Assembly: GCA_027306855.1 (NCBI GenBank)
Contig: DAHUYZ010000017.1
Coordinates: 1-38,234, forward strand
Source: Solirubrobacterales bacterium
GTDB lineage: Bacteria; Actinomycetota; Thermoleophilia; Solirubrobacterales; Solirubrobacteraceae
Length of the DNA: 38,234 bases
Reading direction: 5' to 3'
The notes beneath the pieces were generated by a model that did not search any database, was not told the origin of the DNA, and worked only from the letters and a program-made list of their open reading frames with translations. Every line of letters starts with the position of its first letter. Position 1 is the stretch's first letter. Below are positions 1 through 38,234 of this stretch, in pieces. The position numbers and the translations under genes were made by a program.

Positions 1-591
1 GGCGCCGGTCCTTGGAGCGCGATCGCGCTCGGCCGTGGCGGGCGCCCGCACGGGATGCTGCTCGTAGCCGCCGAGCAGGAGGACGAGCTGCGCGCCTTCT
101 GCAACCTCGTATCGCGCAGAGCGCCCCACCGCAGCGAGATCGCGTGGGCGCTCGCTCGCTTTGAGATGGGCTGTGAGCGTGAGAGTGAGTACGAGGCGGT
201 CAGCGACAACCTGCTCGCGCTGCGCGCCCTGCTGGGCGGCCCCTCGGAGCTCGAGCCGGACGGCTCACTCGACGGGGTGCTCGCCGGTCGCCTGGCCGCG
301 CTCTGCGCGACGCCCGAGAATCGTGCTTCCCTGGCCGAGCGCACGCTCGCAGCGATCACCCTGGAGCGCGAGGCGATCGAAGGGAGGGCCGTCGAACGGG
401 CCGGCAGGCTTGCGCTGGCCCGCGATCTTTCGGATCATCTGCGCGCGCTCTTGCGCGACGTGATCTGCGGACACCTACCTTCGGACCTCGTTACGCTCGC
501 GGACGAGCTGCTGCTCTCCGGGGAGCGCCTCGACGAGCAGGCGGTCGGCGAGGTTGGCGAGGCCGGCGAGATCCTGAACCTCGCCGTCTAG
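1..591 (+). CDS. Hypothetical protein, 5' end outside the window
   Basis: The frame is open from the first base, so the N-terminus probably lies outside; the first internal ATG is at 55. Codons are strongly GC at third positions up to about 480, as expected of a real gene. The visible protein is mostly helical, rich in Leu, Ala, Glu and Arg, with no membrane segment and no catalytic motif I recognise. I do not know its function. Its last 39 codons (475-591) overlap the 3' end of the convergent ArsA-like gene on the other strand, so one of the two tails may be mis-called. The protein core upstream of 475 is well supported; the exact stop is less so. Confidence 0.6.
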   Translation, partial: GAGPWSAIALGRGGRPHGMLLVAAEQEDELRAFCNLVSRRAPHRSEIAWALARFEMGCERESEYEAVSDNLLALRALLGGPSELEPDGSLDGVLAGRLAALCATPENRASLAERTLAAITLEREAIEGRAVERAGRLALARDLSDHLRALLRDVICGHLPSDLVTLADELLLSGERLDEQAVGEVGEAGEILNLAV

Positions 592-1668
592 ATCCGGCAC
601 GATCACGGGGCTGCGCTCCCCAACCGTTTCGCACAGCCGCTTCACACTGTCATGGTCGCGCCGCGCGAGCACGTCGAAGTCAGCGAGGTTGGCGGCAAGC
701 TTGGCGGCCAGCTCCTCACCGAACGTGGTCGCCAGGACCGTCCTGGTCTGCTCGGGCGTGTAGTTGTCGAGGCTGCTCTCGTGGACGCGGTTGACGATCA
801 GCCCATCGAACGGCATCCCGGCCTGCGCAAGCCTTCCGAAGAAGAAGCTCGCCTCCTGCGCCGGCTCTCGCTCGGGAGAGGTCACGATCAAGAAGCTCGT
901 CGCAGGGTCGCGCAGCAGCTCCTTAACGCCTCGGGCCCGCTCACGGAAGCCGTCGATCAGCCCGCTCAGCGATCCAAAGAAGCCGGACAGCTCGCCGAGC
1001 ATGTTGATCCCCGTCAGCCTGGCGAAGACCGACAGCGCAAGACCCGCGCTTCGCCCGATCAGCCCGCGGGCGAAGCCCCCGGGCGAAAGAAACACGCGCA
1101 GCGCCCTGCCCTCCAGGAAATTGGTCAGACGGTCCGGAGCGTCGAGGAAGTCGAGCGCGTCGCGCGAGGGCGGCGTGTCGAGCACGATCGCGTCGAACGC
1201 GCCTTCGCGGTGCAGCTCGAACAGCTTTGAGACGGCCGTGAACTCCTGCGAGCCGGCCACGGCCGAGGAGAGCTCTTTGTAGATGCGATTGTCGAAGATC
1301 TCCTCGCTCGTGTGGCGGTCCGGCGAGAGGCGCTCGATCAACGCGTCGAACGTGCCCTTGGAGTCGAGCATCATCACCCACAGCTCGCCGCCCAGCTCGA
1401 TCCCCTGCTCGGCCAGCGTCTCGGCAGCGATGCGGTGCGGGTCGCCCGAGAGGCTCGTCAAGCCGAGCGCCGTCGCGAGTCGCTTGGCCGGGTCGATGCT
1501 GACGACGAGTGCCTTGCGTCCCTCCCGCGCAAGGCCGAGCGCGAGCGCCGCTGAGACGGTCGTCTTGCCGACGCCGCCCGCGCCGACACACACGCAGATC
1601 CGCTTGCCTTGCAGGCGCTTACTCAGCGAAGACGTGCGGGGCGGGCTCGGCGATCGCGAACTGGGCAC
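475..1668 (-). CDS. ArsA/GET3-family anion-transporting ATPase-like protein
   Basis: A 397-residue P-loop ATPase of the ArsA group within the SIMIBI class. The deviant Walker A motif GAGGVGKTT is near residue 26, followed by VVSIDPAKRLATALG, and a Walker B-like block IVLDTPPSRDALDFL lies in the middle. These are typical of the single-domain ArsA-like ATPases of actinobacteria, which are cytosolic and probably dimeric. No arsenite-efflux partner lies nearby, so arsenic resistance is not implied. The reading frame runs on to 2808, but that part is antisense to parA. I place the start at GTG 1668 because a TACAAT hexamer lies 6 nt upstream and the residues after it lead straight into the P-loop. 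The cargo or partner is unknown. Confidence 0.85.
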   Translation of the reverse strand: MPSSRSPSPPRTSSLSKRLQGKRICVCVGAGGVGKTTVSAALALGLAREGRKALVVSIDPAKRLATALGLTSLSGDPHRIAAETLAEQGIELGGELWVMMLDSKGTFDALIERLSPDRHTSEEIFDNRIYKELSSAVAGSQEFTAVSKLFELHREGAFDAIVLDTPPSRDALDFLDAPDRLTNFLEGRALRVFLSPGGFARGLIGRSAGLALSVFARLTGINMLGELSGFFGSLSGLIDGFRERARGVKELLRDPATSFLIVTSPEREPAQEASFFFGRLAQAGMPFDGLIVNRVHESSLDNYTPEQTRTVLATTFGEELAAKLAANLADFDVLARRDHDSVKRLCETVGERSPVIVPDLDGEVQDLAGLANLADRLLVEALPGEQQLVRERNEVRR

Positions 1669-1674
1669 GCCTTG

Positions 1675-1680
1675 ATTGTA
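1675..1680 (-). promoter_or_regulatory. Candidate -10 hexamer TACAAT of the ArsA-like gene
   Basis: TACAAT on the minus strand is separated by 6 nt from GTG 1668, which would give a leaderless transcript. The same arrangement recurs at other genes in this window. No convincing -35 box is visible. Confidence 0.5.
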
Positions 1681-1746
1681 TGAGCTACCGCGAAAGGCCC
1701 GCCGGCGCCTCCATTTGCGCGAGTCCGCAAAGCAGGAATCGCGCCG

Positions 1747-2577
1747 GTGCCTGCGAATACCCACCGCGAGACCTTTCCAGCGCTCACAAACCGACCACCG
1801 GAGCCTGCCGTGACTGCACGCGCCAAGGTCATCGCGTTCGCCAATCAGAAGGGCGGGGTGGCCAAGACAACGACGACTCTCAACCTCGCCGCCGCGTTTG
1901 CCGAGGAGGGCCACCGCGTGCTGTGCGTCGACATGGACCCCCAGGGCAACCTGACGATGTCCCAAGGGATCGATCCCGACACGCTCGAGTGCTCGATGTA
2001 CGACGTGCTGATCCAGCGAGCCACGATCAGGGAGGTGATCCGCAAACGCGAGATCGACGTCGCGTGCGCCTCCATCGACCTGGCGGGCGCGGAGATCGCA
2101 ATGTCGACGATGATAGGGCGCGAGCGTTCCCTGCAGAAGGCGTTCGAGCCGATCAGGGAGGACTACGACTTCATCTGCATCGACACCCCGCCGAGCCTCG
2201 GCCTTCTGACGATCAACGCTCTTACCGCCGCCGACAAGGTTATTGTCCCTGTGCAGTGCGAGTACCTGTCGATGCGTGGTCTGATCCAGCTCCAGAACAC
2301 CCTGGCGATGATTCGTGAGAACCTCAATCCCGATGTCGACATCGAGGGTATCCTCCCGACGTTGGTCGACTCTCGCACGATCCACGCCAAGGAGGCGATC
2401 GAGATCCTCGAGGAGAACTTCGGGGACAGGGTCTTCGCGTCGCGCATCCGCAAGACCGTTCGCTTCGCCGAGGCGCCCGTCAAGGGGATGTCCGTGCTCA
2501 AGTACGAGCCCGAGGGTGTGGCCGCCCAGTCCTATCGTCAGCTTGCCCAAGAGGTGCTCGCGCATGGCCGCGCCTGA
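1747..2577 (+). CDS. parA: ParA/Soj-family ATPase next to ftsZ
   Basis: A 276-residue ParA-family (MinD/ParA/MipZ/PomZ) dimerising ATPase. The deviant Walker A is NQKGGVAKTTTT at about residues 33-44, with Ala where most members have the last Gly of KGGVGKT. It is followed by the switch block CVDMDPQGNLT and Walker B CIDTPPSLG. Such proteins bind DNA non-specifically as ATP dimers and position cargo: chromosomal parS/ParB, chemoreceptor arrays, or the division ring. No parB or parS is seen here; the next gene, 60 nt on, is ftsZ. A division-positioning role like MipZ or PomZ is therefore plausible, by inference. GTG 1747 has a GCAGGA-like ribosome site; GTG 1810 is the alternative and would remove a 21-residue tail. 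Confidence 0.88.
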   Translation: MPANTHRETFPALTNRPPEPAVTARAKVIAFANQKGGVAKTTTTLNLAAAFAEEGHRVLCVDMDPQGNLTMSQGIDPDTLECSMYDVLIQRATIREVIRKREIDVACASIDLAGAEIAMSTMIGRERSLQKAFEPIREDYDFICIDTPPSLGLLTINALTAADKVIVPVQCEYLSMRGLIQLQNTLAMIRENLNPDVDIEGILPTLVDSRTIHAKEAIEILEENFGDRVFASRIRKTVRFAEAPVKGMSVLKYEPEGVAAQSYRQLAQEVLAHGRA

Positions 2578-2637
2578 GCGCCCAGCAAGGGTTGACCAGG
2601 CAGGCTCAGCAGGTGCCGGACAGGCAGGGGAGGGCTG

Positions 2638-4056
2638 ATGAGTAATCCGAAACGTGCCAGCATGCGGGAAGGCCCGCTCGCGGCGCTGTTCCGCAAGACC
2701 GAAGAGCTGGACAAGGACGAGCGCACAACGGACAAGCGCACGACAGCAAAGGGGCCCGAGTCGAGCGCGCCCCACCCCTCGCTGGGGGCCTCCGCGCAGG
2801 AGGGCCAAGAGAGCGCCGTGGTTCCCAACCCGAAGGAGCGGTTGCGCCAGGCATTCTCGTCGGAGATTCCCGAGAGCCTGATGGACCGCCCCGAGCCGGT
2901 CACGCCCGCGGCCGTTCGTCCATCTCTAGACGCGCGCGTGAGCGAGGAGCCGCGACTGTTCGCCCAAGCTACGCCCGTCGGCCAGCCCGTCATCAGGGTC
3001 GTCGGGGTCGGCGGCGCGGGCACGAACGCCGTTAACCGCATGGTCGAGGCCGAAGTCGAGGGAGTCGAGTTCCTGGCCGTCAACACGGACCTGCAGTCGC
3101 TGCAGCAATCGACAGCCGACATAACGCTTCACATCGGTGCGGAGCTGACGAAAGGGCTCGGCTCGGGCTCTGACCCGAGCGTCGGCAGGCAGGCCGCGAT
3201 GGACGACTACGACCGTGTCAAGGCGCTGCTGAAGGGCTCGGACATGATCTTCATCGCCGCCGGCTCAGGCGGCGGGACCGGCACAGGCGCGGCGCCGGTC
3301 GTGGCCCGCATCGCACGCGAAGTGGGAGCGCTCACGGTCGCGATTGTCACAAAGCCGTTCGGCTTCGAGGGCTCGCGTCGCGCCGGCCAGGCGCAGCTCG
3401 GCGTGGAGACGCTCGGCGAGGAGGTCGACACGCTGATCGTCGTGCCCAACGACAGGCTGTTGTCGGTGCTCGACAAGCAGACCGCGATGGTCGAGGCGTT
3501 CAGGGTAGCCGACGACGTCCTGCGCCAAGGCGTGCAGGGCATCTCAGACTTGGTCACACTCCCTGGGCTCATCAACCTCGACTTCGCCGACGTGCGCACG
3601 ATCATGTCCGGCGCAGGCAACGCACTGCTGGGGATCGGCATGGGCTTCGGCGAGAACCGCGCTTCCGACGCCGCGATGCAGGCCGTCGCCTCGCCGCTGC
3701 TGGAGACCTCGATGGACGGGGCACGCTCGATTCTGCTGTCGATCACGGGCGGGCGTGACCTGTCGCTGTGGGAGGTCAACGAGGCCGCCAAGGCAGTATC
3801 GGCGGCCGCGCACTCGGAGGCGAACATCATCTTCGGCGCGATGCTCGACGAGAAGCTCGACGATCAGGTGTGGGTGACGGTCGTCGCGACGGGCTATGGC
3901 GGCAAGGCAGGGCGCCAGAGCGGCGACCTCGGCCTGCGCGAGCCTGCGGGCGAACCTAGGATCAAGCGCACCGGCGCCTCCTCGCGGGATGGACGAGGCG
4001 AGCGAAGCCTCTCCGTCCGGGACATGGACGTTCCTGAGTTCATCCCCAACTTCTGA
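2638..4056 (+). CDS. ftsZ: Cell division protein FtsZ with a long N-terminal extension
   Basis: A 472-residue tubulin-like GTPase that polymerises into the division ring. The FtsZ core begins near residue 117 (PVIRVVGVGGAGTNAVNRM). The T3 loop GLGSGSDP is at about 173-180 and the tubulin signature GGGTGTG at about 211-217. The T7 region LDFADVRTIMSGAGNAL and the NIIFG block follow, and the C-terminal peptide DMDVPEFIPNF resembles actinobacterial FtsZ tails. Usual FtsZ starts within a few residues of the core; here about 115 residues precede it. They are charged and probably disordered, with two conserved-looking islands: SMREGPLAALFRKTEE (8-23) and PKERLRQAFSSEIPESLM (65-82). ATG 2638 has a strong AGGGGAGGG ribosome site, so the extension is real. 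It is probably co-transcribed with parA. Confidence 0.93.
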   Translation: MSNPKRASMREGPLAALFRKTEELDKDERTTDKRTTAKGPESSAPHPSLGASAQEGQESAVVPNPKERLRQAFSSEIPESLMDRPEPVTPAAVRPSLDARVSEEPRLFAQATPVGQPVIRVVGVGGAGTNAVNRMVEAEVEGVEFLAVNTDLQSLQQSTADITLHIGAELTKGLGSGSDPSVGRQAAMDDYDRVKALLKGSDMIFIAAGSGGGTGTGAAPVVARIAREVGALTVAIVTKPFGFEGSRRAGQAQLGVETLGEEVDTLIVVPNDRLLSVLDKQTAMVEAFRVADDVLRQGVQGISDLVTLPGLINLDFADVRTIMSGAGNALLGIGMGFGENRASDAAMQAVASPLLETSMDGARSILLSITGGRDLSLWEVNEAAKAVSAAAHSEANIIFGAMLDEKLDDQVWVTVVATGYGGKAGRQSGDLGLREPAGEPRIKRTGASSRDGRGERSLSVRDMDVPEFIPNF

Positions 4057-4079
4057 GTACCGTCCACAACCTGCGTTTT

Positions 4080-4106
4080 CGGAGGCTTGCGTCCTTCCGG
4101 CCTCCG
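4080..4106 (+). terminator. Hairpin downstream of ftsZ
   Basis: A 7-bp perfect stem, CGGAGGC (4080-4086) with GCCTCCG (4100-4106), and a 13-nt loop, starting 23 nt after the ftsZ stop. No T-run follows, so it is a terminator candidate only by position; an mRNA 3'-end or processing structure is equally possible. Confidence 0.35.
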
Positions 4107-4159
4107 CCCCTCCGGGATCCGCTGCCGCTCGTACGGCTTCCCTGGCGTACGGTCTCCTT

Positions 4160-4190
4160 GGCTTGCTCTGCCGAAGACGCTGAGCAAGCC
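4160..4190 (+). other. Stem-loop in the ggt leader
   Basis: A 9-bp perfect stem, GGCTTGCTC (4160-4168) with GAGCAAGCC (4182-4190), and a 13-nt loop. It lies between ftsZ and ggt, 52 nt before the ggt ATG. It is followed by TTCGGG rather than a T-run. It may be a second 3'-end structure for ftsZ or a leader element for ggt; the sequence alone does not decide. Confidence 0.4.
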
Positions 4191-4242
4191 TTCGGGTTAC
4201 TCGCGTGGCGCGGCCAGTCGCTGTGTGCTATTCGCTGAGCGT

Positions 4243-5730
4243 ATGACGAGCACCTCGAGCAAGGGCGTTGTGGCGGCCGGGCATCCGTTGACGGCGCAGG
4301 CCGGAGCGAGGGTCCTGCGCGAAGGGGGCAACGCGGTCGATGCGGCGCTCGGGGCGATGCTCACCTCATTCGTGGCCGAGCCCCTGCTGACAGGGCTGGG
4401 GGCGGGCGGCTACATGATCGTGGCAGGGGCCGGCGAGGAGCCGGTGCTGCTCGACTTCTTCGTACAGGCGCCCGCTCGCGCACAGGATGGCAGCGCGGCC
4501 GAGCTCGAAGCGGTCGACGTGTCGTTTGGGGATGCTGTGCAGGTCTTCTATATAGGGCCCGCCTCCTGCGGGGTGTACGGGACGCCTGCGGGCGTCTGCG
4601 AGGCGGCGAAGCGCTGGGGGACGATCGGCCTGGCAGAGCTCGCCGCGCCCGCCGCAGCGCTGGCCCGCGAGGGGGTCGTGCTGAACGCCGAGCAGGCCTA
4701 TGTTGCGGAGATCCTTGGCGATCTGCTCCGTTCGACGTCGGAGTGCGCGGCGCTGTGGGCGCCGGAGGGAGCTATTTTGCGCGAGGGTGAGCTGCTGCGC
4801 AACAATGAGCTTGGCGACGCCTTGGAGCGTCTTGGAGCCGAAGGCGCCGATCCTTTCTACACCGGCGATCTCGCGGGCGCTGTCTGCGAGTGGCTGGCCG
4901 AGCGCGGCGGCTCGATCAGCGAAGCGCAGCTCGAGGGCTATCGCGCGATCGAGCGGGAGCCCTTGCGGGTGCGTTATCGCGACCGTGAGGTGCTGACCAA
5001 CCCACCGCCGTCGGCGGGCGGCACGCTGCTCGCCTACTCGCTGGCCCTGCTTGCGGCTCAGCCGGCGCCGCCTTCGTTGAAGGCTGTGATCAGCGCGATG
5101 GAAGCCGCCCAGGCCGAGCGTACGCCCGAGTTCTTGGAGGGCCTGAGCGAGGATGGCTTTCTGGAGCGTTTTCGCGCGTCAAAGCTGGGCTCGACCACCC
5201 ACATCTCGGTGCTCGACTCCGAAGGGCGCGCCTGTGGCGTGACGTGCACCAACGGCGAGGGCTCGGGCGTGGTCGTGCCCGGCACGGGCATCCACCTAAA
5301 CAATGTCATGGGCGAGGAGGATCTCAGCCCGCTCGGCTTTCACCGCCATCCCGCCGGCCGGCGCATGCCGAGCATGATGGCCCCCTCGATCGTGATGCTG
5401 GCCGGAGAGGTGGAGCTCGTGCTCGGCAGCGCCGGCTCCAACCGCATCCGCTCCGCGCTGTTACAGACGATCGTCGGCGTGGTGGACCACGGCCTGAGCG
5501 CTGTCGAGGCGGTGGGTGCGCCGCGCGCGCACTTCGAGGAGGGGATCGTATATCACGAGCCTGGCATCGAGCTGGGGGACCTGCTCGGGGAGCCTGCGAA
5601 GGAGCGCGAGGTCGTGCGCTTCCATGGGCTCAACCTGTTCTTCGGCGGCGTGCAGGCGGTACAGCGCCGAGACGGCGAGCTGATCGGGGCCGGCGACCCG
5701 CGCCGCGGCGGCGTGGCGGTTGTGGCGTGA
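4243..5730 (+). CDS. ggt: Gamma-glutamyltranspeptidase (Ntn-hydrolase)
   Basis: A 495-residue gamma-glutamyltransferase family protein that hydrolyses or transfers the gamma-glutamyl group of glutathione-like or poly-glutamyl substrates. The N-terminal block AGHPLTAQAGARVLREGGNA and GLGAGGYM are typical. The autoprocessing and nucleophilic Thr is in GSTTHISVLD, which would begin the small subunit. MPSMMAPSIV and the GSAGSNRIRSA block complete the fold. The reading frame extends upstream to 4087, but those residues look non-coding and include the hairpin at 4160-4190, so I start at ATG 4243. No clear signal peptide is visible, unlike the periplasmic enzymes. A lipoprotein gene overlaps its stop by 4 nt. 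Confidence 0.88.
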   Translation: MTSTSSKGVVAAGHPLTAQAGARVLREGGNAVDAALGAMLTSFVAEPLLTGLGAGGYMIVAGAGEEPVLLDFFVQAPARAQDGSAAELEAVDVSFGDAVQVFYIGPASCGVYGTPAGVCEAAKRWGTIGLAELAAPAAALAREGVVLNAEQAYVAEILGDLLRSTSECAALWAPEGAILREGELLRNNELGDALERLGAEGADPFYTGDLAGAVCEWLAERGGSISEAQLEGYRAIEREPLRVRYRDREVLTNPPPSAGGTLLAYSLALLAAQPAPPSLKAVISAMEAAQAERTPEFLEGLSEDGFLERFRASKLGSTTHISVLDSEGRACGVTCTNGEGSGVVVPGTGIHLNNVMGEEDLSPLGFHRHPAGRRMPSMMAPSIVMLAGEVELVLGSAGSNRIRSALLQTIVGVVDHGLSAVEAVGAPRAHFEEGIVYHEPGIELGDLLGEPAKEREVVRFHGLNLFFGGVQAVQRRDGELIGAGDPRRGGVAVVA

Positions 5731-6149
5731 GGTTCGTGCTCACGGCAGCCGTGGGTTGCCTCGTGCTCACCGCGTGTGGCTGTGGCGGTATCGTGTCCCC
5801 CGATCTGTTCGTCGTCAACCGCACCGGCAGCACGCCCGGCGCGAAGCTCACCCTGCTGGTCAACGAAGAAGGGGTGGTGCACTGCAACGGCGGGCCGCCG
5901 CTGCATCTGAGCGACCCGCAGATCATCGAAGCGCGGACCATCCAGGAAGACCTGCAGAAGCCCGCGGCCTCGCACCTCTCGCTGCCGGCGGTCCCCGGCT
6001 CGGTGCTCAGCTACTACGTGCGCGACGAAAACGGGAGCGTGCGCTTCAGCGACAACTCACCCGGCCAGCCCGCCGTCACGCGCAAGCTCGCGCTGTTCGT
6101 GCTCAGCGTCGCGCAAAGCGTCTGCAAGCTGCCCCAGCAGGGCGCCTGA
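5727..6149 (+). CDS. Small predicted lipoprotein coupled to ggt
   Basis: 140 residues. GTG 5727 overlaps the ggt stop as GTGA, implying translational coupling. The N-terminus has a short basic start, a hydrophobic run and the lipobox LTAC, so the mature protein should be lipid-anchored at its first Cys on the outside of the membrane. The rest is hydrophilic, with no domain I recognise; two later Cys residues (in VHCNGG and SVCKLP) could form a disulfide. The function is unknown; the coupling suggests it works at the cell surface with or after the transpeptidase. Its stop abuts the stop of the convergent Lon-N gene. Confidence 0.7.
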   Translation: MRFVLTAAVGCLVLTACGCGGIVSPDLFVVNRTGSTPGAKLTLLVNEEGVVHCNGGPPLHLSDPQIIEARTIQEDLQKPAASHLSLPAVPGSVLSYYVRDENGSVRFSDNSPGQPAVTRKLALFVLSVAQSVCKLPQQGA

Positions 6150-6776
6150 TCAGCCGAGGTAGACCTTTCCGTTGGCCTGGGCCCGTGTCTGGGCGCGCTC
6201 GGCCAGCTCGAGCTGCTTGATCGCGGCCCTGAACAGCAACGTCAGCAGGCGCAGGCGGGCGTTCTCTGAGCGCAGCTCCAAGAGCTCCTGCTTGGCGTCG
6301 GTCCCGAAGTCGACGGTCGCCGCCATGTCATAAGCGCTCATCTCGGAGAGCTCCTGCTCGCCGAGCGTACGGTCGGTCGCCTGCTCGAGCAGCTCCGCAT
6401 AGAGGGTGTGGGCGGCCTGCGCCGTCTCGGGGTCGATCGGCTCGTCGCGCTCGTCCAAGAACTCGACGACGCCGGCCGGATAAGGGAGGTAGTCCTGGCG
6501 CTCGAGCAGTCGAAAGACGCGCGTTCCGCGCACCAGCACGGTCAGCCGGCCGTCGTCCATCCGCTCGAGCACCCGATCGATCTCGCACGCGCAGCCGACC
6601 GGCTTGAGCTCCGCCTCGGACAGCCACACGATCCCGAACTCGTCGTGGCGCTGCAGGCACCGTTCGATCATCGTCTTGTAGCGCTCCTCGAAGACGTGCA
6701 AGGGAACGTTCTCGCTGGGCAGCGCGACGATCCCGAGCGGGAACAACGGAAAGCCTTTCAGGCGCGAGTCGCCCAC
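6150..6776 (-). CDS. Lon N-terminal (substrate-binding) domain protein
   Basis: 208 residues that match the stand-alone Lon N-terminal domain family. FPLFPLGIVALPSENVPLHVFEERYK at the start, read in two parts, is the hallmark: FPLFPLGIV, then the LHVFEERY block. A PUA-like beta domain is followed by a helical tail with many Glu, Leu and Arg residues. It lacks the AAA+ and Ser-Lys protease domains of Lon, so it is not a protease. The family is often annotated as a peptidase S16 homologue and its role is not settled. The start is GTG 6776, with TAAACT 9 nt upstream. Confidence 0.85.
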   Translation of the reverse strand: MGDSRLKGFPLFPLGIVALPSENVPLHVFEERYKTMIERCLQRHDEFGIVWLSEAELKPVGCACEIDRVLERMDDGRLTVLVRGTRVFRLLERQDYLPYPAGVVEFLDERDEPIDPETAQAAHTLYAELLEQATDRTLGEQELSEMSAYDMAATVDFGTDAKQELLELRSENARLRLLTLLFRAAIKQLELAERAQTRAQANGKVYLG

Positions 6777-6785
6777 AACAGAAAC

Positions 6786-6791
6786 AGTTTA
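6786..6791 (-). promoter_or_regulatory. Candidate -10 (TAAACT) of the Lon-N gene
   Basis: TAAACT on the minus strand ends 9 nt before GTG 6776, fitting a leaderless transcript. Confidence 0.45.
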
Positions 6792-6823
6792 TGGCGGGCG
6801 GTCGCCGCCGCCCGCTCTGTGAT

Positions 6824-6829
6824 TAGACT
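6824..6829 (+). promoter_or_regulatory. Candidate -10 (TAGACT) of the small membrane operon
   Basis: TAGACT ends 7 nt before ATG 6837, fitting a leaderless transcript for the 6837-7757 operon. It faces the TAAACT of the divergent Lon-N gene. Confidence 0.5.
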
Positions 6830-6836
6830 CTCGCGG

Positions 6837-6971
6837 ATGGAGAACGACGTGGTCAAGCGCCTCATGTGGTCGGGCTTGCTTGCTCTCGTTGGGGCGCTCG
6901 CGAGCATGGTCAGCCAGCGCGCCGCCGCCTATGCGTGGCGCAGGGCGTTCGACGAGGAGCCGCCCGAGTGA
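6837..6971 (+). CDS. Short membrane protein, DUF4235-like
   Basis: 44 residues, beginning MENDVVKRLMWSGLLALVGA, with one membrane segment (about 9-25), then a basic stretch and an acidic end EEPPE. The pattern resembles the short DUF4235-type proteins that sit beside Holin-X and DUF3618 genes in actinobacteria. It begins 7 nt after a TAGACT box and its stop overlaps the next GTG as GTGA, so it is the first gene of a coupled three-gene operon. No function is known for it. Confidence 0.7.
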   Translation: MENDVVKRLMWSGLLALVGALASMVSQRAAAYAWRRAFDEEPPE

Positions 6972-7564
6972 GCGCCGAGCGCTCTGGCGAGGAGCCAAGC
7001 CGGCAGGGACTCGCCTCGGCGATAGCGGAGGTTTCCGAGCGGGCGACGCTCTTGATACGCGAGGAGATCGAGCTCGCCAAGACCGAGATCACGGAGAAGA
7101 CCACGAGGCTCGCCAAGGGCGCCGTCGTCGGGGTGCTCGCCGGGGTGTTCTTCCTGACAGCCCTGTTCTTCGTGCTGATAGGGCTCGCCTGGCTGCTCTA
7201 TTTCGAGCTGCCGATCGGCAACCAGTTCACGTACTTCTGGGGCTTCTTCGCGATGGCGCTGATTCTCGTCGTGCTCGGCGTGATCGCAGGCCTGCTCGCT
7301 GCAAAGGCCGTCAAGTCGGGCGCTCCGCCCGTCCCGGAGATGGCGCTCGCCGAGGCTCGCAAGATCCGTGAGACGGTGAGCGGGGAGAGCGCGAGCCGGC
7401 CGGATTCGTCGTCGGCGATCACCCAGGACTTCGCGGCGGTTGCGGTCGAGCCGCCGCTGCCACCACCCCAGGCGCCCGTCGAAGGGCAGTCGGAGCCGTC
7501 GAACGCAAACGAGGAAGGCAGCCTTGGAAGGGAGGGTGGCGATGGCCCGACGCTCGGCCGCTGA
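6968..7564 (+). CDS. Holin-X/phage-holin-3_6-type membrane protein
   Basis: 198 residues. An amphipathic N-terminal helix (ERATLLIREEIELAKTEI) precedes two strong membrane segments, about residues 50-75 and 85-115. The tail is Pro- and Ser-rich and probably disordered. This layout matches the actinobacterial Holin-X family (PF07332 type). The name is historical: it is a chromosomal housekeeping family and there is no prophage here. It starts at GTG 6968, coupled to the preceding gene, and its end overlaps the DUF3618 gene by 23 nt. Confidence 0.8.
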   Translation: MSAERSGEEPSRQGLASAIAEVSERATLLIREEIELAKTEITEKTTRLAKGAVVGVLAGVFFLTALFFVLIGLAWLLYFELPIGNQFTYFWGFFAMALILVVLGVIAGLLAAKAVKSGAPPVPEMALAEARKIRETVSGESASRPDSSSAITQDFAAVAVEPPLPPPQAPVEGQSEPSNANEEGSLGREGGDGPTLGR

Positions 7565-7757
7565 GATCCGCAGCTCGATTGAGGCAAACCGCGCGGAGCT
7601 CGCCGTCTCGCTCGATCGACTCCACAACGAAGTCGCGCGCGTGACCGACTGGCGCGGCCAGCTCGAGCGTCATCGGCGCGAGGTTGCGATCGGCACGGGG
7701 GCCGTCGCGCTGCTGCTGCTCGCTCGTCGCCGCAGGCGGCGCAAACGCGGCTGGTAG
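7542..7757 (+). CDS. DUF3618 family membrane-associated protein
   Basis: 71 residues. The N-terminal helix SAAEIRSSIEANRAELAVSL followed by a VxxxVxxxTDWR block is the DUF3618 signature. A short hydrophobic segment (VAIGTGAVALLLLA) and a very basic tail RRRRRRKRGW come next. ATG 7542 has a GGAAGGGAGGG ribosome site inside the holin gene. It is the third member of the conserved cluster with Holin-X, probably a cell-envelope component; its molecular role is unknown. Confidence 0.8.
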   Translation: MARRSAAEIRSSIEANRAELAVSLDRLHNEVARVTDWRGQLERHRREVAIGTGAVALLLLARRRRRRKRGW

Positions 7758-7764
7758 CGGCTTC

Positions 7765-8634
7765 TCAGGCCAGCAGCGAGCGTGGGATCGCGCCGACGCC
7801 GAGTAAGCCTGGGCCGGTGTAGGTGCCGATCACAGGCCCGACCTCCGAGGTGAAGACGGGCTCACAGCCGAAGACCTCGCGGCAGCGGTCGATGAGGCGC
7901 TCGGCCTGGTCGGTGGCCTGGATGTGCTGCACCACCCAGCCGTCAGCGCCAGAGTCGTGCAGCTCCTGCGCGTACTGGACCATACGCTCGAACGCGCGCC
8001 TCGAGGTGCGAACGCGCTCGACCGGCGTGATCTCGTACTCGAGCGAGAGGATCGGCTTGATCTTCAGCGTGCTGCCGATCCAGGCCTGCGCCTTGCCGAC
8101 GCGACCGCCGCGGCGCAGGTACTCGAGCGTGTCGATGCAGAACCAGATTTTCAGCGCTTTGCGGGCATCGCGAACCCGTTGCTCGACCGTCTGGCGGTCT
8201 GCGACCGGCGCGGGCAGCGCCGCCGCCGCGGCGGCGAGCAGTAGGAGGCCTGTGCCGCCGCATGCCGTTTCGCCGTCGATCACTTCGACGCGCTCGCCGA
8301 GCCCGCGCTCGGCCAAGAGCCTCTGTGCCTGGTGTGCAGACTCGCTCGTGCCTGAGATGCCGCCGGCGAGGTGCACCGAGACGATGTCCTTGCCCTCGTG
8401 CAGCAGAGGCTCCCAGACGGCGAGGAAGTCGCCGATCGAAGGCTGTGAGGTGGTCGGCACGTTGGGGTCCTTGCGCAGGCGCTCATAGAACGCGTCGAAC
8501 CCGTCGAGCTCGCTCTCGCGCAGCCGCTCTCCTTGCCAGCCGAAGTACAGGCTGACCTGGTGTATCCCTTCGCGGTCCGCGAGCTCGCGGGGAAGGTAGT
8601 TGGTGGTGTCGGATACGACCGCTACAGAGGACAT
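7765..8634 (-). CDS. DegV family fatty-acid-binding protein
   Basis: 289 residues that match the DegV/FakB family, whose members bind a fatty acid and present it to the kinase FakA. Visible hallmarks are VSDTTNYLPRELA at the start, PTTSQPSIGDF in the first domain, VHLAGGISGTSESA, and DTLEYLRRGGRVGKAQAWIGSTL with KPIL, which form the lipid pocket. The C-terminal GPVIGTYTGPGLLGVG is also typical. No fakA-like kinase is in the window. It is a single gene that stops 7 nt from the convergent DUF3618 stop. Confidence 0.9.
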   Translation of the reverse strand: MSSVAVVSDTTNYLPRELADREGIHQVSLYFGWQGERLRESELDGFDAFYERLRKDPNVPTTSQPSIGDFLAVWEPLLHEGKDIVSVHLAGGISGTSESAHQAQRLLAERGLGERVEVIDGETACGGTGLLLLAAAAAALPAPVADRQTVEQRVRDARKALKIWFCIDTLEYLRRGGRVGKAQAWIGSTLKIKPILSLEYEITPVERVRTSRRAFERMVQYAQELHDSGADGWVVQHIQATDQAERLIDRCREVFGCEPVFTSEVGPVIGTYTGPGLLGVGAIPRSLLA

Positions 8635-8658
8635 GCGGCGCGCAAGACCCTAGCGCAC

Positions 8659-9066
8659 CTACCCGAGGCGATTCTCGATCTGGGCGAAACCGTTCGCCTG
8701 CGCAGCCGGGCTCGGCTCCGGCGCCGAGCTGTCGCTGCTCTGCTGCACCCCAAGCGTCTGGGCCAGCTCGCCAGACTCGTACATCTCACAGACGATGTCG
8801 CAGCCGCCGATCAGATCGCCGCTATGGAACAGCTGGGGGATCGTCGGCCAGCCCGAGATCGCTGAGAGCTCCTGGCGGATGCGCGGGTCGGGGAGGATGT
8901 CGACGGCCGCGAACGGAGCGTCGAGCGCCTGCAGCATCGCGACGGTGCGCGCCGAGAAGCCGCACGCGGGCGCCTCGGGCGTGCCCTTCATAAACAGGAT
9001 CGTTTCGTGCTCGGCGATCGCCTCGCTGATCGCGTCGCGGATCGGGTTGGTCTCGCTCTCAGACAT
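8659..9066 (-). CDS. grxD: Monothiol CGFS glutaredoxin (Grx4 type)
   Basis: 135 residues. ILFMKGTPEAPACGFSART carries the CGFS motif of monothiol glutaredoxins, which bind a [2Fe-2S] cluster with glutathione or a similar thiol and hand it on. WPTIPQLF and GGCDIVCEM are the usual downstream motifs. A 30-residue Ser/Pro/Ala tail follows the fold. ATG 9066 overlaps the bolA stop by 8 nt. BolA and CGFS glutaredoxins form a known heterocomplex, so the operon order supports the call. Actinobacteria mostly use mycothiol rather than glutathione, so the cluster's thiol ligand here is open. Confidence 0.92.
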   Translation of the reverse strand: MSESETNPIRDAISEAIAEHETILFMKGTPEAPACGFSARTVAMLQALDAPFAAVDILPDPRIRQELSAISGWPTIPQLFHSGDLIGGCDIVCEMYESGELAQTLGVQQSSDSSAPEPSPAAQANGFAQIENRLG

Positions 9067-9322
9067 TGACTGCTCCTGGTTCGGCATCGTTTGCGGGGGC
9101 CGCTTCGGTTCGTAGGGACAGCGCGTGGATGGGGCCTCCGATCTCATCGCCAAAGACCTCGTAGACGAGCTTGTGCTGCTCGATGCGGCTGAGACCGGCG
9201 AACGCCGACGCAATGACGATGGCGCGGAAGTGGTCTCCGGTGCCGGTGTAGTCCTCGACTTCGGCCTGCGCTCCTGGAATGGAGGTCTCTATGCGCTGCT
9301 TCAGATCCTCTGCGGTGGGCAT
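9059..9322 (-). CDS. bolA: BolA family protein
   Basis: 87 residues of the BolA fold. MPTAEDLKQRIETSIPGAQ begins it, a central GTGDHFRAIVIASAFAGLS precedes the conserved RIEQHKLVYEVFGDEIGG, and the invariant His is in EQHKLVY. It partners the CGFS glutaredoxin encoded just downstream in iron-sulfur trafficking. I prefer ATG 9322 because TAACCT lies 9 nt upstream of it; ATG 9328 (two residues longer) would sit only 3 nt from that box. The divergent erpA strengthens the Fe-S context. Confidence 0.9.
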   Translation of the reverse strand: MPTAEDLKQRIETSIPGAQAEVEDYTGTGDHFRAIVIASAFAGLSRIEQHKLVYEVFGDEIGGPIHALSLRTEAAPANDAEPGAVNV

Positions 9323-9331
9323 AGTCATCTC

Positions 9332-9369
9332 AGGTTAGCCCAACAGACCCCTCGCTATACTTTCGAAAG
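9332..9369. promoter_or_regulatory. Divergent bolA/erpA promoter region
   Basis: A 49-nt gap between ATG 9322 (minus) and ATG 9372 (plus). It holds TAACCT on the minus strand (9332-9337, 9 nt from bolA) and TATACT on the plus strand (9356-9361, 10 nt from erpA). A perfect 10-bp palindrome, CTTTCGAAAG (9360-9369), lies between the erpA -10 and its start and could be an operator. Confidence 0.5.
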
Positions 9370-9371
9370 CG

Positions 9372-9725
9372 ATGATCTCGATCACTGACAAGGGTGCGGA
9401 GAAGGTCCACGAGTTCTTGAGCGCCCAACAGGCGGACGTCAGCCTTGCGGGGCTGCGGGTCGGGGTGCGCGGTGGGGGCTGCTCGGGTTTTCAGTACCAG
9501 CTCGCCTTCGACGAGCGGCGCGACTCGGACGTCGTGTTCGAGAGCCACGGCCTTCAGTTGCTCGTCGATCGCGCGGCGCTGCAGTACGTCGACGGCTCGA
9601 TGATCGACTACCAGGAAAGCCTTCAGGGCGCGGGCTTCAAGGTCGAGAACCCCAACGTGGTCGCCGCTTGTGGCTGCGGGTCCTCGTTCAGAGTGGCCGA
9701 GGAAGAGCAAGTCTCAGCCGTCTGA
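9372..9725 (+). CDS. erpA: A-type iron-sulfur carrier (ErpA/IscA family)
   Basis: 117 residues. The first Cys is in RGGGCSGFQYQL and the other two in ACGCGSSFRV, giving the three-Cys pattern of A-type carriers that accept a cluster from the scaffold and insert it into client enzymes. The protein has the usual length with a short extra tail. ErpA and IscA cannot be told apart from motifs alone. It is divergent from bolA-grxD, which makes this a compact Fe-S maturation module. Confidence 0.92.
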   Translation: MISITDKGAEKVHEFLSAQQADVSLAGLRVGVRGGGCSGFQYQLAFDERRDSDVVFESHGLQLLVDRAALQYVDGSMIDYQESLQGAGFKVENPNVVAACGCGSSFRVAEEEQVSAV

Positions 9726-9756
9726 CGACACGTCCGATGAAGAGGGCCTCGGCCAT

Positions 9757-9858
9757 CTGACGTCCGAGGGCCAAGCAGGTCAAGGACGCAACGAGCGAAG
9801 TGTGCCGGCGCACATGAGCGAGTGAGGACGCAGAGATGCGCCGGTCCTCGGACGTCAG
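9757..9858. repeat. Structured intergenic element, copy A
   Basis: Lies between the convergent erpA and membrane protein genes. A 13-bp perfect inverted repeat (9757-9769 with 9846-9858), extendable to 16 bp with one G-U pair, encloses an AA bulge (9773-9774), a partly paired 7-nt segment, then a core. The core is AAGGACGCA (9782-9790), 10 nt, a 5-bp hairpin TGTGC/GCACA (9801-9814), then a purine-rich strand ending GAGGACGCA (9824-9832). The same core with the same spacing recurs at 24914-24989. It could be a structured RNA or a dispersed repeat; the active strand is unknown. Confidence 0.7.
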
Positions 9859-9884
9859 GCGGGCCGCCACGAGGGCGGCCCGCC
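9858..9884. terminator. Strong GC hairpin between convergent genes
   Basis: A perfect 11-bp stem, GGCGGGCCGCC (9858-9868) with GGCGGCCCGCC (9874-9884), and a 5-nt loop ACGAG. It is probably a bidirectional terminator for erpA and the facing gene. No long T-run follows, as is common in high-GC actinobacteria. Confidence 0.6.
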
Positions 9885-9943
9885 TTGGTGGGCCCGGTAT
9901 CTGTTGCTCGGACAGATAGAGCGGGCTTGCGCGCGCGTTCCCG

Positions 9944-10579
9944 TCAGTGCGCGGGCACCGGGGCTCCGTGCTCGTGGCGCTTGCGCCAGACCACGAAGAC
10001 GCTCTGCGGGTTGCGCAATGCGCCGGCCGCGGTGAGGATCGCGAAGCCGATCCCCGCAAGCAGCAGGGCGATGCCGACGACCACGCCGAACAGCGCCATC
10101 TGTTCGCCCATGTAGGAGGCGTTCAGGGCGGTCGACAGGGCGGTCTCGGTCACCCATACGTTACGCGCGGGGTTTTCGGCGGGCTTGCCTTTTTCCGTCA
10201 GCGCCGCCGATGCTTCGTTGGTTCCCTGCCCGTTCGCGCTCGCGTAGCGAGGCATCTGCGAGTAGGTCTTGCCGCCGGTCTGCTCGAGCGCGTGGATGCG
10301 CATGTACGTCGCGAAGCACCGCGCTGTGCTGCCGTTGTCAACGGCCTTGTTGGCGGCTATGCACGTCGGCAGTTCCAGCGACGCCGTGTTCAGCCCTGCC
10401 TTCTGCGCCTCGGCTGCGATTGCGCTCGGCGTCATGTCGGGCGTGCCCGTCACCGCCTGCTGTTTCAGAGCGGTCTGGACTTCGCTGCGTCCGTTCAATC
10501 CGATCACGATCGCCGCGACGCCGAATCCGATCAGCACAACCGCGGCAAGCGCTCCTCCGAGCTCCAGATACTTCCGCAT
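9944..10579 (-). CDS. Conserved membrane protein of unknown function
   Basis: 211 residues. One membrane segment near the N-terminus (about 8-28) and one near the C-terminus (about 165-190) flank an exterior-type domain of about 130 residues. That domain has two Cys (LPTCIAANKA and TARCFATY), which could form a disulfide, and the conserved-looking blocks LELPTCIAANKAVDNGS and NVWVTETALSTALN. I have seen similar uncharacterised proteins in actinobacteria but know no function. The start is ATG 10579; longer upstream reading in this frame is not protein-like. Confidence 0.7.
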   Translation of the reverse strand: MRKYLELGGALAAVVLIGFGVAAIVIGLNGRSEVQTALKQQAVTGTPDMTPSAIAAEAQKAGLNTASLELPTCIAANKAVDNGSTARCFATYMRIHALEQTGGKTYSQMPRYASANGQGTNEASAALTEKGKPAENPARNVWVTETALSTALNASYMGEQMALFGVVVGIALLLAGIGFAILTAAGALRNPQSVFVVWRKRHEHGAPVPAH

Positions 10580-10838
10580 GACGACTCCTTCCAGTCCAGG
10601 TCGAGCTTGTGCCGACCTTTGCCGTCGAGTTTCGTCTTGGCACATGCCCGCCGCATCCGTGCGGTCCCCGCGCACTTTCGTCCGCACATATCCAGACAGA
10701 AAGCGTAGTTTCCCGTATTGACCTTTTAAAACGGAGACGACACATTCCATATACGAATGGCTAGATGACGAGCCCCGCATGGTTCGCGACGATGGGCGGC
10801 GGAGGCTCGGCCGCGCGAAGGGTCGTCGAGGAGCGCTC
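10580..10838. other. Intergenic region with an AT-rich patch
   Basis: 259 nt between the membrane protein start and the alkA stop. An AT-rich patch at about 10708-10756 stands out from the GC-rich surroundings and probably carries the promoter of the membrane protein gene. I cannot fit a clear -35/-10 pair. No gene is supported here. Confidence 0.4.
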
Positions 10839-11468
10839 CTACGGCTCGTTCTGAAGCGAGCGCCACAGATACCGGCACGCGAGCGTGCGGTGGGGGCGCC
10901 ACCGCTCTCCCAAACGTTCGATCGTCTCGGCGTCGGGCAGCTCTTCCAGCGCATAGGCTCGTTCGATCGCGCGGCGGATCCCGAGATCGCCGACCGCCAG
11001 CACGTCGGGCCGCTCCAGCTGGAACATGAGGAACATGTGGGCCGTCCACTCTCCGAGGCCCTTCACGGCGACGAGCTCCGCGATGACCTGCTCGTCCTCC
11101 AGCTCGTCGAGCACCGCCAGCTCGAGCTCGCCTGAGAGGACATGCTCGGCCAGCGAGCGCAGATAGGCGACCTTCGCGCGCGACAGCCCGACAGCCGTAC
11201 GCAGCTCTTCGGGCTCCTCGCCCAGCACCTGCTCGGGCGTGGGTGGGCGGCCGTCGTAGCGGTCGAGCAGGCGCCCATAGATCGAGCGCGCGGCCGTCAC
11301 CGAGAGTTGCTGTCCGACGATCGCCCGCAGCAGCGCGCCATAGTGGTCGTCGCGCTCGGGCCTTCCGTCGCGTGGGTCCGGCAAGGGACCACATGCATCG
11401 ATCAGCGCGCCAAGCGTCGGGTCGCCGGCGCGCAGCATCTCGATCGCCCGCCGGGTTGCTTGACTCAC
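10839..11468 (-). CDS. DNA-3-methyladenine glycosylase II (AlkA-like)
   Basis: 209 residues of the HhH-GPD superfamily, which removes alkylated bases from DNA. DDHYGALLRAIVGQQLSV matches the substrate-pocket helix. VAVKGLGEWTAHMFL is the helix-hairpin-helix, and the catalytic Asp is in LAVGDLGIRRA. It has no Fe-S Cys cluster, which fits AlkA rather than EndoIII. I start at GTG 11468, 4 nt after the chdC stop; longer reading upstream is antisense-like. It is probably co-transcribed with chdC. Confidence 0.88.
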   Translation of the reverse strand: MSQATRRAIEMLRAGDPTLGALIDACGPLPDPRDGRPERDDHYGALLRAIVGQQLSVTAARSIYGRLLDRYDGRPPTPEQVLGEEPEELRTAVGLSRAKVAYLRSLAEHVLSGELELAVLDELEDEQVIAELVAVKGLGEWTAHMFLMFQLERPDVLAVGDLGIRRAIERAYALEELPDAETIERLGERWRPHRTLACRYLWRSLQNEP

Positions 11469-11472
11469 TGCG

Positions 11473-12165
11473 TCAGGACCGCGCGAGCGCCGCGATCGGC
11501 TCGCCGTCGAGAGCGTTGACGGCGCGCTCCAGCGAGCAGGCGATGCACGTGAAGCTCGGCGTGTCGCGCTTGGTGAAGCTCGAAGCCTCGGTGCTGCGCA
11601 GGCGCTGCACGAGATCGAGGAACGCCCCGATGTCGTCGGTGTCGAACGCAACGACGAACTCCTGGTCGTCGAGGCCGAACGAGTAAGTCGTGTGATTGTC
11701 GATGCCCGGGTATTCGCGGCCGACCTGGATGTGCTCCTGCATGATGCGCCAGCGCTCCTCGCCCGGGAGGCTGTACCACTCGCGCGACTTCACGAACGGA
11801 TAGACGAACACATACTTGCCGAGGAATCCGCGGGGGCGCACGCGCTCGTCTTCGGAGTATTCGGAGCTCTTGCGCATCCCCAGGAACGAGTAGGGGATCT
11901 CGGCCCACTTCATCAGGCCGCTCTGCAGCAGCACGACGTGGAACTCATGGATGCGATCGATGTTCTCGGCCTCTGAGATCAGCAGCAGCTCCGCGTCTCC
12001 GCGCGTGCCGACGAGCGAGAAGGACTGCAGCAGATGCCCGTCGGCGAAGTCCTCGCAGGCCGCGATGAACTCGCGCTTGTCCTGCGCGCGCGTCTCGCCG
12101 TCAAGCCGGCGCCACGCCGGGTCGAGCTTCAGGAATGTGTACTTGACGAAGTGACGCTCGCTCAT
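11473..12165 (-). CDS. chdC: Coproheme decarboxylase (HemQ/chlorite dismutase family)
   Basis: 230 residues. It decarboxylates coproheme to heme b, the last step of the coproporphyrin-dependent heme pathway used by actinobacteria and firmicutes. The proximal heme His lies in GIDNHTTYSFGLDDQEFVV, and YVFVYPFVKSREWYSL is the other family block. Length and motifs fit ChdC rather than true chlorite dismutase. ATG 12165 has a GAGGAG ribosome site 11 nt upstream; GTG 12174 is too close to it. TATACT at 12195-12200 is a likely -10. No other heme gene is in the window. Confidence 0.9.
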   Translation of the reverse strand: MSERHFVKYTFLKLDPAWRRLDGETRAQDKREFIAACEDFADGHLLQSFSLVGTRGDAELLLISEAENIDRIHEFHVVLLQSGLMKWAEIPYSFLGMRKSSEYSEDERVRPRGFLGKYVFVYPFVKSREWYSLPGEERWRIMQEHIQVGREYPGIDNHTTYSFGLDDQEFVVAFDTDDIGAFLDLVQRLRSTEASSFTKRDTPSFTCIACSLERAVNALDGEPIAALARS

Positions 12166-12194
12166 GTTTGCCACGGCTCCTCGCCGCCCGACCG

Positions 12195-12265
12195 AGTATA
12201 TGGCGGCGTGCCGGCATGCTCGCCGCCACCGGCGGTAGCGTTGCGGCGGCCCCAGCCGTTACAGT
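12195..12265. promoter_or_regulatory. Divergent chdC / glycosyltransferase promoters
   Basis: TATACT on the minus strand (12195-12200) lies 29 nt before the chdC ATG. TACAGT on the plus strand (12260-12265) lies 6 nt before GTG 12272, fitting a leaderless glycosyltransferase mRNA. Confidence 0.5.
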
Positions 12266-12271
12266 CTGCCT

Positions 12272-14608
12272 GTGCGGATCGCTCTGGTTTCGCCGTACTC
12301 GTGGACGTATCCGGGCGGTGTGACTCGCCACATCGAGGCGCTGGCTTCAGAGCTTGCGCGGACCGGCCACGAGCCGCGCATCCTCGCGCCGTTCGACCCC
12401 GACGATTCGCTCTCGCGGTGGCTGCACCGCGGCGCGGCTCCTCAGCGGCGGCCGCTCCCCGACAATCTCGTCTCGCTCGGGCGCACGATCGGGGTCCCCG
12501 CCAACGGGGCTGTGTCCAACCTTGCGCCCACTCGCCATGCCCTGATGACCCTGCGCCGCGAGCTGCGCGAGGGCGGCTATGACATCGCGCACATCCACGA
12601 GCCGGTCGTGCCGCTCGTCGGCTGGGATGCGCTCTGCTGTGCGGGGGAGCTGCCGCTCGTCGGCACGTTTCACACCTACTCCGAGAACCCGATCACGAAC
12701 GGGATGGCGGCCGTTGCGCTCGGAGGCCGGCGGAGGATGAACCGGCTGCACGTGCGCATCGCGGTCTCCGAGGCCGCCGCTTGGACGGCGCGTCGCTTCT
12801 ACGGCGGGCGCTACCGCATCGTGCCCAACGGGGTCTTCGTCGATCGGGTCTTTGCGGACGGCGTGGACATGGACGGGTCGGAGCCGCTGCGCATCCTGTT
12901 TATCGGCCAGGCCGTCGAGCGCAAGGGGCTGCCGGTTCTCTTGCGCGCTTTTGAGGCGCTGCGCGAGCACATCCCGGCGACGCTGACGCTGGTCGGGGCG
13001 AGCGCGCCCGAGATCGCTCCGATGCTGCTCGACCATGGCGACGTGGTCGCGCTCGGCAAGGTGTCCGAGCGCGAGAAGCACATCGAGCTGGAACGCGCCG
13101 ACGTGCTGTGTGCGCCGTCGCTTCACGGCGAGAGCTTCGGGATGGTGCTGACAGAGGCGTTCGCCGCGGGCACGCCGGTCGTGGCATCAGACATCCCCGG
13201 CTATCGCGATGTTGTGCGCGACGGGCGCGACGGTCTGCTCGTGCAGCCGAACGACGCGCTCGCACTAGCCGAGGCGCTGCGCGCCGTGGCGCTCGACGGG
13301 CCTCGTCGCGAGGCGATGGCAATCGCGGCGCGTGAGCGCGCGGAGCGCTTCTCGTGGTCGCATGTGGCGGCAGAGGTCACCGAGGCTTATCGCGATGCGG
13401 TTGCGACCCAGCGCCCACAGACTCGCCTAGCGCGCACTGCGATCCGCTACGGGCTGGCGCCGGCAGATCGGCTGCCGCGTGTTCGGGCTCGCCGGCTGCC
13501 CAGCCTCGAGCCTCAGCCGCCTGCTCGCGGGCGGGCGCTGAAGGTGCTTGGGCGTGTGGCGCTGCTGGCGAGCTCGCTTGCCGGTATCGCGCTTGCCCTG
13601 CTCGCCCTCCAACGGATCGGGGTGACTCATGTCCTCGCAAGCCTCCTCGCATCCAGCCCGGGCCTGGTGGCGGCCGGGGTGGGGGTGATGTGTGCTGCGA
13701 TGCTCGCGCGAGGGATCGCCTGGCACGCGATCTTGAAAGCCGCTCCTACGTGGCGCGCCGCGAGGCGGAGAGACGCGTTGCAGGGGACATTCATCGGGGT
13801 GCTGATGTCGGCAACGCTGCCGGCCCGCCTCGGCGAGCCGTCTCGCGCGCTGATTGTTGCCCGCCGTCTCGGCCGGCCCCGCGAGACGCTGCCGGTCGTG
13901 CTCGGCACGATGGTCTCCCAGACGCTGTTGAACCTGCTGGCGCTGGCGATCCTGGGCGGCGTGATGTTCTCGAGCGTCAACCTCGCAGGCAACCATACGA
14001 GCGCCCTGCTTGCGGTTGCGCTGGCTCCGCTGGCTGTCCTGATCGCGCTGCTGATCGCACCGGTGCTCGTCCCGCGTGCCGCCGTCTCGCGCCCGGAGCG
14101 CTTCGGTCGCCTGTTGGCGGGCGTGCGGGATGCGCTGCTGCGCGTTCGAACCGGTCTGCGCGTCTTTCGCCATCCCCGCGAGGCGATCGCTGCCACACTT
14201 ATGCAGCTGGGCGCGTGGGGTCTTCAATCGCTCTCGTGCTGGCTGCTCTTGATGGCGCTCGGCCTGTCCCCTCGTGCCGGCTTCGGGGCGGCCGCGGCCG
14301 TGTTGTTCGCCGTCAACGTCACCGCCGTCGTGCCCGTCACGCCCGCGAACGTTGGCGTCTTTCAGGCCGCGTGCGTGGCGGTCTTGAGCGGCGCTTACCA
14401 CGTGCCGACGGCAGACGCACTCGCCTACGGGATCCTGCTCCAAGCGGTCGAGGTCGCCACGGCGATCGTGATGGGCATGCCTGCGCTCGTCAAGGAGGGT
14501 CTCTCTTGGAAAGAGGTCCGTCTGCGCACGATGCATGCGACTCCGGTCAAGCTCGGTCCTTTGCCGGACCGAAGCTCGGCAGCGATGGGTCGCGGTCTGA
14601 GCCCTTGA
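12272..14608 (+). CDS. PimA-like GT4 glycosyltransferase fused to a flippase-like membrane domain
   Basis: 778 residues in two parts. Residues 1 to about 375 are a GT-B, family 4 transferase: PYSWTYPGGVTRHIEALASE resembles phosphatidylinositol mannosyltransferase PimA. GTFHTYSENP, the IVPNGV block and the E-x7-E motif in ESFGMVLTE, which binds the nucleotide sugar, follow. Residues about 405-750 form a multi-pass domain of the lysylphosphatidylglycerol-synthase-TM family (UPF0104 type), with LPARLGEPSRALI and PVTPANVGVFQAA. The first part probably glycosylates a membrane lipid at the inner face; the second may translocate or shelter the product. The fusion is unusual. Its 3' end overlaps metH (convergent) by 62 nt. 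Confidence 0.85.
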   Translation: MRIALVSPYSWTYPGGVTRHIEALASELARTGHEPRILAPFDPDDSLSRWLHRGAAPQRRPLPDNLVSLGRTIGVPANGAVSNLAPTRHALMTLRRELREGGYDIAHIHEPVVPLVGWDALCCAGELPLVGTFHTYSENPITNGMAAVALGGRRRMNRLHVRIAVSEAAAWTARRFYGGRYRIVPNGVFVDRVFADGVDMDGSEPLRILFIGQAVERKGLPVLLRAFEALREHIPATLTLVGASAPEIAPMLLDHGDVVALGKVSEREKHIELERADVLCAPSLHGESFGMVLTEAFAAGTPVVASDIPGYRDVVRDGRDGLLVQPNDALALAEALRAVALDGPRREAMAIAARERAERFSWSHVAAEVTEAYRDAVATQRPQTRLARTAIRYGLAPADRLPRVRARRLPSLEPQPPARGRALKVLGRVALLASSLAGIALALLALQRIGVTHVLASLLASSPGLVAAGVGVMCAAMLARGIAWHAILKAAPTWRAARRRDALQGTFIGVLMSATLPARLGEPSRALIVARRLGRPRETLPVVLGTMVSQTLLNLLALAILGGVMFSSVNLAGNHTSALLAVALAPLAVLIALLIAPVLVPRAAVSRPERFGRLLAGVRDALLRVRTGLRVFRHPREAIAATLMQLGAWGLQSLSCWLLLMALGLSPRAGFGAAAAVLFAVNVTAVVPVTPANVGVFQAACVAVLSGAYHVPTADALAYGILLQAVEVATAIVMGMPALVKEGLSWKEVRLRTMHATPVKLGPLPDRSSAAMGRGLSP

Positions 14609-17600
14609 TGGTGTCGTCGGGGGAGCCGTCGGGCAGCAGGCGGCCCTGGCGCGTGCCGAAATAGATCGCCTGGGGGTGGTGGGCGACGAGCGCGAGGGTG
14701 GACTGCTCGGGGATGGGCGCGTACCCGTCTGAGATCTTCATGCCGATCTCCTCCAGCCCGAGCAGCTGCTCGACCTTCAGGTGCTCGGACTGCTCGGGCA
14801 CGGCGGGGTAGCCCCACGAGTAGCGCCGTCCCTGGGTGGAGGGGATGCCGAGCGCCTCGCGCGCCGTCCAGTGCAGCCACTCGGCAAGTCCCTCGGCCGT
14901 CTGCACGCCGAGGCCGTGCACGAACAGTTGCTCGGCGAACTCGCCTTCGGACTCCAGGCGCGCCATCAGCTCCGTGACCTGCGAGCCGACCGTGACGGCC
15001 TGCACCGCGACAACGTCCAGCTCCTTCGGCGGCTTGCCGTCTTCGGCGGGCCTGAAGAAGTCGGCCAGACAGAGACGATCGCCCTTCGGCTGGCGGGGAC
15101 AGACGAATCGGGTCAGCTCAGTGGCGCGGTCATCGGGGTCGAGCACGATGATCTCGTTGCCCAGCGCGTAGCAGGGGAAGAAGCCGAGCAAGGCCCTTGG
15201 GTGCAGATAGTCCTGCTCGCTCCACATCCGCTCCAAACGAGGCTTGAAGTCGTCGGCCACGAGCGCTCTCCACGCCTCGCCCTTGACGCCTTTGCCGCCC
15301 CAGTGCAGCTTGAACAGCACGTGCGTGTCGAGGTGGCTGTAGACGTCGTCGAGGTCGACGGGGACCTCTCTCACGCCCCAGAAGGGCGGCGTCGGGATCG
15401 GAGCGTCGGTGCGGGCACTCGAGCGCACGGAGTCGTCTGAGAAGTCGAGCTCCTCGACCACCTCGCCCTTCGCCCTCAGCTCGGCCGCGCCGGTACGCAG
15501 CTTGGCGAGCAGCGCTTCGCGCGCCTGCACGTCGATGAGCTGGTCCATGACGGCGAGACCCTCGAACGCATCCTTGCAGTAGAAGACGCCGGGCGCATAA
15601 ATGTTTTCCGAGTCCTTGCCTTCGGGATACAGCGCCCTGTAGCCGAACGCCCTGTTGATGGCCGCGCCGCCGATGAGGACCGGGTACTCGAGGCCCTTCG
15701 CGTGGAGCTCGGCGATGCAGGCGGGCATCTGCTTGGAGGTGGAGACGAGCAGCGCGGACAGGCCGATCGCGGTCGCCTCGTGCTCCTGGGCGGCGTCCAG
15801 GATGGTCTGGATCGGCACCTGCTTGCCGAGATCGACGACGGTGTAGCCGTTGTTCGTGAGGATCGTGTTGACGAGCGACTTGCCGATGTCGTGTACGTCG
15901 CCGAACACCGTCGCCAGCACGACCGTCCCCTTCGTGTAGCCCTCGATCTTGTCGAGATAGTTCTCCAGCTGCGCCACGGCGCGCTTCATCACCTCGGCCG
16001 ACTGGAGCACGAACGGCAGGATCAGCTCGCCCGCGCCGAACTTGTCGCCGACCTCCTTCATCGCCGGCAAGAGGACGTCGTTGAGCGTGGGCACCGCGCC
16101 GATCTTCTCGACGCTTGAGTCGATCCACGCCTCGACGCCCTCCTTGCGCCGGCGCAGGATGTGGAAGTGAAGCGCCTCCTCCGGCTCCATGCCCTCGGTC
16201 GGGTTGGCCGCAGTCTGTGCCTCCTGCTCGCCCTTTGACTCGAAGTGAGCGATGAAGCGCTCCAGGGCGTCTTCGCGCCGGTTGAACACGAGGTCGTCCG
16301 CCAGCTCGCGCTCCTGCCCTGTGATCTCGGAGTAGGGGGTGATGTGGTTGGGGTTGACCATCGCCAGGTCGAGGCCCGCCTCCACGCAGTGGTGCAGGAA
16401 GACCGAGTTGAGCACCGCCCGCGCGCCCGGCGAGACGCCGAAGGACACGTTGGAGACTCCCAGCGAGGTCTTCACGCCGGGGATCTCTGCCTTGATGCGC
16501 CTTATGCCCTCGATGGTCTCCACGGCCGAGGGCCGCCACTCCTCGTCGCCGGTCGTGAGCGTGAACGTCAAACAGTCGAAGATCAACAGCTGCGGGTCCA
16601 TGCCGTGCTCCTTGCAGCACAGCTCGACGATGCGCTTGGCGACCTCGACCTTGCGCTGCGCTGTCTTTGCCATCCCGACCTCGTCGATCGTCAGCGCGAT
16701 CAGGGCGGCGCCGTGGGCGAGCGCCACCGGCACGACCCGGTCGAGCTTGTCTCGTCCCGCCTCCAGGTTCACCGAGTTGACGATCGCCCTGCCGGGGATC
16801 TGCTCGAGCGCCCGTTCGATCACCTCGGGCTCGGTCGAGTCGACCTGGATGGGCGCGGGCTGAGTGAGCGAGATGCGCTTGACCACCTGGCGCATCTGCT
16901 CATCCTCGTCCTGGCGCTCGGTCAGCGCGACGCACACATCGAGCACGTGCGCTCCGCCTGTCACCTGGTCCTCGGCGACCTGCACGAGTCCGTCGTAGTC
17001 CTCGGCGAGCAGCAGCTCCTTGGCCCTGCGCGACCCCTGGCTGTTCACGCGCTCTCCCACCATCGTCGGTCGCGGCTCCTGCACGAGCGTGCTCGCCGCG
17101 ATCATCGACGAGACGTGGGGGGGACGCGGCTGTGGCCGGCCGCCGGCGGCGCGGCCGCCGACGCGATCGACGATCGCCTTTATGTGGTCGGGCGTCGTTC
17201 CGCAGCAGCCGCCGACCACGCCCACGCCGTAGCGCTCGACGAACTCCTCCAGCGCCTGCGCGAGCGGCTCGGGCCGCTCCGGGAAGATCGTCTCGCCGTC
17301 CGGTCCCTGTAGCGGCAGGCCCGCATTGGGGAGGCAGGCGACGGGCACCGGACAGAATTCACCGAGGAAGCGGATCGCGTCGCGCATGTCCTGCGGGCCG
17401 GTCGAGCAGTTGAGCCCGATCACGTCGACCTTCAATGCCTCGAGCGTGCACAGCACCGAGGAGATGTCCGTCCCCAGCAGCATCTTGCCGCCGTTCGGGA
17501 GCAGCGACACCGAGGTGTGGATCGGGAGCGTCTTGCCCGTCGCTTTGAACGCGGCGCGCGCGCCGAACACCGCGGCCTTGACCTCGAGGATGTCCTGAGC

Positions 17601-18074
17601 GGTCTCGATGATGATCAGGTCCGCTCCGCCGTCGATCAGGCCGGCCGCCTGCTCGGCGAACACCTCGACCAGTTCCCCGAAGCGGATCTGTCCGAGCGTC
17701 GGATCGTCGGAGGCCGGCAAAAAGCCGGTCGGCCCGATCGAGCCGGCGACGTAGCGATGCTCGCCGGCCGCCTTGCGCGCGATCTCCGCCGCCCTGGTGT
17801 TGATCTCGACCGTGTAGTCGGCAAGACCCCACTCCCCGAGCTTCAGGCGCGACGCCTGGAACGTGTCGGTCTCCACGACTTCGGCGCCCGCGTCGAGCAT
17901 CGAGGCGTGCACGCCCTCGATCACGTCCGGCCTGTTCAGCACGAGCGCCTCGTGGCACTTGCCCTGCAGGCCCCCATAGTCCTTCTCGGTGAGCTCGAAC
18001 TGCTCGAGCGTGGCGCCCATGCCGCCGTCGTAGACGACGACGTGGCTGTGGACGGCTTGCAGGTAGTCGCGCAT
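14547..18074 (-). CDS. metH: Cobalamin-dependent methionine synthase
   Basis: 1175 residues, full length. It transfers a methyl group from methyltetrahydrofolate to homocysteine through B12. The homocysteine domain has zinc ligands in GLNCSTGP (Cys 223) and GGCCGTT (290-291). The folate domain starts at GERVNSQGSR (about 340-349). The B12 domain has DVHDIGK with the lower-axial His (about 728), and the C-terminal activation domain ends with RYSWGYPA and ALVAHHPQAIYFGTR. All four modules are present, so reactivation by S-adenosylmethionine should work. ATG 18074 follows a TAGCAT box by 7 nt, leaving no leader for a B12 riboswitch. Confidence 0.96.
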   Translation of the reverse strand: MRDYLQAVHSHVVVYDGGMGATLEQFELTEKDYGGLQGKCHEALVLNRPDVIEGVHASMLDAGAEVVETDTFQASRLKLGEWGLADYTVEINTRAAEIARKAAGEHRYVAGSIGPTGFLPASDDPTLGQIRFGELVEVFAEQAAGLIDGGADLIIIETAQDILEVKAAVFGARAAFKATGKTLPIHTSVSLLPNGGKMLLGTDISSVLCTLEALKVDVIGLNCSTGPQDMRDAIRFLGEFCPVPVACLPNAGLPLQGPDGETIFPERPEPLAQALEEFVERYGVGVVGGCCGTTPDHIKAIVDRVGGRAAGGRPQPRPPHVSSMIAASTLVQEPRPTMVGERVNSQGSRRAKELLLAEDYDGLVQVAEDQVTGGAHVLDVCVALTERQDEDEQMRQVVKRISLTQPAPIQVDSTEPEVIERALEQIPGRAIVNSVNLEAGRDKLDRVVPVALAHGAALIALTIDEVGMAKTAQRKVEVAKRIVELCCKEHGMDPQLLIFDCLTFTLTTGDEEWRPSAVETIEGIRRIKAEIPGVKTSLGVSNVSFGVSPGARAVLNSVFLHHCVEAGLDLAMVNPNHITPYSEITGQERELADDLVFNRREDALERFIAHFESKGEQEAQTAANPTEGMEPEEALHFHILRRRKEGVEAWIDSSVEKIGAVPTLNDVLLPAMKEVGDKFGAGELILPFVLQSAEVMKRAVAQLENYLDKIEGYTKGTVVLATVFGDVHDIGKSLVNTILTNNGYTVVDLGKQVPIQTILDAAQEHEATAIGLSALLVSTSKQMPACIAELHAKGLEYPVLIGGAAINRAFGYRALYPEGKDSENIYAPGVFYCKDAFEGLAVMDQLIDVQAREALLAKLRTGAAELRAKGEVVEELDFSDDSVRSSARTDAPIPTPPFWGVREVPVDLDDVYSHLDTHVLFKLHWGGKGVKGEAWRALVADDFKPRLERMWSEQDYLHPRALLGFFPCYALGNEIIVLDPDDRATELTRFVCPRQPKGDRLCLADFFRPAEDGKPPKELDVVAVQAVTVGSQVTELMARLESEGEFAEQLFVHGLGVQTAEGLAEWLHWTAREALGIPSTQGRRYSWGYPAVPEQSEHLKVEQLLGLEEIGMKISDGYAPIPEQSTLALVAHHPQAIYFGTRQGRLLPDGSPDDTIKGSDRDPSLPSFGPAKDRA

Positions 18075-18081
18075 TCGCCGG

Positions 18082-18133
18082 ATGCTAGCAGTGGCGGGAC
18101 AAACCTTGACACGATCATGTCAGGCTTTAGAAT
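18082..18133. promoter_or_regulatory. Divergent metH promoter and consensus plus-strand promoter with a palindrome
   Basis: Plus strand: TTGACA (18106-18111), 16 nt, TAGAAT (18128-18133), the best sigma-70-like promoter in the window, reading toward the polysaccharide locus. Minus strand: TAGCAT (18082-18087), 7 nt before the metH ATG. TGACACGATCATGTCA (18107-18122) is a 16-bp palindrome with one mismatched pair; it covers the plus -35 and spacer and would also touch the metH -35 region. It is a good operator candidate. Confidence 0.65.
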
Positions 18134-18308
18134 CGATGACAGGCGGCCGATGCATCGGGCGGCGATATGGCGGTACGGGGCGTCGGGACATGCCTGAACA
18201 CGTCCCGGCAACATTGCGGCGCCGTCCAACATTAAGAATCAGCGAAGTTCCACTTAAGAGTCTCCGCCGCCCCTGGAAACGCAGGCTACATGCGTCACTA
18301 TCACGCCG

Positions 18309-18644
18309 ATGATCACCTCTGATCGCGAAATCGACTGGACCGCGACCGGCCATGAGCGACCCGTGTTCCTCGACGAGTACGGCCGTCGCCGTCGCTGGGT
18401 GCTAGCGGGCGGCGTGCTTGGTGGAAGCGCCTCGGCGCTGTGGCTGGGAGCGCTCGTCGCCGGCGCGATCGGCTTCTCGACCATGCCGGCGATCGGCGTC
18501 CACGCCCAGCATCTGATCGCCGCGCGCACAGCGCCTCTCAGAACGGCGTCCGCTGCTCGCCACCGTCGGAGCAGTCAGCGGCGACTCCCCGGCGCCGCCC
18601 CGACCGAGCTCGCGGTCAGCCGGGCCCTGATCTCAGAACGGTGA
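18309..18644 (+). CDS. Small membrane protein of the polysaccharide locus
   Basis: 111 residues. The N-terminal cytoplasmic part contains HERPVFLDEYGRRRRW, a motif also seen at the N-termini of actinobacterial polysaccharide-synthesis proteins. One membrane segment follows (about 33-58), then an exterior tail rich in Arg, Ala and Ser. It has no enzyme motif. A consensus promoter lies 175 nt upstream, leaving a long leader. Its last 29 nt overlap the convergent glycoside hydrolase gene. It probably serves as an accessory or membrane-anchoring subunit for the deacetylase-GT2 system; that is inference. Confidence 0.65.
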   Translation: MITSDREIDWTATGHERPVFLDEYGRRRRWVLAGGVLGGSASALWLGALVAGAIGFSTMPAIGVHAQHLIAARTAPLRTASAARHRRSSQRRLPGAAPTELAVSRALISER

Positions 18645-20832
18645 TCGAGTAGGGCGGCAGCCTGACCGGGCCGCGCCCCGATCGCAGTTGAGTGTGGCGC
18701 GGGGGCTCGTCCAGGATCGGTCGCCCGTCCGCCCCGGCAGCCTGCCAGCGGTAGTTGGCCGATGAGAGCTGCCACTCATCCAGCCGCCCTCTCAGAGCAG
18801 CCGAGCGGCGCCCGTCGTGTGCCCGCAGGCGCACCTCATAGTCGCGAGCGGCACTCATGTTCAGCAGCAGCAGCGACAGCCGGCCGTCGGGCCGGCGCAG
18901 CGCAAAGGCGCGCACGAGCCGACCGTGCGCCTTGACGCGCGTGGCGTAGACGGTATGGATGCGATCTCCCTGGAGCATCCAGTCGCGCGTCAGCATCTGC
19001 GTCTCCCAGAACGAAGCCAGCGGCGTCGGGGCCGTCCCGGCGCCGCTGGCGAGCAGGAGCATCAGGTTCCCCCAGGTGTTGCAACGGCGCGACTCGCGGA
19101 TCGGGACGTTCGGCTCATATCCGTACATGTAGGCAGCGCTCACCCCGTGCGCGAGCAATGTCCCCACCGTGTCCGCGTTCAGCAGCGCTCCGGGCAACTC
19201 GACCTCGGCCTGGCCGGCATAGGCGGAGTAGCCGTACTCGGTCACGTAGATCGGCATGCGCTTCGGGATGCCCTCGCTGTGCTGCAACGCCAGCACGCCT
19301 TCGAGCAGGCGCGAGGCATGTGCGAGCTGGGGCCCGGGCGGGGCGCAAACGTCGTCGAACGGGTACCACTCGAACGAGAAGAAGTCGAGCAGGCCCAGCG
19401 CGTGGCGCGCGCTCAGGTAGTCGACGAAGCGACGCGTCCAGGAACGATCGCCGTGCGCGTCCGGCCAGTAGGTCCAGTCGGGCAGCGAGCTCGCAAAGCC
19501 CGGCCCGCCGAGCGGCACGTGAGGGAAGGCGCGGTGGATCGCGCGCGCGAACTGCACGTACAGCGCGCCGTAGTCCTCGGGGCTGATCAGCTGGCCATCG
19601 GGCTCCTCGCCCAACTCGACGCCGCGCAGGCGCACGCCCAGCGCGCGCAGGTAGCGCAGCTCCGCCACTGCGCCTTCGGGCGTGCCGTACAGCACGGGCA
19701 CCGGCACGAGCAACGGGGCGCCGCGGGTCAATCCGCTGCGCAGGACCGTCTGAAAGCTCGGCTGTTCATAGCCAGGGTCCAGGTCGCTTGCGCTGTGCCA
19801 AGGGTCGGTGGAGGAGGTGTAGATCACGCTCTGAGACTTGCCGGGGGCGTGCGTCAGCAGGTCGCGCAAGCGGCCATGTTCGAGCGTGCCGAGATAGACC
19901 TCCGAGATCGCGTAGCCGAGTCGGTCGCGGATGTCGCGAGCGCCGGCTGGAGCCGTGTGCGAACTCGCGAACATCAAGATCCGCACGAACCTCGTCTGTA
20001 GAGGCCGCGCCGAGAAGCGGATCGTCTGCGCGCCTGGGTGCCCGCGATGCGTGCCGCCGGGAAAGTCCACCCAGTGTCCCGGCGCGAGCGCAACGGCGTC
20101 CGCGCCGCCGACGTAGCGCTGCACGGCAAAGCGCGTCGCGTACGGCGCCGCCCAGGCGATCCGCAACGCGTCGATCGGACGGGGCCTGCCCAGGTCGATC
20201 ATGACCCACTGCGGGTGCGCCGCTTCCGGTTCGCGGGTGTAGTGGCGGTCCAGGTACGGGTCGCTCTTCCAGAAGCTCGCAAGGCTCCCGTCGTCAAGGC
20301 GCGAGTAGCCGCTGTCGTTCGCCTGATCGATCGTGTCGCCGCGTCTGGGAAGCTCATAGCCGTACGTGGCGAACGGCCCCGTCTCAGACGACGGTCTCGA
20401 TGCGCTCGTCCAGTAGCCCTCCATGTGCTTGGGATCGCTGAAGGAGCCGGCCGGATCGAAGTGCCACGCCTCCACGCCCAGCTCCGTTCTGAGCCTGTAC
20501 GTCAGAGCGCCCAGGCCGGCCGCCGACATCGCGCTCAGGCTCGTCTGCGTATACGTGGATGCCAGTTCGCCCTGTTCGCTGCCGTCGAGCCCCGCGCCGA
20601 TCGCTTCGCGCGGGGAGAACCGCGCGAGCGGCCTGCCCAAGTCGACTTCGACGGTCGCGGGCTGGGGGGAAGCCGATCGGGCGGTCGATGACCCGGGGGC
20701 AGCGGGTTGGGGAGCGGCCGTAGCGGCGCCCGTGCCGAGTAAGGCCATGGCCAAGACCGCGTTAGCGAAGTGTGCCGATCGCCTTAAGGGCTCATCACCG
20801 GGGCTGAAAATGTCCCGTAGGTAGCTCATCAT
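18616..20832 (-). CDS. Secreted clan GH-A-like glycoside hydrolase
   Basis: About 738 residues. A basic n-region (LRRSAH) and a hydrophobic run ending ATAAPQ form a signal peptide. A discoidin-like (F5/8 C) beta-sandwich lies around 200-330 (HPQWVMIDLGRPRPIDALRI). A TIM-barrel follows, with the likely acid/base Glu in VELGEEPDGQ and the nucleophile in IYVTEYGYSAY. The C-terminal beta domain ends LPPYSITVL. It is probably family GH39- or GH30-like; I cannot fix the family. It cleaves an unknown polysaccharide outside the cell. The start is uncertain: ATGs at 20832 and 20829 overlap the divergent gene's first ATG, and 20748 is a shorter option. Confidence 0.75.
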   Translation of the reverse strand: MMSYLRDIFSPGDEPLRRSAHFANAVLAMALLGTGAATAAPQPAAPGSSTARSASPQPATVEVDLGRPLARFSPREAIGAGLDGSEQGELASTYTQTSLSAMSAAGLGALTYRLRTELGVEAWHFDPAGSFSDPKHMEGYWTSASRPSSETGPFATYGYELPRRGDTIDQANDSGYSRLDDGSLASFWKSDPYLDRHYTREPEAAHPQWVMIDLGRPRPIDALRIAWAAPYATRFAVQRYVGGADAVALAPGHWVDFPGGTHRGHPGAQTIRFSARPLQTRFVRILMFASSHTAPAGARDIRDRLGYAISEVYLGTLEHGRLRDLLTHAPGKSQSVIYTSSTDPWHSASDLDPGYEQPSFQTVLRSGLTRGAPLLVPVPVLYGTPEGAVAELRYLRALGVRLRGVELGEEPDGQLISPEDYGALYVQFARAIHRAFPHVPLGGPGFASSLPDWTYWPDAHGDRSWTRRFVDYLSARHALGLLDFFSFEWYPFDDVCAPPGPQLAHASRLLEGVLALQHSEGIPKRMPIYVTEYGYSAYAGQAEVELPGALLNADTVGTLLAHGVSAAYMYGYEPNVPIRESRRCNTWGNLMLLLASGAGTAPTPLASFWETQMLTRDWMLQGDRIHTVYATRVKAHGRLVRAFALRRPDGRLSLLLLNMSAARDYEVRLRAHDGRRSAALRGRLDEWQLSSANYRWQAAGADGRPILDEPPRHTQLRSGRGPVRLPPYSITVLRSGPG

Positions 20833-20845
20833 GATCGAGGACAAG

Positions 20846-23005
20846 ATGGCATCTACCAGCGATCACAGCGCAGTGCCGTCGAAAGCGACCACTGGCACAT
20901 GGGGACGACGGGCGCTGCTCGGGCTCTTCCTCGGCATGCTGATCGTGCTGCTGCTCGTCGACGGCTTCACGACAAAGACGGTCGGCTCCTCCGGCGTCGG
21001 CTCCACGGCCGCCACGCACTCGCGGCTGCAAGGCTCCCAGCCCGTGTTCGTGACCAACGGCCACGGCGGGCTCGTGTCGCGCATGCCCGCGCCGGACAAG
21101 CGCATCGCGCTGTCCTTCGACGATGGGCCGAGCCCCGAATGGACGCCGAAGATCGCCGCGATCCTGCGCGCCGAACACATCCCCGCTACGTTCTTCGAGG
21201 TCGGAAGCCAGGTCGTGCGCTACCCGAACGTCACCGCGATGCTCCACCGCTACGGCTTCGAACTCGGCAACCACACGTTCACCCACGTCGATCCCTCCGC
21301 CCTGCCGAGCTGGGAGGCGCAATTGCAGGTCGCCCTGACCGAGAGCGCGATCAGCGGGATTACCGGCGTCAAGCCGCGCCTCGTGCGCCCCCCCTACTCC
21401 TCCACGACCGAAGCGGTCACTCCCGCCCAGGAACGCGCCTGGGGAGCGCTCGCCTCGCACGGCTACGTGATCTCGCTCGCCAACTACGACACCGAAGACT
21501 GGGCGCGTCCTGGGGTAGGCACGATCCTCTCCAACGTGCTGAACTCGCCCGGCATCCGCCGTGGCGAAGGCGGGATTGTGATGATGCACGACGCAGGCGG
21601 CAACCGCTCGGAAACGGTGGCCGCGCTGCCCAAGCTGATCGCGGCTCTGCGCGCCCGCGGCTTCCAGTTCACGACCGTCTCCGGGATCGCGGGGATTCCC
21701 AGGTCGGTCGCAGAAGTGCCGGCAAGCGGCGGCGAGCGCATGCGCGGCAGCGCGTTCGACGCGATGCTCGCGCTCGCCGGGCTCGTTACGAACTGGCTCA
21801 CGCGGCTGGTCATGCTCGTCACGATCCTCGTCGGGCTGCGCATGCTCGCGGGACTGTTACTCGCGCGCACGCAGCGCGCGCGAGTACGGCATCTGCCGAT
21901 CGACTCCGACTACACGCCCGGCGTCTCGATCCTGGTGCCCGCCTACAACGAGGAGATCGGCATCGAGCGGGCCGTGCGCTCGCTTGCCGGCTCTCGCTAC
22001 GCCGGCGAGATGGAGATGATCGTCGTCGACGACGGCTCGAGCGACGGTACCGCCGCCATCGTGCAGAAGCTCGCGGCGCAGGGCGCCGGCCTCGAGCGTA
22101 TGCGGCTCTTGCGCCAGGCAAACGCCGGCAAGGCGGCAGCGCTCAATCGCGCGCTGGCGGCAAGCCGCCACGAGATCATCGTGACCGTCGACGCCGACAC
22201 GGTGTTCGAGCCAGACACGCTCGCACTGCTCGTACAGCGCTTCGCCGACCCCTCGGTGGGCGCGATCTCCGGCAACACGAAGGTTGGCAACCGACGCGGG
22301 CTGATCGGCCGCTGGCAGCACATCGAGTACGTGATGGGCTTCAATCTCGACCGGCGCATGTACGAGGTGCTCGGCTCGACGCCCACCGTCCCGGGCGCGA
22401 TCGGCGCGTTCCGCCGCCGGGCGCTCGCCGACATAGGCGGGGTCTCGGGCGCCACGCTCGCCGAGGACACCGACGTGACGCTCGACATCGGCCGCGCCGG
22501 CTGGCGCGTCGTATACGAGTCGCGCGCGCGCGCGTGGACGGAGGCGCCCTCCACCGTCAAGGCGCTCTACCGCCAGCGCTCGCGCTGGGCGTACGGAACG
22601 ATCCAGTCGATGTGGAAGCACCGCCGCGCGCTGTTCTCGGCTGAAGAGGGTGGACGCGGCGCGCGCGCCGTGCTCGCGATCGCGCTCTTCCAGGTGCTGC
22701 TGCCGCTCACCGCGCCGCTGATCGACCTGTTCGCGATCTACTCGATCGTGTTTCTGGACCCGATGCCGATCCTCGCCTTCTGGGTCGCCTTCAACGTCTT
22801 CCAGCTCGTGCTCGCCGTCGTCGCCTTCCGCCTCGACGGGGAGTCGATGCGCCCGCTGTGGGCGCTGCCCCTACAGCAGTTCCTACACCGGCAGATCTCA
22901 TACCTCGTCGTATACGACTCGCTCATCTCGGCGCTGCTCGGAAGTCGCCTGCGCTGGCGCCACTCCGAGCGCACGGGCGAGGTCGAGATGCCCGAGACGG
23001 CATGA
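20846..23005 (+). CDS. Polysaccharide deacetylase - family 2 glycosyltransferase fusion
   Basis: 719 residues. An N-terminal membrane segment (about 24-41) anchors an outside NodB-type deacetylase: SFDDGP (90-95) holds the catalytic and metal Asp, HTFTH (143-147) the metal His, and VMMHDAGG the last motif. A second membrane region (about 310-340) leads to a cytoplasmic GT2 domain with DDGSSDGT (395-402), VDADT (448-452), EDTD (540-543) and the processive-synthase motif QRSRW (577-581). More membrane segments end it. It should polymerise a beta-linked sugar such as N-acetylglucosamine and deacetylate it outside. ATG 20846 has a GAGGA ribosome site; ATG 20831 does not. It is coupled to the GH9 gene by ATGA. 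Confidence 0.9.
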   Translation: MASTSDHSAVPSKATTGTWGRRALLGLFLGMLIVLLLVDGFTTKTVGSSGVGSTAATHSRLQGSQPVFVTNGHGGLVSRMPAPDKRIALSFDDGPSPEWTPKIAAILRAEHIPATFFEVGSQVVRYPNVTAMLHRYGFELGNHTFTHVDPSALPSWEAQLQVALTESAISGITGVKPRLVRPPYSSTTEAVTPAQERAWGALASHGYVISLANYDTEDWARPGVGTILSNVLNSPGIRRGEGGIVMMHDAGGNRSETVAALPKLIAALRARGFQFTTVSGIAGIPRSVAEVPASGGERMRGSAFDAMLALAGLVTNWLTRLVMLVTILVGLRMLAGLLLARTQRARVRHLPIDSDYTPGVSILVPAYNEEIGIERAVRSLAGSRYAGEMEMIVVDDGSSDGTAAIVQKLAAQGAGLERMRLLRQANAGKAAALNRALAASRHEIIVTVDADTVFEPDTLALLVQRFADPSVGAISGNTKVGNRRGLIGRWQHIEYVMGFNLDRRMYEVLGSTPTVPGAIGAFRRRALADIGGVSGATLAEDTDVTLDIGRAGWRVVYESRARAWTEAPSTVKALYRQRSRWAYGTIQSMWKHRRALFSAEEGGRGARAVLAIALFQVLLPLTAPLIDLFAIYSIVFLDPMPILAFWVAFNVFQLVLAVVAFRLDGESMRPLWALPLQQFLHRQISYLVVYDSLISALLGSRLRWRHSERTGEVEMPETA

Positions 23006-24906
23006 TCGCAACGCCGCCCCAGCCGGTCGTCGCGCTCCAGGAGACCGCGGCGGTCATGTTCCGCGTCAACCAGGTCGGCTATCCCGAAGATGGCCCGAAG
23101 CGCATGCTCGTGATGGCCCGCCGGCGCGTCGCCAGTCGCCGCTTCTCGGTGCTCGACTCGCGCCGTCGTGTGGTGCTGCGCGGAAACGCCGGCTCCACGG
23201 GTCGTTGGAACGGCCGCTATGTCGTCTACACGCTCGACTTCAGTCGCGTGCGCAAGACCGGCCTCTACACGATCCGCTTCGACGGCTCGCGCTCCCCGCG
23301 TGTGCGCGTAGCGAATCCCGCCGGCCTTTACCGTGCGCTCGCCGACGGAGCGCTCTCGTTTCTGCAATCGCAGCGCGACGGGCCCGAAGTCATCCCGGGG
23401 GTCATGCATCGCCGCCCCGCCCACTTATCTGACTCATCGGCCTCCGTCTATGGGATCCCGCGCTTCCACAAGAACGCCCTTGCCGGCCCGCTCGTTCCGA
23501 CCGGCGAACACGTCAACGTCTCCGGCGGCTGGTTCGACGCGGGCGACTACCTGAAATTCGTCGAGACCGCGAGCTTCACGGACGTCGCGCTTCTGTACGC
23601 CGCGCGCGACTACTCGAGCGGCGTTTCAAACCCGGCGGCGCTGCTTGCCGAGGCCAGGCACGGCACCGACTGGCTGCTGCGCATGTGGGACCAGGCCAAA
23701 GGCGTGCTCTACATGCAGGTCGGCATCGGCGACGGCACCCACAGCGAAAGCGTGCTCGGTGATCACGACCTCTGGCGCCTGCCCCAGGCCGACGAACGCA
23801 CCAATCCCAAGCCAGGCTCGCCGAGGTACTTCATCGCGCACCGCCCCGTGTTCGCCGCCAACGCGCCCGGCCAACCGATCAGCCCCAACCTCGCCGGCCG
23901 TATGGCCGCCGCCCTTGGGCTGTGCGCGCAGGTGTTCGCTCACAGCGACCCCGCCTACGCGCAGCGTTGCCTGATCGCCGGCCAGACGATCTACGACCGA
24001 GCAGACACCAACCCGCATGGCGCGCTCGTGACGAGCGTCCCGTTCGGCTACTACACGGAGACCGAATGGCGCGACGACATGGAGCTGGGCGCGGTCGAGC
24101 TGTATCTCGGCACGGCCGCCATCGAAGCGTCCGCGCCGGCCGGCCTGCCGCACCCGCAGGCCCTCTACTACCTCTCGCCGGCGGGCTACTGGGCGAACGC
24201 GTACATCTTGGCCAAGCAGAGCGGTCAGGACTCGCTGAACGTGTATGACGTCTCCTCGCTCGCCGACACCGATCTCGCGCGCATCCTCACGACGCCCGTG
24301 GCGATCCAGGCGATCGAACACAACAACAGCGTCGAAGTCCCGACCGACATCCCCTCGCTGCTGAAGGACCGCCACGATCAGTTGCGCCTCGCGAACCGCC
24401 TGGCAAGGCGCGAACCGTTCGGCCTCGCCAACCCCGCGATGCCCACAGACACGGTCTCCCACGCGCTCGGCTATGCGGTTCAGACCAGGCTCTACGCGGC
24501 GATGGGCGGCGGCAGTTCCTTCCAAGCGCTCGGCCAGCGCCAGCTCGACTGGGTGCTGGGCGCCAACGCCTGGGGCACCTCGTTCGTAGTCGGCGCCGGC
24601 TCTGTCTTCCCGCACTGCCTCGCCTCGCAGATACCGAACCTCTCGGGCTCGCTCAGCGGACGGGGCGCGATCCTGCGCGGAGCGACCGTCAACGGCCCGG
24701 CCGGCGTCAAGGAGCTGCGCGAACTGGGCGCCCCTGAAGGCTTCAGACTCTGCCCTGCGCGCTCCCATCCCGACCCATTTCAGGCCCAGTCCGGCCACGG
24801 CCTCGGCTATCTAGACGACGTCCGCTCGGCCGTCACGTCCGAGCCGACCGACGACCTCGCCGCGCTGACGCTATTGGCATCAGCGCAGTTGGCAGCCGGC
24901 TCCTGA
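23002..24906 (+). CDS. Glycoside hydrolase family 9 (endoglucanase-like)
   Basis: 634 residues. The N-terminal Ig-like domain (FRVNQVGYPEDGPKRMLVM) and the GH9 barrel are both recognisable. The catalytic Asp pair is in GGWFDAGDYLKFV, DWVLGANAWGTSFVVG precedes the cleft, and the acid Glu is probably in VTSEPTDDLAAL near the end. ATG 23002 overlaps the synthase stop as ATGA. There is no signal peptide or lipobox, which is odd for a polysaccharidase; it may act inside, or leave by another route. A hydrolase coupled to a synthase recalls the cellulase of bacterial cellulose operons, which trims or releases chains. Confidence 0.85.
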   Translation: MIATPPQPVVALQETAAVMFRVNQVGYPEDGPKRMLVMARRRVASRRFSVLDSRRRVVLRGNAGSTGRWNGRYVVYTLDFSRVRKTGLYTIRFDGSRSPRVRVANPAGLYRALADGALSFLQSQRDGPEVIPGVMHRRPAHLSDSSASVYGIPRFHKNALAGPLVPTGEHVNVSGGWFDAGDYLKFVETASFTDVALLYAARDYSSGVSNPAALLAEARHGTDWLLRMWDQAKGVLYMQVGIGDGTHSESVLGDHDLWRLPQADERTNPKPGSPRYFIAHRPVFAANAPGQPISPNLAGRMAAALGLCAQVFAHSDPAYAQRCLIAGQTIYDRADTNPHGALVTSVPFGYYTETEWRDDMELGAVELYLGTAAIEASAPAGLPHPQALYYLSPAGYWANAYILAKQSGQDSLNVYDVSSLADTDLARILTTPVAIQAIEHNNSVEVPTDIPSLLKDRHDQLRLANRLARREPFGLANPAMPTDTVSHALGYAVQTRLYAAMGGGSSFQALGQRQLDWVLGANAWGTSFVVGAGSVFPHCLASQIPNLSGSLSGRGAILRGATVNGPAGVKELRELGAPEGFRLCPARSHPDPFQAQSGHGLGYLDDVRSAVTSEPTDDLAALTLLASAQLAAGS

Positions 24907-24913
24907 CGGCCGG

Positions 24914-24989
24914 AGGGCAAGCCTGGCAAGGACGCACCGACCGCGGTGTGCTCTGCACATGAGGGAGGGAGGACGCAGCCAGGCGCCCT
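24914..24989. repeat. Structured intergenic element, copy B
   Basis: Lies between the convergent GH9 and glutamine synthetase genes. A stem AGGGC (24914-24918), an AA bulge, and GCCTGGC (24921-24927) pair perfectly with GCCAGGC (24978-24984) and GCCCT (24985-24989). The core matches copy A: AAGGACGCA (24928-24936), 10 nt, hairpin TGTGC/GCACA (24947-24959) with a 3-nt loop, then TGAG-to-GGACGCA ending at 24977. Core spacings equal those of copy A while the outer stems differ in sequence but still pair. The 3' edge overlaps the glutamine synthetase stop codon. Confidence 0.7.
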
Positions 24990-27141
24990 ACTTGATGAAG
25001 AGCATCTCCGAGTACTTGGGCAGCGGCCAGAGGTCGTCCGCGACCAGCTTCTCCAGGCGATCGGCGATCTGGCGCACGTCGTCCATCGCGGGGATGACCG
25101 TGTCGCGCATGTAGGTCGCCCACTTCATCGCGCCGCTCGGCTGGTTATCGGCGAGGTTCGCGTCCTCGAGCTTGACGAGCGCGAAGTGCAGCTCCTTGAC
25201 GAGCGGCTCCACCTCGCCGACGAGCTCGTCCAGGCCGCTTGCCTTCAACTCGTTCAGATGCCTGACCGCGGCAGGCAGCAGCATCGTGCGAGCGATCTGA
25301 GCGGCCGTCTCGGCCTCGATGTTGATCTTCACGGCGTACTGCTCCGTAAAGACCTCCAGCCGCGACTCCAGCTCGCGCTTGGAGAGGACCTTGTACTTCT
25401 TGAACGCCGCCAGTGTCTGCTTGTCAATCAGCCACGGCAGCGCGTCAGGTGTCGTGCGCAGGTTCGCAAGGCCTCGCTTCTCGGCCTCTTCGTGCCACTC
25501 CTGCGAGTAGTTGTCTCCGCCGAACACGACCTGCTTGTTCGCCGTCCAGCTCTCCTTGACGACTTTCGCGACGGCCTTCTCCAGGCTTGCGCCCGGGCTC
25601 TTCAGCGCACGCTTCAGCGCGTCGGCCAGCTCGTCGATCGCCTCGGCCACGATCGTGTTCAGCACCGTGTTCGGCAGCGCCGGCGACATGCTCGACCCGA
25701 GCGCCCTGAACTCGAACTTGTTGCCCGTAAAGGCGAACGGGCTCGTCCGGTTGCGGTCCCCGCCGTGTAGCGGAAGCGCGGGCAGTACCGGCGTTCCAAG
25801 ACCCAAGAACGACCCCGGCTTGGACGCCTGCGCCTTGCCCGACTCGATCGCCCCATACACGCGCTCGAGCTCCGCGCCCAAGAAGATCGAGATGATCGCA
25901 GGCGGCGCCTCGTTCGCGCCGAGCCTGTGGTCCTGTCCGGGATTGGCGATCGACGCCCTCAGCAGCGCCTGGTGCTTGTTGACCGCTTGGATCACCGCCG
26001 TGCAGAAGAACAAGAACGACAGGTTCTCGTGCGGCGTGTCGCCAGGATCGAGCAGGTTCAGGCCCGTGTCCGTGCCCATCGACCAGTTGTTGTGCTTGCC
26101 CGACCCATTGACTCCGGCAAACGGCTTCTCGTGCAGCAGGCAAACCAGGCCGTATTTGCGCGCCACGTTCTGCAGCAGCTGCATCGTCAGCATCTGATGG
26201 TCGGCGCCCACATTCGAGTTCTCGAAGATCGGTGCGATCTCGTACTGGTTCGGCGCGACCTCGTTGTGTCTCGTCTTGACCGGCACGCCCAGCTTCGCCA
26301 GCTCACGCTCGGTCTCGAGCATGCACGCGAGGATCCTCTCGGGGATCGACCCGAAGTAGTGGTCGTCGAGCTCGTGCCCCTTCGGCGGCTTTGCGCCGAA
26401 CAGCGTCCTGCCGGTCGTCAGCAGGTCAGGGCGCTCGAAGTAGTACTGCTCGTCGATCAAGAAGTACTCCTGCTCGCAGCCGATCGTCGTGAACACTCTC
26501 GCGGCGTCGCTGATGCCGAGCAGCTTGAGCGCCCGCACCGCCGCGCCCGACAGCGCGTCCATCGAGCGCAGCAGAGGGATCTTGTGGTCGAGCGCCTCGC
26601 CCGTCCACGACGTGAACGCCGTCGGGATGCACAGCAGCGCACCGTTCGGGTTCTCGAGGATGAACGCCGGGCTCGTCGGGTCCCAGGCGGTGTAGCCGCG
26701 GGCCTCGAACGTCGCCCTGATCCCGCCCGTCGGGAAGCTCGATGCGTCCGGCTCGCCCTGGATCAGCTCCTTGCCCGAGAACTCGGCGATCGCGGTGCCG
26801 TCGCCGGCCGGCCCATAGAAGGAGTCGTGCTTCTCGGCCGTCGACCCCGTCAGCGGCTGGAACCAGTGCGTGAAGTGGGTAGCACCCCGCTCCATCGCCC
26901 ATTCCTTCATCGCCTGCGCAACCCCGTCGGCGAGTGTCGTGTCGAGCGCCTCGCCGCGCTCCAATGTGCGCTGCAGCGCCTTGAACACGTGCTTCGGCAG
27001 CCTGCGGCGCTGAACCGCGACGCTGAACACGTTCGAGGCAAAGATCTGGTTGTCGGGAAGGGTCAGGTCCTGCGAGCCGAGCGCGCTCCCGTTGGCGCTC
27101 CACTGCGCGGCTGTCACGTTGTGCTGGCGGATCCTTGGCAT
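24988..27141 (-). CDS. glnN: Type III glutamine synthetase
   Basis: 717 residues, the size of the GSIII class (about 700-730), far longer than the GSI enzymes of about 450-470 residues. It makes glutamine from glutamate, ammonia and [17 protein letters not shown] and the [13 protein letters not shown] block at the N-terminus are GSIII-specific. Active-site blocks [40 protein letters not shown] and [17 protein letters not shown] are all present. An AGGAGG lies 14 nt before ATG 27141, a rather long spacing, and overlaps the end of a small upstream frame. Adenylylation control as in GSI is not expected. Confidence 0.95.
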
Positions 27142-27150
27142 GAGCGGGCT

Positions 27151-27249
27151 TCAGTCCTCCTGGTTGCAGTCCTGGTCGTCTTGCGACGCGTTCTCTGTTC
27201 GACCCGCTGCTTCGGGCACGCGGTCGTCGGGCACGGGCCCAAACGCCAT
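27151..27249 (-). CDS. Possible leader peptide upstream of glnN
   Basis: A 32-codon frame from ATG 27249 (or 27 codons from an internal GTG) that ends 9 nt before glnN. The last residues are TENASQDDQDCNQED, with three Gln and two Asn in the final 13 codons. Its stop overlaps the glnN ribosome site, so translation could influence glnN initiation. No ribosome site precedes it, and a TACGAT hexamer overlaps its ATG. It may be chance; I give it low confidence. Confidence 0.25.
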   Translation of the reverse strand: MAFGPVPDDRVPEAAGRTENASQDDQDCNQED

Positions 27250-27314
27250 CGTAATGGCAAGACGGCTCGCCGGTGTAGCTCGTCTGGCGAAAGTCTTTGC
27301 GCGATCTTTCGACA

Positions 27315-27329
27315 GGCGGCCAAACCGCC
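27315..27329 (-). terminator. Hairpin after the lipoprotein gene
   Basis: GGCGG (27315-27319) pairs with CCGCC (27325-27329) around a 5-nt loop, 12 nt beyond the stop of the minus-strand lipoprotein gene. It is short and has no T-run; a weak terminator candidate. Confidence 0.35.
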
Positions 27330-27340
27330 CCGCGGCGGGT

Positions 27341-28036
27341 CTACGGAGCGGCAGGCTGCGGGTTGAGCGGGACGGGGGGCGAGCCCTGCGCGACACGGCC
27401 CGTTTCCGGGTTGACGTGCGTCTTGGGCGGGCGGCCTGCGATATCGACCGTGAACATACCGGCCGGCGCTCCGCCGCCTTCGAGCGTCGCCTTCGCCTTG
27501 CCGTCGAGGCCCGCCGCGACTGCGTAGTGCACGGTCTGCGTTCCGGCCTTAACGGGCGTCACGTGCCAGACGAACGTACTGGTCGCGCCGGGCGCGAGCG
27601 TTCCGAGCGCCCACGTATGCACGAACGTGGTCACCCCACCGCCCGGCTGGTTGACCGTCTGGGTAAGCACCGGCGGCCTGGCGATCGGCCCCGGGCCCTG
27701 GTTGACGATCCAGGTCGGCCGTTCCCTGGCCGCGAGACCCGGATATTCGCTCTGATAAGAGAGCGAGTCGAGCGTCACCGCCACGTCGGGGATCGTCTTC
27801 GCGCCCGCGTTTCGCACCGCGATCTCGAGCGTCGTGTCGCGCGCGATCGCCTGCTTGGCCGGGAAGCGCGCGCTCGCGATCTCGACTGGATAGCTGCCGC
27901 TCGGCTCGCCCGCGTCGCGCTTTGCTTCTCCGCATCCGCTCGCGAGCAGGGCTGCCGGGACGCCGCACAAGGCGAGCAAAGACAGCCGCACGACGCTAGC
28001 GCCCAAGACCCGTGTCCTCACAACCCGAGCCACCAT
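27341..28036 (-). CDS. Predicted lipoprotein with a CARDB-like beta domain
   Basis: 231 residues. The N-terminus is basic, then hydrophobic, ending in the lipobox LASGC (Cys about residue 35). The following domain has the alternating hydrophobic pattern of an Ig/CARDB-like fold (TTLEIAVRNAGAKTIPDVAV and LGTLAPGATSTFVWHVTPV), followed by a Pro-rich tail. It is therefore an outside, lipid-anchored beta-sandwich protein without catalytic residues that I can see. It is divergent from the MlaE operon, so a role at the membrane with that transporter is possible but unproven. Confidence 0.7.
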   Translation of the reverse strand: MVARVVRTRVLGASVVRLSLLALCGVPAALLASGCGEAKRDAGEPSGSYPVEIASARFPAKQAIARDTTLEIAVRNAGAKTIPDVAVTLDSLSYQSEYPGLAARERPTWIVNQGPGPIARPPVLTQTVNQPGGGVTTFVHTWALGTLAPGATSTFVWHVTPVKAGTQTVHYAVAAGLDGKAKATLEGGGAPAGMFTVDIAGRPPKTHVNPETGRVAQGSPPVPLNPQPAAP

Positions 28037-28108
28037 ACCAGGGGCGCCGGGGGCGCCGCTCGCGCCGTCCGTCCGTAATCGGCCGTGGCGTTCGGCCTGC
28101 CGATCACA

Positions 28109-28114
28109 TAGAGT
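28109..28114 (+). promoter_or_regulatory. Candidate -10 (TAGAGT) of the MlaE-MlaE-MlaF operon
   Basis: TAGAGT lies 55 nt before ATG 28170, which itself has a GAGGAGGG ribosome site, so this operon would have an ordinary leader. The -35 is unclear. Confidence 0.35.
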
Positions 28115-28169
28115 TTGGCCGTGCGGTCAACCGTCGGGGGCGACCGCTGTCCGAGGAGGGACGCTTCAG

Positions 28170-28976
28170 ATGGTTCGCAGCATCGCCGATAGGGCCTTCC
28201 TTCCCACGAGGGGCCTTCTCGAGGAGGTCGGTGACATGGTCGTCCTCACCGGCAGGACGATCCTCTCAGCGCTGCGCCCGCCCTACCCGTACGGAGGCGA
28301 GCTCGTCTCGCAGTTCCTGTTCGTGCTGCGGCTCGTCTGGTTTCCGCTGCTCATCACGACCGTCGCGATCAGCTACGGCGCCCCCGGCATCCAGGCAGCG
28401 AACTTCCTGCGCCTCGCCGGCGCGCTCGACCGGCTCGGTGGCTTCTTCGTGCTCGCCGCTATCCGCGAAATCGGGCCGCTCATCACTTCGACGGTGGTCG
28501 CCGGCATTGCCGGCACGGCGATCACCGCCGACCTCGGCGCCCGCAAGATTCGCGAGGAGCTCGACGCTTTGCAGGTGCTCGGCGTCGACCCCGTCAAGAA
28601 CCTTGTCGTCCCGCGCTTTCTCTCGCTGATGATGGTGACCGCGCTGTTCGACCTGTTCGCGCTGCTGTTCGGCCTGTTCGGCGGAATCCTCGCAGCGGTC
28701 GTCAACGGCCAGCCGCTGGGGCCGTTCTGGGCGACGTTCTTCGCCAACACGACCACCGTCGACCTGTGGGGCTCGGTGCTCAAGTCGATGATCTTCGGAG
28801 CAGTCATCGCGATCGTCTGCTGCTACAAGGGGATGACCGCCTCCGGCGGCGCCGAGGGCGTCGGGCGCGCCGTCAACCAAGCGGTTGTGATCACATTCCT
28901 CGCGAACGGCACGTTCAACTACATCTTCACGCAGATGCTGCTCGCGACGCACCCGAACATCTTGGTGATCAAGTAA
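28170..28976 (+). CDS. MlaE/YrbE-family lipid ABC permease, first subunit
   Basis: 268 residues with about five membrane segments. The MlaE family block AIREIGPLITSTVVAGIAGTAITADLGARKI, read in parts as REIGPLITS and AGTAITADLG, is diagnostic, with the coupling-helix segment EELDALQVLGVDPV next. It belongs to the YrbE permeases that pair with MCE proteins to move lipids across the envelope. Its stop and the next ATG share one base (TAATG), so the two permeases are coupled and probably form a heterodimer. Confidence 0.92.
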   Translation: MVRSIADRAFLPTRGLLEEVGDMVVLTGRTILSALRPPYPYGGELVSQFLFVLRLVWFPLLITTVAISYGAPGIQAANFLRLAGALDRLGGFFVLAAIREIGPLITSTVVAGIAGTAITADLGARKIREELDALQVLGVDPVKNLVVPRFLSLMMVTALFDLFALLFGLFGGILAAVVNGQPLGPFWATFFANTTTVDLWGSVLKSMIFGAVIAIVCCYKGMTASGGAEGVGRAVNQAVVITFLANGTFNYIFTQMLLATHPNILVIK

Positions 28977-29776
28977 TGAATGACCTGCTCGCGATGCCGC
29001 GCGGCTGGTTCGCGGAGACGGGCCAGATCGGCAGCTTCCTAACGCACGTCGTCGGCGACGTCTGGAGCCTGCGCGTGCTGCGCTTCTTCGGCGAGACGGT
29101 CCGCCAGGCCGGCATCCTGATCATGGGCTCGGCGGTCATCATCTGGGCGCTCGTGTTCGTCATCGGACTCGGCACGTGCGGAATCCAGGCGGCCTACTTC
29201 AACGAGCAGCTGGGCACCGTTGCCTACTCCGGTGTCTACGCCGCGTGGTGCAACCTGCGCGAGGCGATCCCCTACGCCTTCGGCTACATGATGGCCGCGA
29301 AGGTCGGCACGGGGATCGTGGCCGAGCTCGGCGCTATGCGGATCTCCGACGAGATCGACGCTCTCGAGGTCATGGGCCTCGACTCGGTCACGTTCCTTTG
29401 CGCGACGCGCCTGCTCGCCTCCTGGATCGTGCTCCCGTTCGTCTACATCGCCGGCGTCGGGATCGCGTTCCTCGCCTCATACATAGCGATCGTCCACCAG
29501 GTCAAAGTCGTCTCCTCCGGCGGCTACTCCCTGATCTTCTGGGAGTTCCAGAACCCGCTCGACATGCTCTACAGCCTTATCAAGGGGATGGTGATGGCGA
29601 CGGCGATCGTGCTCGTCGGCTGCTACTACGGCTACAACGCGAGCGGCGGGCCGGTCGGCGTAGGCACCGCGACCGCCAAGTCAATGGTCCTCAACCTCGT
29701 GCTCGTTACGCTGATAGGGATGCTCGGAACACAGGTCTTCTGGGGCGGCAGCCCGAACGCGCCGGTTGGCGGCTGA
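28976..29776 (+). CDS. MlaE/YrbE-family lipid ABC permease, second subunit
   Basis: 266 residues and the same family as the preceding gene, with about 20 extra residues before the first membrane segment. KVGTGIVAELGAMRISDEIDALEVMGLD carries the family core (read as KVGTGIVAELG and DEIDALEVMG). ASGGPVGVGTATAKSMV near the end matches the family. The sequence differs clearly from the first subunit, which fits the YrbE-A/YrbE-B pairs of actinobacteria. It is followed after 20 nt by the ATPase gene. Confidence 0.92.
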   Translation: MNDLLAMPRGWFAETGQIGSFLTHVVGDVWSLRVLRFFGETVRQAGILIMGSAVIIWALVFVIGLGTCGIQAAYFNEQLGTVAYSGVYAAWCNLREAIPYAFGYMMAAKVGTGIVAELGAMRISDEIDALEVMGLDSVTFLCATRLLASWIVLPFVYIAGVGIAFLASYIAIVHQVKVVSSGGYSLIFWEFQNPLDMLYSLIKGMVMATAIVLVGCYYGYNASGGPVGVGTATAKSMVLNLVLVTLIGMLGTQVFWGGSPNAPVGG

Positions 29777-29796
29777 CGGGCGGGTAAGGGCTCGAT

Positions 29797-30639
29797 ATGG
29801 CGACGCGCCAGCAGCACAGACCCAGTGGCCACCAGGGCGAGGCCGAATTCCAGTGGCACACCGGCGTCCATCACCCGACCGGTGTCCCCGACGCGATCGA
29901 GTTCATAAAAGTTTACAAGGCGTTTGGCGCAAACCACGTGCTTCAGGGCCTCGACCTAGGGCTGCCGGAAGGGCGCATCTCGATGATCCTCGGCCCGTCG
30001 GGGACCGGCAAGTCGGTGTGCATCAAGCATATGGTCGGGCTGATGTACCCCGACGAGGGCGACGTGCTGATCGAGGGGCAGTCGGTTCCTTCGCTGCCCG
30101 ACGACGAGTTGTTCGAGATGCGCAAGAAGTTCGGCGTGCTCTTCCAGGACGGCGCCCTGTTCGGCTCGCTCAACCTGTACGACAACGTCGCCTTCCCGCT
30201 GCGCCAGCACACCGAGAAGGGCGAGGACGAGATCCAGGAGATCGTGATGCGCCGCCTGCACGAGGTCGGCCTCGGCGACGCGATCGCGAAGATGCCAAAC
30301 GAGCTCTCCGGCGGCATGCGCAAGCGCGCCGGCTTCGCGCGCGCGCTCGTGCTCGACCCCAAGATCGTCCTGTTCGACGAGCCCGACTCCGGGCTCGACC
30401 CCGTCCGCACGGCGCTCTTGTGCGAACTGATCAAAGAGGTCCACGCAGAGAACGGTGGCACCTACGTCGTCATCACACACGACATCATGAGCGCGCGCCG
30501 CGTCGCCGAACACATCGCGGTGCTCTGGCGCGGGCGGATCGTCGAGTCCGGACCGACCGCCGAGCTGCTCGAGTCCGAGAACGCGTTCGTCCGCCAGTTC
30601 CTCTCGGGCGAATCTCACGGGCCTCTTGGCATGGATTAG
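29797..30639 (+). CDS. MlaF-type ABC transporter ATPase
   Basis: 280 residues. Walker A GPSGTGKS (66-73), Q-loop in VLFQDGALFGSL, signature LSGGMRKR, Walker B IVLFDEPDSGLDPV and the H-loop THD are all intact, so it should be an active ATPase. DGALFGSLNLYDNVAFPLR matches the MlaF/Mkl group that energises MCE lipid transport. A 30-residue His- and Gly-rich N-terminal tail precedes the domain. It completes a permease-permease-ATPase set, but no MCE (MlaD) gene follows. Confidence 0.93.
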   Translation: MATRQQHRPSGHQGEAEFQWHTGVHHPTGVPDAIEFIKVYKAFGANHVLQGLDLGLPEGRISMILGPSGTGKSVCIKHMVGLMYPDEGDVLIEGQSVPSLPDDELFEMRKKFGVLFQDGALFGSLNLYDNVAFPLRQHTEKGEDEIQEIVMRRLHEVGLGDAIAKMPNELSGGMRKRAGFARALVLDPKIVLFDEPDSGLDPVRTALLCELIKEVHAENGGTYVVITHDIMSARRVAEHIAVLWRGRIVESGPTAELLESENAFVRQFLSGESHGPLGMD

Positions 30640-30670
30640 ATCCCCCGGCGATGAGAGGCGGCCTATTGGT

Positions 30671-30676
30671 TAGCCT
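30671..30676 (+). promoter_or_regulatory. Candidate -10 (TAGCCT) of the MMPL gene
   Basis: TAGCCT ends 8 nt before GTG 30685, fitting a separate leaderless start for the transporter and supporting that GTG over ATG 30700. Confidence 0.4.
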
Positions 30677-30684
30677 CACAAGCT

Positions 30685-33393
30685 GTGGGTAGTCCAGGGA
30701 TGCTCTTCTCCGCGCTTGTCGCTCGGGCGACGCGCAGGCCGCTGCTGACGCTCTCGCTGTTCGGGGTGCTCGCGATCGGGTGCGCGATCGCCGCGCTCGG
30801 CCTGCGCCCGACGGCCGCCACCGACACGCTCGTCGGGCGCTCCAGCTCCGCCTATGAGGCGACCCAGAGCTTCTATCGGCAGTTCGGCGAAGAGCCCGTC
30901 GAGGTGCTCGTCAAGGGCGATCTGCGCAAGCTCGTGCTCAGCAGCGACATCGACAGGCTGCTCGGGCTGGAGGGGTGCCTGTCGGGCAGGGTGCCTGCGG
31001 CCGCGCTCGCCCAGGAGGGCGGTACGAGCGGGCCGTGCGCGCAACTCGCTCGCTCGCATGCCGTCAAGGTCGTGTTCGGGCCGGGGACGTTCATCAACGA
31101 GGCGGCGATCCAGATCGACAACGCGCTCGCCGCCCGTCGCATCCAAGCCGAAACGCAGGCGGCGCAGGCCCGCTCAGGGGTGCGCCGCGCCGCGCTTGCC
31201 AAAGGTCTCGGCGTCCAGCAGGCCGAAGCGCTCGCCGGTCAGGCGAGCAAGGCGACGATGAGCGGCTTCGCCGCCGAAATCAGCGCGCTTGCGATCCGCT
31301 ACGGGCTGAGCGCCCCACCGAACCTCGACGCTCACAGCTTCGTCTCGGCGCTCGTGTTCGACTCGACTAAGCCCTCCGGCACGCCCAAGCAACGTTTCGC
31401 CTACCTGTTCCCCGGTCGCGAAGCGGCGCTCATATCCGTGCGCCTGCAGCCGGGCCTCTCCGAATCGCAGCGCTCGCACGCGATCGATCTGATCCGTCAA
31501 GCCGTTGCGATGGGGCAGTGGCGCCTGGCGAACGGCGAGACCTACTTCGTGACAGGCGAGCCGGCGATCGTCAGCGATCTCGCCGGATCGATCTCCCACT
31601 CGATCGAGCTGCTTCTGATCGCGGTCCTGATCGTGATGGCCGTCTGTCTCAGCCTGGTCTTCCGCTCTCGCCCACGTCTGCTGCCGCTCGGGGTAGCGCT
31701 GCTCGCCGCGGCGCTCACGTTCGGAGCGCTGTCGGTGTCGGGCGCTTCGCTGACGATCGCCTACGTCGCCGTGCTGCCCGTGCTGATCGGCCTCGCCGTC
31801 GACTACGCGATCCAGTTCCAGTCCCAGATCTCAGAGGTCCTCGAGCCCGGCCCCGAACGGCCCTCTCGGGCGGATGTGGCGCGTGCCGCTTGCGCCGCCG
31901 CGGCCAAGGGCGCTCCGGCAATCGCCACAGCCGCTCTCGCAAGCGTCGCCGGCATGCTCGTCCTGCTGCTCTCGCCCGTGCCGATGGTCCGTGGCTTCGG
32001 CCTGCTGCTCGTGCTCGGCATCGCGCTGGCCTTCGTTTGCGCGCTCGGCGCAGGATCCGCCGCGATGGTGCTCGCGACAGCCGGCATAGGTGCTCCCACG
32101 GCGCTTGCCCCGCGACTGAGCGCACGCTCGCGCGCGCGTTCGCGCGGCATCCCGGGCGCCACGCGGGCCGCCGCCGCGCTGGCCGATGCGTGGCAGGGTG
32201 CGCGCGAGATCATCCGCGATAACCCCCTGACCCGCCTGGTCGCAAACGTCGCGCTCGATCGCGCCGTCAGGCAGCCGGGCCGCGTGCTCGCGATCGGCCT
32301 CGCGCTCGCTGCGCTGGGGTGGGCGCTCGACACCCAGATTCCGGTCCAGACCGACATAGCCAAGCTCGCGCCCAGCGGTCTCCCGTCACTGCGCAGCCTC
32401 GATGCGCTCGAGCGGGCGAGCGGAGTCGGCGGTGAGATAGACCTGATGATCAGCTCCAGCAAGCTCACCTCGCCTTCGACGATCGAATGGATGGGCTCCT
32501 ACGAGCAGAGCATCCTGCGCCGCTTCGGCTACAGCTCCACACGCGGGTGCGGTCACGCCGACCTCTGTCCCGCCTTCTCGCTGCCCGACCTCTTCCAGAC
32601 AGCGACGAGCCCGGGCACAAAATTGACGCAGGCCCAGGTCGACGGCCTGCTCTCAGCGATCCCGCCGTACTTCTCCCAGGGCGTGATCAGCTCCGATCGC
32701 CATGTGGCCACGATCGCATTCGGCATCCGGCTGATGGGGCTCGGCTCCCAGCAGCAGCTGATCGAACAGATGCGGGCCGCATTGCATCCTCCCGCGGGCG
32801 TCCATGCCCAGCTCGTCGGCCTGTCCGTTCTCGCCGCCCAGTCCGCGACCCAGCTCACCTCGCCCTGGCGGAGGATCCTCACGCTGATCCTCACGCTCGC
32901 CGTCGTAGGTCTCGTGCTGCTCGTCCTCTTTCGCGGCGAGCCGCGTCGCGCGCTCGTGCCGCTCGTTCCGCTCGTGCTGGCCACAGGCTGGTCCTCGCTG
33001 CTCGTGTTCGCCGTCGGCGTACCGCTCAACCCGATGTCGGTCACGCTCGGGACACTGGTAATCGCGGTCTCGACCGAGTTCAGCGTGCTGCTGTCGGAGC
33101 GCCACCGCCGCGAGATGCTTGCCGGCCAGGGCGTCTCCGAGGCGCTGCGCGCCGCCTACCGGCACACAGGCGCCGCGGTCGCCGCGTCCGGGGTGACGGC
33201 GATCGCGGGATTCGGAGTGCTGGCGCTGTCTGACATCGCGATGCTGCGCGACTTCGGCATCGTCACGCTGATCGATCTCAGCGTCTCTCTGCTTGGCGTG
33301 CTTGTAGCCCTGCCTGCGGCGGTCACGTTCGCGCACCGCCGAGCACAGCCCCTGCCGCACGCCGCACGCGCCACCTCGCCGTCGCTGAGCTGA
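30685..33393 (+). CDS. MMPL/RND-family lipid exporter
   Basis: 902 residues in the RND layout. A first membrane segment (about 18-40) is followed by a large exterior loop, a bundle of membrane segments (about 305-470), a central linker with another segment, a second exterior loop, and a final bundle (about 730-890). GLAVDYAIQFQSQISE is the characteristic RND/MMPL TM4 block with its Asp, and the second half has the matching AVSTEFSVLLSERHRRE. It probably exports a lipid or hopanoid-like molecule. It follows the MlaF gene by 45 nt and is coupled to the next gene through TGATG. Confidence 0.9.
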   Translation: MGSPGMLFSALVARATRRPLLTLSLFGVLAIGCAIAALGLRPTAATDTLVGRSSSAYEATQSFYRQFGEEPVEVLVKGDLRKLVLSSDIDRLLGLEGCLSGRVPAAALAQEGGTSGPCAQLARSHAVKVVFGPGTFINEAAIQIDNALAARRIQAETQAAQARSGVRRAALAKGLGVQQAEALAGQASKATMSGFAAEISALAIRYGLSAPPNLDAHSFVSALVFDSTKPSGTPKQRFAYLFPGREAALISVRLQPGLSESQRSHAIDLIRQAVAMGQWRLANGETYFVTGEPAIVSDLAGSISHSIELLLIAVLIVMAVCLSLVFRSRPRLLPLGVALLAAALTFGALSVSGASLTIAYVAVLPVLIGLAVDYAIQFQSQISEVLEPGPERPSRADVARAACAAAAKGAPAIATAALASVAGMLVLLLSPVPMVRGFGLLLVLGIALAFVCALGAGSAAMVLATAGIGAPTALAPRLSARSRARSRGIPGATRAAAALADAWQGAREIIRDNPLTRLVANVALDRAVRQPGRVLAIGLALAALGWALDTQIPVQTDIAKLAPSGLPSLRSLDALERASGVGGEIDLMISSSKLTSPSTIEWMGSYEQSILRRFGYSSTRGCGHADLCPAFSLPDLFQTATSPGTKLTQAQVDGLLSAIPPYFSQGVISSDRHVATIAFGIRLMGLGSQQQLIEQMRAALHPPAGVHAQLVGLSVLAAQSATQLTSPWRRILTLILTLAVVGLVLLVLFRGEPRRALVPLVPLVLATGWSSLLVFAVGVPLNPMSVTLGTLVIAVSTEFSVLLSERHRREMLAGQGVSEALRAAYRHTGAAVAASGVTAIAGFGVLALSDIAMLRDFGIVTLIDLSVSLLGVLVALPAAVTFAHRRAQPLPHAARATSPSLS

Positions 33394-34055
33394 TGGAGCT
33401 GAAGCCCGATCCCGGCTGGTGCGCGCCGGAGGTCGAGCGCGAGCTGCCCGGGCTGAGCCTGCCCCAGACGACCATCGAGCCGGTGCTCGGACGATCGTTG
33501 ACCGGAGGATCCACACCGGCCGTGCTCGCTCGCCTGCGCCACCTATCCGACCGCTGGCGAGGCGCTCGCGTTGTGAACGTGCGCTCAGAGGCCGTGCCCG
33601 CCACATATCGCGTGCTCTACCGCCAGATCGGGCTCGACCCCGAGCAGGTCAGGACGCCGCTGGAGGCGCTGGTTCTCGAGCGGGTGCTCGACGGCGGCTT
33701 TCTATCGCGAGGTCTGCTCGCGGACGTTCTCGCGATCGCGCTGATCGATACCGGCGCGCCGGTATGGGCGCTCGACGACGAGCGCCTGCAAGGCCCGCTC
33801 GGGCTGCGTCTCAGCCGCGAAGGCGAGCCCTTCGGACGTTGTAGCGGCGCTCCGGATCTCAGGCAGGGCAGGCTCGTGATCGCCGACTCCGCGGCAAGCG
33901 TGGCGATCTTGTTCGGAGCGCTCGCGCCTGGACACGCTCCCGACAAGCAGACGCGCCGCCTGCGGCTGTTCTCGGTGCAGCCACCAGGGGTCTCAGATCT
34001 GCACGTCGAAGAGGCGCTGTGGCAGTGCCGTTCGCTGTTGGCGGCCGGCGGGTAG
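33393..34055 (+). CDS. B3/B4 tRNA-binding-domain protein
   Basis: 220 residues that match the stand-alone B3/4 domain also found in the phenylalanyl-tRNA synthetase beta chain. Evidence is VPATYRVLYRQIGLDPEQVRTP, seen as VPATYRVLYRQIGLDP, then LEALVLERVLDGGF, GAPVWALDDERLQGPLGLR and SDLHVEEALWQC. Stand-alone versions may edit or bind tRNA or amino acids, but their role is not established. Its ATG shares a base with the transporter stop (TGATG), so it is translationally coupled to a lipid transporter, an odd pairing. Confidence 0.8.
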   Translation: MELKPDPGWCAPEVERELPGLSLPQTTIEPVLGRSLTGGSTPAVLARLRHLSDRWRGARVVNVRSEAVPATYRVLYRQIGLDPEQVRTPLEALVLERVLDGGFLSRGLLADVLAIALIDTGAPVWALDDERLQGPLGLRLSREGEPFGRCSGAPDLRQGRLVIADSAASVAILFGALAPGHAPDKQTRRLRLFSVQPPGVSDLHVEEALWQCRSLLAAGG

Positions 34056-34108
34056 ACGGATAGCATCGAAACGACCGGGCATAGCCCATTCGAATGCGAG
34101 GCGCAGAC

Positions 34109-34612
34109 ATGGTCCCGACCGACACACGCCTGGTCCTTACGGACGGCGTTTTCACGGCCCAGCTCGATGCTGTGGACGTTCCGGCAAGGCACGCCGATCC
34201 CGGCGAGCGCGGCGCACGAGACACACTGCGCACGCAGATCCGCCGATTGGAGCACGAGCTGTCGATGCTCATCGTCGGCGCCTTTCCGCACGTCCGGCCC
34301 CGCGACCAGGCTGCGGAGTCGCTGGGCGGTCCTCGCCTGCTAAGCCTCGGTGAGCTCGAGCGTGTCCGGGACGAGCTCGTCGATGAGCTGCGCGACGTCG
34401 AGCGTCAAGCGCATGAGCGGGCAGAGATCGAACGGCGCTCTCGTGCGCGCCTGCAGCGCATGGCGCTCGAACCGGCCCACCACAAGTTCGCGCGGGTGGA
34501 GGCTCGCGACGTGGGCGGCATATGCGGGGTATGGCAGGTCCGCCCACGCTTCGGCCTGCTGGGGATGCTGGCCGGTTGGTGGGAGCTGAAGCTCTCCTCC
34601 GGGTGCCCGTAG
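34109..34612 (+). CDS. Conserved hypothetical protein
   Basis: 167 residues. A short N-terminal beta part is followed by a helical region (RTQIRRLEHELSMLIVGAF and a later Glu/Arg-rich coiled-coil-like segment), then a C-terminal block EPAHHKFARVEARDVG and GLLGMLAGWWELKLSSGCP. The Trp-rich end looks conserved among related actinobacteria, from memory only. I know no function. ATG 34109 has GAGG 7 nt upstream; ATG 34094 is the alternative and adds five residues. Confidence 0.6.
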   Translation: MVPTDTRLVLTDGVFTAQLDAVDVPARHADPGERGARDTLRTQIRRLEHELSMLIVGAFPHVRPRDQAAESLGGPRLLSLGELERVRDELVDELRDVERQAHERAEIERRSRARLQRMALEPAHHKFARVEARDVGGICGVWQVRPRFGLLGMLAGWWELKLSSGCP

Positions 34613-34648
34613 CGCTTCGCTGTGTCCCGTGGCGCCGGGCCGTCGCCT

Positions 34649-34690
34649 ATGAGGCTCGCGTGACGCGGCTCAGGCCATGAGGCTCGCGTG
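34649..34690. repeat. Short direct repeat at the mIHF-like stop
   Basis: ATGAGGCTCGCGTG occurs at 34649-34662 and again at 34677-34690, 28 nt apart. The second copy encodes the last residues of the minus-strand mIHF-like protein and the first lies just beyond its stop, which suggests a small tandem duplication. Confidence 0.6.
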
Positions 34691-35065
34691 GCGTGCGTCC
34701 TCGGCGAAAGGAGGGGCCGTCCACGGGCGGGCGGCCGCCGCCTCCTGCGCGGTGAGCATCGCGGCGAGCGTGCGGCGCTGGCGGTCAGTCATAGAGCCGA
34801 CCGTCTTGTTCTCGGACATGTGCAGCTGCACGAGCAGCTTGCGGGTGCGCGTCTGACCCCAGCGACGCTGGCTCATCAACAGCTCGGCGACCGTCATGCT
34901 GTGCGTTTCCCAAGGGCACTCGAGGATCACCTCAGCGGCCGTGATCTCGCCCGCCGCCACCCGGCGCTTGAGGTCGGCGCGAGCAAGCCTGACCTTGTTC
35001 GCGCGTTCCAGCGCACGCATGTATTGGGGCCCGCCGGCAGGGGCGAAGGTCGCTGTCGCGTTCAT
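34670..35065 (-). CDS. Actinobacterial integration host factor (mIHF)-like protein
   Basis: 131 residues. The core is RANKVRLARADLKRRVAAGE, then SMTVAELLMSQRRWGQTRTRKLL, and MSENKTVGSMTDRQRRTLAAML. The order of a basic helix, an xLLxSxxxxGxxRxRKxL helix-two-turn-helix and a G-x-M-x-x-R-Q-R end matches mIHF-type DNA-binding proteins, which shape nucleoid and replication-origin DNA. Classical mIHF is about 105 residues; this has an added Ala-rich tail. ATG 35065 has a GGGGAG ribosome site 8 nt upstream, so I reject the longer reading to 35206. A second, canonical mIHF may exist elsewhere. Confidence 0.7.
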   Translation of the reverse strand: MNATATFAPAGGPQYMRALERANKVRLARADLKRRVAAGEITAAEVILECPWETHSMTVAELLMSQRRWGQTRTRKLLVQLHMSENKTVGSMTDRQRRTLAAMLTAQEAAAARPWTAPPFAEDARHASLMA

Positions 35066-35110
35066 GTGGCTCACTCCCCGTCGCCCCCACGATCTTCGCG
35101 GCCGGCGACA

Positions 35111-35230
35111 TCTTGGCTTGTTGACGAGTCGCGTCTCCAAGACCATCACGGGCTCGCCCTCGCCATGCCTTCGCGACTCCACCGACACCCCTCTACCGGT
35201 GGTCAAAGGCGGATCTCGGACGGTCTTGGA
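35111..35230. other. Intergenic region with competing stems
   Basis: TCCAAGACC (35136-35144) pairs perfectly with GGTCTTGGA (35222-35230), enclosing a second stem CCACCG (35179-35184) / CGGTGG (35197-35202). The same CCAAGA (35137-35142) can instead pair with TCTTGG (35111-35116) around an inner GACG/CGTC stem. The two folds exclude each other. On the minus strand this would be the leader of the mIHF-like gene; on the plus strand it could be a small RNA. Confidence 0.4.
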
Positions 35231-35291
35231 TGCGCCCTGTGAAGCTAGCCAGCGATCGCCCGACGGTCAACAACCCGGCCGCCAGAACGTT

Positions 35292-35335
35292 CGCTAGAAG
35301 CGGGCTTTTTTTCACATTTCCGACTTGTGAAGAAA
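35292..35335. terminator. Hairpins and T-run between spt and the mIHF-like gene
   Basis: A short stem CGCT/AGCG (35292-35302) is followed by GGC and seven T (35306-35312), a plus-strand terminator shape with no plus-strand gene in front. A second stem, TTCACA (35311-35316) with TGTGAA (35326-35331), extendable by A-T and G-U pairs to 35307-35335, lies 10 nt after the spt stop on the minus strand and may terminate it. Confidence 0.4.
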
Positions 35336-35345
35336 TGGACAAGCG

Positions 35346-36665
35346 TCAAGGGATTTGGTCCGGCCCGGGCAGCGGGCCGTGCTCGGCCTCGAAGTCGCGC
35401 TTGACCGCCGCGAACGCTTCGAGCGCCCTGTCGATCGTCGCCTCGTCATGGGTCGCCATCACACTCGTGCGCAGCAGCGCTCCTCCCGGCGGCACAGCGG
35501 GATGCAGCGCGGTGTTGACGAATACGCCCGCGTCATACAGGGCGCGCCACAAGAGTCCCGCCTTCCAGTCGTCGCCGACGAGCACGGGCACGATCGGGGT
35601 CACGATCGTGGGCGCCCCACCCGCATCTGGCCGTACGCCGGGCGCGGCCGCGACGGCTGGGACCTGCGGCAGCAGCTGGGGAGCGACGACCGCGAAGCCG
35701 AGCTGCGCAAGCCCGTCGCGCAGCCGCCAAGCGTTCTCCAGCACCCGCGCGAGCACCGCAGCGCCCTCCGGGGAGCGCAGCACGCGCAACGCCGCCAGCG
35801 CAGCCCCCAGCGCCGCTGGTACGCCCGAGGCCGTGAAGATGAAGGCGCGCGAGTAGTAGCGCAGATACTCGATCACCTCGGCCGGCCCCGCCACGAAGCC
35901 GCCGCACGAGGCCAGCGACTTGGAGAACGTCCCGACGCGCAGATCGACGCGGTCCTCCAGGCCGAGCAGCTCAGTCGTGCCGGCCCCACGCGCACCGAGC
36001 ACGCCGGCGCCGTGCGCCTCGTCGACCATCAGGCGGGCGCCGTAGCGCTCACACAGGTCGCAGATCGCGCTCAATGGTGCAATGTCGCCCTCCATCGAGA
36101 AGACGCCATCGACGACCACGAGCACACCGCCCGAGTCCCGCTCGGCGCGCTGCAGCATCTTCTCGAGCTTCTCGATCCGGTTGTGGCGAAACGGGCGCAG
36201 CTTGGCGCGCGAGAGCAGGCAGCCGTCGAGGATCGAGGCGTGATCGCCCGAGTCGGCGACCACCGTGTCGCCCACCCCGAGGATCGTCCCGAGCGTGCCG
36301 AGATTGGCCTGATGGCCGGTCGTGAAGACGAGTGCGTCCTCGCTGCCCATCCACTCGGCGATCTCCCGCTCGAGCTCCAGGTGCAGCGGCGTCGTGCCGT
36401 TCAACGGCCTGGACCCCGTCAGCCCGGTCCCATAGCGGTGCAGCGCGTCCTCGGCGCCCTTCAGCACACGCTCGTCGTCGGTCAGCCCGAGGTAGTTGTT
36501 CGACCCGAGCATGATCCGCTGGGAGCCCTCCATCTCGACGACCGGCATAGCCGGCGAGGTGAGCACGTGGAAGTAGGGGACGATGCCGGCCTCGCGTGCG
36601 GCGGCGAGCACCGCTTCGCGCTCATGGCCGCGGGTCTTGGCGAAGACGTCTATCGATGTGGGCAT
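35346..36665 (-). CDS. spt: Serine palmitoyltransferase-like alpha-oxoamine synthase
   Basis: 439 residues, PLP-dependent. LGSNNYLGL, the stacking His in the HASILDG block (142-148), DEAHGAG (215-221) and the PLP Lys in GTFSKS (Lys 249) mark an alpha-oxoamine synthase. LLRTSVMATH (397-406) matches bacterial serine palmitoyltransferase, where its Arg is functional; KBL and BioF differ there. RPFRHN and FIFTASGVP also match. It would condense serine with an acyl-CoA or acyl-ACP to 3-ketosphinganine. A Pro/Ala-rich insert (329-352) is unusual. It is divergent from a GNAT protein of ceramide-synthase type. BioF or KBL activity remains an alternative. Confidence 0.8.
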   Translation of the reverse strand: MPTSIDVFAKTRGHEREAVLAAAREAGIVPYFHVLTSPAMPVVEMEGSQRIMLGSNNYLGLTDDERVLKGAEDALHRYGTGLTGSRPLNGTTPLHLELEREIAEWMGSEDALVFTTGHQANLGTLGTILGVGDTVVADSGDHASILDGCLLSRAKLRPFRHNRIEKLEKMLQRAERDSGGVLVVVDGVFSMEGDIAPLSAICDLCERYGARLMVDEAHGAGVLGARGAGTTELLGLEDRVDLRVGTFSKSLASCGGFVAGPAEVIEYLRYYSRAFIFTASGVPAALGAALAALRVLRSPEGAAVLARVLENAWRLRDGLAQLGFAVVAPQLLPQVPAVAAAPGVRPDAGGAPTIVTPIVPVLVGDDWKAGLLWRALYDAGVFVNTALHPAVPPGGALLRTSVMATHDEATIDRALEAFAAVKRDFEAEHGPLPGPDQIP

Positions 36666-36666
36666 A

Positions 36667-36681
36667 TAAAGTGTCGCTTTA
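36667..36681. promoter_or_regulatory. Palindrome in the spt/GNAT divergent gap
   Basis: TAAAG (36667-36671) and CTTTA (36677-36681) form an inverted repeat with a 5-nt centre, directly upstream of the spt ATG (36665) in the only AT-rich part of the gap. It may be an operator or part of the spt promoter. Confidence 0.4.
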
Positions 36682-36731
36682 GTGGCGTCGGGTCAGCGCG
36701 TTTGGACGAGCGACGAGACAGGGGTGGTCAG

Positions 36732-37922
36732 ATGAGCGTCGAGTCGATGCAGGCAGGTGGAGCGGTGGATCGGAGCGATCGGCCGAGCGTCGAGGTCAGA
36801 GCGGTCAGGGGGCTGCGCGATCTGCGGCGCTTCATCGATGTCCCGTTTCGCGTCCATGCTAACCACCCGCTGTGGGTCCCGCCGCTGCGACTCGAGCGCT
36901 GGATGTTCCTCGCCCGCCGCATGAACCCCTACTTCTCCCACGGCGAAGCCGAGTATTTCCTGGTGCGTCGCGACGGGCGCGTCGTGGGTCGAATCAGCGC
37001 GCAGATCAACTACGCATTCAACGAGACGCATGATTGTCGCTGGGGTTGGTTCGGGTTCCTGGAGATCGAGGAGGACGCAGAGGCGCTGCACGCGCTGCTC
37101 GATGCCGCGGAGGGTTGGCTGCGTGAGCGCGGCTGCGAGCGCATGGTCGGCCCGGCCGACTTCTCGATGAACGATGAGAGCGGCATCCTGATCGAAGGCC
37201 ACGATCTGCACCCGATGATCCGCCAGCCATGGCACCCCCCCTACTACCAGCGCCTGATGGAGGCGCAGGAGGGCATGGTCAAGGCGATGGACCTCCACAT
37301 GTGGAACCTGGACGTCACCGAACGCGACGGGGTGATGCCGATCATCTGGGAGCTGGCCGAGAAGTCCCAGACAGAGCATGGCATCAGGGTCCGCCCGATG
37401 CGCCGCCGCCAGCTACGCAAAGACCTCGATCACTTCGCCGAGGTCTACAACTCCGCGTGGTCGAAAAACTGGGACTTCGTGCCGTACTCCAAGAAGGATC
37501 TCGACGCTTACGCGCTCGACCTGCAACTCGTCTTCGACAAGCACTGGTTCATGATCGCCGAGCGCGAAGACACCGGCGAGGTGGTCGGGATGGCGATCAC
37601 GATCCCCGACGTCAACGAAGTGCTCATCAAGATGAAAGGTCGGCTGCTGCCGTTTGGCTGGTGGCACTTCCTCAACAAGGGCCGGATCATGAAGCGGGTG
37701 CGCGTGGGCTTTCTCGGGGTCAAGCCCGAGTACCAGCATACGGGGGTTGCGGCGCGCCTGTATCAAGTCCATTTCGATGCTGCCGAAGTCCGCCCGCAGA
37801 CGGGTGGGGAGATGGGGTGGATACTCGAGACGAACACCCCCATGAACCGCGGCATGGAAGCGATGGGCGCCAAGATCGTCAAGCGTTACCGCGTCTACGA
37901 GCGGGTTCTGCAAGTGCTGTAA
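36732..37922 (+). CDS. GNAT-fold N-acyltransferase, bacterial ceramide synthase-like
   Basis: 396 residues. The first half has FIDVPFRVHANHPLWVPPLR, the GRISAQINYAFNE strand, GWFGFLEIEEDAEAL and GPADFSMNDESGIL. The second half has a GNAT-like acyl-CoA region with VRVGFLGVKPEYQHTGVAARL (core GVKPEYQHTGVAARL) and ILETNTPMNRGMEAMGAK. This two-part layout is that of the YghO-like family that, from memory, includes the Caulobacter ceramide synthase bCerS, which N-acylates sphinganine. The neighbour, a serine-palmitoyltransferase-like gene, supports that role. ATG 36732 has AGGGG 8 nt upstream. Substrate and reaction are inferred, not shown. Confidence 0.7.
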   Translation: MSVESMQAGGAVDRSDRPSVEVRAVRGLRDLRRFIDVPFRVHANHPLWVPPLRLERWMFLARRMNPYFSHGEAEYFLVRRDGRVVGRISAQINYAFNETHDCRWGWFGFLEIEEDAEALHALLDAAEGWLRERGCERMVGPADFSMNDESGILIEGHDLHPMIRQPWHPPYYQRLMEAQEGMVKAMDLHMWNLDVTERDGVMPIIWELAEKSQTEHGIRVRPMRRRQLRKDLDHFAEVYNSAWSKNWDFVPYSKKDLDAYALDLQLVFDKHWFMIAEREDTGEVVGMAITIPDVNEVLIKMKGRLLPFGWWHFLNKGRIMKRVRVGFLGVKPEYQHTGVAARLYQVHFDAAEVRPQTGGEMGWILETNTPMNRGMEAMGAKIVKRYRVYERVLQVL

Positions 37923-37981
37923 AGGACCTGCCCGTCGGGGTGTGCGGTCTCAAAGCGACGTTTACGGTCTGACCGGCCCTT

Positions 37982-37987
37982 TACACT
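37982..37987 (+). promoter_or_regulatory. Candidate -10 (TACACT) of the last gene
   Basis: TACACT ends 7 nt before GTG 37995, fitting a leaderless transcript and supporting that start. Confidence 0.45.
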
Positions 37988-37994
37988 GGGCGCG

Positions 37995-38234
37995 GTGATC
38001 GAGAAGGGCGATACTGAGGAAGTCGATGCCCTCGTGGTGCCCGAGCCCGAGCCGGCCTCTCAGTTTCCGGTGCGGCGCTCGCCGGCCCCCGTTGCCCAGG
38101 CTGCTGCCGCGGCCGCCGGCGGGATCGTGATCGGCGCCGCCGCGGGATTCGTGTGTTTCGAGGCGACCCAACTCCTCAAGCGCAAGCTCCACGTGGATGA
38201 CTCGCTCGATGTCTCGCCCGTCCACGGGGTCGGC
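37995..38234 (+). CDS. Truncated frame: short acidic tail joined to an ammonium-transporter-like segment
   Basis: 80 codons, open at the window end. The first 40 or so residues are acidic then Ala-rich, with SQFPVRRSPAP, a motif I associate with small actinobacterial membrane proteins. From about residue 43, GGIVIGAAAGFVCFEATQ and then RKLHVDDSLDVSPVHGVG match the late part of Amt ammonium transporters, where DDSLD and HGVG are conserved. A true Amt would need hundreds of residues before this point. So this is either a natural fusion, a remnant, or an assembly join in a GC-rich stretch. The starting GTG has a leaderless-type -10 box. Confidence 0.5.
   Translation, partial: MIEKGDTEEVDALVVPEPEPASQFPVRRSPAPVAQAAAAAAGGIVIGAAAGFVCFEATQLLKRKLHVDDSLDVSPVHGVG

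Follow-up and report, generated by a model that had tools for sequence, protein, structure and literature searches.

We show that two palindromic sequences, copies A and B, in the stretch of 38,234 nucleotides analysed here (the window; Solirubrobacterales bacterium, assembly GCA_027306855.1, contig DAHUYZ010000017.1) are members of a dispersed family of single hairpins of ~110 nt in Thermoleophilia. The family is apparently undescribed so far, and its carriers are soil bacteria of a large group that has received little study. Repeated palindromes at gene ends are commonly regarded as the tails of mRNAs or the remains of transposons; here, the strand that folds can be read from sequence alone, and in the window's genus it appears to be the one antisense to the gene that the element follows.

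Two related hairpins in the window

A search within the window aligned copies A and B with 76% identity over 83 nt (E 1.7e-11), the next best window match to B after A having an E-value of 0.36. The original prediction of a shared core with constant spacing was borne out, with the 18 nt after the hairpin in register, as was that of a common hairpin stem (GTGTGC/GCACAT) in which only the loop is altered (CGGC in A, TCT in B). Copy B, from 24914 to 24989, folds as AGGGC-AA-GCCTGGC ... GCCAGGC-GCCCT with -39.8 kcal/mol and a z of -3.7, none of 200 shuffles being as good; the longer stretch 24904-24995, with 16 nt more, gave only a z of -1.8, with 9 of 200 shuffles as good. In copy A the outer stem extends to CTGACGTCC.../...GGACGTCAG, and the element is larger than 24914-24989. 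Relative to the family, copy B retains little of the outer stem's far arm, which is mostly lost at the stop of the glutamine-synthetase-III gene. The outer stem had been described as pairing perfectly in B; it does pair as drawn, but it is a shortened substitute for the family outer stem. The inner stem of A, GCAGGTC/GAGATGC, is imperfect, with two of seven positions being G.A and G.G. Similarly, the AA reported as a bulge is present, while in the family it belongs to an internal loop, CAAG/CGCCG. Both copies do lie between convergent genes, as called by our own gene caller (Table 1). Directly behind copy A, at ~9858-9888 of the window, stands a second GC-rich hairpin, GGCGGGCCGCC ACGA GGGCGGCCCGCC TT, which looks like an ordinary terminator.

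Table 1 Features of copies A and B and their flanking genes (window coordinates).
Feature	Position	Strand	Basis
Copy B, full extent of model match; most of the outer stem's far arm lost	24900-24996	+	Covariance model R1, 75.6 bits, E 3.2e-14, own genome
Copy B outer stem, 5' arm AGGGC (partner arm at 24985-24989)	24914-24918	+	Fold
Copy B AA, part of conserved CAAG/CGCCG internal loop	24919-24920	+	Fold and family alignment
Copy B stem P2, 5' arm GCCTGGC	24921-24927	+	Fold and covariation
Copy B core, 5' side AAGGACGCA, conserved internal loop	24928-24936	+	Column conservation 0.87-0.99, 149 copies
Copy B core ladder, 5' side CC GA CC GCG: 2-bp helices with tandem G.A between	24937-24945	+	Two-sided changes in all four ladder pairs
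Copy B apical hairpin P3, 5' arm GTGTGC	24946-24951	+	Fold and covariation
Copy B apical loop TCT	24952-24954	+	Fold
Copy B apical hairpin P3, 3' arm GCACAT	24955-24960	+	Fold and covariation
Copy B core ladder, 3' side GA GG GA GG	24961-24968	+	Covariation, 149-copy column counts
Copy B core, 3' side GAGGACGCA, second copy of AGGACGCA	24969-24977	+	149-copy column counts
Copy B stem P2, 3' arm GCCAGGC	24978-24984	+	Fold and covariation
Copy B outer stem, 3' arm GCCCT, overlapping the stop codon (24988-24990) of the minus-strand gene	24985-24989	+	Fold, gene calls
Copy A, full extent of model match; outer stem complete, CTGACGTCC.../...GGACGTCAG	9754-9856	+	Covariance model R1, 97.3 bits, E 1.8e-19
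Type III glutamine synthetase, 3' end abuts copy B	24988-27141	-	Pfam GSIII_N, Gln-synt_C-ter, Gln-synt_C
Glycosyl hydrolase family 9, convergent, left of copy B	23002-24906	+	Pfam PF00759, own gene calls
Fe-S biosynthesis family gene, convergent, left of copy A	9372-9725	+	Pfam PF01521
Convergent gene right of copy A, 88 nt from element, without Pfam match	9944-10579	-	Gene calls

Conserved architecture and covariation

The family has a fixed order of parts: an outer stem P1 of ~18 bp, the CAAG/CGCCG internal loop, the 7-bp stem P2, a 9x9 internal loop carrying AGGACGC in both arms, a ladder in which tandem G.A pairs flank two 2-bp helices, and an apical hairpin of 6 bp, whose loop has 3 nt in 91 of the 119 copies that could be read by pattern. 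Two-sided changes were found in 25 of 33 pairs of a plain MAFFT alignment of 21 copies (A1), with standard pairs making up 91.9% of the pair cells. None of 500 shuffles of A1 was as high on any of five covariation measures, and sliding the partner columns by 1-3 positions reduced the paired cells to 27-49%. We examined 149 of the 212 genus matches (E <= 1e-4), the remainder being largely weaker; matches shorter than 87 nt were left out of the position, strand, 149-copy covariation, border and ortholog analyses. In a structure-free alignment of these 149 copies, the top 15 column pairs by corrected mutual information were all helix pairs, and the ladder pairs covary among G-C, C-G, A-U and G-U. 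Neither A1 nor the 149-copy MAFFT alignment was fitted to the model, as opposed to alignments A2-A4. The tandem mismatches are kept as well, with G.A in 126 and A.G in 138 of the 149 copies, and the A.A of the AGGACGC loop in 146. The element thus has covarying pairs beyond controls, as sought in a structured RNA. Selection on structure, as proposed for A and B, is supported by the covariation in both the 21- and the 149-sequence alignments, and the same tests exclude chance as the source of the likeness between the two copies.

The helix ends at a sharp border ~4 bp beyond the last pair of the model. This border is the same in 79 copies with the stop codon inside P1 and in 30 copies with the stop 4-8 nt off. 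Outside the border, the average flank profile of the genus copies revealed no conserved base, promoter or T-run on either side.

Distribution

Neither the 38-kb window nor eight loci representing other copies and genomes had a match at the gathering threshold of Rfam 15; from the sequence alone, too, the element had not been recognised as a known riboswitch or ncRNA class. When 201 bases around B were scanned by E-value, 3 matches resulted, all far under gathering scores, and assignment to a known RNA family was rejected for want of a match at threshold. We recognised no description of the family in the parts of the open-access literature consulted; it may have been described elsewhere before.

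When B was used as the query of a DNA search, 21 of 41 genomes were matched, its own included. In the genome of the window, a covariance model built from A1 (R1) gave at least 31 matches at E <= 0.01, the best 150 of 3615 candidates having been scored. Within the genus, with at most the best 150 candidates scored per genome, 21 of 24 genomes (own included) were matched, with 0 to 29 matches per genome at E <= 1e-4, and three genomes of 92-97% completeness had no copy. With the best 13 candidates scored per genome, at least 145 of 300 Thermoleophilia genomes were matched at E <= 1e-5, in 67 of 110 genera, and at least 15 of 296 genomes of a phylum sample, 11 of them from Thermoleophilia and 4, with weaker matches, from one other family (f13). 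Eighty named contigs, covering 80 of the 116 stretches listed by a pattern scan, gave 43 model matches at E <= 0.01. Among the contigs listed, the matches came from Solirubrobacterales, other Thermoleophilia, unplaced Actinomycetota and Conexibacter arvalis (4 matches at E <= 0.001 in DSM 23288), with one weak match in Natrialba (E 0.007); the Streptomyces and Nocardia contigs listed had no model match. Plasmid and phage collections had no match to copy A. Two copies on the contig CAJCHW010000209.1 (L104), a record titled 'Chlamydiae bacterium', have coordinates identical to those on contig C209 of the genus genome G006, and the record is probably a mislabelled MAG.

Position and polarity relative to genes

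Genes were called by our own codon-usage script, trained on the window or, for copies of the more distant genomes G126, G208 and G148, on G126 stretches. Of the 149 genus copies examined, 141 could be judged, and in 134 of these the right-hand gene is encoded on the minus strand; for 112 of the 134, the distance from the model end to the stop codon of that gene is -3 to +8 nt. The left side is free, with broad distances: 47 copies are in convergent gaps ('+ E -', where E is the element), 73 between co-directional genes ('- E -') and 1 is '- E +'. The survey places copies by stop codons, as the suggestion of a location at gene 3' ends had anticipated. Convergent placement, as seen for A and B, is not the rule, and the usual fixed partner is the opposite-strand gene. 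Of 120 judged copies, 47 lie in convergent gaps, compared with 16 of 87 gene 3' ends sampled from the genus; against the convergent background of a G126 sample, 74 of 221 (33%), the enrichment would be slight.

Outside the genus, both the stop-codon lock and the polarity loosen. A second set of 123 copies, overlapping in part with the first and extending to other genera, had the right-hand gene on the minus strand in 94 and on the plus strand in 14 of 108 judged copies. Polarity was kept in 11 of 11 fetched copies of G126, with the stop at -3 to +8 nt in 3 and at 12-51 nt in the others, and in 8 of 10 copies of G208. The distant G148 has a minus-strand stop on the right in only 4 of 8 copies, two of which also have a plus-strand stop on the left; 3 of the 8 have only a plus-strand stop on the left, at 25 nt, and 1 has neither.

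The abutting genes are varied and often housekeeping-like. They include what we take, from C-terminal motifs and neighbours, to be guaA, nrdJ, rpoZ, secA and sufB, with guaA and a ribosomal-protein operon presumably being examples of co-directional sites. The stop codon is TAG in 42 of 104 abutting genes and in 64 of 203 others, which is no clear excess, and a TAG preference was dropped on these counts. CTRR was considered as an insertion target, the ends often being CTGA or CTAG, and was dropped as the border is the same where the stop is 4-8 nt away, and most of those copies, by eye, have no CTRR end.

Which strand folds

Read antisense to the abutting gene, P1 contains 176 G.U versus 19 A.C and 65 G.A versus 7 C.U. 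Across all helices, G.U and A.C number 121 and 19 in '- E -' copies and 89 and 14 in '+ E -' copies, and a set of 21 copies from the plain DNA search has 33 and 10. A fold of the mRNA strand predicts an excess of G.U over A.C on that strand, and since the opposite is seen, these counts indicate that selection acts on the strand antisense to the abutting gene, as RNA or single-stranded DNA. The ratio of G.U to A.C is as high in '- E -' as in '+ E -' copies, and a single-stranded DNA substrate would explain it equally well. The antisense strand is predicted to be more stable in 128 of 149 copies with RNA parameters and in 138 of 149 with DNA parameters; the sense strand also folds strongly (mean -55 versus -61 kcal/mol).

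An mRNA 3'-end role had been suggested for A and B. While the 3'-end position holds, a role in the upstream mRNA is unfit for about half of the copies, given the 73 '- E -' versus 47 '+ E -' among 149 and the antisense fold. A 3'-UTR element of a gene running into the element on the folding strand was likewise rejected as the general case on account of the 73 '- E -' copies.

Evolution of sites and multiplication

The guaA site carries the element in 7 of 22 genus genomes, in the same place and orientation, and the other 15 are without it by model search. Presence on a guaA/rplM tree, in which 9 of 19 inner branches are open, takes six changes, no fewer than with shuffled labels. The start of the guaA site in G012 resembles that of G022 and by eye is a decayed copy. 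The nrdJ site was readable in 18 of the 20 genomes with an nrdJ match. Full copies were found in G001, G012, G013 and G014 and, as tandem pairs, in G006 and G019; G020 has a shortened copy of 36 bits, and remnants, by eye only, are present in G002 and G018. Eight genomes have nothing there, and the G023 contig ends at the stop codon. At the nrdJ site of G017, a plain hairpin (by eye) stands instead of the element. Since three genomes of 92-97% completeness are copy-free and the guaA site is filled in 7 of 22, scattered on the tree, the element is dispensable.

Orthologous copies at nrdJ and guaA differ by paired changes. Their P1 identity is 0.61, compared with 0.475 for random copies of the same genomes (the maximum of 500 nulls being 0.511), and their core identity is no higher than that of random copies (0.786 versus 0.776). 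The core was matched best by the orthologous copy of the other genome in 35 of 75 comparisons, when 15.5 were expected. Mean similarity in the genus is 0.617 within and 0.634 between genomes, and recent within-genome spread was not found on average; the nearest neighbour lies in the same genome for 31 of 149 copies versus 12 expected. Tandem copies 93-114 nt apart do occur. In G148, a 181-base query matched six copies over 161-181 bases, four being 92-93% identical to the query copy, together with two partial matches (eight copies in all) and one self-palindromic match; this search of the genome returned no element-like ends beyond whole copies. Eight copies of G126, set side by side, are near-copies that share most of their sequence. 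The family behaves as REP/MITE-like in its evolution: it is old, its orthologous sites are often empty, and it is sometimes multiplied.

Comparison with known repeats

By location, the closest known kind is the REP repeats. REP and BIME sequences are, like the element, dispersed intergenic palindromes found mostly in co-directional or convergent gaps by the 3' end of an upstream ORF; their ends can supply a stop codon, their stems vary and their occurrence is patchy between species, as far as the portions of the literature consulted describe them. According to the sections consulted of a REP survey, GTAG- and CGTC-tagged REPs are palindromes of 20-40 bp with an unpaired GTAG or CGTC tag, lie close to upstream ORF 3' ends and have termini supplying TAG stops; CGTC repeats occur in five phyla and GTAG repeats in Proteobacteria, Cyanobacteria, Chloroflexi and the PVC group, and 'Actinobacteria' occurs 0 times in the main text as accessed (PMC3733652). 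The element shares with REPs the intergenic position near ORF 3' ends and the rarity in divergent gaps, where 1 of 149 copies lies. In contrast to REPs, it is ~110 nt long, has a multi-loop conserved core with tandem G.A pairs and a usual polarity, and folds antisense to the gene. No conserved tag of the REP kind was seen beyond the border of the genus copies. The RAYT/Y1 domain (PF01797) had no match in 23 of 24 genus genomes, which are incomplete, and was matched in 5 of 14 control genomes; a REP with its RAYT was rejected for the genus on these 23 of 24. The only genus genome with a full Y1 transposase match (L360, G007:C232) has it at 132 bits. As the element lacks the size, tag and transposase features of REPs, we class it as a dispersed palindromic repeat outside any named family.

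MITEs such as RUP, NEMIS/Correia and ERIC are also of ~100 bp, form one long hairpin and are dispersed beside genes, but their defining traits are a target duplication and terminal repeats shared with a parent IS, neither of which was seen at the nrdJ sites or in G148. At the nrdJ sites alone, the copies have, by eye, TGA on the gene side and TCA on the far side. To our knowledge, neither stems that evolve by compensatory change nor a conserved non-canonical core is a hallmark of MITEs. Intrinsic terminators resemble the element in being GC-rich hairpins behind a stop codon; the element differs by the missing T-run in its average flank profile, its conserved sequence core and its strand asymmetry. 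Integron attC sites follow the gene of their cassette, the bottom strand being antisense to that gene, and have the end boxes RYYYAAC / GTTRRRY; such boxes are absent from the border profile of the genus copies. No cassette arrays were seen, in contrast to attC, and several neighbours are housekeeping-like. The likeness is that one strand is used and folded, with the stem sequence varying and the structure staying, and in the portion of the attC study consulted it is the bottom strand that is used (PMC2727003).

Possible role and alternative explanations

As a tentative reading, which we hold somewhat below an even chance, the element may act in place as a polar 3'-boundary element. Transcription would enter the 3' end of a gene from the wrong side, by convergent read-through or as stray antisense, and the emerging antisense RNA would fold into the hairpin. 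The conserved G.A-rich core could then stop the polymerase, recruit a factor or mark the RNA for cleavage. In the sense direction, which folds less well, the gene's own transcript would be less disturbed, and the nearest place to guard a gene end would be right behind its stop codon. This model fits three constraints, namely the stop-codon lock in the genus, the fold of the antisense strand and the upkeep at orthologous sites. We counted in its favour the covariation, position and polarity, the folding-strand bias, in-place maintenance and the share of convergent gaps, and against it the polarity in G148, the stop distances in G126, the three copy-free genomes, the many empty guaA sites, the core identity of 0.786 versus 0.776 and the strong sense-strand fold. 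With no promoter or T-run in the flank profile, antisense RNA would need stray transcription in the 73 '- E -' copies. A wider proposal, which we consider doubtful, is that of a class of polar boundary elements in which a conserved RNA fold guards 3' ends while hindering the sense direction less, serving at most ~30 genes per genome, class-wide and spread as a repeat.

Held at the same strength as the boundary reading is a mobile, non-autonomous DNA hairpin of the REP or attC sort, one strand of which would fold when single-stranded and be acted on by a putative transposase or recombinase, with insertion by gene ends as the outcome; selection on folding would then be selection for mobility. 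The many dispersed copies, the sharp border, the filled and empty orthologous sites, the tandem copies 93-114 nt apart, the eight near-identical-looking copies of G126 and the multiplication in G148, with copies at gene ends in either orientation, would all follow, as would a folding-strand bias that is independent of transcription context and apical loops of mostly 3 nt (91 of 119 readable). REP ends, too, lie at ORF 3' ends and can supply a TAG stop, as stated in the survey sections consulted (PMC3733652). However, the paired changes at orthologous sites suggest selection on folding after insertion, and the Y1 transposase is present in 1 of 24 genus genomes. G148 lacks element-like ends beyond whole copies, copy A is unmatched in plasmid and phage collections, and the nrdJ copies are without direct target duplication, TGA facing TCA across the stem (by eye). 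An ordinary hairpin terminator or a 3' stabiliser of the abutting gene's own mRNA is unlikely: where the antisense strand has G.U and G.A the sense stems have A.C and U.C, by nine to one in the outer stem, no T-run appears in the flank profile, and 73 of 149 copies lie between co-directional genes. The position right behind the stop codon, the strong sense-strand stems and the plain hairpin at the G017 nrdJ site (by eye) would suit it.

A replication feature, that is, a polar single-strand hairpin read by the replisome, a primase or a repair factor, seems very unlikely. Its support comes from the closed genome G126, in which the folding strand of 25 of 27 copies coincides with the leading-strand template, exceeding the 62% bias in gene direction (142 of 228 genes in 20 sampled G126 stretches); this count assumes the origin at the contig start, which we presume from a dnaA-like first gene, and the terminus near 1.6 Mb. 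The skew of G126 is weak, and 10 copies of G208, for which the origin was not located, show no such polarity while 8 of the 10 keep the gene lock. Finally, template switching in replication might recopy one arm and maintain the palindrome by mutation alone, giving covariation without selection. Agreement of the far arm with the host stop codon (Watson-Crick 0.90, 0.95 and 0.99 at the three codon positions versus 0.90, 0.49 and 0.50 when shuffled) points that way, but the conserved mismatches (tandem G.A, A.A, G.G) stay uncorrected and a nine-to-one asymmetry of G.U over A.C would be unexpected, and this reading, too, is very unlikely.

The polar boundary model leaves unexplained the many empty sites and the break in polarity in G148. 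Insertion at gene ends in either orientation, followed by selective retention of one orientation, may combine it with mobility, for which the small G148 sample offers a hint only. Should the antisense fold hold up in experiments, the family would be either a repeat kept to police antisense transcription where genes end, or a DNA hairpin mobilised by a novel enzyme.

Variants of the element

Five copies of the window's genome, G000 (L031, L033, L034, L039 and L048), have an extended apical hairpin with TAACGGGTCC. This variant is absent from the other genus copies among the 149 examined and is a lineage-specific subtype of the window's genome. Three further G000 copies (L038, L042 and L050), two found by pattern and the third by eye, contain an extra small CCGACGGCAAAGCCGTTGG-like hairpin just 5' of the AGGACGC core. 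In other families (L365-L390 of G126, L217 and L224-L226), P1 has a GA / GCA internal loop, GCCGAAAAGC ... GCTTTGCAGGC, which most copies of the window's genus do not have. The G148 copies L363, L367, L370, L373, L376, L379, L382 and L385 are ~165 nt long with an added outer stem, CTAGTG(T/C)CCCGAT ... ATCGGGACACTAG, and at L373 both convergent genes end in the CTAG termini. An ATCG / GAGG-like arrangement replaces the CAAG/CGCCG loop, by eye, in the guaA copies L264, L265, L267, L275 and L276 and in copies of G208; the presence of this subtype at orthologous guaA sites and in another genus hints at vertical descent.
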